In this document: positions 1 to 57,550 of the stretch, piece by piece
Numbering within the stretch: the stretch's first letter is position 1
Layout of the letters: every line of letters begins with the position of its first letter
Source of the DNA: Oscillospiraceae bacterium
Lineage (GTDB): Bacteria > Bacillota > Clostridia > Oscillospirales > Ruminococcaceae
Length of the DNA: 57,550 nucleotides
Direction: 5' to 3'
Assembly (NCBI GenBank): GCA_017465665.1
Contig: JAFTVU010000024.1
Location: 1 to 57,550, forward strand
Notes under the pieces: model-generated
Seen by the model: only the letters and a program-made list of their open reading frames with translations
Database searches by the model: none
What the model was told of the DNA's origin: nothing
Translations under genes and position numbers: made by a program

Positions 1-1567
1 AAAGCTTGCACAGATCCCCGAAAATGTCTATCATATAACCATGCTGTTCTTTGAAGATATCACTGATTTCAAGGGTCTGCAAGAGGAATATCGTATGTCA
101 AAGCCCATGGTCATGATCGTAATGATCGATAACTATGAGGAGCTGTTCAACGACAGCAAGGAAAGTGAAAAGGCATATGTCACCATTCAGATAGACCGCC
201 TGCTGGAGGAGTACTTCACCGAAAGAAATGCAGTGCTTCAGAAGCTTTCGGCGGATCGTTTCATGGTAGTCATAGAGGAACGTTATGTCCGCGAGATGAT
301 CTATAACAAGATAAATCTTCTGGATATGGCGCGTGAGATAAAGATCACTGATAGAACGACAGTTACTCTTTCCATCGGTATCGGACGTAACGCTGCGACG
401 CTTGCAGAGAGCGAGAGCTACGCACGCCAGGCGCTTTCCATGGCTCTCGGCCGTGGTGGCGATCAGGCGGCTATCAAGACGGAATCGGGCTTCCATTTCT
501 ACGGCGCGGTAACACAGGGCACCGCTCGCTACAGCCGTGTAAAGACCCGTATCATGGCGGATGATATCAAGATGGCTGCCCGTACTGCCGATACTGTGTA
601 CATAATGGGACACAGCTACGGTGATTTTGACAGTGCAGGCTCTGCGATAGGTCTTGCTGCCGCTATCCGTAAGCTGGGCATTCCCGCCTATGCTGTCATC
701 AATAAGGAGCTGAATGCTTCCAAGGCGCTCATAGAACGTTTTGAAGCTTATGAAGAACCGATCATCATTCCGCCCGAGGATGCGAGGGAGCGCTTTACAG
801 ACAGCTCACTGCTCATCATCGTGGATACGCATATCATCAAGAAGCTGGATGACAAGGAGCTTTACGCAAAGGCTGACAGCGATCATCTTGTTGTCATCGA
901 CCATCATCGTCTGAGCACAGGTGCTATTGAAAATGCAGGTATAATGTGGCAGGATCCCAATGTATCCTCTGCGTCTGAAATGGTAACCGAGCTCATCCAG
1001 TATTTCGGTGTGAGCCAGATACTTGCTCCGCTTGAAGCTGAAGCGCTGCTGGCAGGTATCATGCTGGATACCAAGGATTTTGTAATGCGCGCCGGTGTTT
1101 CGACCTTTGAGGCGGCGGCATTCCTGAGAAAGATGGGCGCGGATACGGTATCTGTCAAGGGCTTGTTTGATATCAGTATGCAGAGCAAGGCCAAGAAATC
1201 AGAGATAATCGCATCTGCTGAGATATACCGCAGCTGCGCGGTATCCGTAGTAGATGAGGAGTTCCCTGATATCCGCGTGACCTGTTCACAGGCAGCGGAT
1301 GAGATGCTGTACATCAGCGGCGTGGACGCATCCTTTACGGTCTACCCGATAAATAACGGCGAGGAACGCGGTTGGTCGTTCAGTGCACGTTCTCTCGGAA
1401 AGGTGAATGTGCAGCTCATAATGGAGAGCCTCGGCAACAAAAAGGACGATGGCGGCGGACATTCTACCATGGCAGGTGCACAGCTTTACGGCATAAACGC
1501 TTCTGAAGCGATACAGAAGCTGTATGAATCCATTGACGCATATTACGACAGCTTATCACAGACATAA
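1..1567 (+). CDS. gdpP: GdpP-like cyclic-di-AMP phosphodiesterase, 5' partial
   Basis: Membrane-bound DHH/DHHA1 phosphodiesterase that hydrolyses c-di-AMP; its usual job is potassium and cell-wall homeostasis. The reading frame is open to the window edge (codons from base 2), so the N-terminal membrane helices and part of the PAS domain lie outside. Visible parts in order are a PAS remnant, a degenerate GGDEF domain in which GGDEF is replaced by a SADRF-type sequence, the DHH domain (GHSYGDFDSAG from base 608; VVIDHH near 892-909) and the DHHA1 motif GGGHSTMAG near 1450. A degenerate GGDEF with intact DHH is the GdpP signature. rplI and dnaB follow closely, the common Firmicutes order. The methionine at base 41 is internal, not a start. 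Confidence 0.93.
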   Translation, partial: KLAQIPENVYHITMLFFEDITDFKGLQEEYRMSKPMVMIVMIDNYEELFNDSKESEKAYVTIQIDRLLEEYFTERNAVLQKLSADRFMVVIEERYVREMIYNKINLLDMAREIKITDRTTVTLSIGIGRNAATLAESESYARQALSMALGRGGDQAAIKTESGFHFYGAVTQGTARYSRVKTRIMADDIKMAARTADTVYIMGHSYGDFDSAGSAIGLAAAIRKLGIPAYAVINKELNASKALIERFEAYEEPIIIPPEDARERFTDSSLLIIVDTHIIKKLDDKELYAKADSDHLVVIDHHRLSTGAIENAGIMWQDPNVSSASEMVTELIQYFGVSQILAPLEAEALLAGIMLDTKDFVMRAGVSTFEAAAFLRKMGADTVSVKGLFDISMQSKAKKSEIIASAEIYRSCAVSVVDEEFPDIRVTCSQAADEMLYISGVDASFTVYPINNGEERGWSFSARSLGKVNVQLIMESLGNKKDDGGGHSTMAGAQLYGINASEAIQKLYESIDAYYDSLSQT

Positions 1568-1598
1568 TGTATACTACCCTACAAGGAGGAAATAAAAA

Positions 1599-2045
1599 AT
1601 GAAGGTAATTCTTTTACAGGACGTTAAAGGCACAGGCAAGAAGGGCGAGATCCATGAGGTAAAGGACGGCTACGCTATCAACTGCCTCATCAAGAAGGGT
1701 CTTGCACAGGAGGCTAATGCGAAGAACCTCAACCTGTTACAGGGACAGAAGGATCACGCACAGCACAAGATAGATGTTGACACAGCAAACGCAAAGGCTA
1801 TCGCAGAGAAGCTGAACGACAAGAAGATCGAGGTCAAGGCTAAGGCAGGCGCTAACGGCAGACTTTTCGGTACTGTTACAGCTAAGGAAGTATCCGCTGC
1901 TATCAAGCAGAGCATCGGCTGCGATGTTGACAAGAAAAAGATCAACATTTCCATGAAGATCGAGGGCTTCGGTGATTTCTCTGCGGAGGCAAGACTTTAC
2001 GCAGGCGTTGTTGCTAAGTTCACTGTAAGCGTTGTTGAGGGCTGA
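1599..2045 (+). CDS. rplI: 50S ribosomal protein L9
   Basis: L9 binds 23S rRNA at the base of the L1 stalk. The 148-residue length and the N-terminal [18 protein letters not shown], with [11 protein letters not shown] after it, are diagnostic for the N-terminal RNA-binding domain; a lysine/alanine-rich connecting helix and the C-terminal domain follow. A strong AAGGAGG site lies just before the ATG. Codon use is markedly optimised compared with neighbours, as expected for a ribosomal protein. The stop codon lies two bases before the dnaB start, so the two genes are almost certainly co-transcribed and coupled. Confidence 0.98.
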
Positions 2046-2046
2046 T

Positions 2047-3408
2047 ATGGCTGAATACGATCTTTCGGGCGTAAATCTGCCCTATAACCTTGACGCGGAG
2101 CAATCCGTGCTCGGCGCTGTTCTCATGGACGGCGACGCTATGGCGGATATAGGAACGCTGCTGCAGCCTGAGCATTTCCATGTTTCGCTGCATAAGGATA
2201 TCTATGCGGTGATGCTGCAGATGTTCCTTTCAGGCGAGCGTATCGATATCGTTACGGTGCTTGAAAAGGTGATGCGCCAGGGTATATTCGAGACCGCAGA
2301 GCAGGCTAAGGAGTATCTGACAAAGCTGATATCCTCAGTGCCAAGCATATCCTCTGTCGGTAAGTATGCGAATATAGTTGCGGAAAAGTACATGACGCGC
2401 AGTCTCATATTTGCGGCAAAGGACATCATGGATACCGCAAATACAGGCGGCGAGGATGCGAACACTCTCGTTGATTACGCGGAGCAGCGCATTTATGATA
2501 TCCGAAGCGGCAGCGAGATAAAGGGTCTTACGCACATCAGCGGCATAGTTCTTGAGCGTATCAATGCGCTGGATGAGCTTTCGCGTGCCGCACAGGAAAA
2601 CGGTGCGCCTGTCATGACAGGTCTTTCCACGCTGTATACGGAGCTTGATAAGCGTATCCACGGACTTAACAAGTCCGACCTTATCATCCTTGCTGCACGA
2701 CCTGGTATGGGTAAGACATCCTTTGCGATGAATATTGCAACGAATGTCGGAAAAAAGCACAACGACAAGGCTATAGCGGTATTCAGCCTGGAAATGTCCA
2801 AGGAGCAGATAGTAGGCAGAATGATAAGCTCAGAAGCTTCTTTAAGCTCTGATCAGATGAGAACAGGCAAGATATCACAGGAGAAGTGGAGAGATGTCGG
2901 CAGGGCTGCGGATATCCTTTCGCGCCTTAATATCTACATAGATGATACAGCAGGTGTGAGCGTTGCAAGCATCAAATCCAAGCTGCGCCGTGTGAAGAAT
3001 CTGGGGCTTGTGGTGATAGATTATCTGCAGCTGATGACTTCAAACAAGAACTATGGCGGAAACCGAGTTGTTGAGATCTCGGATATCACACGAAATCTGA
3101 AGATAATGGCAAAGGAGCTTAACGTTCCTGTTATCTGTCTGTCGCAGCTTGCGCGTGGACCTGAGCAGCGTCCCGATAAGCGCCCTATGCTGTCTGACCT
3201 GCGTGAATCGGGTTCTATCGAGCAGGATGCGGATATTGTAATGTTCCTGTACAGAAACGCATATTACGATAAGACAGACCCCAACGTAAATGCCTGTGAA
3301 TGTATAGTGGCTAAAAACCGTCACGGTGAGCCGGGTACAGTGCCTCTCGGATGGGACGGCGAGTTCACACGCTTTACCAATGCGGCGCTTGCACCGCCAC
3401 AGAACTGA
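2047..3408 (+). CDS. dnaB: Replicative DNA helicase DnaB
   Basis: Hexameric 5'-3' helicase that unwinds DNA at the replication fork (called DnaC in Bacillus). 453 residues, the normal length. The N-terminal DnaB domain begins LPYNLDAEQSVLGAVL. The RecA-like domain has Walker A at residues 219-225 (PGMGKTS), Walker B LVVIDYLQLM and a late GSIEQDADIVMFLYR motif. I chose the ATG at 2047 because family members start near this point. An in-frame upstream codon at 2032 would overlap rplI and add MLRAD with no family support. No intein interrupts the gene. Confidence 0.97.
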   Translation: MAEYDLSGVNLPYNLDAEQSVLGAVLMDGDAMADIGTLLQPEHFHVSLHKDIYAVMLQMFLSGERIDIVTVLEKVMRQGIFETAEQAKEYLTKLISSVPSISSVGKYANIVAEKYMTRSLIFAAKDIMDTANTGGEDANTLVDYAEQRIYDIRSGSEIKGLTHISGIVLERINALDELSRAAQENGAPVMTGLSTLYTELDKRIHGLNKSDLIILAARPGMGKTSFAMNIATNVGKKHNDKAIAVFSLEMSKEQIVGRMISSEASLSSDQMRTGKISQEKWRDVGRAADILSRLNIYIDDTAGVSVASIKSKLRRVKNLGLVVIDYLQLMTSNKNYGGNRVVEISDITRNLKIMAKELNVPVICLSQLARGPEQRPDKRPMLSDLRESGSIEQDADIVMFLYRNAYYDKTDPNVNACECIVAKNRHGEPGTVPLGWDGEFTRFTNAALAPPQN

Positions 3409-3418
3409 TATAATAACA

Positions 3419-3441
3419 AAGGACACGGTTTTCGTGTCCTT
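3419..3441 (+). terminator. Hairpin after dnaB
   Basis: Perfect 9-bp stem AAGGACACG / CGTGTCCTT around a GTTTT loop, 10 bases after the dnaB stop. No T-run follows (GTGTCTT), so it may be a weak terminator or a processing/stability hairpin before tilS. Confidence 0.5.
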
Positions 3442-3462
3442 GTGTCTTAACGGAAGAATTAT

Positions 3463-4464
3463 ATGATTACATCTACTTTTATCAACAGCATAAGAAGTGC
3501 TATTGCAGATTATCAGATGCTTTGCGCGGGTGACAGCGTTGTATGCGCGCTTTCGGGTGGCGCAGACAGCGTTTCGTTGCTGCATGCCCTGTGCGCTCTG
3601 CGAGAGGAGCTTGCAATAAGCGTTTCCGCCTGCCATGTCAATCACGGTCTGCGCGGCGAGGAATCCGACGGGGATATGCGTTTTTGTCAGAGCCTGTGTG
3701 AGCGGCTCGGTGTGGAGCTGTATCTTCTGCAGACGGATGTACGGGAGTTTCAGCAGAAGCACGAGAGCATAGAGGAAACAGCTCGAAAGGTGCGTTATGA
3801 TTTCTTTGCAGAAGTCAGTGACGGAAAGAAGCTTGCCACGGCACACAATCTCAATGACAGTGCAGAAACGGTGCTGCTGAATATGATGAGAGGCACGGGG
3901 CTTAAAGGGCTGTGTGGTATTCCTCCTGTGAGAGGAAATATCATTCGTCCGCTGATATACTGCTCCCGTGAAGAGGTCGAGCGTTACTGCACCGAAAATG
4001 CTCTTGATTTTGTTACGGACAAGACAAATCTCAGCGATGATTACACACGCAATAAGGTGCGTCACATCATACTGCCCGAAATGCTGAAGATAAATGAGTC
4101 ATTCCTTGATACTTCGGCGCGTATGCAGAAAAATCTCCGCGAGGACAGTGAGCTTCTGGAAGCGATGGCGCAGGAAGTTCTTGCAGCCGCAAGAACTGAT
4201 GGTGGCTACTTATGTACAGAGATAGCTTCACAGCCGCGACCTGTACGCAGCAGAGCTTTGCGGCGTATACTGATGGATGGCGGAATAGAGCCAAGCGCAC
4301 TGCGTATCTCCATGGCAGAGGAGATAACGCTTGCAGGGAAGGGAAAGATAAATCCCTGCCGAAATAAATTTGTTGTTGTGAAAAAGGGTAAGCTGTTTGT
4401 AGAAACTCAGGAGCAGGTATACAAAAAGCATCTGCCGAAAGAGGATACGCAAACACAGGAATGA
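3463..4464 (+). CDS. tilS: tRNA(Ile)-lysidine synthase
   Basis: Uses ATP and lysine to convert C34 of the tRNA-Ile CAU anticodon to lysidine, so that it reads AUA. The N-terminal PP-loop motif SGGADS (residues 31-36) and the following HVNHGLRGEESDGD and TAHNLNDSAETVLLNMMRGTGLKGL segments are characteristic of TilS. At 333 residues it is shorter than many members (about 430-460); the C-terminal TilS_C region looks reduced. A GGAAG site precedes the ATG. recQ starts 9 bases after the stop, implying one transcript. In many Firmicutes tilS sits beside hpt-ftsH; here it is about 10 kb away from them. Confidence 0.93.
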   Translation: MITSTFINSIRSAIADYQMLCAGDSVVCALSGGADSVSLLHALCALREELAISVSACHVNHGLRGEESDGDMRFCQSLCERLGVELYLLQTDVREFQQKHESIEETARKVRYDFFAEVSDGKKLATAHNLNDSAETVLLNMMRGTGLKGLCGIPPVRGNIIRPLIYCSREEVERYCTENALDFVTDKTNLSDDYTRNKVRHIILPEMLKINESFLDTSARMQKNLREDSELLEAMAQEVLAAARTDGGYLCTEIASQPRPVRSRALRRILMDGGIEPSALRISMAEEITLAGKGKINPCRNKFVVVKKGKLFVETQEQVYKKHLPKEDTQTQE

Positions 4465-4473
4465 GGTGAGAGC

Positions 4474-6297
4474 ATGGACAAGCTGCAGGTGATGAAGCAG
4501 TACTTCGGACATGACAGCTTCCGCGAGGGTCAGGAGCAGGTGATAGATAATATCCTCAGCGGCAGGGATTGTCTCGGAGTTATGCCCACAGGCGCAGGAA
4601 AGTCCATGTGCTACCAGATACCCGCGCTGCTTCTGGATGGCACCAGTATTGTTATCTCTCCGTTGATATCACTGATGAAGGATCAGGTTGAGGCTTTGAG
4701 GCAGTCAGGCGTTCCTGCAGCGTATATAAATTCATCGCTCACACCGCATGAGTACTATTCCACGCTGGAGTTTATCGCAAGCGGCGCTTGTAAGATACTC
4801 TATGTTGCGCCTGAGCGTCTGCCTGTGGAGGAGTTCGTTTCCCTTTGCAGGAGCATTGTGATACCTCTTGTGGCGGTGGATGAGAGCCATTGCGTTTCCC
4901 AGTGGGGACAGGATTTCCGCCCCAGCTATCTCAGGATAACAGAGTTTGTGAGAAGTCTGCCTCAGCGACCTGTTGTGGCGGCGTTCACGGCTACTGCTAC
5001 CGCAGTGGTAAAGCGCGATATAGAGGAGATACTGGCACTGCGTGAGCCATTCAAGCTCACAACGGGCTTTGACCGCGAGAATCTGTATTTTGAAGTCAGA
5101 AAACGCACGCCAAAGGAAAAAGAGCCTGAGCTGCTGCGTATCCTCCGTGAGGCGGGACAGCGCCCGTCTATCGTTTATTGCTCCACCAGAAAGACGGTGG
5201 ATTCAGTTTGTGCGTTTCTGTGCCTCAACGGTATTGCGGCAGTGAAATATCATGCTGGCATGGCGGCAGAGGAAAGAGCTGCAGCACAGGAGGACTTCAT
5301 CTATGACAGAGCGCATGTGATAGTTGCCACCAACGCATTCGGCATGGGAATAGATAAATCCGATGTTTCGCTGGTGGTGCATTACAATATGCCAAAGGAC
5401 ATCGAAAGCTATTATCAGGAGGCAGGCCGTGCGGGCAGGGATGGCTCAGCGGCAAGGTGTATCCTGCTTTACAGCGGTGTTGATGTGCGTACAAATACAT
5501 ACCTCATAGAGCACGGCAAGGAGGAAGCAGGACTCAGCACAGAGCAGGCGGAGCTTCTGATGGAGCGTGACAAGGAGCGTCTGAAGCAGATGACGTTCTA
5601 TTCCACGACTGACCGCTGTCTGAGAGCGTTCATGCTGCGCTATTTCGGAGAGAGCACAGGCAGCTTCTGCGGAAACTGCGGCAGCTGCAACGGCGATTTC
5701 GATACGGTGGATGTGACGATATCCGCACAGAAGATACTTTCCTGTATCTTCCGCATGAAGCAACGCGGTATCAAGGCTGAAAAGCAGTTTGTTGCGGATA
5801 TACTGCGTGGAGGAAAGGTTGCCGAGGAATACAAGAGTCTTTCCACTTATGGCATAATGCGCGATGTAAGCCGCGAGGAGATACTTGCGGTGATGGAGCA
5901 TCTTATCGAATTGAATTATATAGACGGCGATACCATCACACTTACGGACAGAGCGGATGAGTTTATAAAGGCACGCAGAACGCTTCTGATGAAGCGCCCC
6001 AGAAAGCAGACAGAAGTACAGAGCATCACTGCGTCACAGCCAACGAGAAAGGCTTCGGAGGAGGATGTCCCCGAGCTGATGGAGCGCCTGAGGGAGCTTC
6101 GCCGCAAGGTCGCTGCTACTCTCGGAGTTCCTGCATACGTCATCTTTTCGGATGCTACACTTCGAGATATGAGCGTAAAACAGCCTCTTACCACAGTGGA
6201 ATTCATGCAGGTGAACGGTATAGGCAGTATTAAGGCGGAGCGCTTCGGAAAGCAGTTTGCAGAGGTCATAAAGAAATACAAGGAGGAGCAGCAGTGA
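4474..6297 (+). CDS. recQ: ATP-dependent DNA helicase RecQ
   Basis: 3'-5' helicase of recombination and fork repair. 607 residues with the full RecQ layout. Walker A is PTGAGKS (38-44). Motif II is DESH (136-139), a variant of the usual DEAH. The helicase C domain has ATNAFGMGIDKSDV and QEAGRAGRDG. The RecQ-Ct zinc site is C-x16-C-x2-C-x2-C (RCLRAFMLRYFGES through CGNCGSC). A C-terminal HRDC domain ends ...FMQVNGIGSIKAERFG. A GAGGTGAG ribosome site overlaps the tilS stop. The gene is complete. Confidence 0.96.
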   Translation: MDKLQVMKQYFGHDSFREGQEQVIDNILSGRDCLGVMPTGAGKSMCYQIPALLLDGTSIVISPLISLMKDQVEALRQSGVPAAYINSSLTPHEYYSTLEFIASGACKILYVAPERLPVEEFVSLCRSIVIPLVAVDESHCVSQWGQDFRPSYLRITEFVRSLPQRPVVAAFTATATAVVKRDIEEILALREPFKLTTGFDRENLYFEVRKRTPKEKEPELLRILREAGQRPSIVYCSTRKTVDSVCAFLCLNGIAAVKYHAGMAAEERAAAQEDFIYDRAHVIVATNAFGMGIDKSDVSLVVHYNMPKDIESYYQEAGRAGRDGSAARCILLYSGVDVRTNTYLIEHGKEEAGLSTEQAELLMERDKERLKQMTFYSTTDRCLRAFMLRYFGESTGSFCGNCGSCNGDFDTVDVTISAQKILSCIFRMKQRGIKAEKQFVADILRGGKVAEEYKSLSTYGIMRDVSREEILAVMEHLIELNYIDGDTITLTDRADEFIKARRTLLMKRPRKQTEVQSITASQPTRKASEEDVPELMERLRELRRKVAATLGVPAYVIFSDATLRDMSVKQPLTTVEFMQVNGIGSIKAERFGKQFAEVIKKYKEEQQ

Positions 6298-6311
6298 GCC
6301 GCTCCTTTTTT
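6284..6311 (+). terminator. Terminator at the recQ 3' end
   Basis: AGGAGC (6284-6289) pairs with GCTCCT (6301-6306) across the recQ stop codon and is followed by a T-run to 6311. The stem is short, but its position and U-tract fit an intrinsic terminator. Confidence 0.5.
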
Positions 6312-6426
6312 ACTGTATGATAATCGAAGCTTATATCTCAATCTTGCATTCGCCTTTCATTTTGTAGCATATATTTAACAAAAAACAGCTTTTTTCGTGA
6401 AAATGCGAAAGATTATGATAAACTAC

Positions 6427-6455
6427 TTGCAAAAATCTTGCATTTGGTGTATTAT
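6427..6455 (+). promoter_or_regulatory. Promoter for the RpiR-type regulator
   Basis: TTGCAA (6427-6432), 17-base spacer, TATTAT (6450-6455), about 48 bases before the chosen start codon and downstream of the recQ terminator. Confidence 0.6.
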
Positions 6456-6502
6456 AGATGTAGCTTTCAAAACTTATCATTCAAGAAATGAGGACATATA
6501 TT

Positions 6503-7363
6503 ATGAAGGAAGATCTGCTCCAGCGTATATCGGATATGATGCCTGAGTTTTCAAAGGGTCAGAAGCTGATAGCTAACTTTATTCTTCAGCATTATGAAAA
6601 GGCAGCGTATATGACTGCATTGAAGCTTGGTACTACTGTGAATGTAAGCGAGTCTACCGTGGTGCGCTTTGCTAACAAGCTGGGCTATGAGGGTTATCCG
6701 CAGCTGCAGCGCTCCTTGCAGAGCCACATCAAGAATCGCCTTACATCACTGCAGCGTATGGATGTCACCAGAAACCGCATAGGCGATCTTGGTACGGTGG
6801 AGGGAGTGCTCACGCAGGATATAGATAAGATACGCCGCACTATCGAGGCAGTAAGCCCTGAGGCATTCGATAGCGCTGTGCAGGCTATATGCTCCGCGCG
6901 CAGCATATATATTCAGGGCGCTATGAGCAGCGGCATCCTTGCGAATTTCATGCACTATTATCTTCGCCTTATTTTCGATAATGTCAGTCATATCGGTGCA
7001 GTAGGCACGAATGAGCTTTATCAGCAGATGGTTCATATCGGCAGCGAGGACGTACTGATAGCTATGTCCTTTCCGCGCTATGCCTCCAGTACTATCGAAG
7101 CGTGCCGCTTTGCAAAGGAGCGCGGCGCAAAGATAATTGCTATTACAGATAGTGAAAATTCTCCTTTAGTGCAGTATTCGGATCATCCGCTTTATGCGTA
7201 TTCGGATATGGTCTCCTTTGTAGATAGTCTGGTTGCGCCAATGAGTCTTATCAATGCGCTTATAGTAGCAGTTTCCGATAACAACCGAGAGGATGTGGAG
7301 CGTACATTTAAAATGCTTGAGCAGCTCTGGGAGCGCACTGAGGTATATAAGAAAGATGTATGA
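6503..7363 (+). CDS. MurR/RpiR family transcriptional regulator (HTH + SIS)
   Basis: Probable DNA-binding regulator whose effector is a phosphosugar. 286 residues. The N-terminal HTH_6 domain contains AAYMTALKLGTTVNVSESTVVRFANKLGYEGYPQLQ, and the C-terminal SIS domain begins SARSIYIQGAMSSGILANFM and includes AMSFPRYASSTIEACRFAKERGAKIIAITD. The start at 6503 is preferred over the ATG at 6488 because GAGGA (6490-6494) sits 8 bases before it. The gene overlaps the next one by 8 bases. No sugar-uptake or sugar-catabolic gene lies alongside, so the regulon cannot be inferred here. Confidence 0.88.
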   Translation: MKEDLLQRISDMMPEFSKGQKLIANFILQHYEKAAYMTALKLGTTVNVSESTVVRFANKLGYEGYPQLQRSLQSHIKNRLTSLQRMDVTRNRIGDLGTVEGVLTQDIDKIRRTIEAVSPEAFDSAVQAICSARSIYIQGAMSSGILANFMHYYLRLIFDNVSHIGAVGTNELYQQMVHIGSEDVLIAMSFPRYASSTIEACRFAKERGAKIIAITDSENSPLVQYSDHPLYAYSDMVSFVDSLVAPMSLINALIVAVSDNNREDVERTFKMLEQLWERTEVYKKDV

Positions 7364-8579
7364 TGTTATAGTAGTAGGCGGTGGCGCAGCAGGCATGATG
7401 TGCGCCATTACCGCCGCAGAGCTGGGCGCACACGTTGCAATTGCCGAAAAGAACGACAGGCTCGGCAGAAAGCTTGCAATTACGGGAAAGGGCAGGTGCA
7501 ATGTCTGCAACAACTCTGATAATGAAACGATAATGAATAATATTCCGCGGAATGCGCGCTTTTTGTACAGCGCGCTTTCGCAGTTTTCATCACAGGATGT
7601 GATGGAGTTTTTCGAGCGCATAGGCGTTCCGCTCAAAACGGAGCGCGGAAACCGTGTGTTCCCTGTGTCGGATAAGGCAGGAGACGTGGTAGAGGCGCTG
7701 AAGAAAAAGCTCCGTGAGCTGAATGTGGATATACTGCGCGAAAACTGTACCTCTCTCATCATTGAGGATGGGGAATGTCGCGGCATCGTTACAAAAAAAC
7801 GCAAGCTGGAGGCAGGCGCAGTAGTGCTTGCTACGGGCGGAAAGTCTTATCCTGTGACAGGCTCTGATGGTTACGGCTACAAGCTCGCTCAGAAGGCAGG
7901 GCACACGATAATTCCACCTGAGCCCTCGCTCTCGGCATTGACGACGGTGCAGAAATGGACCATATCCGCAGCGGGTCTTGATCTGCGAAATATCTCAATG
8001 CAGCTTATGGATAACGGAAAGTGCATATATGAGGATTTCGGTGAGCTGATGTTCACTGCAAGCGGTATTTCAGGACCTACAGTTCTGAGTGCATCGGCGC
8101 ACATCCCGAAGATGGAGAAGGGCAGATATTCCGTAAGGATAGACCTTAAACCTGCGCTTTCTGAGAAGCAGCTTGATGCGCGCATCCTCAGGGATTTTGA
8201 CGCGCGACGCGGCGGTGCTTTCTGCGACAGCCTGAGAGGTCTGCTGCCTGCACAGCTCGTGCCTGTTGTGGTGGAGCTTTCTGGCATCTCTCCTGAAAAG
8301 CGCGTGGATGAGATCAGCAAGGAGGAGCGAAAGACTCTTGGAGGTATACTCAAGGGGCTGACGCTGGATATCAGCGGATTTCGTCCCATCGAGGAGGCTA
8401 TCATCACCCGTGGCGGAGTTTCCGTCAAGGAGATAAGTCCCAAAACGATGGAATCGAGGCTGTGCAGGCATCTTTTCTTTGCAGGAGAGATCATCGACTG
8501 TGACGCGTACACAGGCGGTTTTAACCTGCAGATAGCCTTTTCTACCGCATACGCCGCAGGAATTTCGATATTTTCATAA
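7356..8579 (+). CDS. HI0933-family NAD(P)/FAD-dependent oxidoreductase
   Basis: Flavoprotein of the YhiN/HI0933 family; substrate unknown for the family. 407 residues. An N-terminal Rossmann motif GGGAAG (residues 8-13) binds the FAD dinucleotide, followed by GRKLAITGKGRCNVCNN, VLATGGKSYPVTGSDGYGYKLAQKAGH and the C-terminal FAGEIIDCDAYTGGFNLQIAFSTAYAAG, all family hallmarks. The ATG at 7356 lies inside the end of the upstream regulator gene, indicating translational coupling; a longer frame upstream is merely the overlap. A bidirectional terminator follows. Confidence 0.9.
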   Translation: MYDVIVVGGGAAGMMCAITAAELGAHVAIAEKNDRLGRKLAITGKGRCNVCNNSDNETIMNNIPRNARFLYSALSQFSSQDVMEFFERIGVPLKTERGNRVFPVSDKAGDVVEALKKKLRELNVDILRENCTSLIIEDGECRGIVTKKRKLEAGAVVLATGGKSYPVTGSDGYGYKLAQKAGHTIIPPEPSLSALTTVQKWTISAAGLDLRNISMQLMDNGKCIYEDFGELMFTASGISGPTVLSASAHIPKMEKGRYSVRIDLKPALSEKQLDARILRDFDARRGGAFCDSLRGLLPAQLVPVVVELSGISPEKRVDEISKEERKTLGGILKGLTLDISGFRPIEEAIITRGGVSVKEISPKTMESRLCRHLFFAGEIIDCDAYTGGFNLQIAFSTAYAAGISIFS

Positions 8580-8584
8580 AACAA

Positions 8585-8611
8585 CAGCCGCTCCCTTTTC
8601 GGAAGCGGCTG
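8585..8611. terminator. Bidirectional terminator between the flavoprotein gene and ilvC
   Basis: CAGCCGCT (8585-8592) pairs with AGCGGCTG (8604-8611). T-rich sequence lies on both sides (GATTTATTG on +, TTGTTTTATG on -), as expected between two convergent genes. Confidence 0.75.
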
Positions 8612-8634
8612 ATTTATTGTTATGTAGAGGGAAA

Positions 8635-9642
<1,008 letters not shown>

Positions 9643-9695
9643 TTAAATTATTTATTCGACGCAAGACGGTACGAATACCGTCAAACGAGGTTGTA

Positions 9696-10187
9696 CTAGA
9701 TCTTTACGGTAGCGTCGCCCTTTTGCAGAGCGATAGTACCTGTGCGGACTATCTCCTTTATACCGTAGGGACGCAGCAGCTCTTCGTAATTTGCAAGGAT
9801 CTCCTTGCTGTCTGAAAGCTCTATCGTCACGGTGTTCGGGGATATATCGGATATCTTGCCGTGGGCTATCTCGACTATCGCCATTACCTCGGAGCGCTGC
9901 TTTGCAGTGCAGCCCACCTTGATGAGTACCAGCTCTCGGGATACCACGTTATCATTTTTCAGTGCCTTGACCTTGATGACATCTATCAGCTTGTTGAGCT
10001 GCTTTTCTATCTGTTCAAGAGTATAATCATCGCCGTCTGCAACGATGGTGATTCGGGAAACGCGCTCATCATCGGTCACTCCTACCGCGAGGCTGTCGAT
10101 ATTGAAGCCGCGCCTTGCGAACAAGCCTGTTATCCTTGCGAGAACGCCCGCGTTGTTTTCTACCAGTACGGATATCGTATGCTTCAT
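9696..10187 (-). CDS. ilvN: Acetolactate synthase small (regulatory) subunit
   Basis: Regulatory ACT-domain subunit that confers valine feedback inhibition on IlvB. I start it at MKHTISVLVENNAGVLARITGLFARRGFNIDSL (ATG at 10187), giving 163 residues, the family norm. An in-frame upstream ATG at 10229 would run into ilvB and lacks a ribosome site. The gene starts 13 bases after the ilvB stop, and GGGGTG precedes it. ACT domain at about residues 1-75, then the ALS_ss_C domain. The symbol ilvH is sometimes used for the same family. Confidence 0.95.
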   Translation of the reverse strand: MKHTISVLVENNAGVLARITGLFARRGFNIDSLAVGVTDDERVSRITIVADGDDYTLEQIEKQLNKLIDVIKVKALKNDNVVSRELVLIKVGCTAKQRSEVMAIVEIAHGKISDISPNTVTIELSDSKEILANYEELLRPYGIKEIVRTGTIALQKGDATVKI

Positions 10188-10200
10188 GCGGACACCCCCA

Positions 10201-11829
10201 TCACAGAATAGTCTTTTGGAAGTCCTCAACGACAGCTTCGATGAGGAACGGCTTATCGGATGCTATCATGCGGTCAACTGCATCCTCTGCCTTTTCGGGA
10301 TCGTCAACAAGCACGCTTTCAATGCCGTAGGCGGCAGCAATTGCGGTAAAATCGGGACTTCCATCCAGTGCTACCGCTGTAAGTCTGTTCTGATAGCCGC
10401 GTTCCTGCAGCTCTCTTACCATACCGAGGTAGTTATTTTTCATCACAACGACCTTGATATTTATGCCATGCTGTAGCGCTGTTGCAAGCTCCATCATCTG
10501 CATCTGGAACGAGCCGTCGCCACAGACCGCAACTACTTCCTTTTCGGGGCAGGCTGCCTTTGCGCCTATAGCGGCAGGTATGGAATATCCCATAGTGCCC
10601 ATGCCGCCTGAGGTAAGGAAGCGTCCGCCGTGGAAAGTGATATTTGCTGCTGTCCATATCTGATTCTGACCAACGTCGGCAACGACTATGGAATCATCGG
10701 GCAGAGCCTTATCCAGCGTCCTGATGAACTGCTTTGGGTTGACATAGCCATCGTGAGCGGGCGTTATCGGTTTATCAAAGCGGTTAGCGTCCAGCTCAGC
10801 CAGCCATTCGGTATGGGTCATCGGGGATCTTACAGCCTCCAGCAGCTGACCCAGCACCAGAGTAAGGTCGCCAACTATAGGAATATCCGCTGCAAGATTC
10901 TTTCCGATCTCGGCAGGGTCGATATCGATATGTATTACAGTAAGATCATGGCGCTGCTCCATCGCTGATATAGCGCGGTCGCCAACTCTTGCACCGAGAA
11001 GTATCAAAGTATCGCAGTGATTTACAGCGTAATTTGCGGACTTGCAGCCGTGCATTCCCAGCATACCGAAATATCTGGGGGAATCCGTAGGCATTGCGCC
11101 AAGACCCATCATAGTGGAGACAACAGGAATATCTGTCAGCTCAGAGAATCTGCGCATAAGCTCTGCTCCGTTACCTGTGAACAGACCTCCGCCTGCACAG
11201 ATAAGCGGCTTTTCAGAATCAGCCAGCGCGTTTATTGCACGCTTGATCTGCTGACCGTTTCCGACGCTGCTGGGACGGTAGCTGCGGATATCCACGGTAT
11301 CGGGATATTCGAAGTTTATTTCCGCAAGCTGGACATCGTAGGGAATATCTATCAGCACAGGTCCGCATCTGCCACTGCCTGCGATGTAAAATGCCTCCTT
11401 GAATACTCTTGCGGTATCCTCAGGCTTTTTAAGCAGATAGCTGTGCTTTACAAAAGGCTCTGCGGAGCCTGTGATGTCTGCCTCCTGAAAAACATCCCTG
11501 CCTATCTGATCGGTGTTTACCTGTCCTGTGATGACTACCATAGGAATGCTGTCCATATAAGCGGTAGCAATAGCAGTGATAAGGTTCAGTGCGCCCGGAC
11601 CCGAAGTGGCGATAGCAACAGCAGGCTTGCCTGTCATACGGGCATAGCCGCTTGCTGCGTGACCTGCGTTCACCTCATGGCGGACAAGGATGTGCTTTAT
11701 ATCCGTATCATACAGTTCATCATAAAAAGGGCAGATGGCAGCGCCTGGATAACCGAAAACTGTGGATATGCCCTCAGCTTTCAGGCATTCAGTCATAGCC
11801 CTTGCGACCGTCATGCGGTTCGAGCTCAT
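10201..11829 (-). CDS. ilvB: Acetolactate synthase large (catalytic) subunit
   Basis: ThDP-dependent enzyme that condenses pyruvate with pyruvate or 2-oxobutyrate. 542 residues. The ThDP-activating glutamate lies in LVRHEVNAGHAASGYARMTG; the C-terminal ThDP-binding segment includes GDGSFQMQMMELATALQHG and KNNYLGMVRE. The start MSSNRMTVARAM (ATG at 11829) has AAAGGATG about 6 bases upstream; longer starts at 11838 and 11910 have no usable ribosome site. First gene of the ilvB-ilvN-ilvC operon and divergent from the SUF genes. Confidence 0.96.
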   Translation of the reverse strand: MSSNRMTVARAMTECLKAEGISTVFGYPGAAICPFYDELYDTDIKHILVRHEVNAGHAASGYARMTGKPAVAIATSGPGALNLITAIATAYMDSIPMVVITGQVNTDQIGRDVFQEADITGSAEPFVKHSYLLKKPEDTARVFKEAFYIAGSGRCGPVLIDIPYDVQLAEINFEYPDTVDIRSYRPSSVGNGQQIKRAINALADSEKPLICAGGGLFTGNGAELMRRFSELTDIPVVSTMMGLGAMPTDSPRYFGMLGMHGCKSANYAVNHCDTLILLGARVGDRAISAMEQRHDLTVIHIDIDPAEIGKNLAADIPIVGDLTLVLGQLLEAVRSPMTHTEWLAELDANRFDKPITPAHDGYVNPKQFIRTLDKALPDDSIVVADVGQNQIWTAANITFHGGRFLTSGGMGTMGYSIPAAIGAKAACPEKEVVAVCGDGSFQMQMMELATALQHGINIKVVVMKNNYLGMVRELQERGYQNRLTAVALDGSPDFTAIAAAYGIESVLVDDPEKAEDAVDRMIASDKPFLIEAVVEDFQKTIL

Positions 11830-11915
11830 GTATATCATCCTTTCGGAAGTGTAAGTGTAATGGTTTAAAGCGCTGCAGAGCGGAACGCATGACCGCTTGG
11901 CGCTATACATCTATA

Positions 11916-11944
11916 ATTATAACAAAAGCAGCAGCTGATGTCAA
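11916..11944 (-). promoter_or_regulatory. ilvB-ilvN-ilvC promoter
   Basis: On the minus strand, TTGACA (11944-11939), a 17-base spacer and TATAAT (11921-11916): both hexamers are perfect consensus. The leader is roughly 80 bases. I see no run of Leu/Val/Ile codons or T-box specifier structure in it. Confidence 0.85.
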
Positions 11945-12049
11945 GGGAAAAACAGGTATTTAACGGCTTTACTAACACCAAAAGTTTTGCGTTGGTTTCG
12001 GGCTTTTTGTGTATTGATACGATATACGAAGCCGCTGAATATTTTCGCC

Positions 12050-12079
12050 TTGACAAAGCATGATAAAATGTGGTAAGAT
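12050..12079 (+). promoter_or_regulatory. Candidate promoter for sufC-sufB
   Basis: TTGACA (12050-12055), 18-base spacer, TAAGAT (12074-12079), about 70 bases before the GTG start. The -10 box is imperfect. A second TTGACA at about 12111 has no matching -10. Confidence 0.5.
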
Positions 12080-12151
12080 ATTATATTGGAATGTGCCATC
12101 CGTTAAATTTTTGACATATTCCGATAAATTACCCCGAAAGGAGTTTTTTCT

Positions 12152-12877
12152 GTGCTTGAATTACAGGACTTAGTCTGGAAGCTGCCAAACGGCGAGCCGA
12201 TAATCAACGGCATAAGCTATAAGGCTACCAGCAAGCTGATAGTAGTAACAGGCCCTAACGGCGGCGGCAAGACCACTCTTGCTAAGCTGATCGCGGGCGT
12301 TGAAACTCCCGATGCAGGCAGGATCCTGCTTGACGGAGAGGATATTACAGATCTCAATATTACCGAGCGTGCAAGGAAAGGCGTAGCATACGCATTCCAG
12401 CAGCCCGTTCGTTTCAAGGGGCTCACAGTGCGTGATCTGCTTGAGCTTGCAGCGGGTGAAAAGATAAAGGAGACCTCCCTGTGCGAGCTGCTGGGCAAGG
12501 TCGGCTTATGCGCCGAGGAATACATCGACCGTGAGATGAGCACTGCACTTTCAGGCGGTGAGGCAAAGCGCATCGAGATCGCAACCGTTCTTGCGAGAAA
12601 AGCCAAGCTGTCCGTATTTGATGAGCCTGAGGCGGGTATCGATCTCTGGAGCTTTTCCAAGCTGGTCGAGACCTTTGAGGATATCCGCAGCAACACTGAG
12701 GGCACTCTGGTGGTGATCTCTCACCAGGAGCGCATACTCTCCATCGCTGATGAGATAATCGTTGTTGCAAACGGTAAGATAAGGACCGCAGGTCCGCGTG
12801 AGGAGATACTTCCAGCGCTGCTCAAGGGCGAGTATACCTGCTCTTGCCCCAGAAGGAACGGAGGTGCTTGTCTGTAA
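12152..12877 (+). CDS. sufC: SufC-like Fe-S assembly ATPase
   Basis: ABC-type soluble ATPase that partners a SufB/D-like scaffold in Fe-S cluster assembly. 241 residues. Walker A is GPNGGGKTTLAKLIAG, the signature LSGGEAKRIEIA, Walker B LSVFDEPEAGIDLWS; SGGE.KR is typical of SufC rather than a transporter ATPase, and no permease is nearby. The start is GTG with AAAGGAG 8 bases upstream. The C-terminus carries a small cysteine cluster (C230, C232, C240) not part of the usual SufC core. The stop overlaps the next start (TAATG). Confidence 0.88.
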   Translation: MLELQDLVWKLPNGEPIINGISYKATSKLIVVTGPNGGGKTTLAKLIAGVETPDAGRILLDGEDITDLNITERARKGVAYAFQQPVRFKGLTVRDLLELAAGEKIKETSLCELLGKVGLCAEEYIDREMSTALSGGEAKRIEIATVLARKAKLSVFDEPEAGIDLWSFSKLVETFEDIRSNTEGTLVVISHQERILSIADEIIVVANGKIRTAGPREEILPALLKGEYTCSCPRRNGGACL

Positions 12878-13821
12878 TGAGCGATATCATGAACGTTAAT
12901 TTCAACGATATAACAGGCGATCTGCTGAAGATGATCGCAGATTATGACGGAACAGAGTTCAAGGGCGCATACAATATCCGTCAGGATAGCCAGTGTGCAG
13001 GCCGCAAGTCCTCTGAAAACGTTACTATCGAGCCTAAGACGGACAACCCCGGCATCGTGATAACCGTAAAGCCCAACACCAAGGGCGAAACGGTGTTTAT
13101 TCCTGCGTGTGTAACTCACAGTGATGTGGATGATCTCGTATACAATGATTTCTACATTGGCGAGGGCGCAGATGTTGTTATCGTTGCAGGATGCGGCGTA
13201 CACAGCGACGGCGAGGAAACTGCACGTCATAACGGTATACATCGCTTTTTCCTTGCAAAGGACAGTAAGGTGCTCTACAAGGAAAAGCATGTGGGAACAG
13301 GCTCAGGCAAGGGTCTGAAGAAGATCGATCCCGTGACCGATTGCTATCTTGAGGAGAACTCCCGTCTTGAGATGGATACTATCCAGCTTGGAGGAGTTGA
13401 CCGTTCCACCAGAAACACATCTGCTGTTCTCGGAAAGAACGCGAAGATTATCGTACGCGAGCGTATCATGACCGACGGCGATGAGACGGCTGTCACAAAC
13501 TTCAAGGTACAGCTCAATGGCGAGGATTCGGGTGCGGATCTTGTATCCCGTTCCGTTGCAAAGGGCAATTCTCATCAGGAATTCTATTCTCTGGTAGAGG
13601 GTAACAACCGCTGCACAGGTCACTCTGCATGTGACGCTATACTTGCGGAGAACGGCACTGTTGATGCTCAGCCTGCGCTTAATGCAAGTCATGTTGACGC
13701 GGCGCTCATCCATGAGGCAGCTATCGGAAAGATCGCAGGTGAACAGCTGATGAAGCTGAGGACTCTGGGTCTTACCGAGGAGGAGGCAGAAGCAAAGATA
13801 ATCGAGGGCTTCCTCAAATAA
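12877..13821 (+). CDS. sufB: SufB/SufD-like Fe-S scaffold, minimal SUF type
   Basis: Beta-helical scaffold of the SufBD family, expected to bind SufC and carry nascent clusters. 314 residues, much shorter than SufB of the full system (about 465), and it has no SufD, SufS or SufU beside it; this matches the two-gene minimal SUF-like (SMS) arrangement of some anaerobes and archaea. Family-like stretches include GADVVIVAGCGVHS, ARHNGIHRFFLAKDSKVLYKEKHVG and GHSACDAILAENGTVDAQPALNASHVDAALIHEAAIGKI near the end. The start at 12877 overlaps the sufC stop; GGAGGTG lies about 11 bases upstream. Confidence 0.85.
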   Translation: MSDIMNVNFNDITGDLLKMIADYDGTEFKGAYNIRQDSQCAGRKSSENVTIEPKTDNPGIVITVKPNTKGETVFIPACVTHSDVDDLVYNDFYIGEGADVVIVAGCGVHSDGEETARHNGIHRFFLAKDSKVLYKEKHVGTGSGKGLKKIDPVTDCYLEENSRLEMDTIQLGGVDRSTRNTSAVLGKNAKIIVRERIMTDGDETAVTNFKVQLNGEDSGADLVSRSVAKGNSHQEFYSLVEGNNRCTGHSACDAILAENGTVDAQPALNASHVDAALIHEAAIGKIAGEQLMKLRTLGLTEEEAEAKIIEGFLK

Positions 13822-13832
13822 GAGATACCACC

Positions 13833-13862
13833 AACCGCCTTGACCACGTCAGGGCGGTTTTT
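13833..13862 (+). terminator. Terminator of the sufC-sufB operon
   Basis: 12-bp stem AACCGCCTTGAC / GTCAGGGCGGTT (one G-T pair) with a CAC loop, followed by TTT. Confidence 0.85.
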
Positions 13863-13944
13863 GTATCGGCACGTGATTTGTCGATTTTACCAACTTCTAT
13901 CAACCTTTTGTCGGAAAAATTTCAGTAAATGTTCACTTAAACGG

Positions 13945-13974
13945 TTTGCATTTTAGCGGATTGTATGCTATAAT
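13945..13974 (+). promoter_or_regulatory. hpt-ftsH promoter
   Basis: TTTGCA (13945-13950), 18-base spacer, TATAAT (13969-13974), about 40 bases before the hpt start. Confidence 0.65.
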
Positions 13975-14015
13975 ATAATCTGTGTATTTTTAATGAATAT
14001 TAAGGAGTGAAGATC

Positions 14016-14561
14016 ATGTATCTCCCCTATGAAGTTGAAAAGGTACTCGTTTCCGAGGAAGAGATCAAAGCAAAGGTAAAGGAGCTTGGAAAGCTGCTTA
14101 CTGAGGAGTATAAGGATAAAAATCCGCTAATGCTCTGTGTGCTCAAAGGTTCGGTGGTATTCTATGCCGATCTTATCCGCGCTATGGAGTGTCCTGTGGA
14201 GATAGATTTCATCCGTGCTTCCAGCTATGGCAGCGGCACTGTTAGCGGCGGAAAGGTGAATTTTTCTGTTGGCGCTCATGTTGAGATCGAGGGCAGGGAT
14301 GTTGTTCTTGTTGAGGATATACTGGATACCGCAAGAACACTGTACACCGTAAAGAGTGAGATGCTCAGAAGCAACCCGAAGTCTCTTAAGATAGTTACGC
14401 TTCTGGATAAGCCGTCCAGACGTGTTGTGAAGGGCTTTACGGCAGATTACACAGGCTTTGCGATAGAGGATCATTTCGTTGTTGGTTATGGTCTTGATTA
14501 TGCAGAGCGTTTCAGAAATCTTCCGTATGTCGGCATCCTGAAACCTGAAGTGTATTCGTAA
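14016..14561 (+). CDS. hpt: Hypoxanthine phosphoribosyltransferase
   Basis: Purine salvage enzyme making IMP (and often GMP) from free base and PRPP. 181 residues. The PRPP-binding loop is VVLVEDILDTARTL, and the N-terminal substrate loop region LKGSVVFYADLIRAM and the later LLDKPSRRV segment match the family. The ATG at 14016 is 8 bases after AAGGAG; a GTG at 14007 lies inside that site and is rejected. ftsH follows 67 bases later, the usual Firmicutes pairing, probably on the same mRNA. Confidence 0.95.
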   Translation: MYLPYEVEKVLVSEEEIKAKVKELGKLLTEEYKDKNPLMLCVLKGSVVFYADLIRAMECPVEIDFIRASSYGSGTVSGGKVNFSVGAHVEIEGRDVVLVEDILDTARTLYTVKSEMLRSNPKSLKIVTLLDKPSRRVVKGFTADYTGFAIEDHFVVGYGLDYAERFRNLPYVGILKPEVYS

Positions 14562-14628
14562 TACATAATTTCATAAAAACGGTAAAACATAATCCAAGAA
14601 ATTTCCTGTTTTCGGAAAGGCGGTTTAA

Positions 14629-16614
14629 ATGCAGTCAAACAAATTCAGAAGCATAATCATTTATTTTCTCGTGATCTTCCTGCTTATATTCGGACTGGTA
14701 GCAGTGCTGAATATGACCAGCGGCGCGGGAACCAAGACCACTCCCTATTCTCAGGTGATCGCAGAGTTCGATAACCTGAACGTTTCGGAGTATGTGCTTG
14801 ATCTCGGCAGCGGCGAGCTTGCATATAAGATCAAGGGTGAGACCGAGTTCAAGGGCTACACAGTTCCTAATGTCAACATCTTCCTTAACGATATCAATAC
14901 AGGCTACACCGAAAGCGGTGAGCTTGCTACCTACCGTGTACGCTACAATGAGGTGAATGAAGTAAAGCTGGTGGAGGATTACATCCCCATCGCTGATAAT
15001 ACGTTCCTCACAGCTGTGCTGCCTTATCTGCTGCTTATCGGCATCATGATAATCTTTACAGTAGTTATCATGCGTTCTTCCGCAGGCGGCGGCAAGATGA
15101 GCACTTTCTCCAAGGCAAATGTACGTCATCAGAGCGGCAAGAAAGTGACTTTCAACGATGTTGCGGGCGCTGATGAGGAAAAGCAGGAGCTTATTGAGAT
15201 CGTTGACTTCCTGAAGAACCCCGGCAAATACCGTGAGATCGGTGCAAGAGTACCGCGCGGCGTGCTGCTCGTAGGCCCTCCCGGAACAGGTAAGACACTG
15301 CTTGCCAAGGCTGTTGCGGGTGAGGCAGGCGCTCCGTTCTTCTCTATTTCAGGTTCTGATTTCGTTGAGATGTTCGTTGGTGTCGGTGCATCCAGAGTCC
15401 GTGATCTGTTCGATCAGGCAAAGAAGCACACGCCCGCTATCATCTTCATTGATGAGATAGACGCTGTCGGCAGACGCAGAGGCGCAGGTCTCGGCGGCGG
15501 TCACGATGAGCGTGAGCAGACTCTCAACCAGCTTCTTGTTGAGATGGACGGCTTTACAGAGAATGAAAATATCATTGTAATGGCGGCTACGAACCGCCGT
15601 GATATCCTCGATCCTGCGCTGCTGCGTCCCGGTCGTTTTGACAGACAGATCACCGTAAACTACCCTGATATCAAGGGTAGAGAGGAGATACTGAAGGTTC
15701 ACACTAGAAACAAGAATATCGGCCCCGATGTGGATCTCAAGACCATTGCTGCTACCACTGCAGGCTTTACAGGAGCTGACCTTGAAAACCTTGTCAACGA
15801 GGCTGCGCTGCTTGCTGCACGCGAGAACAGAAAGGCTGTTACCAGAAAGGATATCGAGGAGGCTACTATCAAGGTAGTTGCAGGACCCGAGAAGAAATCC
15901 AGAGTCATCGACGAGGAGGATAAGCGCATCACAGCTTATCACGAGGCTGGTCACGCAGTTGTTACGATGTTCTGTCCCACACAGGATAAGGTGCATCACG
16001 TTTCCATCATCCCCAGAGGCATGGCGGCTGGCTTTACGATGCATCTGCCTGAGAACGACAATCGTCACGTTTCCCGTACACGCATGAAGGAGCAGATAGT
16101 CGTTCTGCTTGGCGGACGTGCGGCGGAGAAGATCGTGCTGGATGATATCTGCACAGGTGCTTCCAATGATATCGAGCGTGCTACGAATGTGGCAAGGGAT
16201 ATGGTCACCCGTTACGGCTTCTCTGAGAAGTTGGGTACTATCATGTATGGTCAGGACAGCGATGAGGTGTTCCTTGGCAGGGATTACTCTCACGGCAGGA
16301 ATTACTCTGAGAACGTTGCCGCACAGATCGATGACGAGGTGCGTGCATTTGTTGAAGAGGGTATGGAGAGAGCTGAATCCATCCTCACCGAGCACCGTGA
16401 TCTGCTTGAAAAGTGCGCTCAGTACCTTATCAAGTTTGAGAAGATCGAGGGCAAGGATTTCTACGATCTGATGGAGGGAAGAATGGATATCGACGGCAAC
16501 AAGATCTTCCTTGATGCTGAAGACACAGCTTCTTCCGCAGAAACAGAGGGTGTAGCAGAGGATACTCTGACATCCGATGAAAAGTCTGTTCTCGACGATA
16601 ATTCCGAGGAATAA
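14629..16614 (+). CDS. ftsH: ATP-dependent zinc metalloprotease FtsH
   Basis: Membrane-anchored AAA+ protease that degrades misfolded membrane and regulatory proteins. 661 residues. A transmembrane helix near residues 8-28, an extracytoplasmic domain and a second helix near 126-148 precede the AAA module: Walker A GPPGTGKT from residue 216, Walker [34 protein letters not shown]. The zinc site is HEAGH (438-442). The C-terminal tail is acidic. GAAAGG precedes the ATG. Complete and typical. Confidence 0.97.
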
Positions 16615-16625
16615 AAAGAACAAAG

Positions 16626-16661
16626 ATCCGTCACACGGCGCATCCGTGGGGCGGATTTTTT
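16626..16661 (+). terminator. ftsH terminator
   Basis: ATCCGT (16626-16631) pairs with GCGGAT (16651-16656) outside an inner CACGG / CCGTG stem, followed by six T residues ending at 16661. Confidence 0.75.
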
Positions 16662-16683
16662 GAGGTATACGGAGGTAATTATA

Positions 16684-17106
16684 TTGGCACTTGAGTTTAT
16701 AGACGAAGCTCCATCCCTGGAGGAATACAAGGAGATGCGCAGGTTGGTGAACTTCATGGTGCTGTCCGACAGGATAGCTTCAAATGTTCTGAACAACGCC
16801 TATCATATCACATGCGTGCGCGATAACGGAAGATGTATCGGTATGATACGTGTTCTTTCCGATGGCGGTTATGCGAATTTCATTACGGATGTAATAGTTA
16901 TTCCTGAGTATCAGCATCGTGGAATAGGTACACAGCTCATGCACAGAACGATGGATTATATGCGCTCCACCCTTGAGGAGGGCGAGAAGATAGCGCTGTA
17001 CCTTATGTCCGCTACAGGCAGAGAGCCGTTTTATCGTCAGTTCGGTTTCAGAGACCGTCCTAACGAGCTGCTTGGTGCGGGGATGAGTCAATGGTTGGTT
17101 AAATGA
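16684..17106 (+). CDS. GNAT family N-acetyltransferase
   Basis: Acetyl-CoA-dependent acetyltransferase; substrate unknown. 140 residues. The acetyl-CoA pyrophosphate loop is VIPEYQHRGIGTQLM, preceded by the IGMIRVLSDGGYANFITDVIV beta strands and followed by ATGREPFYRQFGFRDRP, the typical motif B end. A TTG start at 16684 is preferred because GGAGG (16671-16675) is 8 bases upstream. The stop codon lies inside a perfect 12-bp palindrome that begins the hairpin repeat block, so the last few residues may be repeat-derived. Confidence 0.85.
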   Translation: MALEFIDEAPSLEEYKEMRRLVNFMVLSDRIASNVLNNAYHITCVRDNGRCIGMIRVLSDGGYANFITDVIVIPEYQHRGIGTQLMHRTMDYMRSTLEEGEKIALYLMSATGREPFYRQFGFRDRPNELLGAGMSQWLVK

Positions 17107-17123
17107 CCTTCGGTCATTTAACC
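17097..17123. repeat. Perfect palindrome over the GNAT stop codon
   Basis: GGTTAAATGACC (17097-17108) and GGTCATTTAACC (17112-17123) with a TTC loop. It contains the GNAT stop (17104-17106) and could act as its terminator. It opens the hairpin-rich block. Confidence 0.85.
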
Positions 17124-17251
17124 GACTTTTCCGTTTCCAATTCCCCTTAAGGGAATTGGATTTTGCTGCGCAAAACCACTCCAAAGTTAAAGCGGAACAC
17201 CGCCATAGGGTCAATCGCTTTGCGATTATTTCTCCGACTTTGCCCTTTCGC
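17117..17251. repeat. 135-base direct repeat, copy A, with paired hairpin module
   Basis: 131 of 135 bases match copy B at 17336-17470. Hairpins within it: CCAATTCCC / GGGAATTGG (17137-17159), TTTTGC-TGC-GCAAAA (17161-17175), GCGG-AACA-CCGC (17192-17203) and AATCGC-TTT-GCGATT (17212-17226). An outer CAAAGT / ACTTTG pairing brackets the latter two. A minus-strand open frame over both copies repeats the same peptide and looks like a by-product, not a gene. Confidence 0.9.
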
Positions 17252-17287
17252 TGACGGAGGGTCAGCGATTTCGCTTCGCGAAACCAC
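17249..17287. repeat. Paired hairpin module, copy E
   Basis: CGCTGAC (17249-17255) / GTCAGCG (17261-17267), then directly ATTTCGC-TTC-GCGAAACCAC. It has the same two-hairpin plan as copies A-D but different stem-1 bases with pairing preserved. Confidence 0.75.
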
Positions 17288-17335
17288 GGCAAAGTGATCT
17301 GGCTGCGTATCGATAATGAAAATGCGGAGCAATTG

Positions 17336-17470
17336 TTTAACCGACTTTTCCGTTTCCAATTCCCCTTAAGGGAATTGGATTTTGCTGCACAAAACCACTC
17401 CAAAGTTAAAGCAGAACACCGCCATAGGGTCAATCACTTTGCGATTATTTCTCCAACTTTGCCCTTTCGC
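17336..17470. repeat. 135-base direct repeat, copy B
   Basis: Second copy, 219 bases after copy A. The four differences (17389, 17413, 17436, 17455) are all G in A and A in B, and each is the G of a CpG in copy A. The first three each break a hairpin base pair that copy A keeps. Confidence 0.9.
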
Positions 17471-17471
17471 A

Positions 17472-17559
17472 GTGTGCCCGCAAGCGGTCACCCTGCAAAC
17501 TTCGTTTCGCTTTTCCCTTATGGAAAAGCGATTTTGCTACGCAAAACCACTGCGTTTGC
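17472..17559. repeat. Paired hairpin module, copy C (full-length type)
   Basis: A GTG...CAC hairpin (17472-17491) is followed by an outer GCAAAC (17495-17500) / GTTTGC (17554-17559) pair. Inside are CGCTTTTCC / GGAAAAGCG (17508-17530) and TTTTGC-TAC-GCAAAA (17532-17546). The whole layout recurs at 56780-56868. Confidence 0.8.
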
Positions 17560-17632
17560 CTGTGGAGTAATGCCAATGGCGATTTGCTGCATCGGCATTA
17601 TACAACGGTGTTAAAAGCCCTTTCCAAAACTG

Positions 17633-17661
17633 TTGACAAATCCACTGTTATGTGCTATTAT
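17633..17661 (+). promoter_or_regulatory. Promoter of the zinc-ribbon membrane protein gene
   Basis: TTGACA (17633-17638), 17-base spacer, TATTAT (17656-17661). Strong match, just downstream of the repeat block; leader of about 85 bases. Confidence 0.75.
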
Positions 17662-17674
17662 ATAAAAGTGTAGG

Positions 17675-17731
17675 AATATGCCTTTTCCGGGTGGTTCCTG
17701 TCGTGGTGCGGACGATCTCCGCTGGTATATT
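17675..17731 (+). promoter_or_regulatory. Structured 5' leader, possible regulatory RNA
   Basis: Closing stem AATATGCC (17675-17682) / GGTATATT (17724-17731) with one G-T pair, and an inner GCGGA / TCCGC hairpin (17708-17722). It ends 22 bases before the start codon. I do not recognise a riboswitch class. Confidence 0.35.
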
Positions 17732-17753
17732 ACATAAATTGTGAGGTAATAAT

Positions 17754-18332
17754 ATGGAAAGATTTTGTCATAAGTGTGGCTCTCTCGTAACAGGCACAGG
17801 CGCTTTCTGTCCTCTTTGCGGCGAGGCTATGGAGCTTAACACAAACAGCAGCGTTAATCTCAATAAGCCCAGTGACGCGGCTTTCGGTGCTGCTAATAAC
17901 AACGATGTAATGCCCACAGGCGCAGGCAATCCTGCTCCCCAGAGCATTCCTGTTACTCCTGCAGCTGCTCCTGCTCAGAGCTATGGTGCAAGCACAGCAT
18001 ATGCTCAGCAGCCTGCTCCCAATGCAGCGCCTTATCCTGCACAGCCCACAACTACTGTTTACAATACATACAACACAGCTCCTGTTCAGAAGCACATGAC
18101 TACAGGTCAGTGGGTGCTCACAACATTCCTGTCCGGTCTTGGTATCATCGGTCTTATCCTGTTGTTCGTATGGGCTTTCGGTGATAATGAGTATCCCGAC
18201 AAGAAGACCTATGCGCGTGCTATGCTGATCTGGCAGCTGGTTGCAGTTATACTTGTGATCCTGTATATCATAATCATTGCTGTCATCGGCGTAAGCTTCG
18301 GAGCGATGATGAACGAGGGCTATTACTATTAA
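17754..18332 (+). CDS. Zinc-ribbon membrane protein, unknown function
   Basis: 192 residues. The N-terminus holds one zinc ribbon (C5, C8, C19, C22: CxxC-x10-CxxC). A proline/alanine/glutamine-rich linker (about residues 45-115) probably disordered follows, then two hydrophobic segments near 120-142 and 160-185. The layout, a cytosolic zinc ribbon tethered through a flexible linker to a small membrane domain, is common in Firmicutes and has no assigned role. It has its own strong promoter and a folded leader. The next gene begins 13 bases after its stop and could be co-transcribed. Confidence 0.75.
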   Translation: MERFCHKCGSLVTGTGAFCPLCGEAMELNTNSSVNLNKPSDAAFGAANNNDVMPTGAGNPAPQSIPVTPAAAPAQSYGASTAYAQQPAPNAAPYPAQPTTTVYNTYNTAPVQKHMTTGQWVLTTFLSGLGIIGLILLFVWAFGDNEYPDKKTYARAMLIWQLVAVILVILYIIIIAVIGVSFGAMMNEGYYY

Positions 18333-18345
18333 TTAAAAGGTGCAA

Positions 18346-18993
18346 ATGTCTGATAAAAAAGCTATCATAATCACGGGTCATTATGGCTCGGGAAAAACGA
18401 ATATTGCGGTAAACCTTGCGGTGGAGTATGCGGAAAAGGGCGAGCGTGTATGCGTTATCGACCTTGATATCGTAAATCCCTATTTCCGCACAGCGGATTT
18501 CGGTACGCTGTTTGAGGAAAAGGGTATCTATCTTGTTGCGCCGCAGTATGCAAATACTAATCTGGATATACCATCCCTCGGCTTTGACATGGCGGCGCTG
18601 CTGCGCGGCTATGACAGAGTGGTGGTGGATGTCGGCGGAGATGACGCAGGCGCTATTGCTCTGGGTCAGTACGCCACAATATTAAAGAACTTCGGCTATG
18701 AGATGCTGTATGTAGTGAACAGCTTCCGTTTCCTCACTTCAACTCCCGAGGAAGCGCTTGAGCTTCTGCGTGATATCGAGCTCGTTTCCTCTTTAAAGGC
18801 AACGGGCGTGGTAAACAGCTCTAACCTCGGTCTTGAGACCACTGCGGAGGATATCCTCGGTTCGATGGATTATGCCGAGGGCTGTGCAAAGGCAGCAGGT
18901 CTGCCTCTTGTGTTCACGGCGGCGATGAAAGGTCTTGAAGTTCCTGACACAAAGCCCGTTGAGGTCTATGTAAGACCTTTTTACGAGCAGTGA
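18346..18993 (+). CDS. MinD/ParA-like P-loop ATPase
   Basis: 215 residues. The N-terminal Walker A is GHYGSGKTNIAVNLA, then VCVIDLDIVNPYFRTADFG (a deviant-Walker Asp region) and RVVVDVGGDDAGAIALGQYA, the SIMIBI fold of the CobQ/MinD group. It lacks partner genes for chromosome segregation or Min. It lies just before the ferredoxin oxidoreductase operon, with about 58 bases between. The start is the ATG at 18346 behind AAAAGG; a GTG at 18340 overlaps that site. A role in metal-cofactor or Fe-S handling is conceivable from context but unproven. Confidence 0.75.
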   Translation: MSDKKAIIITGHYGSGKTNIAVNLAVEYAEKGERVCVIDLDIVNPYFRTADFGTLFEEKGIYLVAPQYANTNLDIPSLGFDMAALLRGYDRVVVDVGGDDAGAIALGQYATILKNFGYEMLYVVNSFRFLTSTPEEALELLRDIELVSSLKATGVVNSSNLGLETTAEDILGSMDYAEGCAKAAGLPLVFTAAMKGLEVPDTKPVEVYVRPFYEQ

Positions 18994-19051
18994 TCGTTAC
19001 AAGCATAATATAGCGGCTGTTGCCGCAAGAATAAAGAAAAGGAGCAGAACT

Positions 19052-19267
19052 ATGGCAAAGATGAATGTTGCATTCGATGTCTGCAAGGGTTGCGGTCTGT
19101 GCGTGACTGCATGTCCCAAGAAGATCGTCGAGATCCAGCAGGAAAAGCTGAACAAAAAGGGCTACCATACCGCTGTCTGCATTGATGACGACGCTTGCGT
19201 CGGCTGTGCACTCTGCGCGATGATGTGCCCTGACTGCGCGATTACAATAAGCGGAGGTGACAAGTAA
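19052..19267 (+). CDS. korD: 2-oxoacid:ferredoxin oxidoreductase, ferredoxin (delta) subunit
   Basis: 71-residue 2[4Fe-4S] ferredoxin-like subunit. The cluster motifs are CKGCGLCVTACP and CVGCALCAMMCPDC. It passes electrons from the ThDP enzyme to external ferredoxin. AAAGGAG precedes the ATG. Its stop overlaps the next start (TAATG). The D-A-B-C order marks the four-subunit Kor/Vor class. Confidence 0.9.
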   Translation: MAKMNVAFDVCKGCGLCVTACPKKIVEIQQEKLNKKGYHTAVCIDDDACVGCALCAMMCPDCAITISGGDK

Positions 19268-20337
19268 TGGAAAGAAAGCTGATGAAAGGTAATGAGGCTC
19301 TCGCAGAGGCTGCTATCAGAGCAGGCTGTAAGTGCTTCTTCGGTTATCCTATTACTCCCCAGACAGAGATATCCGCTTATATGTCCAAGAGAATGCCCAA
19401 GGTTGGCGGTGTGTTCCTGCAGGCTGAGTCCGAGGTTTCCGCTATCAACATGGTATACGGATGTGCAAGCTCTGGTATCCGCTGCATGACATCCTCTTCC
19501 TCTCCCGGAATCTCCCTTAAGAGCGAGGGTGTATCCTACATAGCAGGTGCTGATCTGCCCTGCGTTATCATCAACGTTATGAGAGGCGGTCCCGGTCTGG
19601 GTGGTATCCAGCCCTCACAGGCTGACTACTGGCAGGCTACAAAGGCACTGGGTCACGGTGATTTCCAGCTGCTGGTATTCGCTCCCTCCAGCGTTCAGGA
19701 GATGGCAGATACAGTAACAAAGGCATTTGATCTTGCTGATAAGTACAGAATGCCTGCGCTGATCCTTGCAGACGGTCTGCTGGGTCAGATGATGGAGCCT
19801 GTTGCTTTCGAGGATGTTGAGATCTCCTTTGGCGACGGTTCTGACAAGCCCTGGGCTGCAAGAGGCCACAAGAATGAGAGAAAGCACAACATCTCCAACT
19901 CCCTGTACCTCAAGCCCGATGAGCTGGAAAACCGCATTGTTGAGCGCTTCCAGAGATATGATGAGATCAAGAAGACCTGCACAGAGGCTGAGAGCTATCT
20001 CACTGATGACGCAGAGATCGTGATCACTGCATACGGCTCCACTGCAAGAATTGCGAAGTCCGCTGTTGACTCTGCAAGAAAGATGGGCATCAAGGCGGGT
20101 CTGTTCCGCCCCATCACACTGTGGCCGTTCCCCGTTAACGAGATCAAGGCTGCATGTGCTAATGCAGATAATGTACTGTGCGTAGAGATGTCCATGGGTC
20201 AGATGATCGAGGATGTTAAGCTCGCACTTGAGTGCAATAAGAATGTTGAGTTCTTCGGAAGAACAGGCGGTATCATCCCCAAGCCCTCCGAGATACTTGA
20301 AAAGATCGTTGAAATGACACAGAAAGGAGCAAAGTAA
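19267..20337 (+). CDS. vorB: 2-oxoacid:ferredoxin oxidoreductase alpha subunit (VorB/KorA type)
   Basis: Alpha subunit of a CoA-acylating 2-oxoacid:ferredoxin oxidoreductase. 356 residues. It begins MERKLMKGNEALAEAAIRAGCKCFFGYPITPQTE, the pyrimidine-binding domain of the POR/KOR superfamily, and contains QAESEVSAINMVYGCASSGIRCMTSSSSPG and later domain-II sequence. Annotation pipelines usually call this form VorB (3-methyl-2-oxobutanoate) although 2-oxoglutarate (KorA) is equally possible; substrate cannot be read from the sequence. Co-translated with both neighbours through TAATG overlaps. Confidence 0.88.
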   Translation: MERKLMKGNEALAEAAIRAGCKCFFGYPITPQTEISAYMSKRMPKVGGVFLQAESEVSAINMVYGCASSGIRCMTSSSSPGISLKSEGVSYIAGADLPCVIINVMRGGPGLGGIQPSQADYWQATKALGHGDFQLLVFAPSSVQEMADTVTKAFDLADKYRMPALILADGLLGQMMEPVAFEDVEISFGDGSDKPWAARGHKNERKHNISNSLYLKPDELENRIVERFQRYDEIKKTCTEAESYLTDDAEIVITAYGSTARIAKSAVDSARKMGIKAGLFRPITLWPFPVNEIKAACANADNVLCVEMSMGQMIEDVKLALECNKNVEFFGRTGGIIPKPSEILEKIVEMTQKGAK

Positions 20338-21077
20338 TGCCTGAATTCAAGAAACCTCATGCGCTTACTGACGCGCCTCTGCATTACTGCCCCGGCTGTA
20401 CACACGGTATCATTCACCGTCTTGTTGCCGAGGTAATTGACGAGATGGGTATCGAGGGAAATACCGTTGGTGTAGCTCCCGTTGGATGCTCTGTAATGGC
20501 TTATGACTACTTCGCATGCGATATGATCGAGGCTGCTCACGGACGTGCTCCTGCAGTAGCTACAGGTGTTAAGCGTGCAAATCCCGATACTTTCGTATTC
20601 ACCTATCAGGGTGACGGCGACCTCGCTGCTATCGGTACTGCTGAGATCGTTCATGCAGCTACCAGAGGCGAGAACATCACTGTTATCTTCGTAAACAACA
20701 CTACATACGGCATGACAGGCGGTCAGATGGCTCCTACCACACTGCCCGGTCAGGTTACACAGACTACTCCCTACGGCAGAAATACAAACGTTGAGGGCTT
20801 CCCCATCAGAGTGTGCGAGATGCTTTCCACACTCAGCGGCGTTGCTCTTGCTGAGCGTGTTACAGTTGCTGATCCTGCAAACATCCGCAAGGCTAAGGCA
20901 GCTATCCGTAAGGGCTTTGAGTTCCAGAAGAACAAGCAGGGCTTCTCTATCATCGAGGTCCTCTCCACATGTCCTACAAACTGGGGCAAATCGCCTGTTG
21001 ACGCTATCGCATGGCTCAAGGAGAACATGATCCCCTACTATCCTCTCGGAGTTTATAAGGAGGGCGCAATCAGATGA
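20337..21077 (+). CDS. korB: 2-oxoacid:ferredoxin oxidoreductase beta subunit (ThDP-binding)
   Basis: 246 residues. It carries the ThDP motif: YQGDGDLAAIGTAEIVHAA (GDG...) ending in the conserved FVNNTTYGMTGGQMAPTT, and an N-terminal YCPGCTHGIIHRL. It holds the thiamine diphosphate that decarboxylates the 2-oxoacid, paired with the alpha subunit. It overlaps the preceding stop by one base and the next start by four. Confidence 0.9.
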   Translation: MPEFKKPHALTDAPLHYCPGCTHGIIHRLVAEVIDEMGIEGNTVGVAPVGCSVMAYDYFACDMIEAAHGRAPAVATGVKRANPDTFVFTYQGDGDLAAIGTAEIVHAATRGENITVIFVNNTTYGMTGGQMAPTTLPGQVTQTTPYGRNTNVEGFPIRVCEMLSTLSGVALAERVTVADPANIRKAKAAIRKGFEFQKNKQGFSIIEVLSTCPTNWGKSPVDAIAWLKENMIPYYPLGVYKEGAIR

Positions 21078-21604
21078 TGACAGAAACTATACTTGCAGGC
21101 TTCGGTGGACAGGGTATCCTGTTCGCAGGTAAAATGCTTGCTTACTTTGGTCTGATGGATAACAAGGAGGTCTCCTGGCTTCCGTCTTACGGTCCTGAGA
21201 TGCGTGGCGGTACAGCTAACTGTTCCGTATGCATCAGCGACGACGCTGTAGGCTCTCCTCTCGTAACAGAGCCCGATGTGCTCATCGTAATGAATGGTCC
21301 CAGCTATGATAAGTTCATAAATGATGTAAAGCCCGGCGGTATCGCTATTATCGACAGCACTCTCATCGAGCAGAAGTGCGAGCGTACCGATATCAAGTGC
21401 TTCTACGTTCCCTCTACACAGATGGCTGACGAGAACGGCTTAAAGGGTATGGCTAACATTATTCTTATCGGCAAGCTTGTTAAGGAGACAGGTATTGCTT
21501 CTGATGAAGTAATCCGTAAGGCTCTGGAGAAGATCATTCCTCCTGCAAAGGCTCAGCTTATCGACAAGAACATCGCAGCTATCGAGCTCGGCAAGAACGC
21601 ATAA
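21074..21604 (+). CDS. korC: 2-oxoacid:ferredoxin oxidoreductase gamma subunit
   Basis: 176 residues. The N-terminus ILAGFGGQGILFAGKMLAYFGL and the following SYGPEMRGGTANCSVCISDD are signatures of the gamma/KorC subunit, which contributes to CoA binding. It starts with ATGATG at the korB stop; either ATG may serve. The whole complex oxidises a 2-oxoacid to an acyl-CoA with reduced ferredoxin, linking amino-acid and central carbon metabolism in an anaerobe. Confidence 0.9.
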   Translation: MMTETILAGFGGQGILFAGKMLAYFGLMDNKEVSWLPSYGPEMRGGTANCSVCISDDAVGSPLVTEPDVLIVMNGPSYDKFINDVKPGGIAIIDSTLIEQKCERTDIKCFYVPSTQMADENGLKGMANIILIGKLVKETGIASDEVIRKALEKIIPPAKAQLIDKNIAAIELGKNA

Positions 21605-21611
21605 TACATAC

Positions 21612-21643
21612 GGCGCTGGGCATTTGCTCAGCGCTGTTTTGTT
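21612..21643 (+). terminator. Terminator of the ferredoxin oxidoreductase operon
   Basis: GCGCTGGGC and GCTCAGCGC pair around an ATTT-type loop, followed by TGTTTTGTT. Confidence 0.75.
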
Positions 21644-21680
21644 CCTGTAGAATACATAGATATATTATAAATTGAGGAAA

Positions 21681-22451
21681 ATGAAAAAAGTATTAAGAAT
21701 AATAATTCAACTGCTTATTATCATCCCTGCGGCTGTATGCCTCGCATGGGCGTGTCTTTACAGGTTTTCTGCGGGTACGCTTATCGGTATCCTCCTGTTT
21801 GGAGGTATCATCCTGTGTACGCTGCTTTATAGGCAGATCGGCAGGCTTATCAGGTGGCTGTGGAAGCGTGTCTGGGGAAAAATATCGCTGTTTACTGTCG
21901 GCGCTTTGGCCGGTGTGTGCCTGTTTGCGGTAACTTTCTTCTCCGTCAACATGGCAACACATATGTACAAGCCGCTTGACCGTGTGGATGTCGTAATAGT
22001 GCTTGGCTGCCGTGTACGCGGCGAAACTCCGAGCTCGCTGCTGGCTTCACGCTGTTACAATGCGGCACAGGTACTCAAAGAGCATCCCGAAGCTGTCTGT
22101 ATAGTAGCAGGCGGTCAGGGCGAGGGTGAGTTCATCACAGAGGCAGAAGCCATGCGCCGTCTGATGGTGGAGTACGGCATCGATGACGAGCGTGTATACA
22201 TGGAGGATAAGTCCACCTCCACTGCGGAGAATTTCGCGTTCTCGCTTGAGATAATGGAGCGCGAGGGGCTTTCGGGCAATGTTGCGGTGGTGACCAGTGA
22301 TTATCACCAGTACAGAGCCTCACTGTACGCAAAGCGTGCAGGTCTTGGAGAGACAGGGCATTATTCCGGCAGTACATCCATATATTATTTTATGAATTCA
22401 TGGCTGAGAGAATGGGCTGCGCTTGCCGCGACATTCGTTTTCGGATATTAA
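21681..22451 (+). CDS. YdcF/SanA-like DUF218 membrane protein
   Basis: 256 residues. Hydrophobic segments near 5-25, 32-50 and 72-92 anchor an extracytoplasmic DUF218 domain: VVIVLGCRVRGETPSSLLASRC, then VAGGQGEGEFITEAEAMRR, DKSTSTAENF and VTSDYHQYRAS, all family hallmarks. Members are linked to envelope integrity (SanA: vancomycin tolerance) with uncertain chemistry. GAGG lies only 3 bases before the ATG, so initiation may be weak. The amidohydrolase follows 30 bases later. Confidence 0.82.
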   Translation: MKKVLRIIIQLLIIIPAAVCLAWACLYRFSAGTLIGILLFGGIILCTLLYRQIGRLIRWLWKRVWGKISLFTVGALAGVCLFAVTFFSVNMATHMYKPLDRVDVVIVLGCRVRGETPSSLLASRCYNAAQVLKEHPEAVCIVAGGQGEGEFITEAEAMRRLMVEYGIDDERVYMEDKSTSTAENFAFSLEIMEREGLSGNVAVVTSDYHQYRASLYAKRAGLGETGHYSGSTSIYYFMNSWLREWAALAATFVFGY

Positions 22452-22481
22452 CAGAAAAGAAAAGCAAAAAAGGAGCACAAC

Positions 22482-23273
22482 ATGATAATCGACGCACACG
22501 CGCACATATTCCCTGAAAAGATAGCCGCAAAGGCGGCAGTAGGAATAGGCGATTTTTACGATATTCCCATGGATAACGACGGTACACTTCAAACATTGAT
22601 AAGACTGTCTGATGAAGCAGGGGTGGACAAATGTATAGTTCAGTCGGTGGCTACTGTTCCGCATCAGGTGCAGAGCATTAATAACTTTATTGCAGAGAGC
22701 GTAGCACAGTATCCCGACAGATTGATCGGCTTCGGTGCACTTCACCCTGATTATGAGGATATCGATGGTGAAACAAAGCGCATCAAGGAGCTGGGGCTGA
22801 GGGGCATAAAGCTCCATCCCGATTTTCAGAAGTTTCAGCTTGATGATCCCTGTGCTTTTCCTATCTATGAGGCGGCAGGAAAGTATGGCCTGCCCGTGCT
22901 TGTCCATGCAGGAGATCATCGTTATGATTTTTCAGGTCCTGCAAGACTTCGCAGGGCTGTGGATATGTTCAGGAATGTGACGTTTATCGGTGCTCATTTT
23001 GCAGGATGGTCCCAGTGGGATGAGGCTCAGGAACTGTTTGCCGATAAAAGCATATACGTTGACCTTTCAAGCTCCTTGTATGATATGACTCCCGAGCGTG
23101 CCGCGGAGCTGATCCACAGCTTTGGCGCGGACAGAGTGATGTTTGGTACGGATTATCCGATGTGGACGGCAAAGGATGAGCTGGTGCGTTTCAACGCCAT
23201 CCCTCTCACCGATGAGGAGAGAGAGCTCATACTGTACAAAAATGCATTGAGATTGCTCGGAAATGAAAGTTGA
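22482..23273 (+). CDS. Amidohydrolase family protein (amidohydrolase_2)
   Basis: 263-residue TIM-barrel metal-dependent hydrolase or decarboxylase of the ACMSD-like group. It starts MIIDAHAHIFPEKIA (metal-binding HxH), and has GLRGIKLHPDFQKF, LPVLVHAGDHR (His), FIGAHFAGW (His) and VMFGTDYPMW (catalytic Asp). Substrate unknown. AAAGGAG precedes the ATG. No clear terminator is visible after it; the next gene has its own promoter. Confidence 0.83.
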   Translation: MIIDAHAHIFPEKIAAKAAVGIGDFYDIPMDNDGTLQTLIRLSDEAGVDKCIVQSVATVPHQVQSINNFIAESVAQYPDRLIGFGALHPDYEDIDGETKRIKELGLRGIKLHPDFQKFQLDDPCAFPIYEAAGKYGLPVLVHAGDHRYDFSGPARLRRAVDMFRNVTFIGAHFAGWSQWDEAQELFADKSIYVDLSSSLYDMTPERAAELIHSFGADRVMFGTDYPMWTAKDELVRFNAIPLTDEERELILYKNALRLLGNES

Positions 23274-23391
23274 AAAAATCACAATCTCAGAATATGTGTG
23301 TAAACTGCGTTAAAATCTTTTTTGATAGCAATGCTAACATGTGTAAACTGTACAAAAAGAAAAAATAGGATGAAAAATCGTAAAAAAAAAC

Positions 23392-23420
23392 TTGCAAAAT
23401 CGGCGGTATTGTTGTATAAT
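23392..23420 (+). promoter_or_regulatory. gdhA promoter
   Basis: TTGCAA (23392-23397), 17-base spacer, TATAAT (23415-23420). Two direct copies of TGTGTAAACTG (23297-23307 and 23340-23350, 43 bases apart) lie upstream and could bind a regulator. Confidence 0.75.
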
Positions 23421-23491
23421 AAAAAAGGTCAGATGGGGGATAGGATATGCTCCCCTGTCATACTTAATAGACTATCAGGAGGACAACACCA

Positions 23492-24844
23492 ATGGCATTA
23501 AAGAATCAGTATCTTATTGACTTACTCGCAAGAGTTGAGAAGAGAAACGCAGGCGAGCCTGAGTTCATCCAGACCGTAACAGAGGTTCTGGAGAGCATCG
23601 AGCCTGTTGTTGAGCAGCGCCCCGATCTCGTTGAAGCAGGCGTTCTGGAAAGAATCGTAGAGCCTGAGAGACAGATCATGTTCCGCGTTCCCTGGGTTGA
23701 CGATAACGGCAAGCACCATGTAAACCGTGGCTTCCGCGTACAGTTCAACTCCGCTATCGGTCCTTACAAGGGCGGTATCAGATTTGCTCCCAATGTATAT
23801 ATCGGTATCATCAAGTTCCTCGGCTTCGAGCAGACATTCAAGAACTCCCTCACATCCCTGCCTATGGGCGGCGGTAAGGGCGGCTCTGACTTCGATCCTC
23901 AGGGCAAGTCCGATGCAGAGGTTATGCGCTTTTGCCAGAGCTTCATGACAGAGCTCTCCCGTCACATCGGCGCTGATCTGGACGTTCCCGCTGGCGATCT
24001 CGGTGTAGGCGCTCGTGAGATCGGTTATATGTTCGGTCAGTACAAGAGACTCAGAAATGAGTTCACAGGCGTTCTTACAGGTAAGGGCATTCCCTACGGT
24101 GGTTCTCTTATCCGTCCTGAGGCTACAGGCTACGGTGCTGTATACTACACCAACAATATGCTGGATCACTTCGGCGATACGATCAAGGGCAAGACCTTTG
24201 CTATCTCTGGCTTCGGTAACGTTGCATGGGGTACTGTAAAGAAGGTCAACGAGCTTGGCGGTAAGGTAGTTACTCTGTCCGGTCCTGATGGTTACATCTA
24301 CGATCCCGATGGTATCTCCACAGAGGAGAAGGTAAACTACATGCTCGAGATGCGTGATTCCTGCCGTAACAGAGTTCAGGACTACGCAGACAAGTTCGGC
24401 GTTGAGTTCCATGCAGGCGAGAAGCCCTGGGGTGTTAAGGCTGACATCATGATGCCCTGTGCTACTCAGAACGAGGTTGGCATGGCAGAGGCTGAGAAGA
24501 TCGTTGCTAACGGCGTTAAGTACTATGTTGAGGTTTCCAACATGCCTACAACGAACGAGGCAGTTGCATACCTGAAGAGCAAGGGTGTTATCGTAGCTCC
24601 CTCCAAGGCAGTTAACGCAGGCGGCGTAGCAGTTTCCGGTCTTGAGATGAGCCAGAACTCCATGCGCTACAGCTGGACAGCTGAAGAGGTTGATGAGAAG
24701 CTGAAGTCCATCATGAAGAACATCTTCACTGCTTCTGTTGAGGCTGCTAACAAGTACGGTCTCGGTGATGACCTCGTAGCAGGCGCTAACATCGCAGGCT
24801 TTATCAAGGTTGCTGAGGCTATGAAGGCTCAGGGCTGCGTATAA
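23492..24844 (+). CDS. gdhA: Glutamate dehydrogenase, hexameric (NADP-type)
   Basis: Reversibly aminates 2-oxoglutarate to glutamate. 450 residues, the usual length of the small hexameric class. The catalytic-lysine region is SLPMGGGKGGSDFDPQGKSD, then DVPAGDLGVGAREIGYMFGQYK and the Rossmann motif ISGFGNVAWGTVKK. NADP preference is inferred from family length and similarity. AGGAGG lies before the ATG. Strong codon bias and a strong promoter point to abundant expression, consistent with ammonia assimilation in gut bacteria. Confidence 0.97.
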   Translation: MALKNQYLIDLLARVEKRNAGEPEFIQTVTEVLESIEPVVEQRPDLVEAGVLERIVEPERQIMFRVPWVDDNGKHHVNRGFRVQFNSAIGPYKGGIRFAPNVYIGIIKFLGFEQTFKNSLTSLPMGGGKGGSDFDPQGKSDAEVMRFCQSFMTELSRHIGADLDVPAGDLGVGAREIGYMFGQYKRLRNEFTGVLTGKGIPYGGSLIRPEATGYGAVYYTNNMLDHFGDTIKGKTFAISGFGNVAWGTVKKVNELGGKVVTLSGPDGYIYDPDGISTEEKVNYMLEMRDSCRNRVQDYADKFGVEFHAGEKPWGVKADIMMPCATQNEVGMAEAEKIVANGVKYYVEVSNMPTTNEAVAYLKSKGVIVAPSKAVNAGGVAVSGLEMSQNSMRYSWTAEEVDEKLKSIMKNIFTASVEAANKYGLGDDLVAGANIAGFIKVAEAMKAQGCV

Positions 24845-24869
24845 TTACTGAGAATAGTAATACATATCT

Positions 24870-24898
24870 CCTCCCCACTGTCTGTGGGGAGGATTTTT
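24870..24898 (+). terminator. gdhA terminator
   Basis: 9-bp stem CCTCCCCAC / GTGGGGAGG with a TGTCT loop, then ATTTTTG. Confidence 0.9.
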
Positions 24899-24924
24899 GT
24901 TACATATTACGGCGACGTTTTTTC

Positions 24925-24953
24925 TTGACATACACTGTGCGAAATGATATAAT
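24925..24953 (+). promoter_or_regulatory. Promoter of the ANTAR gene
   Basis: TTGACA (24925-24930), 17-base spacer, TATAAT (24948-24953): perfect consensus. Confidence 0.85.
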
Positions 24954-24983
24954 TTAAATAGATAGAATGCAGGGAGGTGCGCT

Positions 24984-25553
24984 GTGAAGATATTCATTAA
25001 TGCTAGATCGCATGAAGTGGCGGACAGCGTATCTGCCGCGCTTTCCGAGCTTAATGCAGATATCACCTGCTGCTGTGATGATGAGAGTGCTGAAAGTGCT
25101 GAGCTGTCGGAATATGACGTGGTGATCGTATCCACACCGCTCAGAACGGAGTTCGGGCTTAATTTTCTGGCGGATGCTCACAGGCGGACACGAGCAAGCC
25201 TCATCTGTCTTGTCAAAACAGATATTGCAGAGGAGGTGCAGGAGCGTGCGCGCTTCACGGGTGCGTTTGTGCTGCCGCGTCCGTTTACAAAGGCGGCGCT
25301 GGTGCAGACTGTACGCATGGCACTGCTGGCAGGAGAAAACATCCGCCGTCTTGAGGATGAGAATGACAGGCTCTCACAGAAGCTTTCGGACAGCAGGCTT
25401 ATAAATCGGGCGAAGTGCTGCCTTATACAGTATCTCAATCTGACTGAGGAGCAGGCGCAGCAGCATATAGTCAAGCTATCGATGGATACAAGGCGATCGA
25501 AGCGTGAGATAGCAGAGGATATCCTGCATACCTACGGTAATACTACCCTATAA
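24984..25553 (+). CDS. ANTAR-domain protein with degenerate receiver
   Basis: 189 residues. The C-terminal ANTAR domain (about 130-185: coiled-coil then RAKCCLIQYLNLTEEQAQQHIVKLSMDTRRSKREIAEDIL) is an RNA-binding antiterminator module that targets two-hairpin leaders. The N-terminal domain has the receiver fold but lacks the phospho-aspartate: the strand reads YDVVIVSTPL where a receiver has an Asp, and the usual KPF is RPF. It therefore probably responds to something other than phosphorylation. GTG start with GGGAGG upstream. Next to gdhA, suggesting a nitrogen role; inference only. Confidence 0.8.
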   Translation: MKIFINARSHEVADSVSAALSELNADITCCCDDESAESAELSEYDVVIVSTPLRTEFGLNFLADAHRRTRASLICLVKTDIAEEVQERARFTGAFVLPRPFTKAALVQTVRMALLAGENIRRLEDENDRLSQKLSDSRLINRAKCCLIQYLNLTEEQAQQHIVKLSMDTRRSKREIAEDILHTYGNTTL

Positions 25554-25567
25554 CGAAAGGCAAGATT

Positions 25568-26140
25568 ATGGCAAAGAATGTAAAGCTGAACACAAAAAAG
25601 AAGTTCGAGGCAGATGGAAGATTTTACATAAACGGTGGTTTTTTTCACAGATATAAGGTTACCCGTGTCACTAATGTGGTGCTGATGGTGCTTCAGGTGA
25701 TCTCACTTGCGGCTACCGCGGTATTCGCGCTGTGTCTGGGTGTGCTCGGCTCGCTTAGTATGATGGCAGAGGGTAATGACTGGGCGATAACCACGATATC
25801 GGGATATATCCAGACGGCTCTTGTGCTGTGGCTGGTGAGCTCTGTGGTGTATGTTATCGGAACTCTGGTGCTGTTTCTGGGTTTTTCAAGGATAGCGGCA
25901 GGCATCCATACGGCGGCGCTTGTTATGTCGCTGGTGATGTACTATCTGTTCAGGCTTGCAGGTACTACGGCGAACATCGATACTGCAGGTCCTGCGGCGT
26001 TGTATATGCCTTGCGTATTTATTGCGGTCATAACCATAGCTATCACGCTGATAGTAAATATACCGCTGTGGCTGGATGAAAAGGCAGAGAAGGACGCGGA
26101 GGTAGCTCCGTCCATTCTCGCAGAGGACAAGGAGGAATAA
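25568..26140 (+). CDS. Four-helix membrane protein, unknown function
   Basis: 190 residues with four hydrophobic segments (about 38-60, 78-100, 103-128, 140-165), a basic N-terminus and an acidic C-terminus, so both ends are probably cytoplasmic. I do not recognise a family. It begins 14 bases after the ANTAR gene and ends 2 bases before udp, so it belongs to their transcript. AACGAAAGG precedes the ATG. Confidence 0.7.
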   Translation: MAKNVKLNTKKKFEADGRFYINGGFFHRYKVTRVTNVVLMVLQVISLAATAVFALCLGVLGSLSMMAEGNDWAITTISGYIQTALVLWLVSSVVYVIGTLVLFLGFSRIAAGIHTAALVMSLVMYYLFRLAGTTANIDTAGPAALYMPCVFIAVITIAITLIVNIPLWLDEKAEKDAEVAPSILAEDKEE

Positions 26141-26142
26141 TC

Positions 26143-26931
26143 ATGGCTTCTATCATTTCCGAGGATATCCGTTTCCACCTCAAGACAAAAACAGGAGATA
26201 TCGGCAGATATGTCATCCTCCCTGGAGATCCGGGCAGAGTCCCGAAGATAGCTGCAAAGCTTGACAATGCTGAGCTCATCGCACAGAACAGGGAATATAC
26301 CACATATACAGGCTATCTTGACGGAGTAAAGGTGAGCGTATGCTCCACAGGTATAGGCGGCGCTTCTGCGGCTATCGCAGTGGAGGAGCTCATCATGAGC
26401 GGTGCGGATACGTTTATAAGAGTAGGTACCAGTGGCGGCATGGATCTTAAGGTGTTCGGCGGTGATCTGGTGGTGGCTTCCGCTGCTATACGCAGTGAGG
26501 GTACAAGCTATGAGTATCTTCCCGATCATTATCCCGCGGTGGGGGATTTTGATGTTATGCGTGCGCTTAAGGATGCAGGAGACGAGCTGTCCACCGATGA
26601 GGACGGCAACCGCTGCCATGTCGGCGTTGTTCACAGCAAGGATAATTTCTACGGTGAAATAGATCCTAATACAACAGGCGTGGCGCATAAGCTTTCTACA
26701 GCATGGGACGCTTATGTAAAGTGTGGCTGCCTTACCTCTGAGATGGAGGCTGCTGCGATATTCTCCGTGGCCCAGTGCAGGGGAGTACGTGCGGGAGCGG
26801 TGCTTACTGCGCTCTGGAACGTGGAGCGCACAAAGCTGAAGCTGCCCGATAAGAACTGTGAGAGCAGCGAGCGTGCGATACAGTGTGCGATAAATGCTAT
26901 CAAAAAGCTGATAGCACAGGATAACAAATGA
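26143..26931 (+). CDS. udp: Uridine phosphorylase
   Basis: Cleaves uridine with phosphate to uracil and ribose 1-phosphate. 262 residues, PNP/UDP family. The phosphate-binding VILPGDPGRVPKIA, STGIGGASAAIAVEEL, RVGTSGGMDLKVFGGDLVVASAA and the nucleoside-binding SEMEAAAIFSVAQCRG match Udp. A purine nucleoside phosphorylase is the alternative, but the sequence is closer to uridine phosphorylase. GGAGG precedes the start. A HAD phosphatase follows 20 bases later. Confidence 0.88.
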   Translation: MASIISEDIRFHLKTKTGDIGRYVILPGDPGRVPKIAAKLDNAELIAQNREYTTYTGYLDGVKVSVCSTGIGGASAAIAVEELIMSGADTFIRVGTSGGMDLKVFGGDLVVASAAIRSEGTSYEYLPDHYPAVGDFDVMRALKDAGDELSTDEDGNRCHVGVVHSKDNFYGEIDPNTTGVAHKLSTAWDAYVKCGCLTSEMEAAAIFSVAQCRGVRAGAVLTALWNVERTKLKLPDKNCESSERAIQCAINAIKKLIAQDNK

Positions 26932-26951
26932 TCTGAAAGGCAATTCATTAA

Positions 26952-27590
26952 ATGTACACGACCATTCTCTTTGACCTGGACGGAACGCTTACCGATCCGT
27001 ATCTGGGCATAACAAACAGCATAATGTATGCGCTGGATAAACTGGGCAGGGATATTCCTTCGCGCGAGGAGCTGCTCAGCTTCATCGGGCCGCCTTTGTA
27101 TGATGAATTCCGCCGTAAATTCGGCATGGATGACGCTGAAGCAAAAGAGGCAGTGCGCCTGTACCGTGAATACTATCCCGAAAAGGGACTGTATGAGAAT
27201 GCGGTGATAGATGGTGCGGAACAGCTTCTGGCGGTGCTTAAGATACGCGGAAAGAAAGTCTGCCTTGCTACTTCTAAGCCTGAGCCGTATGCTAGGGAGA
27301 TACTGCGTTATTTCGGGCTGCTGAGCTATTTTGATTTCGTGGGTGCGGCGCAGCTTGACGGCAGCGTTTCTACAAAAACCGAGGTGCTGCGCTATGTGCT
27401 GAATGGCACGGGGGTCAAGGCAGAGGATTGCCTGCTTGTGGGCGACCGTATGCATGATATCGAGGGTGCGCATGAGGTTGGTATGAAGTGCGTGGGATTT
27501 CTTGCAGGCTACGGCAGCAGGGAAGAGCTTGAAGAGCACGGAGCGGATCATCTTGCCGAAACATTATCTGATGTTTTAAAATTTGTCTGA
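26952..27590 (+). CDS. HAD-superfamily phosphatase (Gph/PpaX-like)
   Basis: 212 residues, subfamily IA. Motif I is LFDLDGTLTDPYLGITNS, motif II is in CLATSKPEPYAREIL, and motif III/IV is LLVGDRMHDIEGAHEVGMKCVGFLAGYGS. A helical cap lies between residues 15 and 85. Likely substrates are a small phosphate ester; phosphoglycolate, pyrophosphate or a nucleotide are all possible. Beside udp it could serve in nucleotide salvage. GAAAGG precedes the ATG. Confidence 0.85.
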   Translation: MYTTILFDLDGTLTDPYLGITNSIMYALDKLGRDIPSREELLSFIGPPLYDEFRRKFGMDDAEAKEAVRLYREYYPEKGLYENAVIDGAEQLLAVLKIRGKKVCLATSKPEPYAREILRYFGLLSYFDFVGAAQLDGSVSTKTEVLRYVLNGTGVKAEDCLLVGDRMHDIEGAHEVGMKCVGFLAGYGSREELEEHGADHLAETLSDVLKFV

Positions 27591-27616
27591 ATATTTCAAA
27601 AAAAGTCGCAGATAAT

Positions 27617-27648
27617 AAGGTCACGTCATGAATACATGGCGTGATCTT
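27617..27648 (+). terminator. Hairpin after the HAD gene
   Basis: 14-bp stem AAGGTCACGTCATG / CATGGCGTGATCTT with two G-T pairs and an AATA loop, followed by TGTATTTTG. Likely terminator of the ANTAR-udp-HAD transcript. Confidence 0.7.
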
Positions 27649-27671
27649 TGTATTTTGAAAGGATGATCATC

Positions 27672-27845
27672 ATGGGAACTGAATTTGCAAACAAGCATAT
27701 CGGATGTACTGTAAAGAACTGCGAATATCACTGCACAACAGACAACTACTGCTCACTTGACAGAATCGAGGTAGGCACTCACGAGTGTGACCCCTCCAAG
27801 AGCCAGTGCACAGACTGTCTCAGCTTCAAGGAGAAGTGCTGCTGA
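27672..27845 (+). CDS. DUF1540 cysteine-rich small protein
   Basis: 57 residues with nine cysteines (C12, 17, 21, 27, 39, 46, 49, 56, 57). The pattern GCTVKNCEYHC...YCSLDRIEVG...C...C..C..F matches DUF1540, a small metal-binding-type domain common in Clostridia with no known function. The start at 27672 is 9 bases after AAAGG; the in-frame ATG at 27663 is too close to that site. The stop is at once followed by a probable structured RNA. Confidence 0.82.
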   Translation: MGTEFANKHIGCTVKNCEYHCTTDNYCSLDRIEVGTHECDPSKSQCTDCLSFKEKCC

Positions 27846-27849
27846 TATG

Positions 27850-28066
27850 CGCGTAAAGGCTCATGAAGAGCCTTTGGTGGGTCTGCCCATGGATAATGTA
27901 GAGCAGATACCGCTTGGATACCGTGCCGCGATGTCGGTGATGAATCGGTTTTACGGCAGCTTCTGAAGTCCTGCATGAGCCATATCGGGTTGGCGGCAGG
28001 AAAACTAACGATCATAATAGTCCGCTATTCCCCTCTGGGCGCAAATACGTTCAGAGGGGAATAGTT
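27850..28066 (+). ncRNA. Candidate structured non-coding RNA
   Basis: No credible reading frame here. Predicted pairings: AAAGGCTC / GAGCCTTT near 27855-27875; TGCCG (27924-27928) / CGGCA (27954-27958) enclosing CGAT / ATCG; CCTGC (27970-27974) / GCAGG (27996-28000). It ends in a 13-bp terminator, CTATTCCCCTCTG / CAGAGGGGAATAG followed by TTTTAT (28024-28069), which fixes the + strand. The length (about 215 bases) and density of structure resemble known Firmicutes RNAs such as the raiA motif, but I cannot assign a family from memory. Confidence 0.5.
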
Positions 28067-28069
28067 TTA
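28024..28069 (+). terminator. Strong terminator of the candidate RNA
   Basis: Perfect 13-bp stem CTATTCCCCTCTG / CAGAGGGGAATAG with a 14-base loop and TTTTAT after it. Confidence 0.85.
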
Positions 28070-28259
28070 TATGCTGTGGCTGAGATGCGGGTGGACACAT
28101 TATATCGCCACATTTCGACAGCACTGCCCCAATATGTTGTGGATTTTCACATAAATTGCTCTTAATGCACTATTTTCGGGATATGCGTTTTGTGAAAAGT
28201 GCACAAAATTATGAACAAAACTTCTCTGACTTTTTCAAACAAAACCTGTTATGTAGCAC

Positions 28260-28288
28260 TTGCAAAAAATAAAAATCCAGTGTATACT
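28260..28288 (+). promoter_or_regulatory. dcw cluster (mraZ) promoter
   Basis: TTGCAA (28260-28265), 17-base spacer, TATACT (28283-28288), immediately before the GTGG boxes. Confidence 0.75.
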
Positions 28289-28294
28289 TTAAGA

Positions 28295-28330
28295 GTGGGG
28301 AAAAGTGGTGAAGATTTCACTAAAGTGGAG
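28295..28330 (+). promoter_or_regulatory. MraZ operator: phased GTGG boxes
   Basis: GTGGGG at 28295, GTGGTG at 28305 and GTGGAG at 28325, that is spacings of 10 and 20 bases with one degenerate position between. MraZ is known to bind direct repeats of this kind (TGGG/GTGG cores, about one helical turn apart) at its own promoter. Their position just after the -10 box would block transcription start. Confidence 0.75.
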
Positions 28331-28536
28331 AGAAAATCCACAAAAAACAATAAAAATGATCTCACTGCATTTCCACAGCATAATTGGGAAAATATATTTT
28401 ATCTACGGAAAATGCCGCCTGAGGAGGGCGGAACGCCTGACCACGGCACAGCAGACTGGGGAGTCGGCTGAGAGAAACAAGCACGGGTCATGGCTCACTG
28501 ACAGGCTTTAATACATGGCTGGAAGGGGGGAAAGAA

Positions 28537-28956
28537 ATGTACGGCGAGTTTGAACACACCATAGACAGCAAGGGACGTATGAATTTCCCTGCAAAGCTGC
28601 GAGAATCACTCGGCGAACGTTTCTTCATTTCCAAGACCATCGGCGAAAAGTGCCTGACAGTACACACAGAGCAGAGCTGGAATTCCATCAGAGAGAGCTT
28701 AAAGGGAAAGCCCTCTAAGGTGGCGCTGCCTATCGAACGTTTCCTGTTCGGCGGCGCATGCGAGGCTGAGCCTGACAAGCAGGGAAGAATTGCGCTTCCT
28801 GCTTCGCTTAGAGCCTACGCAGATATCACAGCCGAGGTAGTGGTCGTCGGAATGGATGACCGCGCAGAGATCTGGGACAAGGCGCTTTGGGAGGAATACA
28901 ATAACAGAATTTCCGCCGAGGATATTGCTGCGTTCGCTGAGGAGATCGGACTGTAA
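28537..28956 (+). CDS. mraZ: Transcriptional regulator MraZ
   Basis: AbrB-fold regulator that binds its own promoter and heads the division/cell-wall cluster. 139 residues. It begins MYGEFEHTIDSKGRMNFPAKLRE and has a second similar half (GACEAEPDKQGRIALPASLRAYA), each giving the DxKGR signature. A purine-rich GGGGGGAAAG lies before the ATG. The stop overlaps the rsmH start (TAATG). Confidence 0.96.
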   Translation: MYGEFEHTIDSKGRMNFPAKLRESLGERFFISKTIGEKCLTVHTEQSWNSIRESLKGKPSKVALPIERFLFGGACEAEPDKQGRIALPASLRAYADITAEVVVVGMDDRAEIWDKALWEEYNNRISAEDIAAFAEEIGL

Positions 28957-29879
28957 TGGAATTTTCACATGTATCAGTGCTGCTTAAAGAAACGGTAGAC
29001 GGCGCGTTTACAGACCCAAAGGGCGTATACGCCGATCTTACCACAGGCGGAGGCGGTCACAGTCTGGAGCTTGCAAAGAGGCTCGACGGAGGACGGCTCA
29101 TCTGCTTCGATCAGGATGCACAGGCGCTTGCTGCCGCTGGGGAGCGGTTAAAGGGCTATCCTGTGACGTTCGTAAAGAGAAATTTCTGCGAGCTTGCCGA
29201 GGCTCTGGATGAGCTTGGCATCGATAAGCTGGACGGCATAATTGCCGATCTCGGAGTATCGTCGCACCAGCTGGATACAGCTGAAAGGGGATTTTCGTTC
29301 CATAACGACGCCCCACTTGATATGCGCATGAGCGGAGAGGGGTTCTCTGCCCGCGATCTTGTCAATGAATATGCAGAGGAGGATATCTCCCGCATACTCT
29401 TCGCATACGGCGAGGAGAAATACGCCAGAAAGATAGCATCGGGAATAGTTCGTGCAAGACTGAACGCCCCTATAGAAACAACGGGCGAGCTTGCCGAGAT
29501 AATAAGATCCAGCGTTCCTGCGGCATACAGGAGAGAGAAAAATCCCTGTCGCAAGAGCTTTCAGGCGATAAGAATAGAAGTCAATAAGGAGCTTGACGTG
29601 CTTGAAACGGCGCTGTCTGTCGGCTTTGATAGATTAAAGGTCGGCGGCAGGATGTCTGTCATCACTTTCCATTCCCTTGAGGACAGGATAGTGAAAACGC
29701 GCTTCAAGGAATTTTGTACGGGCTGTACCTGCCCGCCTGAGTTTCCTGTGTGCGTATGCGGAAAGCAGCCGAGAGGTGAGCTGGTGGGCAAGAAGCCTGT
29801 CACAGCCTCGGAGGAAGAGCTTGCCGCAAATCCGAGAAGCCGCAGCGCAAAGCTCCGTGTTATAGAAAAGATAAGATAA
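28956..29879 (+). CDS. rsmH: 16S rRNA (cytosine1402-N4)-methyltransferase
   Basis: SAM-dependent enzyme (formerly MraW) that methylates C1402 of 16S rRNA. 307 residues. It begins FSHVSVLLKETVDG; the SAM-binding motif is ADLTTGGGGHSLELAKRL, then GIIADLGVSSHQLDTAERGFSF and the C-terminal KNPRSRSAKLRVIEK-like end (here ANPRSRSAKLRVIEKIR). Translationally coupled to mraZ. Confidence 0.97.
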   Translation: MEFSHVSVLLKETVDGAFTDPKGVYADLTTGGGGHSLELAKRLDGGRLICFDQDAQALAAAGERLKGYPVTFVKRNFCELAEALDELGIDKLDGIIADLGVSSHQLDTAERGFSFHNDAPLDMRMSGEGFSARDLVNEYAEEDISRILFAYGEEKYARKIASGIVRARLNAPIETTGELAEIIRSSVPAAYRREKNPCRKSFQAIRIEVNKELDVLETALSVGFDRLKVGGRMSVITFHSLEDRIVKTRFKEFCTGCTCPPEFPVCVCGKQPRGELVGKKPVTASEEELAANPRSRSAKLRVIEKIR

Positions 29880-29936
29880 AGGCATACTATTGCCAAAGTA
29901 AGGGATACAAAAAATCACCAAGGAGGGCGGTCTGTC

Positions 29937-30452
29937 ATGCAGATCCCAAATTACAATTCAAATCTTGCATATGATCTGTCCCGTTTTGATGTTTCGGAGC
30001 AGGAAAAGCAGAACTCGCACCGCCGCGAAAAGCAGGAGCAGGCAAAGCAGGAGATACGCATGAACAGCCGTTCCGTTTCAAGAAGCGGCTCGCGTGTAAA
30101 GATACTGCTTGCAGGCGGTATAGTGTTTGCGGCTCTGTGTGCTGTAAACGTACAGAAGACCACCGCTGATGACTGGTCGAGAAAGGTCGCAGATCAGCAG
30201 TCGCAGCTTACCGCGGCTATGGAGGAGAACTCTCTGCTTCAGACAAGGCTCGATTCCAAGGTGAATAATATCGGTTATATAGAGGAATATGCAACAGCAC
30301 AGCTTGGTATGGCAAAGGTCACCAATACTCAGGTGCAGTATCTCAAGGTAAACACTGAAAGCCTTATCGAGGTACAGCCCGATGGAAACGGTACCTTGTA
30401 TGATACTGTCAACGAGTGGTGGGGCGATATGATGGAATACATCGGTCTGTAA
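29937..30452 (+). CDS. ftsL: FtsL-like division protein
   Basis: 171 residues, called by position and topology: a basic cytoplasmic N-terminus (about 1-55), one transmembrane segment near 57-72 (KILLAGGIVFAALCAV) and an extracytoplasmic coiled coil (KVADQQSQLTAAMEENSLLQ...). It ends with a YIEEYATAQLGMAKVT segment typical of the FtsL/DivIC septum-formation family. FtsL scaffolds FtsQ and DivIC at the septum. Primary sequence is poorly conserved in this family, so identity rests mainly on the rsmH-ftsL-pbp order. AGGAGGGCGG precedes the ATG. Confidence 0.82.
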   Translation: MQIPNYNSNLAYDLSRFDVSEQEKQNSHRREKQEQAKQEIRMNSRSVSRSGSRVKILLAGGIVFAALCAVNVQKTTADDWSRKVADQQSQLTAAMEENSLLQTRLDSKVNNIGYIEEYATAQLGMAKVTNTQVQYLKVNTESLIEVQPDGNGTLYDTVNEWWGDMMEYIGL

Positions 30453-30503
30453 TGGCATAATATAGAGGTGAACAAGCCTTTAACTGCCGACAGCCGCATT
30501 ACG

Positions 30504-30540
30504 GAGCAAGGTCGGATGTTATGCTGACTTTGCTCTTTTT
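30504..30540 (+). terminator. Intra-operon terminator/attenuator between ftsL and pbp
   Basis: 10-bp stem GAGCAAGGTC / GACTTTGCTC (one G-T pair), 12-base loop, then five T residues. Lying inside the dcw cluster, it would reduce read-through to the wall genes. I see no strong promoter between it and the next start at 30620. Confidence 0.6.
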
Positions 30541-30619
30541 CGGTTTTTTTGAGCATTATCAATGTGAGAAAAAACCATTATCTCACAGCAATTTTCGACG
30601 TTTATATCGTGGAGGAACA

Positions 30620-33016
30620 ATGAATTTACTTAAAAAGATATGGAACGCTCTTGTTGAATGGGACAAGAACGAGGGTGAAAAAAAGCGCATCATGAAATCA
30701 AGCACGAAGCAGATAATCGTGCTGGTATTCGTGTGCGCTCTGTCTGTTTATGTGGGATATTTCCTGCTGAAATATTCCGTGCTGGATGGCGATAAATGGC
30801 GTGTTCTTGCAAATAATCAGCAGATGTCCTCCATCACGATACAGGCAAGCCGAGGCTCTATTCTCGACACTAACGGTACTGTGCTGGCGCAGAGCTCCAC
30901 GGTATGGGATGTTATCATCAATCCTCAGGGTATTGCAGCTGCAAATGAAAAGGCGTATAAGGCTTATCAGGAAAGTCTTGCTGATTGGGAAGAAGGTGAT
31001 GATCCGATCGAGCCGTATGTTGACCGTGCAAAGCTGATCTGCCAGAAGCTTTCTGAGGTGCTGGATGTTGATTACGACAAGATATACACCGCAGCACAGA
31101 CAATGCTCGATAAGCAGTATTACGTTGTTAAGCGCAAGGTGGAGAAGCCTGAGGTGAATGAGATAACGCTGTTTATGGCTGATAACGGAATCGATTCGGA
31201 TTCTGTTGTTATGGAACAGAGTAGTAAGCGTTATTATCCCAATGGTTCCCTTGCTTCCAATATCATCGGCTTCACGAACTATGAGGGCGACGGAGTTTAC
31301 GGACTTGAAGCATACTACGACGATTATCTCAGCGGTACTGATGGCAAGGCTGTATATGCAAAGGATGCTTACGGCCGCGAGATGTCCTATACGAATGACA
31401 CCTATTATTCCGCAGAGGACGGCTACAGCTTAGTACTTACACTTGACGAGGTGCTTCAGCATTATCTGGAGAAAAACCTTGAGCTGTGTGTGTCCCAGCA
31501 TTCAGTTATCAACCGTGCCTGCGGTATCATAATGAACTGCAAGACAGGCGCAGTGCTTGCAATGTCCACAGCACCCAGCTATGATCTGAACAATCCGTCT
31601 ACACTGTACAGCGCATATGATCTTCAGCGCATTGAGGATCTGAAAGCAGCAGGCGGCTCTGAGGAAGAGATAGACGCGATAGAAGCTACATACCGTGAGC
31701 AGCAGTGGAAGAATAAAGCGATCACAGAGCTTTACTACCCTGGTTCGGTATTCAAGACCATCACCTGTGCTGCGGCTCTTGAAGAAGAGGTCGTATCTGA
31801 CAGCTCCTCGTTCTCCTGCCACGGATATGCAGAAGTTTCCGGCGTTAAGATCAAGTGCCACGTTGACTATGGCCACGGCGAGCTTGATCTTCAGAATGCT
31901 GTTACAAAATCCTGCAACCCGTCCTTTATTGCGATAGGTCAGGCACTTGGAATTGAGCGCTTCACAAAATATTTTGAAGCATTCGGCTTCACAGAGCCTA
32001 CAGGAATAGATCTCCCCGGTGAATCACGTTCTCTGTATATCGGCGCTGACAGCATGGGCCCTGTTGAGCTTGCGTCCTCTGCATTCGGACAGACCAACAA
32101 GGTAACTCCCATCCAGATGGCTACGGCATTCTGTGCGGTAGTAAACGGAGGCTATCTGGTTACTCCTTATGTTGTTGATAAGATCCTTGACAGCGATGGA
32201 AACGTCGTTCAGACTACTCAGGTGCAGATAAAGCGTCAGGTCATCTCTGAGGAGACCTCCGCTCATATGCGTACTATCCTTGAAAACGTTGTTGAGACCA
32301 ATGGCGGCAGCAACGCATATATCAGCGGCTACCGAATCGGCGGAAAATCAGGTACTACCGAGAAGATCGATGAATACAACAAGCAGCTTGCTGAAACGGG
32401 CATCGACAAGATGACCTATGTTCCGTCGTTTGCTGCGTTTGCTCCTGCGGATGATCCTCAGATCGTTATGCTGGTAATGGCGGATACTCCCACAGGAACA
32501 GCGTACTATGGCTCTGCTATTGCGGCTCCTGTAGTTTCTGCAGTGTTCAAGGAGGGTCTGCCGCATCTCGGTATCTATCCCACATATACAGCGGAGGAAC
32601 TTGCCAAGATGGACGCGGCTGTGCCTTACGTTCTCGGCTATGAGGCGATGAGAGCGGAATCCTCGCTGGTGGCACAGGGCTTTGAGGTGCGTATCGTGGG
32701 TGATGAGACCAGCGGTGAAAAGGTATCCACACAGATACCGGGCGCAGGTATGAGCATACCTAAGGGCAGCACAGTGGTGCTGTATCTCGGAAACGAGCCG
32801 GAGCTTGAAACGGGCATAGTTCCCGATGTGCTGGGAATGACAGTTGAGCAGGCAAATGAGGCTATCATTAATGCGGGCTTCAATATAAAGATCTCGGGCG
32901 GTGCGGCAGAGAACGCCAGCGCTGTGGCAACGGTGCAGTCTATCGGCGGCGGCACGGAAGCCTATAAGGGCAACGTTATCGAGGTAATGTTCCAGGTGAA
33001 TACTTATTCTGACTAA
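30620..33016 (+). CDS. Penicillin-binding protein 2 / FtsI-SpoVD-type transpeptidase with PASTA domains
   Basis: Monofunctional class B PBP that cross-links septal peptidoglycan with FtsW. 798 residues. A cytoplasmic basic N-terminus, a membrane anchor near 34-55, the dimerisation domain (RGSILDTNGTVLAQSS) and the transpeptidase follow: S376-x-x-K379 (GSVFK), SCN at 431-433 and KSG at 576-578. Two C-terminal PASTA repeats (about 667-733 and 734-798) are as in PBP2x and SpoVD. The ATG at 30620 follows GGAGGA; a longer frame to 30521 runs back through the upstream hairpin and is rejected. One pbp is present where many Clostridia have two. Confidence 0.92.
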   Translation: MNLLKKIWNALVEWDKNEGEKKRIMKSSTKQIIVLVFVCALSVYVGYFLLKYSVLDGDKWRVLANNQQMSSITIQASRGSILDTNGTVLAQSSTVWDVIINPQGIAAANEKAYKAYQESLADWEEGDDPIEPYVDRAKLICQKLSEVLDVDYDKIYTAAQTMLDKQYYVVKRKVEKPEVNEITLFMADNGIDSDSVVMEQSSKRYYPNGSLASNIIGFTNYEGDGVYGLEAYYDDYLSGTDGKAVYAKDAYGREMSYTNDTYYSAEDGYSLVLTLDEVLQHYLEKNLELCVSQHSVINRACGIIMNCKTGAVLAMSTAPSYDLNNPSTLYSAYDLQRIEDLKAAGGSEEEIDAIEATYREQQWKNKAITELYYPGSVFKTITCAAALEEEVVSDSSSFSCHGYAEVSGVKIKCHVDYGHGELDLQNAVTKSCNPSFIAIGQALGIERFTKYFEAFGFTEPTGIDLPGESRSLYIGADSMGPVELASSAFGQTNKVTPIQMATAFCAVVNGGYLVTPYVVDKILDSDGNVVQTTQVQIKRQVISEETSAHMRTILENVVETNGGSNAYISGYRIGGKSGTTEKIDEYNKQLAETGIDKMTYVPSFAAFAPADDPQIVMLVMADTPTGTAYYGSAIAAPVVSAVFKEGLPHLGIYPTYTAEELAKMDAAVPYVLGYEAMRAESSLVAQGFEVRIVGDETSGEKVSTQIPGAGMSIPKGSTVVLYLGNEPELETGIVPDVLGMTVEQANEAIINAGFNIKISGGAAENASAVATVQSIGGGTEAYKGNVIEVMFQVNTYSD

Positions 33017-33037
33017 GATCAAAAGGGCGGTGAGCTG

Positions 33038-34498
33038 ATGACATTATCGGAGCTTTTCAGCGGTATTGCAGAGATTTCTGCGGAAATGGCGGATATAGAA
33101 GTTAAAGGTGTGACATCAGATAACCGCGAGGTGCAGGATGGATTCGTCTATGTATGCATAAAGGGAAACAGCTTTGATGGTCATAATGTGGCGGAGGAAA
33201 TGCTCAGCAAGGGTGCTGCGGCAGTGGTGACTCAGCAGAGGCTGGGCCTTGAACGGGAGATCAACGTTGAAAACTCCCGCAGGCTGTATCCTGAACTGCT
33301 TTCCGCGTTCTGCGGCAGACCGACACAGAAGCTTAAGCTCTGCGCTGTGACAGGTACAAACGGCAAGACTACGGCGGTCAATCTCTGTGCAGGCATATTA
33401 AGGACGATGGGTGAGCAGGTAGGCGTCATAGGAACTCTCGGCACGGATACGGGCATGGGGCTTCAGTACGCGCATTCAGGGCCTCCCACAACACCTGAAC
33501 CAAGAAAGCTATACAGCCTTTTCCGCGAGATGGCGGATATCGGCACAAGATACTGCTTCATCGAGGCGAGCTCGCAGGCGCTGGCTCAGTACCGCTTTGC
33601 GGCGGAGCATTTTACAACGGCGGCATTTACGAACCTCACGCAGGATCATCTTGATTATCACGGCACGATGGAGGAGTATTACCTTGCAAAGCGCAGCCTT
33701 TTTGATATGTGCGGCAGGGCAGTGCTCAATATCGATGATGAATACGGCAGACGTACCGCAGAATATTGCAGAGAAAACGGTATAGACTGCGTTACGACAA
33801 GCGTAAACGGCGAAGCTGATTTCTACACCGAGCAGGTGAATCTGTCACCGTCGGGTGCTGAATTCTGGCTGACGGATAAGGCGGCAAAAAAGACCTATCC
33901 CGTGCGGATATCCATGACGGGGCTGTATAATGTCAGCAATGCGATACAGGCGGCGCTGATGTGTTCGGCATTAGGATTTCCTCTGTGGAGATGTCTTGAG
34001 GCGCTGGGTGAGATAAAGGGCGTAGGCGGTCGTCTGGAGACGCTGTATGACGGCGAATACACCATAATACGCGATTACGCGCATACTCCCGATGGTCTGG
34101 AAAAGCTTCTGGGTACATTGAAGCCTGTTGCCGAGGGCAGACTAATAGTGCTTTTCGGAGCGGCAGGTGAGCGTGACAGCGCAAAGCGCCCCATGATGGG
34201 TGAGATATGCTCGCGCTACGGCGATGTGCTTGTGGTGACTTCTGATAATCCCGCTCATGAGGATGCACAATCCATCATCGATATGGTGACGGCAGGTATC
34301 CCCGATGGCACGGAATATGTGCAGTTCGTTGATCGCGGCGAGGCGCTGCGTTATGCGCTGGATATGCTCCGCAAGGGAGATATGCTTGCGCTTTGCGGCA
34401 AGGGTCACGAGGATTATCAGCTTATCGGCAGTGAATATGTGCCTTTTGATGAAAAGGTGCTTACAGAAAAATACCTCAAGGAAAAGGGTCTGATATAA
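33038..34498 (+). CDS. murE: UDP-MurNAc-tripeptide synthetase
   Basis: Mur ligase adding the third residue of the stem peptide. 486 residues. The ATP site is VTGTNGKTTAVNL, the central domain carries FIEASSQALAQYRF and TQDHLDYHGTMEEY, and the C-domain RLIVLFGAAGERDSAKRPMM. The amino-acid specificity motif is DNPA (403-406), as in L-lysine-adding enzymes, rather than the DNPR of meso-diaminopimelate enzymes. The default annotation for the genus would be DAP-adding, so this deserves attention. The stop overlaps the murF start. Confidence 0.93.
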   Translation: MTLSELFSGIAEISAEMADIEVKGVTSDNREVQDGFVYVCIKGNSFDGHNVAEEMLSKGAAAVVTQQRLGLEREINVENSRRLYPELLSAFCGRPTQKLKLCAVTGTNGKTTAVNLCAGILRTMGEQVGVIGTLGTDTGMGLQYAHSGPPTTPEPRKLYSLFREMADIGTRYCFIEASSQALAQYRFAAEHFTTAAFTNLTQDHLDYHGTMEEYYLAKRSLFDMCGRAVLNIDDEYGRRTAEYCRENGIDCVTTSVNGEADFYTEQVNLSPSGAEFWLTDKAAKKTYPVRISMTGLYNVSNAIQAALMCSALGFPLWRCLEALGEIKGVGGRLETLYDGEYTIIRDYAHTPDGLEKLLGTLKPVAEGRLIVLFGAAGERDSAKRPMMGEICSRYGDVLVVTSDNPAHEDAQSIIDMVTAGIPDGTEYVQFVDRGEALRYALDMLRKGDMLALCGKGHEDYQLIGSEYVPFDEKVLTEKYLKEKGLI

Positions 34499-35844
34499 TG
34501 TTTATAGTTCATGAGATAGCAATGGCGACAGGCGGAAAGCTGTTCGGAAACGGTAATGCCGTTGTGACAGGCGTTTCCACCGATACACGCACGATACAGA
34601 ACGGCGATGCTTATGTCGCAATAAAAGGCGAGCGCTTTGACGGAAATGATTTTATTGCAAAGGCCGTTGAAAATGGTGCTGTGGCTGTAATAACTGACAG
34701 AGCTGACGGTGCGGATTCCTACGGCGTTCCTACAGTGCTCGTGCAGGAGAGCAGAGCTGCTCAGCTTGCGCTTGCGAGATATCACAGATGCAGATTTCCG
34801 CTGAAGCTGTGCGGAGTTACAGGCAGCGTAGGCAAGACCTCCACAAAGGATATGATATATGCGGTGCTTTCCGCAGGCTACAATACACTCAGAACTGAGG
34901 GCAACTTCAATAACGATATCGGACTCCCTAAGACTCTGTTCAGACTTCGTCCCGAAAACGGCGCGGCAGTCATCGAGATGGGAATGTCTGATCTTGGAGA
35001 GATATCCGTACTGTCAAAAGCGGCATGCCCTGATTGTGCGGTCATCACTAATATAGGTTACTGCCATATCGAGAACCTTAAAACGCGCGATAACATCCTC
35101 AGGGCAAAGCTTGAGATACTGGATGGTGCAAAGCCCACAGCACCGCTTATAGTATGCGGTGATGATGAGTATCTCAGAAAGACAGAGGTACATGGAAGAA
35201 AGCTTATCCGTTACGGTTTAGGCGCAGACTGCGATGTACGTGCGGAGGATATTGAGCACCTTGATAACGGCGAGCGCTTTGTGCTGATCGATGGCGATGA
35301 TCGCTATGAAGCGGCTGTGCCCGTCAGCGGTGAGCATCATGTGCTGAATGCTCTGGCGGCGTACTGCGTCGGCAGAGAATTCGGTATGGGCGCTGGGGAT
35401 ATCATTCCTGCGTTTATGAATTATGAGGGTTCAGGTATGCGTCAGAAGACCATACAGCAGGATGGCGTGACATATATCCTTGATTGCTACAATGCAAGCC
35501 CTACTTCAATGAAGAGCTCTCTTTCAGTTCTTGGCGGAGTAAAAGCAGAGGGAAGAAAGATAGCGGTGCTGGGAGATATGCTTGAGCTTGGCGATATGTC
35601 TGCAGAGCTTCATGCTTCTGTGGCGGAGTATGTTACAGCGAATGCACAGGTCGCATTCCTCTACGGCGCAGAGATGGGCGAATGTGCAAAGGCTCTTAGA
35701 GCAAAGAGCTTTGAGGTGTACCACAGCACTGATAAGAGCGTGCTTTCCGATGAGCTTAAAAAGTACATTTCCGAGGGCGATGTGCTGCTTTTCAAGGGCA
35801 GCCGTGGTATGAGGCTAGAGGAGATCTACGATAATATAAAATAA
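34498..35844 (+). CDS. murF: UDP-MurNAc-tripeptide D-alanyl-D-alanine ligase
   Basis: Adds D-Ala-D-Ala to complete the UDP-MurNAc-pentapeptide. 448 residues. The ATP-binding GVTGSVGKTSTKDM, TEGNFNNDIGLPKTLF, AVIEMGMSDLGEI and LDCYNASPTSMKSSL are MurF signatures. It shares the TAATG junction with murE, so the two ligases are made in step. Confidence 0.97.
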   Translation: MFIVHEIAMATGGKLFGNGNAVVTGVSTDTRTIQNGDAYVAIKGERFDGNDFIAKAVENGAVAVITDRADGADSYGVPTVLVQESRAAQLALARYHRCRFPLKLCGVTGSVGKTSTKDMIYAVLSAGYNTLRTEGNFNNDIGLPKTLFRLRPENGAAVIEMGMSDLGEISVLSKAACPDCAVITNIGYCHIENLKTRDNILRAKLEILDGAKPTAPLIVCGDDEYLRKTEVHGRKLIRYGLGADCDVRAEDIEHLDNGERFVLIDGDDRYEAAVPVSGEHHVLNALAAYCVGREFGMGAGDIIPAFMNYEGSGMRQKTIQQDGVTYILDCYNASPTSMKSSLSVLGGVKAEGRKIAVLGDMLELGDMSAELHASVAEYVTANAQVAFLYGAEMGECAKALRAKSFEVYHSTDKSVLSDELKKYISEGDVLLFKGSRGMRLEEIYDNIK

Positions 35845-35864
35845 ACATATAAGAGGACAACACA

Positions 35865-36911
35865 ATGATCTGGACAAGTGTTTTTGCAGCGTGCGCTGCT
35901 TTTGCGTTGACATGGCTGGCAGGAAAGTGGTTCATTCCGTTCCTGCATAAGCTGAAGTACGGACAGACTATCCTTGACATCGGACCGAGATGGCATAAGG
36001 AAAAGAAGCAGGGTACCCCCACAATGGGCGGTATCATGTTCATAATCGCTGCATTTGTAAGCTTTATATGCGGCATGATATTGTTCCATGCGCTTGGCGG
36101 TGTCGATCTTTCCAATCCTGTCAATATGCAGGAGCTGATACGCTCCTCTGCAGGCCTTATGCTTGCTGTGATGATGGGCTTCATGGGATTTCTGGATGAT
36201 TTCATCAAGGTCAAGAAAAAGCAGAACGGCGGTCTTACCGTTATGCAGAAGACTGTAATACAGGTGCTGATAATCGCTGCGTATTTTGCAACACTTTACC
36301 TCAGCGGCGACAAGGGTACTAGTATCATGCTGCCCTGGGGCTATAACTGGGATCTCGGGCTGCTGTACTATCCGATCATGGGCGTTGCGATCTACTATAT
36401 CGTAAATGCGGTAAACCTTACCGATGGCATCGACGGACTCTGCTCCTCGGTAACTGTAGTATACATGGCTGCGTTTGCAGCGATCTCGGGAATAGTCGGC
36501 GCGTACGGTCACACCCTGCTTTCTATGTGTGTGGCAGGCGGCTGTATCGGCTTCCTTATGTGGAACTTCCCTCCTGCAAAAGTGTTTATGGGTGATACGG
36601 GTTCCATGTTCCTCGGCGGTGCTGTATGTGCAATGGGCATCGGCTGCAATGCAGAGGTGCTCATGATAATCGCGGCGATCGTATATATCCTTGAGGCGCT
36701 GTCTGTGGTCATTCAGGTGAGCGTATTCAAGATAACAAAGAAGATATATCACACAACAGAGGGCAAGCGCCTTTTCAAGATGACCCCCATCCATCACCAT
36801 TTTGAGCTCAGCAACTGGAGCGAGGTAAAGATAGATCTAGTGTTCTCACTGGTGGCACTGGTGGCAGGAGCGGTATCCGTACTGCTTGCATTCTATTTGT
36901 TCGGTAAATGA
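35865..36911 (+). CDS. mraY: Phospho-N-acetylmuramoyl-pentapeptide transferase MraY
   Basis: Integral membrane enzyme making lipid I from UDP-MurNAc-pentapeptide and undecaprenyl phosphate. 348 residues, about ten transmembrane helices. Conserved pieces are GTPTMGG near residue 46, FLDDFIKV, NLTDGIDGLCSS, FMGDTGSMFLGG and the TPIHHHFEL loop. AGAGGA lies before the ATG. No murD follows, unlike the usual mraY-murD-ftsW order. Confidence 0.97.
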   Translation: MIWTSVFAACAAFALTWLAGKWFIPFLHKLKYGQTILDIGPRWHKEKKQGTPTMGGIMFIIAAFVSFICGMILFHALGGVDLSNPVNMQELIRSSAGLMLAVMMGFMGFLDDFIKVKKKQNGGLTVMQKTVIQVLIIAAYFATLYLSGDKGTSIMLPWGYNWDLGLLYYPIMGVAIYYIVNAVNLTDGIDGLCSSVTVVYMAAFAAISGIVGAYGHTLLSMCVAGGCIGFLMWNFPPAKVFMGDTGSMFLGGAVCAMGIGCNAEVLMIIAAIVYILEALSVVIQVSVFKITKKIYHTTEGKRLFKMTPIHHHFELSNWSEVKIDLVFSLVALVAGAVSVLLAFYLFGK

Positions 36912-36937
36912 TATCCTATCCCCATAACGGAGGTAAT

Positions 36938-38197
36938 ATGGCAGCTTCAACAGTAAAAAGACCGCCCGCTAAGGCTCCTGTGCGTAAGCCGCAGGCGGAA
37001 AAGAAAAAGACCGGAAAAAAGGTGATCGATCCCGACAGAATACGTCTGTTCTTTACAAAGGGAAGTATCGATGTGCCTATGCTGGTAATAACGGTAGTGC
37101 TTCTTGTTCTGGGAATAACCATGATGTTCTCTGCGAGCCATGCGCTGTCCTACCGAGATAACGGCGATTCCTACAGCTATGCTGTGAGTCAGATGACGTT
37201 TGCGGGAATAGGTCTGTTGCTGATGTTCCTTGCGAGCTTTGTTGATTACCGTTTGCTGAGAGCGGAAAAGAGCTTTAATATCTTCGGCAGAAAGATGGAG
37301 CTGACGTTTTCGCACCTTGTTCTTGCAGTGGCTTTTGTGCCGATGTTCCTTATCATTCCGTTTGGCGTGAGCAATACAGAGAACGGTCCGCGCCGCTGGC
37401 TGCCTATCTTCGGCAGAACGTTCCAGCCCTCGGATATCATGAAATTCGCGCTGATAATCTTCTTTGCGTATTATATCTCAAAGAACTACAAGAAGATGCG
37501 CTATACCGTTACGGGACTTGTAAAGCCGTTCATACTGCTTGCGGTGGTAGGCTGGCTGATGTATATTCAGCCGCACCTTTCGGGTCTGCTCATCATGCTG
37601 ATGATATGTGCTGCTATGCTGTTTATAGGCGGCGTAAATATGAAGACGGTAATCGTTGTGGGAGCTGCTGCGGTGGTCATGCTGGTGCTGGCGTTCGCGA
37701 CCAGTGAATTCACCTACTTCGCTGACCGTATCATGTACACATTCGATCCTCTTGCGGATAAGGGTGATAAGACATATCAGTCCTATCAGGCGGTGCTTGC
37801 TATCGGCTCTGGCGGACTGTGGGGCGTGGGCTTCGGCAATTCCGCTCAGAAGTACTATTACCTCCCTGATGCAGAGAACGACTTCGTGTTTGCCATCCTC
37901 TGTGAGGAGTTCGGCTTTATCGGCGGAGCACTGGTGATTATTCTGTTCCTTATCTTCGTGCTGAGAGGCTTCTATATTGCCAGAAAATCCGAGGACCGCT
38001 TCGGTATGCTGCTTGCTACAGGTATTACCTTGCAGGTAGGACTTCAGGCGCTGCTGAATATCGGCGTAAACTGCTGCTGTATCCCGAATACGGGTATCTC
38101 GCTGCCGTTCTTCAGCTATGGCGGAACAGCGCTGGTAATCCAGCTTGTCGAGGTAGGACTGCTGCTCGCGGTATCAAGAAGAGCGAAACTGAATTAA
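36938..38197 (+). CDS. ftsW: FtsW/SpoVE-family septal glycosyltransferase
   Basis: SEDS-family polymerase that makes glycan strands from lipid II at the septum with the class B PBP. 419 residues. A basic, disordered N-terminal tail of about 45 residues precedes roughly ten helices. Typical segments are FSASHALSYR, GPRRWLPIFGRTFQPSDIMKFALI and the C-terminal NTGISLPFFSYGGTALV. The ATG at 36938 follows CGGAGG; the longer in-frame start at 36908 overlaps the mraY stop and is rejected. Confidence 0.95.
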   Translation: MAASTVKRPPAKAPVRKPQAEKKKTGKKVIDPDRIRLFFTKGSIDVPMLVITVVLLVLGITMMFSASHALSYRDNGDSYSYAVSQMTFAGIGLLLMFLASFVDYRLLRAEKSFNIFGRKMELTFSHLVLAVAFVPMFLIIPFGVSNTENGPRRWLPIFGRTFQPSDIMKFALIIFFAYYISKNYKKMRYTVTGLVKPFILLAVVGWLMYIQPHLSGLLIMLMICAAMLFIGGVNMKTVIVVGAAAVVMLVLAFATSEFTYFADRIMYTFDPLADKGDKTYQSYQAVLAIGSGGLWGVGFGNSAQKYYYLPDAENDFVFAILCEEFGFIGGALVIILFLIFVLRGFYIARKSEDRFGMLLATGITLQVGLQALLNIGVNCCCIPNTGISLPFFSYGGTALVIQLVEVGLLLAVSRRAKLN

Positions 38198-38211
38198 GGA
38201 CGGGTAAACAA

Positions 38212-39348
38212 ATGAAAGCTGTATTTGCCGCAGGCGGAACTGCGGGTCATATAAATCCTGCACTTGCCATAGCAGACAAGATGAAGTCTCTTTTTCCTGA
38301 GACCGAGATACTTTTCATCGGCACTCCCTCGGGTATGGAGGCAAGACTGGTAGCAAAAGCAGGCTATGATTTCAGAGGCGTGGAGATGGCAGGCTTCCAG
38401 CGCAGTCTTTCGCTGAAGAGCATCGGAAAGAACATGAAAGCCGCTTATTACTATCTTATCTCCGCCAAGAGACAGGTGCGTAAGATACTCAGGGAATTTC
38501 AGCCCGATATCGTTATCGGAACAGGTGGATATGTAACAGGCACAGTTTTGAGCCAGGCGGTGGCTATGGGCATAAAGACCATCACCCACGAGAGCAATTC
38601 CTACCCGGGCATGGCAACAAAGATGCTTGCCAAAAAGGCGGATAAGGTGCTGCTTGCAACAGAGGATGCAAAGAAACATCTGCCCTCTGCGGAGCGCTGT
38701 ATAGTTACGGGAAATCCTTTGCGTTCCAATATCCAGATAGAGGACAGAGAGGCTGCAAGAAAAAGACTTGGCCTGCCTGAGGGCTTTACGGTGCTCTCCT
38801 TTGGCGGAAGTCTGGGCGCAAACCGCATTACCGAAGCAGTGGCTGAGCTTGTCGCATGGGAGCAGAAAAAGGGCGGTATCAACCACATCCATTCCTATGG
38901 CGGAAACGGCAAGGAGAAGTTTTACACCTCCCTTGAACAGAGTGGCGCGGCAGAGGATAAGACACGTCATATCTTCCGTGATTATATCGATAATATGTAC
39001 ACCTGCATCTGTGCGGCTGATCTTATAATCTCCCGTGCAGGAGCAATGACTATAACAGAGCTTACCGCTATCGGCAGACCCGCTATCCTTGTTCCGTATC
39101 CCAATGCGGCGGAGAATCACCAGTACTACAATGCTCTGACGCTGAGCAAGGCGAATGCCGCAGTTCTTATCGAGGATAAGGATCTCACCAAGGCAAGGCT
39201 GGTGGAGGAGGTCTCGGCGCTGTATAATGACCGTGACCGTCTGGCGCTGATGGAGGATAACGCAAAGAAATCCGCGGAAAACAACGCGGCTGACCGTATA
39301 ATGAGCGAGATAATCGACCTCATAGGCGAGGATAAGTTCACTAAGTAA
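38212..39348 (+). CDS. murG: Lipid II synthase MurG
   Basis: Peripheral membrane GT-B glycosyltransferase that adds GlcNAc to lipid I. 378 residues. The N-terminal glycine loop is AAGGTAGHINPALAIAD, followed by VIGTGGYVTGTVLSQA, THESNSYPGMATKML and SRAGAMTITELTAIGRPAILVPYPNAAENHQYYNA in the UDP-GlcNAc-binding half. Starts 15 bases after ftsW. Confidence 0.96.
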   Translation: MKAVFAAGGTAGHINPALAIADKMKSLFPETEILFIGTPSGMEARLVAKAGYDFRGVEMAGFQRSLSLKSIGKNMKAAYYYLISAKRQVRKILREFQPDIVIGTGGYVTGTVLSQAVAMGIKTITHESNSYPGMATKMLAKKADKVLLATEDAKKHLPSAERCIVTGNPLRSNIQIEDREAARKRLGLPEGFTVLSFGGSLGANRITEAVAELVAWEQKKGGINHIHSYGGNGKEKFYTSLEQSGAAEDKTRHIFRDYIDNMYTCICAADLIISRAGAMTITELTAIGRPAILVPYPNAAENHQYYNALTLSKANAAVLIEDKDLTKARLVEEVSALYNDRDRLALMEDNAKKSAENNAADRIMSEIIDLIGEDKFTK

Positions 39349-39411
39349 TTTCACAAAAAACTCTCTTTGGCATACTATGCAATATCCATTGATATGCTAA
39401 GGAGTGATAAT

Positions 39412-40683
39412 ATGAATAACAGCCAGAAGCTGGTCATCAGCGGAGGACGTAAAATAGAGGGCGAGCTTACGGTGCAGGGCGCTAAGAACAGTGTTCTGCC
39501 GCTGCTTTCGGCGGCTGTGCTTGTTCATGGCGAAAGCGTGCTACATAATTGTCCGCAGCTCACTGATGTGGATGCTGCGTGCCGTATCCTTTCGGGGCTT
39601 GGCTGTCGCTGCGTAAGGAGCGGCGGCACTATAACAGTAAACGCCTCCTCGGTAAGCAGGAGCGATATTCCCGATGAGCTGATGCGCGAGATGAGAAGCT
39701 CCATAATGTTTCTCGGCTCTATCCTCGGCAGAACGGGACGCTGCAGGCTGTCGTTCCCCGGTGGCTGTGAGCTGGGTGCAAGACCTATCGATCTGCATCT
39801 GTCTGCACTTAAACAGATGGGCGCGGTGATAACAGAGGAGCACGGCATCCTTGATGTGAGCGCGCCACAGGGCTTGAAAGGCGCAAGGATAACGCTTTCG
39901 TTCCCGTCTGTGGGAGCAACAGAGAATATCCTGCTTGCAGCGGTGACTGCAAGAGGAACTACAGAGCTGCATAATGCGGCGCGCGAGCCTGAGATATGCG
40001 ATATTGCGGATTTCCTTATAAAATGCGGAGCAAGGATATCGGGTGCAGGCAGCGGAGTGATATACATTGAGGGCGTTGAAAGACTATATCCCTCAGAATA
40101 CAGCGTAATGCCAGATCGTATTGCAGCAGGAACTTATCTGTGCTGTGCCGCTGCAACAGGCGGAGAGCTGCTGCTGAGCGGCTGCCGCACTGAGAATATG
40201 ACGGCTTTTCTTTCTGTGCTTGAGAGCATGGGCTGCCGCGGGTATGCTTACGGCGGCGGAAAGCTGTACTTCAGCAGGAAGCGTAAGCTGATAGCACCGC
40301 CTACTATCCGCACAATGCCATATCCCGGCTTCCCTACGGATATACAGGCGCCCATCATGTCTGTGACTACTCTTGCAGAGGGTACATCAGTATTTGTAGA
40401 AACGATATTTGACAACCGCTACCGTCATGTTCCTGAGCTTGTGCGGCTTGGCGCTTCCATCAAGGCCGAGGGCAGAGTGGCGGTGGTAGAGGGTGTGAAG
40501 CGGCTGACAGGAGCAAAGCTGTGCGCCCATGAGCTTCGCGGCGGAGCGGCTCTTATTACCGCAGCACTGGCGGCGGAGGGAATATCCGAGATAACGGGCC
40601 TCAATTATATCGACCGGGGCTATGACGGGATCGAAGCGGTTCTCCGACAGGCGGGGGCTGATATAAAGCGAGTAAACGTATAA
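39412..40683 (+). CDS. murA: UDP-N-acetylglucosamine 1-carboxyvinyltransferase
   Basis: First committed enzyme of peptidoglycan synthesis: transfers enolpyruvate from PEP to UDP-GlcNAc. 423 residues. It begins LVISGGRKIEGELTVQGAKNSVLPLL (catalytic Lys-Asn) and has FPGGCELGARPIDLH with the active-site Cys of the fosfomycin-sensitive form. The ATG at 39412 has AAGGAG upstream; a longer frame from 39367 lacks a ribosome site. Found in the dcw cluster of several Clostridia. Confidence 0.95.
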   Translation: MNNSQKLVISGGRKIEGELTVQGAKNSVLPLLSAAVLVHGESVLHNCPQLTDVDAACRILSGLGCRCVRSGGTITVNASSVSRSDIPDELMREMRSSIMFLGSILGRTGRCRLSFPGGCELGARPIDLHLSALKQMGAVITEEHGILDVSAPQGLKGARITLSFPSVGATENILLAAVTARGTTELHNAAREPEICDIADFLIKCGARISGAGSGVIYIEGVERLYPSEYSVMPDRIAAGTYLCCAAATGGELLLSGCRTENMTAFLSVLESMGCRGYAYGGGKLYFSRKRKLIAPPTIRTMPYPGFPTDIQAPIMSVTTLAEGTSVFVETIFDNRYRHVPELVRLGASIKAEGRVAVVEGVKRLTGAKLCAHELRGGAALITAALAAEGISEITGLNYIDRGYDGIEAVLRQAGADIKRVNV

Positions 40684-40706
40684 AAGCAAAGGAAGGGGAA
40701 AGACGC

Positions 40707-41834
40707 ATGAAAGCAAAAAAGACGGCGGCAGATAAAAATGCAAAAAGAAAAGCGTCTCTCGATGCGCTATATAAGGATATGCAGCAGAGCAAGGCAGAGC
40801 AGGAGCAGGCGCCAAGGAACGGCGCTCAGCCTGCGCCTGTACAGAATAAAACCGCAAAGCCTGTAAAGAGAGCGAAGAGCGGCAAGGCTCAGCCGAAAAA
40901 GCAGGTAAAGCCTGTGGCACAGAAAAAGCCTGTTCAGCAGAATGTAGCGATCCCCGAGGATAAGCGCAGGGCGGTAAACAAGGCTGTAAACAAAGCAGTG
41001 AACAAGAACCGTGCCAAATCCCAGAAAAAGCGCGGCAGCCGCGGCGGAAACTATGTGCTGTATTACATTTTTGCAGCGATAGTTGCTATAGTTGTGTTTG
41101 CGATACTTGCAAAAACAGTGCTGTTCAACTGCGGCAAGATAGAGGTTGCAGGTAATACCCGTTACACCGCAGATGAGATCATTGCAAAAAGCGGTATCGT
41201 TATGGGTACGAGCCTGCTTGATATCGATGCGGAAAAGGCACAGGAGAGCATTGTCAGCTCCCTTGCATATATCGATTCCGCAGAGATCAAAAAGTCCTAT
41301 CCCACAAAGATAGAGATAACCGTCAAGGAGGCGGAGCGCTGGTATATCGTAAAGGAGGGCAATCGTCCCTACATCGTTTCGCGCATGGGCAAGATAATCG
41401 AGGAGACGCCCGACAGCACACTTCCCGTAGTTATCGGCTATGAGGCGGAAATGCCCGCAGTGGGCGGTATGCTGAAATCTGAGGAGGACGGCAAGACGGA
41501 GCTTCCTGCACTGGTGCTGGCGGCGGCTGAGGAGGCTCAGCTCATCGGTATCACTACTATCGATATCACCGACCGTTTCGAGATAACCGTTACCGTGGAG
41601 GACAGAGTTACTCTGCTGCTGGGTCTTTCTACCCAGCTTGAAAACAAGCTGCATATCGCAAGAGAGCTTATAGAGACCGAGATATCCGCCACCGAATCTG
41701 TAACGGTGAATATCACCAATCCCGAAAAGGTGTATGTACGAGATAACAATATGATCGATCATCTTGTGGAAGTTCCGCAGCTTCCTGTATCTGAAACGGC
41801 AGAGAGCGGCGAAACAGCGGAGAATGCTGAATAA
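40707..41834 (+). CDS. ftsQ: Cell division protein FtsQ/DivIB
   Basis: Bitopic division protein of 375 residues. A very basic, lysine/alanine-rich cytoplasmic part (about 1-112) precedes one transmembrane helix (about 114-136) and a POTRA domain starting FNCGKIEVAGNTRYTADEIIAKSGI, then the FtsQ beta domain. The tail is acidic. It links FtsL/DivIC and the wall synthases. The cytoplasmic part is long compared with most FtsQ. The gene lies directly after murA (23 bases). Confidence 0.9.
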   Translation: MKAKKTAADKNAKRKASLDALYKDMQQSKAEQEQAPRNGAQPAPVQNKTAKPVKRAKSGKAQPKKQVKPVAQKKPVQQNVAIPEDKRRAVNKAVNKAVNKNRAKSQKKRGSRGGNYVLYYIFAAIVAIVVFAILAKTVLFNCGKIEVAGNTRYTADEIIAKSGIVMGTSLLDIDAEKAQESIVSSLAYIDSAEIKKSYPTKIEITVKEAERWYIVKEGNRPYIVSRMGKIIEETPDSTLPVVIGYEAEMPAVGGMLKSEEDGKTELPALVLAAAEEAQLIGITTIDITDRFEITVTVEDRVTLLLGLSTQLENKLHIARELIETEISATESVTVNITNPEKVYVRDNNMIDHLVEVPQLPVSETAESGETAENAE

Positions 41835-41842
41835 ATATCTAT

Positions 41843-41870
41843 GCAGGGGCGCAGAATGCTGTGCTCCTGC
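41843..41870 (+). terminator. Hairpin after ftsQ
   Basis: 11-bp stem GCAGGGGCGCA / TGTGCTCCTGC with two G-T pairs and a GAATGC loop, 8 bases after the ftsQ stop. The following TTGCACTTT is only a weak T-run. It lies before the separate ftsZ promoter. Confidence 0.5.
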
Positions 41871-41920
41871 TTGCACTTTGCGGATGTCAGAAAAATTACA
41901 GAATTTTCTTTAAAAAACAG

Positions 41921-41949
41921 TTGCAATTTGATTTTAAATCTGCTATAAT
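41921..41949 (+). promoter_or_regulatory. ftsZ promoter
   Basis: TTGCAA (41921-41926), 17-base spacer, TATAAT (41944-41949), about 50 bases before the ftsZ start. It allows ftsZ to be expressed apart from the upstream cluster. Confidence 0.75.
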
Positions 41950-42000
41950 GGTATGTAGATATACTAGGTATAGTGAATAAATTGCTTGGAGGACGAAAAT

Positions 42001-43146
42001 ATGGCATTTGAAATAGATACACATGATGACGAGTTCGAGCTTGACGAATCCTTTGAGGAAAGCACCAAAATAATGGTTATCGGCGTTGGCGGCGGCGGCG
42101 GAAACGCTGTCGATCACATGATCGACGCAGGTATGACAGGCATCGATTACGTTATTGCAAATACAGACGTAAAGGCGCTGCGTTCCAAGGATGGCAGCAA
42201 GATGAAGCGTATGCAGATCGGCAGAAAGCGCACAAAGGGTCAGGGCGCAGGCAACGATCCCTCCGTTGGTCAGGAAGCCGCTGTTGAGAGCCATGACGAG
42301 CTTCAGTCTGCTATGGACAAGGTATCTATGATCTTCGTTGCGGCAGGTATGGGCGGCGGCACAGGTACAGGCGCAGCTCCCGTTGTAGCGAATATCGCAA
42401 AGGAAAAGAACATCCTCACAGTGGGCGTTGTAACAAAGCCCTTTGCATGGGAGGGTGAGGCTAAGATGCTGCAGGCGATGAAGGGCATCAGCGAAATGCA
42501 GAAGTATGTTGACGCACTCATCGTTATCCCCAACGAAAAGGTAAAGGAGCTTTCCAATGGCAAACTCACAGCTCTGGATGCTTTCAAGGCTGTTGATGGC
42601 GTGCTTTATAAGGCTGTACGCGGAATTTCCGATCTGGTAACAGGCGTAGGCTTCATGAACGTTGACTTCGCGGATGTTACTATGGCGCTGAAGGATTCGG
42701 GTATCGCGCATATGGCTATCGGTAAGGGTAAGGGCGATAACAAGATCCAGGACGCTCTGAACGAGGTGCTTCACAGCCCGCTGCTGGAGACTTCCATTAC
42801 AGGTGCAAACAGAGTGCTGCTTAACGTAAGCATTCCCACATCCTGCACACTGGATGATTTTGATACTATCTCCGCAGAGATCACAAAGAACGCTGCTCCC
42901 AATGCCCGTGTTAAGGCAGGTATCATGTTTGATGATACTCTTGAGGATGATGAGATCTCCATTATCGCCATTGCAACGGATTTCGGCAAGTGTGCCGCTT
43001 CCGCAGTGCCCACAAAGGTCACCATCGATGAGGAGAATATCGTAAGCCAGCTCAGCAGCTTCGGCAACGGTGAGACAGCAGTGATCAATGATACCGATAA
43101 CAGCGATATCGATGCGCTGCTTCAGATACTGAGCAGCTCTAAGTAA
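42001..43146 (+). CDS. ftsZ: Cell division GTPase FtsZ
   Basis: Tubulin homologue forming the Z-ring. 381 residues. An acidic N-terminal extension of about 20 residues precedes the GTPase core (VIGVGGGGGNAVDHMI) with the tubulin signature GMGGGTGTGAAPV. A very short C-terminal linker leads to DIDALLQIL, a divergent form of the usual DIPxFLR peptide that binds FtsA or other partners. No ftsA is in the cluster, which fits. The ATG at 42001 follows GGAGG. A strong terminator follows. Confidence 0.96.
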   Translation: MAFEIDTHDDEFELDESFEESTKIMVIGVGGGGGNAVDHMIDAGMTGIDYVIANTDVKALRSKDGSKMKRMQIGRKRTKGQGAGNDPSVGQEAAVESHDELQSAMDKVSMIFVAAGMGGGTGTGAAPVVANIAKEKNILTVGVVTKPFAWEGEAKMLQAMKGISEMQKYVDALIVIPNEKVKELSNGKLTALDAFKAVDGVLYKAVRGISDLVTGVGFMNVDFADVTMALKDSGIAHMAIGKGKGDNKIQDALNEVLHSPLLETSITGANRVLLNVSIPTSCTLDDFDTISAEITKNAAPNARVKAGIMFDDTLEDDEISIIAIATDFGKCAASAVPTKVTIDEENIVSQLSSFGNGETAVINDTDNSDIDALLQILSSSK

Positions 43147-43162
43147 GCATATAGTACATAAG

Positions 43163-43190
43163 ATTCCGCCAAGCCTTTGGCGGAATTTTT
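43163..43190 (+). terminator. ftsZ terminator
   Basis: 10-bp stem ATTCCGCCAA / TTGGCGGAAT, GCCT loop, then T-run. Confidence 0.9.
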
Positions 43191-43303
43191 GTCCTGTTAA
43201 GCTTGATTTGAACAACTGAATTACAAAAAACGTTGAATAAGACATATCGTCCTTTTTCGCGTTTTGAGGTCTGACTTTAAATATTGCAGAGAAACGAATG
43301 ATT

Positions 43304-43344
43304 TTTTCAACAATATTTGTCTAAAATCCTAAAGTTGTTGAAAA
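43304..43344. promoter_or_regulatory. Inverted repeat, candidate operator
   Basis: TTTTCAACAA (43304-43313) and TTGTTGAAAA (43335-43344) are perfect inverted copies with a 21-base gap, so the arm centres are 31 bases (about three turns) apart, ending 3 bases before a -35 box. The unlabelled remainder of 43191-43303 shows nothing I can name. Confidence 0.4.
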
Positions 43345-43347
43345 CAC

Positions 43348-43376
43348 TTGAATTTTTCTTTGTTTTGTACTACAAT
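43348..43376 (+). promoter_or_regulatory. Promoter of the Thr-rich surface protein gene
   Basis: TTGAAT (43348-43353), 17-base spacer, TACAAT (43371-43376), about 60 bases before the start. Confidence 0.6.
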
Positions 43377-43438
43377 ATTGATATGTGGCGGTATGAGGGA
43401 TACTGCCGTTAATGTATATATTCTCAGGAGGCATTTCA

Positions 43439-44395
43439 ATGTTCAGAAAAGCAAGAAAGCTCAGTGCTGTGCTGATGGCGCTGATAATGATGTTCGTTTT
43501 GTCCGTTTGTGCGGGCGCAGAGGTTTTCAGCAAACCAAGAATGGCAGATGTGGATGGCGAGGTAACAGGCTCTATCACAGATGATGGTCTTACTGCTACG
43601 TTTACGCTTACCGAGGATGCACCCCAGTCTGTCAACTTTATTATAAAGGGCGATGGTCTTGATCCCGAGTACTGGAATCAGTCTGGTGCTTATGTAGAGA
43701 TCGACCTTACGCTCAACACCGAGTCCTCCACTGTATATGCAGTGCTTCCGGGCTTCACCAAGACATGGACATGGGTAAACCCCACAGTATGGGATAAGTA
43801 TCTGAAATATGGTCAGACTATCACCATCAGAGAGCCGTTTTCTACTTACTATGCAGGCTTCAAGGGCGATATCCCCCAGATAATCCGCGTTCAGATATGC
43901 ACTGCCGATCCCAATGGCGAGACCGTTGAGATACAGGTAAGCAATTTAAGAGTGGTTGGAGCTTCTTCTCAGACTCCCGAGCAGACCACTACAGCTGCTA
44001 CGACCACCACTGCTGCAACAACTACCACAACTGCAACTACAACAGCTCCCACAGAGGCGGAGCCTGAGGTAATAGAGAGCGCAGAGCCCGAGGTAGCTAC
44101 TGAAGATGCAGTAACAGAGGATGCGGCAACGTCCGAGCCTGTGACTGAGGAGGCTCCTGCAGCTACAACAACAGAGCCTGATAAGACAGAAAGCACCACG
44201 GCAGCTACCACAACTGCCGCTACTACTGCAGCCACAACAGCAGCGACTACTACCAGAGCTACTACCACTGCAGCTTCAGGTGGAGGAGCATTCAATCTGG
44301 GCGGTGCGATCGTTGCCATTATCATTATCGCAGTAGTTATAGTAGCAGGTGCTGTCGCAGGATATATCATCTATAAAAAGAAGAAGTACTATTAA
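43439..44395 (+). CDS. Secreted, membrane-anchored Thr-rich protein, unknown function
   Basis: 318 residues. Signal peptide (MFRKARKLSAVLMALIMMF, cleavage near CAGA), a beta-rich domain of about 130 residues with several tryptophans (EYWNQ, TWTWVNPTVWDKY) that could be carbohydrate-binding-like, a long Thr/Ala/Glu linker and a C-terminal transmembrane helix (GGAIVAIIIIAVVIVAG) with a short basic tail. I recognise no named family. The Thr-rich linker is probably glycosylated or extended. It is followed by another membrane gene 21 bases on. The ATG at 43439 follows AGGAGG. Confidence 0.75.
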   Translation: MFRKARKLSAVLMALIMMFVLSVCAGAEVFSKPRMADVDGEVTGSITDDGLTATFTLTEDAPQSVNFIIKGDGLDPEYWNQSGAYVEIDLTLNTESSTVYAVLPGFTKTWTWVNPTVWDKYLKYGQTITIREPFSTYYAGFKGDIPQIIRVQICTADPNGETVEIQVSNLRVVGASSQTPEQTTTAATTTTAATTTTTATTTAPTEAEPEVIESAEPEVATEDAVTEDAATSEPVTEEAPAATTTEPDKTESTTAATTTAATTAATTAATTTRATTTAASGGGAFNLGGAIVAIIIIAVVIVAGAVAGYIIYKKKKYY

Positions 44396-44416
44396 TATAC
44401 AGAAGGGATGTGCCGA

Positions 44417-45301
44417 ATGGATAAGGTAGTTGCGTTTTTCAAGAATGTTTGGTTCAGACGGGGCGTTGCGCTTGTGTGCTGGGCTTATACCGCAGTTATT
44501 GCGTGGGTAGCATGGCTGAGTTTTGCTTTTTTCTTCGAGTACGAAAACCCCACATCCCTGTTTGTTTTATATCTGTTTGTGAACATTGCGGCGCTTGGTC
44601 TGATGCTGTATACCAGAAAACAGGCTATAACCAAGCTGAATTGTATGATACTTCCGCTGTTTGTTTTCCTTATAATGATATTTGCATACGGAAACTGGTA
44701 TATCATCGCGCCGCCGCTTGCAGTGGTCGTAGTGATGTTCTTTGCCAATAATGCAAATGAGACCCTCAAGACCGTGCTCGGTACGATGTACCTGCTGATG
44801 TATGTGATCGGCGTTGCGGCATATATTGCAATAGATATGTTGATGGGTCCGATAACCTTTACGGGTGTAGAGCTGAATCTGCGTGATCCTGATTATGAGG
44901 TGCTTTCACCCTCGGGAGATTATCGTATCGTTCGTTATGTTGATGAGCCCACGGGTGAGCGCCGTATTGCTGCATACTATGTTGAATACACCCTTGAGGA
45001 TGAGAAGATACCTTTTGCATACTGCAAAAAGGTGTTTGGCTGTGAGCATTCGCTTTCGTCCCAGTATACAGGAAAGGCTGACGATCCCATCAAATGGGTG
45101 GAGGTCGATGGTGAGGAAATGCTCAGTGTTGAGGGCAGCATAAGAGAAAATCCCTATCTTGTAGAGCCCGTTTCTGAAACAGCCGAAAGCGGAGATGCTC
45201 TTGTTCCGATAGCTCCTTTCGGAGATTCGGAGGATGCTGCCGAAACGCTTGATACTGTTGACACCTCGGATACCGCTGAAGGTACATCTGAAGCGGCTTA
45301 A
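44417..45301 (+). CDS. Membrane protein with extracytoplasmic C-terminal domain, unknown function
   Basis: 294 residues. Four to five hydrophobic segments in about residues 15-145 are followed by a soluble domain (RDPDYEVLSPSGDYRIVRYVDEPTGERRIAAYYVEYT) and a low-complexity acidic Thr/Ser tail. No family recognised. The start at 44417 is 9 bases after AAGGG; the in-frame ATG at 44408 overlaps that site. It is probably co-transcribed with the Thr-rich surface protein gene, so both may act at the envelope. Confidence 0.7.
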   Translation: MDKVVAFFKNVWFRRGVALVCWAYTAVIAWVAWLSFAFFFEYENPTSLFVLYLFVNIAALGLMLYTRKQAITKLNCMILPLFVFLIMIFAYGNWYIIAPPLAVVVVMFFANNANETLKTVLGTMYLLMYVIGVAAYIAIDMLMGPITFTGVELNLRDPDYEVLSPSGDYRIVRYVDEPTGERRIAAYYVEYTLEDEKIPFAYCKKVFGCEHSLSSQYTGKADDPIKWVEVDGEEMLSVEGSIRENPYLVEPVSETAESGDALVPIAPFGDSEDAAETLDTVDTSDTAEGTSEAA

Positions 45302-45316
45302 CAGAACAGAAATAAT

Positions 45317-45345
45317 GCCGGACGAGCTGTTTTTCACCGTCCGGC
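45317..45345 (+). terminator. Hairpin between two unknown genes
   Basis: 8-bp stem GCCGGACG / CGTCCGGC with a 13-base T-rich loop, followed by TTAAAGTCTTT. Weak terminator candidate. Confidence 0.4.
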
Positions 45346-45406
45346 TTAAAGTCTTTATTGCCACGGCGCAGGGAAGTGCCGAGCTTAATGTAAAGGAGCT
45401 GAAAAT

Positions 45407-47845
45407 TTGGACAGAACGCTTCATCTTGTAGGAAAAAATTCAAATGAGATATTCATGGTGAGATACCCACGTTCACTTCTCAATTTCTGCGAGTTTGATC
45501 TCGCCTATTTTGCTGAGAATGCCATTGCTGTCTGCGATGACGCGCTCAAGGAGGGCGAGCTTGATTTTGACAGAGTCAATGATCTGCGAAACACCTTAAA
45601 GGGTGCTCATGTTTACATAGAAAACAACATCCGTTCGGTATATGACAAGATCGTGCTGGATTGCTGGATAGATTATGTCTGCCGCCGTGACAATGTGGGC
45701 ACAGGTACGCTCTGGAACAGATTCATGCCCTGTAACACAGCGTTTGAAAAGGCTGTGTTCGTGCGCTTGTGCGAATACCGCTATAACCGCGGCATCAATG
45801 AGTGGCTGAATCTCGTGCGCGTGCAGGATTACGCAAAGAACAAGATCAGCTTTATCTTTTCCGCTGAGCTTTCAGGGGCGGATGAGGCTGCCGCACGCCG
45901 AAATTACTTTGATCTGATGTTCAGCGTTACCGCCCGTGAGCTTGGCTGTCGTATCGAGGAGCTTGGCGTAACTAAGGTGTTTTCCGTGGGACGTCTGCCG
46001 TCCTCTCCGTTCATGTTCCCGAATATCTCAAAGGATATAGTGAAGAACCTGCTTGCAGACTTTGATTATTCAGAGGATTATTCCGATACGGAGAATTACG
46101 GCGGTCTTTCCGATCAGATCGCGATGGATGCGTTTTCCTATATGAAATCGGGTCTGCCCAATGAATATAACAGCTACAACATGACCCGCACAGAGATGGA
46201 GAATTCTCCGCAGAAAGTGTATATGCCCTGTGGAATGAAAGCGGTCGTTGATCTTGAGATAGATGCGCTCATTGAGAGCGGCGGCTGGCTCGCAAGATGC
46301 AAGCGCTGCGGTCGCTATTTCGTGCGCGATGAGGAGCATCCGCAGGAGTATTGCTCACTGTTCACTCCGGGCAGCAAGACCTGTCTTGAGATATATGAGA
46401 TGGAGCATCCGCGCAGCCTGATATCTCCTGCGTTGGAGCGTAGCTGCCGTGATATCACAGACGAGATGTATGCAAGGGTAGACCGTGATATGACTCTCAG
46501 CGATTACGAAAGCTGGAAGATATATCTGGATGCTCTGCATGATAAGGTAAAGAACGGTGAGATACCCGTGGAGGAGCTGGAGGATTTCATCAGCTATTCC
46601 CGCACGCTGGATATCTCGCGCAGCAACCCTGTTCAGGAGGTCGTGAAGAAAGAGCCTGAGCTGTTCCGCAGCCGTGAAAAGGTGGTCAAGCCGTTTATAC
46701 CGCAGCGTATCGACCGCAGCGAGCTTGAGGCTCAGACGAAGCCTGCTCAGCCTGTGGCAGAGCAGGAGGAAGAGGATGAATACGGTCAGCGCGGCACGTA
46801 TTTTACTTCTCCCACCGTACAGCGACAGAAGTCCATGGAAGCACCTATGGCGCATATTATCCGTGCTGACAGAGGCACGGAGCAGTATCAGACAGCTCCT
46901 AATGTGTTCACTCCTTACGGACAGCCGCAGCAGCCTGTATATCAGTATCAGCAGCCTGTGCAGTCTCAGTATCAGCCTGTACAGAAGCCGATAGCGCCTC
47001 AGCCTGCTAAGGAGTTCGCTCAGTTTACAGCGCCGCAGGCTATTAATGACGATGTTACTGATAAGCAGCCCGATGATATCGATATCGAGCGTGTGACCGA
47101 AATGCTCAGCCGCCTGCGCGAACTGGAGAATAAGCCTGCAGAGCCGCAGAAACAGGCTGAGGAAATACCTCAGACAGAAGAAAAAGCAGACGAGAGCACG
47201 TTTGAGCTTTTTGGTGATGTCAAGTACGAATCCACTGATAATCTTGAAAGCTACGGCAATGTGTTTGATCTGGAGAGGGATGAGCCTGAAGAGCCGAAAA
47301 CTCCTGCTGATGAGGTTGCGGCCCAGAAGCCGAAAGTCATCCGCAAGAATGCTCATGCTATCTCTGCTTACGGACGGATGTCGGGCGCGCCTGTGGTGCA
47401 GTCGAACGATCTTAATGCAGTGAGCCGTCCCGAAGCGTCTGATAATGAGCTGCTGAGGGATGCGGCGGCGATATTTGATGATATAGAGAATGCAGCCTCA
47501 GATACTGCACCTGAACCTGTACCTGTACCACAGCCTGAGATCAGTGATGAGGATGTAATAACACCTGCTGTTCCTAAGCCGAGAAAGCGTGCAGAGAAGC
47601 CGCAGCAGCGCGAGGTTCCCGATAAGGTAACGGAGCAGAATGCGCCCAGCGGGATCTGGACGGAGGAGCGAAACCTGTTTCCTGAGCCTGATCCTGAGGA
47701 GCTGGAAATGCTCAAGGAAAAGAAGAAGAGCCGTTCCAATAAGACTCAGCGCCTGTTTGACGCTATCATGAAAGAGCCTGAAGATAATCCCAACGTTACT
47801 GTTCACAGAAAGAGAAACAGTGGCGGCGGTAGTTTTACTGTGTAA
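45407..47845 (+). CDS. Large unknown protein with zinc-type cysteine motif and disordered tail
   Basis: 812 residues, no signal peptide or membrane helix. The N-terminal 420 residues look folded and contain CKRCGRYF (C298, C301), YCS (C316) and TC (C326), a likely structural zinc knuckle; the segment resembles the DUF6076-type family but I am not sure of that name. Residues about 430-810 are Pro/Gln/Glu-rich, including YQYQQPVQSQYQPVQ-type repeats, and end in a basic KKSRSNKTQR segment. TTG start with AAAGGAG 8 bases upstream. The folded part could be nucleic-acid or protein binding. No close functional neighbour. Confidence 0.7.
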   Translation: MDRTLHLVGKNSNEIFMVRYPRSLLNFCEFDLAYFAENAIAVCDDALKEGELDFDRVNDLRNTLKGAHVYIENNIRSVYDKIVLDCWIDYVCRRDNVGTGTLWNRFMPCNTAFEKAVFVRLCEYRYNRGINEWLNLVRVQDYAKNKISFIFSAELSGADEAAARRNYFDLMFSVTARELGCRIEELGVTKVFSVGRLPSSPFMFPNISKDIVKNLLADFDYSEDYSDTENYGGLSDQIAMDAFSYMKSGLPNEYNSYNMTRTEMENSPQKVYMPCGMKAVVDLEIDALIESGGWLARCKRCGRYFVRDEEHPQEYCSLFTPGSKTCLEIYEMEHPRSLISPALERSCRDITDEMYARVDRDMTLSDYESWKIYLDALHDKVKNGEIPVEELEDFISYSRTLDISRSNPVQEVVKKEPELFRSREKVVKPFIPQRIDRSELEAQTKPAQPVAEQEEEDEYGQRGTYFTSPTVQRQKSMEAPMAHIIRADRGTEQYQTAPNVFTPYGQPQQPVYQYQQPVQSQYQPVQKPIAPQPAKEFAQFTAPQAINDDVTDKQPDDIDIERVTEMLSRLRELENKPAEPQKQAEEIPQTEEKADESTFELFGDVKYESTDNLESYGNVFDLERDEPEEPKTPADEVAAQKPKVIRKNAHAISAYGRMSGAPVVQSNDLNAVSRPEASDNELLRDAAAIFDDIENAASDTAPEPVPVPQPEISDEDVITPAVPKPRKRAEKPQQREVPDKVTEQNAPSGIWTEERNLFPEPDPEELEMLKEKKKSRSNKTQRLFDAIMKEPEDNPNVTVHRKRNSGGGSFTV

Positions 47846-47905
47846 ATGTCATGTTCATTAAGTAAATATCACTTATTTAATTAACTGGCACGGGATGGTT
47901 TAGTG

Positions 47906-47943
47906 AATTTAAACAAAACTAAATCGGCGTAAACGTTTAAATT
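47906..47943. promoter_or_regulatory. Inverted repeat upstream of a surface protein promoter
   Basis: AATTTAAAC (47906-47914) and GTTTAAATT (47935-47943) are inverted copies with a 20-base gap, ending 15 bases before the -35 box. Low-complexity sequence makes chance possible. Confidence 0.3.
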
Positions 47944-47958
47944 TAGCCGTTTGCACAA

Positions 47959-47987
47959 TTGAAAAAAGTTCCATAATGAGATATAAT
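47959..47987 (+). promoter_or_regulatory. Promoter of the sortase-type surface protein gene
   Basis: TTGAAA (47959-47964), 17-base spacer, TATAAT (47982-47987). Confidence 0.7.
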
Positions 47988-48051
47988 ATAAATACAAATT
48001 ATGTGCAGAATTAGTCTGTGCTATTTGATATTTTTTGGAGGATTTATAACC

Positions 48052-48831
48052 ATGAAGTTAAGAAAGATCATTGCTGCTCTTGCTGCAACAACAATCGCTG
48101 CTTCTGCTATGGCAGTTGTAGCTTCCGCTCACGAGACATTCCTGATGTACACAGATCTCAACTGGGGTTGGGGCTGCTGGTCCGCTGCTGAGTTCCCTGC
48201 TGGTACTGTAGATATCACAGCTGACGGTACATACACCGTTTACATCGACAGCACACTTCCTACCGCTCAGGTAGAGGACGCTGATACAGGCGAGATGGTT
48301 GGCGCTGCTGCTACAGGCGCTAACGTATTCTGCGTTGATATCGATGGTCTGGCTGCTGCAAAGGATGCAGGTGCAGGCGCTGCAGGTTACGATGATTGCG
48401 TAACAGGCAAGGATAAGCAGGCTTTTGCTGAGTCCAAGGGCATTTCTATCACAGACGTTATCGTTACAACAACATCTTCCGATGGCACAGTTACAGATGT
48501 TCCTGTAAACCAGGACAATGTTATCTACGGCGATATCGAGGCTAACGGCAAGATCCGTATCGAGCTGTTCAACGCTTACGGCGATACAAACGCTGCTCCC
48601 GCTGTTGATACATCCGCTATCAACTTCGATGAGAAGATCGCTGTTACATTCACAATCGCAGGTGTTGCTGACGCAGCTGCTGAGGCTCCCGCTGATGATG
48701 TAGTTGATACACAGGCTCCCACAACAGGCGACAAGCAGTCTCCTGATACAGGCGTAGAGGGCGTAGCAGCAGTTGCTGGTCTCGCAGTTCTCGCTGGTGG
48801 CGCTATGCTGGTTTCCAAGAAGAGAAAGTAA
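48052..48831 (+). CDS. Secreted cell-wall-anchored protein with SPDTG sorting signal
   Basis: 259 residues. The signal peptide is MKLRKIIAALAATTIAASAM with cleavage near ASA. A central domain with little similarity I can name (DLNWGWGCWSAAEFPAG, VFCVDIDGLAAAKDAG, KIRIELFNAYGDT) is followed by an acidic spacer. The C-terminus is a classic sortase layout: SPDTG, hydrophobic GVAAVAGLAVLAGGAMLV, basic KKRK. The pentapeptide is nearer to NPxTG than to LPxTG. Codon use is strongly optimised (for example GCT/GCA, GAT), suggesting abundant expression. GGAGG precedes the ATG at 48052. Its own promoter and terminator make it a single-gene unit. Confidence 0.8.
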   Translation: MKLRKIIAALAATTIAASAMAVVASAHETFLMYTDLNWGWGCWSAAEFPAGTVDITADGTYTVYIDSTLPTAQVEDADTGEMVGAAATGANVFCVDIDGLAAAKDAGAGAAGYDDCVTGKDKQAFAESKGISITDVIVTTTSSDGTVTDVPVNQDNVIYGDIEANGKIRIELFNAYGDTNAAPAVDTSAINFDEKIAVTFTIAGVADAAAEAPADDVVDTQAPTTGDKQSPDTGVEGVAAVAGLAVLAGGAMLVSKKRK

Positions 48832-48864
48832 TCTCTGATCAAGAAACATATATTTTGATGAATT

Positions 48865-48894
48865 CGGCTCACTGCTTTGTGGTGAGCCGTTTTT
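48865..48894 (+). terminator. Terminator of the surface protein gene
   Basis: 8-bp stem CGGCTCAC / GTGAGCCG, 9-base loop, then TTTTT. Confidence 0.85.
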
Positions 48895-48930
48895 GTATAT
48901 AAATGTTGATAGAGTTTATTCTCATCTGCC

Positions 48931-48959
48931 TTGACAAAATACTGCGGTAGTCGTATAAT
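48931..48959 (+). promoter_or_regulatory. ugd promoter
   Basis: TTGACA (48931-48936), 17-base spacer, TATAAT (48954-48959): perfect consensus, leader of about 135 bases. Confidence 0.85.
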
Positions 48960-49060
48960 ATATGTATATAGATCATACTGTTTCTTTGTGATGACAGTTA
49001 TGTTTTTTATCTGATTTATGATGATAATATGTACTATATGATTAGGGAAAAATATAATAC

Positions 49061-49102
49061 ATGAAAACAGAAATACCTATGACGGGGGGAAATATAAATT
49101 GA
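49061..49102 (+). CDS. Possible 13-codon upstream reading frame overlapping the ugd start
   Basis: ATG at 49061, stop TGA at 49100-49102, encoding [13 protein letters not shown]. The stop overlaps the ugd TTG start in the sequence ATTGA, a geometry that could couple the two. It lacks a strong ribosome site, so it may be chance. Confidence 0.3.
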
Positions 49103-50286
49103 ATATTGCAGTTGCGGGAACAGGCTATGTAGGATTATCCAACGCAGTGCTGCTATCACAGAATCATAATGTTACCACAGTGGATATTATTCCTGAAAAG
49201 GCAGCAATGATAAACGAGAAAAGGTCTCCGATCGCTGATGAATATATTGAAAGATATCTGATTGAAAAGGAGCTTTCTCTTACCGCTACAACTGATGGAT
49301 ATGCTGCATATAAAAATGCTGATATCATCATAATTGCTACTCCAACGAACTATGATCCTGTAAAGAATTATTTTGATACTTCTTCTGTTGAGAGTGTTAT
49401 AGAGCAGATCCTTGAAGTGAATGACAGTGCTACTATCGTTATCAAGTCCACTGTTCCTGTAGGATATACAAAGTCCATGCGTGAGCGTTATGGCTGCGGA
49501 AGATTGATATTCTCACCCGAATTCCTCAGAGAGGGACAGGCGCTGTATGATAATCTGTATCCCTCGCGTATAATAGTTGGTGCTCCTCAGGATGATGAGG
49601 ATGCCTGCCGCAGGGCACATCAGTTTGCAGAGCTGCTTGTAGAGGGCGCAGTCAAGGAGGATATACCCGTACTGTTCACAGATCCTACCGAAGCAGAGGC
49701 TGTGAAGCTCTTCTCCAATACCTATCTTGCATTGAGAGTGGCGTATTTCAATGAGCTTGATACTTATTGTGAGATGAAAGGACTCAATACAAAGCAGATA
49801 ATCGACGGTGTTGGTCTTGATCCGAGAATTGGCTCTCATTATAATAATCCATCGTTTGGCTATGGAGGTTATTGTCTGCCAAAGGATACAAAGCAGCTGC
49901 TTGCAAATTTCGCTGATGTTCCTAATAATATAATCGGTGCTATCGTTCATGCAAACAGAACACGCAAGGATTATATCGCAGATCATATTGCGGAGATGAA
50001 GCCTGATACTGTAGGTATTTACAGGCTTACTATGAAATCCAATTCCGATAATTTCCGTCAGTCATCCATACAGGGAATAATGAAGAGGCTCTCCAAAAAG
50101 GGAATACGTGTGATCATCTATGAGCCTGCGCTCAGAAAAGGACAGAGCTTCTTTGATTATGATGTATATGAGGATTTTGCAGCCTTTAAGGCAGAGGCTG
50201 ACGTCATCGTGGCAAACCGTATGAGTGCGGATCTTTCTGATGTTGCCGATAAGGTATACACCAGAGATCTGTATAGCAGAGATTAA
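49099..50286 (+). CDS. ugd: UDP-glucose 6-dehydrogenase
   Basis: Oxidises UDP-glucose to UDP-glucuronate with two NAD, feeding polysaccharide or glycoconjugate synthesis. 395 residues. The NAD motif is [18 protein letters not shown], the catalytic Cys lies in [14 protein letters not shown], and STVPVGYTK and [19 protein letters not shown] are standard. The start is TTG, with GGGGGG upstream. No other sugar-nucleotide gene is near, so the pathway is open. Genes for a hybrid kinase, cysK and others follow. Confidence 0.93.
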
Positions 50287-50296
50287 ATAAAGTATT

Positions 50297-50345
50297 CGCA
50301 GGGAATATCGGTGCTGCCGTTTTCCCTGCGATTTTGACAAGAGGA
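50297..50345 (+). terminator. Hairpin between ugd and the kinase gene
   Basis: 9-bp stem CGCAGGGAA (50297-50305) / TTCCCTGCG (50332-50340) with an inner CGG / CCG pairing, then ATTTTG. Likely terminator, though only 12 bases before the kinase start. Confidence 0.6.
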
Positions 50346-50352
50346 GCAAACC

Positions 50353-53274
50353 ATGTACATTGATAAGTATGATATGAATAATACTATCCATGAAAATGGA
50401 TCTATATCAGGATTGTTTTCCATTGAGGTCATCGGCGGTAAGCCGAGTGGACTTTTTCTGGACAGGGATTTCTGCGTCCTTATGGGATATGATCCCACCA
50501 CGCCGCCCATGCAGCTGATGCATGAGATGTTCAGCGAGGTGCATGAGGATGATAAGAATAATATTCTGAATGTCATAGCCAGCTGTACGGCAGGTGTAAT
50601 GATGGAGCTGCAGTTCCGTTGGAAGCACCCTCTTCTTGGATGGACTAACGTTTCCTGTACGGGTATACATTCGGACGGAGATGATGATCATTATTTCGCC
50701 CGCGGCTATTTCAAGGGCAATTACGGAGAGGAGCAGATAAGCAGAAACGAGTATGATGCACTGCTGCTGCAGAATCTGCTTGCTGACGCGATGATGGACA
50801 GCTTTGTTGTATGCGGCCTCACCGACCTTGAGAATAATCATGTTTATTTGCTGAAGGATGTTTTCAATACCAGCGGAGTACTTGGCAGCGGCTTCACTTA
50901 TGAGCAATGGCGTGATGCTATCTCAGGGCTGATCGACAGAGAGAGCGTCGAGCACTTTGACGAGGTCAGCTCCAGAAATGCAATGCTGCACTATTTTGCA
51001 AACGAGGATGAAGAGCGTCAGGATGAATTCCGCATTTTAAATCCAAAAACCAGAAAGTACCGCTGGATGAAGCTGCGTTTTGTCAAGTTCAAGCACGCGC
51101 TTGCTTCAAAGTATAAGGAATTTTTTGTTTTCCGCGATATTACCGATCATCAGCATACGAATTTTAAGGAAGCTCTGCGAATGCAGCTCATCAACGGTCT
51201 GGCAGTACCCTATGATGATATAGATTTCATCAACCTGAAAACGGGAGTGCTTTATTCTTCGGAAGCAGGCGAGGGCAAATATGCTGAGGATTTTGCTGAG
51301 CGCGGTCTGTTCGATCATGAGGTGATACGTTACCTCCAGAACTGTGATCTTACACAGGAGGAGAGTATGCGTATATATGATATGTACAATTGTAAGAGTA
51401 TGTTGGAGCAGTTCAGCCGTGGCGTTCCCAGAATAGAGACAGAGCTGCGCCGCATGAATCGCCTGAAGAACAGATATGAATGGGTACGTATACAGGGATT
51501 TGTTGCTTCGCGTGACGAATATGGCGATCCGCACATGGCTATCATAACTATCCAGTCCATCGATCAGGAAAAGGAACGCCAGATGCGTGATAAGCAGGCA
51601 CTGGAAATGGCGCTGCGTGCCGAGCAGCAATACAGGCAGGCTATTCTTTCAAATGCTATTGCAGTGTATACATTCAATGTTACAACAGATACTATGTACG
51701 ATGAGGTGATAGAGCAGGATGGTATAGATGCGCTGGTGCCTCAGATGGGCCTTAGCTGTCCTTGTTCATATAATGAGTATATCAGCCGCAAAGCAAGGCT
51801 ACTGACTTCTGAGCAGGAAGCGGAGATATTCCGCAGGGATTTCAGCACGGAGCATCTGCTGGAGATGTTTGAAAACAACAGGTTTTCTGCGGATATCGAA
51901 TATGAGTTCCTCAACGGGGCTAACAAGGGTATTTTCCGCGAATCGGTTATTCTTACCAAGGACTTAAATACTGATGAGATCTGGGGTATATCCTATGTTA
52001 CAAACGTAACATACGAACGCGAGGAGAGCCGCAGGATAGAGCAGGCGCTTCGTGATTCGTTTTTCCAGGCGCAAAGAGCAAACAGCGCGAAAACTCTTTT
52101 CATGTCACAGATGAGCCATGATATCCGTACACCGCTCAATTCCATTCTTGGAATGGCGCAGATCGCGCAGGAGCATATCGACGACAGGGAACGGCTTATA
52201 GACTGCATGAATAAGATAGAATATTCGGGCAGACATCTTCTTGAGCTTATCAACAACGTTCTTGATCTCAGTGCTATAGAGAGCGGAAAGACTGTGCTTG
52301 CTACGGATGATTTCGATATGAGGCACTTCCTTGATGAAGTGCTGAAAGTAGTAAAGCCTCTGGCCGAGAAAAAGGACCACAAGCTTATCACCGAGCTTCA
52401 GCCTATGCATAACGCGGTAAACGGCGATCAGGTGAAGCTGAAACGTCTGCTGACCAACGTGCTGAGCAATGCTGTCAAGTATACTCCGGATGGCGGAGAG
52501 ATACGCTTTTCGGCCGAGGAGCTTGAGCCTGACCGTCATGATGTGGCGAGATATATGTTCACTGTCAGGGATAACGGTATGGGAATGTCAGAGGAGTTTA
52601 TTTCCAGACTGTTCGATCCGTTTGTAAGAGCGGATGACAGCCGTACCACAAAGGTGGAGGGCACAGGTCTCGGCATGACGATAGCACTTAATATCGCCCG
52701 CATGATGAACGGTAATATCAATGTGCGAAGCAAGATAGGCGAGGGCTCTGTATTTGAGATAACGGTATGCCTGAAGCGTGGAGATGAGCACGCTGCGGAT
52801 ATTTACAGCGAGCTTTCCATGGATGAGCCGAGAAAGGAAAAGCTTTCCGATTATGACTTTGGCGGAAGACGCGTGCTTCTGGCAGAGGATCTGGATTTCA
52901 ATGCCGAGATCGCGGAGGAATTTCTTGCACAGGCAAATATCGTGACAGAGCGTGCCTGCAACGGTGCTGAAGCTGTGCGCATGTTTGCGGCAGCGCCTGC
53001 AGGCTATTATGGTATGATCTTTATGGATATCCAGATGCCCGAGCTTGATGGTTATACCGCCGCCAGAAAAATACGCGCCAGTGCTAAGGAGGACGCTCAG
53101 AGCATTCCTATTATCGCTATGACGGCGAATGCTTTTGTGGATGATGTGAAAAAATCCAAGGATTCGGGAATGAACGGGCATATCGCAAAGCCGATAGAAA
53201 CAGCACGTCTGCTTTCTGAGCTGAAGCGCTGGCTGGGTGGAATGAAAAAGACCGATACAACAGCAAAAGAATAA
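50353..53274 (+). CDS. Soluble hybrid histidine kinase with PAS domains and receiver
   Basis: 973 residues with no transmembrane segment, so cytoplasmic. The first about 560 residues contain two or more PAS-like modules (for example FLDRDFCVLMGYDPT; RILNPKTRKYRWMKLRFVKFK; RMNRLKNRYEWVRIQGFV). Then come HisKA with H589 (MSQMSHDIRTPLNSILG), a HATPase domain with N-box and DNGMGM / GTGLGM, and a C-terminal receiver with D892 (GMIFMDIQMPELDG) and a KPIE tail. No output domain or HPt is adjacent; the partner must be elsewhere. It starts a run with cysK, pdxK and a transporter gene. Sensed signal unknown. Confidence 0.9.
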   Translation: MYIDKYDMNNTIHENGSISGLFSIEVIGGKPSGLFLDRDFCVLMGYDPTTPPMQLMHEMFSEVHEDDKNNILNVIASCTAGVMMELQFRWKHPLLGWTNVSCTGIHSDGDDDHYFARGYFKGNYGEEQISRNEYDALLLQNLLADAMMDSFVVCGLTDLENNHVYLLKDVFNTSGVLGSGFTYEQWRDAISGLIDRESVEHFDEVSSRNAMLHYFANEDEERQDEFRILNPKTRKYRWMKLRFVKFKHALASKYKEFFVFRDITDHQHTNFKEALRMQLINGLAVPYDDIDFINLKTGVLYSSEAGEGKYAEDFAERGLFDHEVIRYLQNCDLTQEESMRIYDMYNCKSMLEQFSRGVPRIETELRRMNRLKNRYEWVRIQGFVASRDEYGDPHMAIITIQSIDQEKERQMRDKQALEMALRAEQQYRQAILSNAIAVYTFNVTTDTMYDEVIEQDGIDALVPQMGLSCPCSYNEYISRKARLLTSEQEAEIFRRDFSTEHLLEMFENNRFSADIEYEFLNGANKGIFRESVILTKDLNTDEIWGISYVTNVTYEREESRRIEQALRDSFFQAQRANSAKTLFMSQMSHDIRTPLNSILGMAQIAQEHIDDRERLIDCMNKIEYSGRHLLELINNVLDLSAIESGKTVLATDDFDMRHFLDEVLKVVKPLAEKKDHKLITELQPMHNAVNGDQVKLKRLLTNVLSNAVKYTPDGGEIRFSAEELEPDRHDVARYMFTVRDNGMGMSEEFISRLFDPFVRADDSRTTKVEGTGLGMTIALNIARMMNGNINVRSKIGEGSVFEITVCLKRGDEHAADIYSELSMDEPRKEKLSDYDFGGRRVLLAEDLDFNAEIAEEFLAQANIVTERACNGAEAVRMFAAAPAGYYGMIFMDIQMPELDGYTAARKIRASAKEDAQSIPIIAMTANAFVDDVKKSKDSGMNGHIAKPIETARLLSELKRWLGGMKKTDTTAKE

Positions 53275-53286
53275 AGGAGATATCTC

Positions 53287-54210
53287 ATGTTATACGAAAA
53301 TGTTTCTGAGCTTATCGGCGGCACTCCGCTGCTGCATATAAGCAGATTTGCAGAGAAGAGCGGCGCAGAGGCCGAGCTGTATGCAAAGCTGGAGCGCAGT
53401 AATCCCGCAGGCAGTGCAAAGGACAGAGTTGCCCTGTACATGATAAGGGACGCGGAAAAGCGTGGTCTGCTGAAGCAGGGCGGAGTTATCATAGAGCCCA
53501 CCAGCGGCAACACGGGTATAGGTTTGGCGGCTGTGGGTGCAAGCCTTGGCTACCGTGTGATACTCACCATGCCGGATACCATGTCCGTAGAGCGCAGGCA
53601 GCTTATTGCGGCCTATGGTGCAGAAGTAGTACTGACACCCGGTAAGGATGGAATGCAGGGCGCTGTTGCAAAGGCAGAGGCGCTTGCAAATGAGCTTGGC
53701 GGATTTGTTGCAGGCCAGTTTATAAATCCTGCTAATTCGCTTGCTCATTATGAGACTACTGGCCCTGAGCTGTGGTCGGATATGAACAGCGATATCGACA
53801 TTTTCGTTGCAAGTGTAGGTACGGGTGGTACTCTTACAGGCGCGGCAAGATATCTCAAGGAGCAGGATCCCGATATTCGTATAGTTGCGGTAGAGCCTGA
53901 GGATTCTCCGCTGCTTTCTCAGGGTAGATCAGGTCCTCACAAGATACAGGGAATAGGCGCTAACTTTATTCCCGAGGTGCTGGATAAGTCACTCATAGAT
54001 GAGATACTGACCGTATCCGCAGAGAATGCATTCGATTGCGGCAGACGAATTGCCCGTACAGAGGGAATACTTGTTGGTATTTCAAGCGGTGCGGTGCTTT
54101 CGGCGGCTGTGGAGCTTGCACATCGCCCTGAAAACAAGGGCAAGAGGATAGCAATGGTGCTGACTGATACGGGCGAACGTTATCTTTCATCTGAGATGTT
54201 TGCGGAGTAA
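53287..54210 (+). CDS. cysK: Cysteine synthase (O-acetylserine sulfhydrylase)
   Basis: PLP enzyme making cysteine from O-acetylserine and sulfide. 307 residues. The PLP lysine is in ERSNPAGSAKDR, the phosphate/substrate loop is PTSGNTGIGLA, and VGTGGTLTGAARYLKEQ and GIGANFIPEVLDKSLIDEI complete the family set. It begins 12 bases after the kinase gene, behind AAAGGAG. CysM-type enzymes are related, but the GIGANFIP stretch favours CysK. Confidence 0.95.
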   Translation: MLYENVSELIGGTPLLHISRFAEKSGAEAELYAKLERSNPAGSAKDRVALYMIRDAEKRGLLKQGGVIIEPTSGNTGIGLAAVGASLGYRVILTMPDTMSVERRQLIAAYGAEVVLTPGKDGMQGAVAKAEALANELGGFVAGQFINPANSLAHYETTGPELWSDMNSDIDIFVASVGTGGTLTGAARYLKEQDPDIRIVAVEPEDSPLLSQGRSGPHKIQGIGANFIPEVLDKSLIDEILTVSAENAFDCGRRIARTEGILVGISSGAVLSAAVELAHRPENKGKRIAMVLTDTGERYLSSEMFAE

Positions 54211-54219
54211 GGGGCGCTT

Positions 54220-55053
54220 ATGAAAAGGATAATAACAATACAGGATTTTTCCTGCGTAGGAAAATGCTCGCTTACATCCGCGCTGCCTGTTATCTCGGCG
54301 GCAGGAGTGGAGGCGTGCGGCATCCCGACGGCGTTGCTGTCTAACCATACAGGCTTCAGGACGTTCTATTCAAAGGATCTTACGGATGAGCTGATACCTG
54401 TGGGACGTCAGCTTAAGATAGAAAATATCGCATTTGACGCGGTGTACACGGGCTATATAGCTTCTGTACATCAGATGGAGCTTATTTCTGATTTCATTGA
54501 TGATTTCAAGGAAGAGAATACTCTTATATTTGTAGACCCTGTTATGGGCGATAACGGACGTATCTATTCAGGCTTATCAGCGGATTATCCGCAGCATATG
54601 CGTAAGCTGTGCGAAAAAGCGGATATTCTTGCTCCCAATCTTACAGAGGCTTGTCTGCTTACAGGCAGAGAATATTCGCCTACATTGCCCCGTAATGAGA
54701 TAGAGGCAATGCTGCGCGAGTTGTTTGCGCTGTGCGGAAGATATGCTTTCATAACAGGTATCCGCGAGGGTGAGATGATAGGTTCTGTCGGATTTGATGG
54801 TGAGAGCTTCCACAGCAGCTTCATGAAGCATGAGGATATAGTTTGTGCAGGCACAGGAGATATCCTGTCTGCCGCTTTCCTTGGCGCGGTCATGCGCGGA
54901 GCAGGGTACACACAGGCGCTGGATATCGCTGTAGGCTTCACCTATGAAGCAGTGCGGCTGACTGCGCTGGATCCTGACAGACGTCCCTACGGCGTGCAGT
55001 TTGAGCCTGCACTGCCCAAATACATACAAATGATATCTGAGATAAAAGGCTGA
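54220..55053 (+). CDS. pdxK: Pyridoxal/pyridoxamine kinase
   Basis: Ribokinase-fold kinase that phosphorylates pyridoxal, pyridoxamine or pyridoxine for PLP salvage. 277 residues. It begins ITIQDFSCVGKCSLTSALPVISAAG, has the ligand-binding GIPTALLSNHTGF and the ATP/anion-hole AGTGDILSAAFLGAVM near the C-terminus. The name pdxY is also used for this kind. Located 9 bases after cysK, a PLP enzyme, and 4 bases before the transporter gene; a vitamin-B6 link is plausible. Confidence 0.88.
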   Translation: MKRIITIQDFSCVGKCSLTSALPVISAAGVEACGIPTALLSNHTGFRTFYSKDLTDELIPVGRQLKIENIAFDAVYTGYIASVHQMELISDFIDDFKEENTLIFVDPVMGDNGRIYSGLSADYPQHMRKLCEKADILAPNLTEACLLTGREYSPTLPRNEIEAMLRELFALCGRYAFITGIREGEMIGSVGFDGESFHSSFMKHEDIVCAGTGDILSAAFLGAVMRGAGYTQALDIAVGFTYEAVRLTALDPDRRPYGVQFEPALPKYIQMISEIKG

Positions 55054-55057
55054 TAAG

Positions 55058-55933
55058 ATGGCAAAGCTGGAATTGAAAAGTCTGCACAAGGCGATAATAT
55101 ATCTTGTTATCTCTGCGCTGTTCTTTGCGTTCATGAATATGTTCGTGCAGCTTTCGGGAGATGTCCCGACGATACAGAAGACGTTCTTCCGCAATTTTTT
55201 CGCGCTGATAGTAGCAAGCGTAGTGCTGATGAAGAAAAAACAGAGTCCCATACCGCCAAAAGGTGCACGGCTGGATGTGCTGCTGCGTTCTGTTGTTGGT
55301 TATATCGGAGTGATCTGTAATTTCTTCGCACTGAGCAGGCTGAACATATCGGATGCTTCACTGCTTAATAAAATGTCGCCGTTCTTTGCGATAATATTCT
55401 CCATATTCCTGCTTAAAGAAAAGGCAAACAGGGTACAGTGGGCAATAATTCTTACTGCGTTTATCGGAGTGCTGTTCGTCATAAAGCCTACCTTTCACAA
55501 TGCGGAGCTTCTGCCATCGCTTGTAGGATTTCTCGGTGGCTTGTGTGCAGGCTGCGCTTATACATTCGTAAGGCGTGCGACAAAGCACGGAGCAAACGGC
55601 AGTAGTATAGTGTTCTGCTTTTCTGCGTTTTCCTGCATTGTTTCGCTGCCATTCGTGATATTCGGTTACAGCCCTATGACGCTGCAGCAGTTCCTTATGC
55701 TGGTAGGTGCAGGTCTTAGCGCTGCAGTAGGCCAGTTCTGCATAACCGCGGCATACTCTCACGCTCCTGCAAAGGAGGTCTCTATCTACGATTATTCGCA
55801 GATACTTTTCTCGGCAGCTATCGGGTTCTTTGTAATGGGGCAGCTGCCCGATATGCTCAGCGTTGTGGGATATGTAATAATAATCGCGGCGGCGTATGCG
55901 ATGTTCAGATACAATAACAGACGTGTTGAATAA
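55058..55933 (+). CDS. EamA/DMT-family transporter
   Basis: 291 residues, ten predicted transmembrane helices in two EamA repeats (AIIYLVISALFFAFMNMFVQLSG..., LVGFLGGLCAGCAYTFVRR...). Members export or import metabolites such as amino acids or sugars; substrate not readable. As last gene of cysK-pdxK-eamA, export of cysteine-related or B6-related compounds is possible but speculative. Confidence 0.85.
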   Translation: MAKLELKSLHKAIIYLVISALFFAFMNMFVQLSGDVPTIQKTFFRNFFALIVASVVLMKKKQSPIPPKGARLDVLLRSVVGYIGVICNFFALSRLNISDASLLNKMSPFFAIIFSIFLLKEKANRVQWAIILTAFIGVLFVIKPTFHNAELLPSLVGFLGGLCAGCAYTFVRRATKHGANGSSIVFCFSAFSCIVSLPFVIFGYSPMTLQQFLMLVGAGLSAAVGQFCITAAYSHAPAKEVSIYDYSQILFSAAIGFFVMGQLPDMLSVVGYVIIIAAAYAMFRYNNRRVE

Positions 55934-55938
55934 AAAAG

Positions 55939-55962
55939 AAAGCGGCAGAAATGCCGCTTTTT
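55939..55962. terminator. Bidirectional terminator after the EamA gene
   Basis: 9-bp stem AAAGCGGCA / TGCCGCTTT with a GAAA loop; T-rich on the + side (TTTTTG) and on the minus side (TTTCTTTTTTATTC). It also serves the convergent lipoprotein gene. Confidence 0.85.
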
Positions 55963-55970
55963 GATATGTA

Positions 55971-56633
55971 TTAATATGTAAGAGCGAAGAAATCTGTGCT
56001 TTGAACTTCTCCAAGCCGTACAAGCTCAGCTGCTGTTTCTGAGTTCATTTCGCCGTTGTAGAGAGCGTTCACATGCACGTCACGGAACAGACCAAGCTCC
56101 GTATACTGAGCATACAGCTCACCATCGATATAGACGTTGTATCTGTCTCCACAGGGAGCAAAAATGTACACCTCATCCTCGTCTGTAAATCTAACTATCT
56201 GCGGCAGGCAAGCAGAAGCCACACTGCCTCTTGGCAGCTCATTCAGCTCAATGCGGCTGATCGCTTCATCAAAGCTCAGCAGGCATAATGAATCTATTTC
56301 GTCAAAATTGAATTCCATCCTGCCGTCCACGCCGCCTGTTTCCTTGACTATCGCCGCCTCTATCTCAGCGAACATCAGCGGCTCGTAATCAAAGCCCTCG
56401 GGTATCTGAGTGAAGTTCACGTTGCCGTCCTGTGAGTTGCTCCAGATATCGTTCTGCCCGTTGAAATTTGTGTCGCCCATGAGGTAATAGTCGCCTGCCT
56501 TGATGACGATATATGTGCCGCTTTGGCGGTCATAATGCACCTCATCCGTGTGCACCTCGTCCGTGTAGTGTGTGCAGCCCGTCAGACAGAGCGTAAGGGC
56601 AAGTACAGCGGCAATAAAGCGTGTTATTTTCAT
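55971..56633 (-). CDS. Lipoprotein, unknown function
   Basis: 220 residues. A signal peptide with lipobox LTGC (cleavage before Cys20) makes it an exported, lipid-anchored protein. After it, a short duplication (TDEVHTDEVH) precedes a region with GDTNFNGQNDIW, resembling a calcium-binding loop. The rest is acidic, with no family I recognise. GGAGAAC precedes the ATG (AAAAAGGAG). Single-gene unit ending at the shared terminator; no clear promoter visible. Confidence 0.78.
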   Translation of the reverse strand: MKITRFIAAVLALTLCLTGCTHYTDEVHTDEVHYDRQSGTYIVIKAGDYYLMGDTNFNGQNDIWSNSQDGNVNFTQIPEGFDYEPLMFAEIEAAIVKETGGVDGRMEFNFDEIDSLCLLSFDEAISRIELNELPRGSVASACLPQIVRFTDEDEVYIFAPCGDRYNVYIDGELYAQYTELGLFRDVHVNALYNGEMNSETAAELVRLGEVQSTDFFALTY

Positions 56634-56696
56634 GGCGTTCTCCTTTTTCTTCGTTTAAACATAAAACTGTTTGACGGCTTAAAAGGTTGCAAAATA

Positions 56697-56724
56697 TAGG
56701 GGCGGATATGGAGATCCGCCCCTA
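56697..56724. repeat. Palindromic intergenic repeat (TAGGGGCGGAT type)
   Basis: TAGGGGCGGAT (56697-56707) / ATCCGCCCCTA (56714-56724), ATGGAG loop. This GGGCGGAT-type palindrome is familiar from intergenic regions of many Clostridia. It could end purH transcription on the minus strand. Confidence 0.75.
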
Positions 56725-56736
56725 CGTTTGATTTGA

Positions 56737-56775
56737 TCAATGGTGGAACAGACGAATGCCTGTGAATGCCATTGC
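56737..56775 (-). pseudogene. Orphan copy of the purH 3' end
   Basis: 39 bases whose minus-strand translation, AMAFTGIRLFHH plus stop, is identical to the real purH C-terminus at 56874-56912. The two stretches differ at five bases, all synonymous. Homology ends abruptly at 56776. It has no start and is not expressed as a protein. Confidence 0.85.
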
Positions 56776-56779
56776 CGAA

Positions 56780-56868
56780 TGGAGCAGCTTCGCAGCTCCA
56801 CTCTGCAAACTCGCTTCCGATTTCCCTTATGAAAATCGGATTTCACTTCGTGAAACCGTTCCGTTTGC
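56780..56868. repeat. Paired hairpin module, copy D, next to purH
   Basis: Hairpin TGGAGC...GCTCCA (56780-56800), outer GCAAAC (56805-56810) / GTTTGC (56863-56868), stem 1 CCGATTT / AAATCGG (56817-56839), stem 2 TTTCAC-TTC-GTGAAA (56841-56855). Same layout as copy C at 17472-17559 (outer span 64 versus 65 bases) with both sides of the stems changed. Confidence 0.8.
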
Positions 56869-56873
56869 TTATA

Positions 56874-57550
56874 TCAGTGGTGGAACAGTCTGATACCTGT
56901 GAATGCCATTGCTATATTATACTTGTCGCAGGTCTCGATAACGTTGTCGTCACGGATAGAGCCGCCGGGCTGAGCGATAAACTCAACGCCGCTCTTGTGT
57001 GCGCGCTCGATATTGTCGCCAAAGGGGAAGAATGCGTCAGAGCCGAGGGATACGCCCTTCATTGTATCCAGCCACTCGCGCTTAGCTTCGCGTGTGAATA
57101 CCTCGGGCTTGACCTTGAACCACTTCTGCCACTCGCCCTCTGCGAGAACGTCCATGTAGTCATCACCGATGTACAGATCGATGGTGTTGTCGCGATCTGC
57201 ACGGCGGATGTCGTCAACGAACTGGAGGTTCATTACCTGAGGAGACTGGCGGAGGTACCAGTTGTCAGCTTTCTGACCTGCAAGACGTGTGCAGTGGATT
57301 CTGGACTGCTGACCTGCACCGATACCGATAGCCTGACCGCCGCAAGCGTATGCAACGGAGTTGGACTGTGTATACTTCAGAGTGATGAGTGCAATAGCGA
57401 GATCGTGCTTTGCGCTCTCGGGGAGGATCTTGTTTGCTGTGGGCATATTAGCGAACAGCTCGTCATTGATTACCAGCTCGTTTCTGCCCTGCTCGAAGGT
57501 GATGCCGTAAACCTGCTTGCGCTCCAGGGGTTCGGGCATATAGTTCTCAT
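56874..57550 (-). CDS. purH: AICAR formyltransferase (PurH-type), 5' part outside window
   Basis: Ninth to tenth step of purine synthesis: formylates AICAR using 10-formyl-THF. The frame is open to the window edge, so only the C-terminal about 225 residues are seen. Family segments include ITLKYTQSNSVAYACGGQAIGIGAGQQSRIHCTRLAGQKAD and GSDAFFPFGDNIERAHKSGVEFIAQPGGSIRDDNVI, ending FTGIRLFHH. This end is typical of the stand-alone formyltransferase found in Clostridia, but a bifunctional PurH cannot be excluded. The methionine at 57539 is internal. Its last 13 codons recur at 56737-56775. Confidence 0.9.
   Translation of the reverse strand, partial: ENYMPEPLERKQVYGITFEQGRNELVINDELFANMPTANKILPESAKHDLAIALITLKYTQSNSVAYACGGQAIGIGAGQQSRIHCTRLAGQKADNWYLRQSPQVMNLQFVDDIRRADRDNTIDLYIGDDYMDVLAEGEWQKWFKVKPEVFTREAKREWLDTMKGVSLGSDAFFPFGDNIERAHKSGVEFIAQPGGSIRDDNVIETCDKYNIAMAFTGIRLFHH

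Follow-up and report, generated by a model that had tools for sequence, protein, structure and literature searches.

A second purH ending beyond a hairpin repeat in an Oscillospiraceae genome: a possible scar of recombination between alleles

How a gene can come to end twice, with the second ending stranded in non-coding DNA and differing from the first at silent positions only, is the question raised by the purH locus of an Oscillospiraceae bacterium (assembly GCA_017465665.1). The window analysed here is the whole of contig JAFTVU010000024.1, 57,550 nucleotides in length (contig C76 of this genome, G000), and the 3′ part of purH fills 56874..57550 of it on the minus strand, with 224 codons in the window and the rest of the gene continuing on contig C101. 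The product is a stand-alone AICAR transformylase (PF01808), which corrects the account given in an earlier, sequence-only reading of this DNA; its best NCBIfam match is NF005492, at a score under the model cut-off that is probably due to the window cutting the gene. A separate IMP cyclohydrolase (PF07826) adjoins purH in the sister species G007, and a 91% homolog of it follows on contig C101 of the present genome. The window ends inside purH, and its last stretch (57424-57550) is an exact 127-bp overlap with C101, likely an assembly-graph branch point.

Two endings with silent differences

The functional tail of the gene, i.e., its last 12 codons and the stop, lies at 56874..56912 (minus strand). 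The sequence-only reading had reported that these 13 codons recur at 56737-56775, and the positions proved exact: the second copy (56737..56775, minus strand), here termed the orphan tail, has the same 12 residues and stop without a gene body in front of it, so that both copies encode AMAFTGIRLFHH-stop. The five base differences that had been described as all synonymous are indeed silent, and they fall in four codons (GGT/GGC, ATC/ATT, AGA/CGT and CAC/CAT). The identity of the two tails is complete over the first 17 nt, and every mismatch lies beyond them. Their homology turned out to be longer than first described, 51 nt at 84% identity, running 12 nt past the stop into a spacer-like stretch (56725..56736, no strand assigned) that has 9 of its 12 nt in common with the spacer of the real gene. 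A 9/12 match to the real spacer was reached by 1 of 78 other distinct tail-and-spacer entries, in a comparison that excluded one self row (L056); given this rarity, the extension of the homology past the stop is suggestive only. Since no further site in the window has at least 6 of 11 residues of the purH ending, chance similarity of the two tails can be ruled out. Across the genus, the ending FTGIRLFHH was constant in 27 loci and read FTKIRLFHH in L010 and L012 (genomes G022 and G024).

The sequence-only reading had argued that a simple duplication followed by decay should not yield silent changes only, and this was upheld by simulation. The purH end was duplicated, the gene copy was restricted to silent change and the orphan was left to drift freely until five differences had accumulated; under four settings of transition bias and ancestor, with 20,000 runs each, all five differences were silent in 0.2-0.9% of the runs, the range reflecting the setting. 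Given that a silent-only outcome is this rare under the duplicate-then-drift null, the orphan tail most likely still belonged to a functional gene in the recent past, an argument that draws on five changes and does not amount to proof. A plain duplication of the purH end around the intervening repeat, followed by drift that remained silent by luck, would be roughly compatible with the divergence of the tail (5/39) and of the spacer (3/12), and short duplications beside hairpins are common; the rarity of the all-silent outcome nevertheless makes this explanation improbable.

A further explanation for the two tails is an artefact of assembly or binning, in which two strains were joined in a chimera. 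The assembly consists of 155 contigs with an estimated contamination of 8.8%, and the contig ends inside purH with the exact overlap to C101 described above. On the other hand, the tails are identical over 17 nt only at their start, which is short for a k-mer join, and both of the blocks that flank the junction have homologs in sister species G007. We consider an artefact very unlikely.

Relation of the two tails to other purH genes

A 39-mer pattern of the orphan tail that allowed either codon at the last two His residues, and TAA or TGA as the stop, matched eight loci in a species-level genome collection, namely five Ruminococcus MAGs, one Lachnospiraceae MAG and two Bacteroides strains. The exact orphan 39-mer terminates a purH frame in the MAG of Ruminococcus sp. 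L049, as read from the preceding 100 codons, while the remaining seven loci carry 37-38 of the 39 nt, i.e., are 1-2 nt off the orphan, the two Bacteroides strains having tails 38/39 identical to it. Near-exact tails as far away as Bacteroides show that convergent codon choice does occur in this highly conserved end, so that these matches may reflect it and do not name the donor; the 9/12 match of the spacer would suggest a source closer than another genus. The view that the two tails represent diverged functional alleles, put forward in the sequence-only reading, thus finds support in the rarity of a silent-only outcome and in the orphan being equal or nearly equal to working purH ends elsewhere.

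The comparison with sister species G007 bears on which of the two tails is native. The purH of the window is identical to that of G007 at 604 of 675 nt (89%), with 62-71 of 75 positions identical per 75-nt bin. Against G007, the functional tail shows five differences in 39 nt (P 0.38 for five or more), a divergence like that of the rest of the gene, whereas the orphan tail shows nine in 39 (P 0.016), and none of the 213 in-frame 39-nt windows of purH reaches nine differences. Since the divergence of the functional tail matches that of the gene and the divergence of the orphan exceeds that of all 213 windows, the functional tail behaves as the native one, and the orphan as the odd one, in this comparison. 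Such a comparison would not reveal a replacement by the allele of a very closely related strain. The earlier proposal that the gene received a new end and left its old one behind is not supported by these results, given that it is the functional tail, and not the orphan, whose divergence follows that of the vertically inherited gene; the direction of that event is probably reversed.

The earlier direction, stripped of any integrating element, survives in the form of allele replacement, whereby the resident tail was duplicated or displaced and purH was later replaced by the allele of a near relative through homologous recombination, so that the orphan would be a relic of the resident allele. 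Such a course would explain the silent-only differences as well as the introduction of a foreign tail would, and it would explain the shared 9/12 of the spacer better. Both kinds of tail are present in the genus: of its 29 tails, 11 are nearer the orphan, nine are nearer the functional tail and nine are tied, so the donor of the orphan was possibly itself within the genus. Yet comparison with G007 gives the current tail and gene the appearance of vertical inheritance, and the genes upstream are largely collinear with those of that species; we therefore hold allele replacement to be possible but on the whole unlikely.

The hairpin interval and the question of an integrating element

The interval between the tails (56776..56873, minus strand) comprises 98 bp made up of a short spacer, a hairpin repeat and a third hairpin. 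The repeat has the ends GCAAAC/GTTTGC and two inner hairpins, and the RNA fold of the hairpin stretch has a z of -4.4, with 0 of 200 shuffles equally stable. Relatives of it lie in the window at 17132, 17351 and 17503 and on contigs C42, C9 and C32, and Rfam gave no match anywhere in the window at the gathering score. In the predicted fold, TTGC of the repeat and GCAA of the orphan tail form the closing pairs of the third hairpin (minus strand, GAGTGGAGC...GCTCCATTC), so that its far arm may extend into the four bases that open the orphan. A comparable hairpin in the 17503 relative looks, by eye, as if sequence of the repeat itself closes it; this closure is absent from the minimum-energy fold, which was computed on an excerpt that truncates the hairpin. 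The GCAA that opens the orphan could accordingly be assigned either to the repeat or to purH, as would be the case for a join at very short homology.

The repeat is short, contains several hairpins, has relatives elsewhere in the genome and is located behind genes, features that it has in common with REP/MITE-like dispersed hairpin repeats. At none of its six other copies, whose positions are given above, was a gene-tail repeat recognised, and, as stated, the window holds no Rfam match at the gathering score. The flanks of the copies contain a 22-nt pair with 73% identity at C32 and an AT-rich 31-nt pair with 71% identity at C9, both of which were taken for chance.

The sequence-only reading had likened the arrangement to integrating elements that restore the 3′ end of the gene they enter. 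Gene restoration by genomic islands is established, as passages of two papers describe (PMC4383910, PMC12884075), and such islands, with their tyrosine integrase and attL/attR, share with the present locus a working end, an intervening stretch, a displaced fragment in the same orientation and an identical core at the insert. A scar of site-specific integration would fit this geometry, with a small or now deleted element crossing over in the 17-bp core GCAATGGCATTCACAGG and supplying a synonymous end, given that the stretch of 17 identical nt directly abuts the insert and the mismatches are confined to the part farther away from it. However, the same 17-nt identity was found in 23 of 271 comparable tail pairs that differ at exactly five nt. 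Moreover, islands are kilobases long and the tails here are 98 bp apart; the contig carries no tyrosine integrase, as the four PF00589 matches of the genome lie on contigs C98, C97, C9 and C26 and contig C76 has none in a search that covered tyrosine integrases. A tail supplied by an element should also look foreign, and the working end here looks native.

Recurrence elsewhere was examined with a 22-residue tail query in a sample of 396 family genomes. The query matched 350 of the 396, and 23 had at least two matches, among them the present genome, in which the orphan was found at E = 0.0036 and 86% identity. No stranded purH tail other than this one was recognised in the sample, at a sensitivity that shorter or more decayed tails would escape. 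The second matches of G037, G174, G179, G046, G063, G156, G287 (one of two) and G306 were scanned in DNA and included no stranded tail; 13 further second matches were judged by the table only (E 0.14-1.5, 38-63% identity), and G292 has, by the table, two purH-length frames. The matches in G046 and G156 are long frames ending in MVFTGMRHFKH or TVFTGMRHFKH, which, together with the best match in G133, were taken to be bifunctional purH. Within the genus, 27 of 29 loci were aligned downstream and had no second tail; the other two, L010 and L012, were viewed in part.

Two exact tail patterns matched nothing in IMG/VR, where the purH relatives amount to seven loci with 30-57% identity. Thirty-one phage records matched purH, and the three that were scanned (L068-L070) all have purH-length frames; a DNA search of the phage set returned five records, two of them also among the 31, and none covered 80% of the query. 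In titles and abstract openings of the literature, the matches listed contained no report of purH as an integration site. Record CP103207 from Bacteroides xylanisolvens, a 14.8-kb sequence with a purH end, was considered as a plasmid or attP carrier and rejected; its purH is split over several frames, and it was read as a chromosomal fragment whose other frames look chromosomal by eye.

Given the lack of a tyrosine integrase on the contig, the 98-bp distance between the tails and the failure to recognise a second case in the family sample or a gene-tail repeat at the other hairpin copies, the integrating-element claim found no support, and we regard an integration scar as quite improbable. We attach a very small probability to a still more compact version, in which an integrase-less hairpin element of ~120 bp, mobilised in trans, would use the 17-bp core to enter a purine gene at its 3′ end, bringing a synonymous copy of that end with it. 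If this were true, the hairpin element would be a gene-restoring integrative unit far smaller than the known islands.

Neighbouring genes and a proposed recombination scar

Beyond the orphan tail and its spacer-like 12 nt lies a hairpin with the arms TAGGGGCGGAT/ATCCGCCCCTA (56697..56724, no strand assigned), which is flagged as terminator-like on the plus strand only and ~26 bp of which are also found on contigs C75, C34 and C3. The TAGGGGCGGAT hairpin is a short dispersed repeat that occurs in at least nine other genomes as well. It is followed by a putative lipoprotein gene (55971..56633, minus strand) with a lipobox, LTGC, recognised by eye. The protein matches nothing in Pfam or NCBIfam, and a homolog at E 0.001 was absent from the 42 other genus genomes searched; among 396 family genomes it has four weak matches besides its own (E 0.001-0.009). 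Among 36 loci from outside the genus, purH is followed by a lipoprotein gene in eight by script and in 15 by reading of the N-termini, these loci having been chosen non-randomly, by tail similarity, and including a few near-duplicates. Within the genus, the script found this order in 0 of 28 loci examined, some of them with little downstream sequence. One locus, L048, combines a tail 38/39 identical to the orphan with a GTAGGGGCGGAT hairpin and then a lipoprotein gene. The gene order alone would suggest that the lipoprotein gene travelled with the orphan tail; against this, the lipoprotein of the window has no significant similarity to the proteins behind purH elsewhere, and its GC is ordinary (no outlier among 62 frames).

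The next block (53287..55933, plus strand) contains genes for a PALP enzyme, a pyridoxal-kinase-like protein and an EamA transporter. All 10 other genus loci that were read have the kinase and EamA genes together, and the PALP gene was matched in two of them (G007 and G005), some of the loci being cut short. In sister species G007 the PALP-kinase-EamA block lies on contigs C2 and C12, away from purH, whereas contig C101 of the present genome, on the upstream side of purH, is largely collinear with contig C10 of G007. The neighbours at the 3′ junction of purH have thus changed relative to the sister species. Since the genes after purH, and those after EamA, are variable across the genus, a breakpoint at the 3′ end of purH is not unusual by itself. 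Behind EamA in G007, a degenerate relative of the hairpin repeat was seen by eye (L062 3340-3460, on contig C2).

The explanation that we favour, at roughly an even chance of being right, is that recombination left the orphan as a scar, attaching the end of a different purH allele on the far side of the native gene's hairpin repeat. The native purH would have retained its own ending and its downstream hairpin repeat, and DNA starting inside the ending of another purH allele would have been joined behind that repeat. The donor may have been another lineage, possibly one with the purH-lipoprotein order that occurs outside the genus. Besides the tail, the transferred piece may have brought the hairpin that follows the orphan and, if the two travelled together, the lipoprotein gene. 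The join would lie in the repeat's far arm; because GCAA at this position could be part either of the arm or of the start of the tail, a short-homology (illegitimate) join is likely. This scar is favoured by the silent-only differences, by the presence of the orphan tail in other lineages, by the native character of the functional tail and by the neighbours that changed relative to G007. The unlikeness of the lipoprotein to those behind purH elsewhere, together with its ordinary GC, counts against it, as do the fragmented assembly and its estimated contamination.

Scars of illegitimate or homology-facilitated recombination are known in general, and the present locus is like them in having a truncated, foreign-looking gene end beside an intact native gene, a turnover of neighbours at this position and a join with minimal sequence in common. 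Interpreted as such a scar, the locus would be a compact record of purH allele recombination, in which a second, recently functional gene end has been fixed in non-coding DNA, and the silent-only differences in combination with a sister genome would be usable to date and orient such an event. A new mechanism is not indicated unless strains show repeated units of tail plus hairpin.

Relatives of the hairpin repeat are also clustered elsewhere in the window. At 17117-17560 three of them stand in a row behind a short frame that is acetyltransferase-like by eye, and within this stretch (17117-17470) a 135-nt hairpin unit is present in tandem, as copies 97% identical at a spacing of 219 bp.
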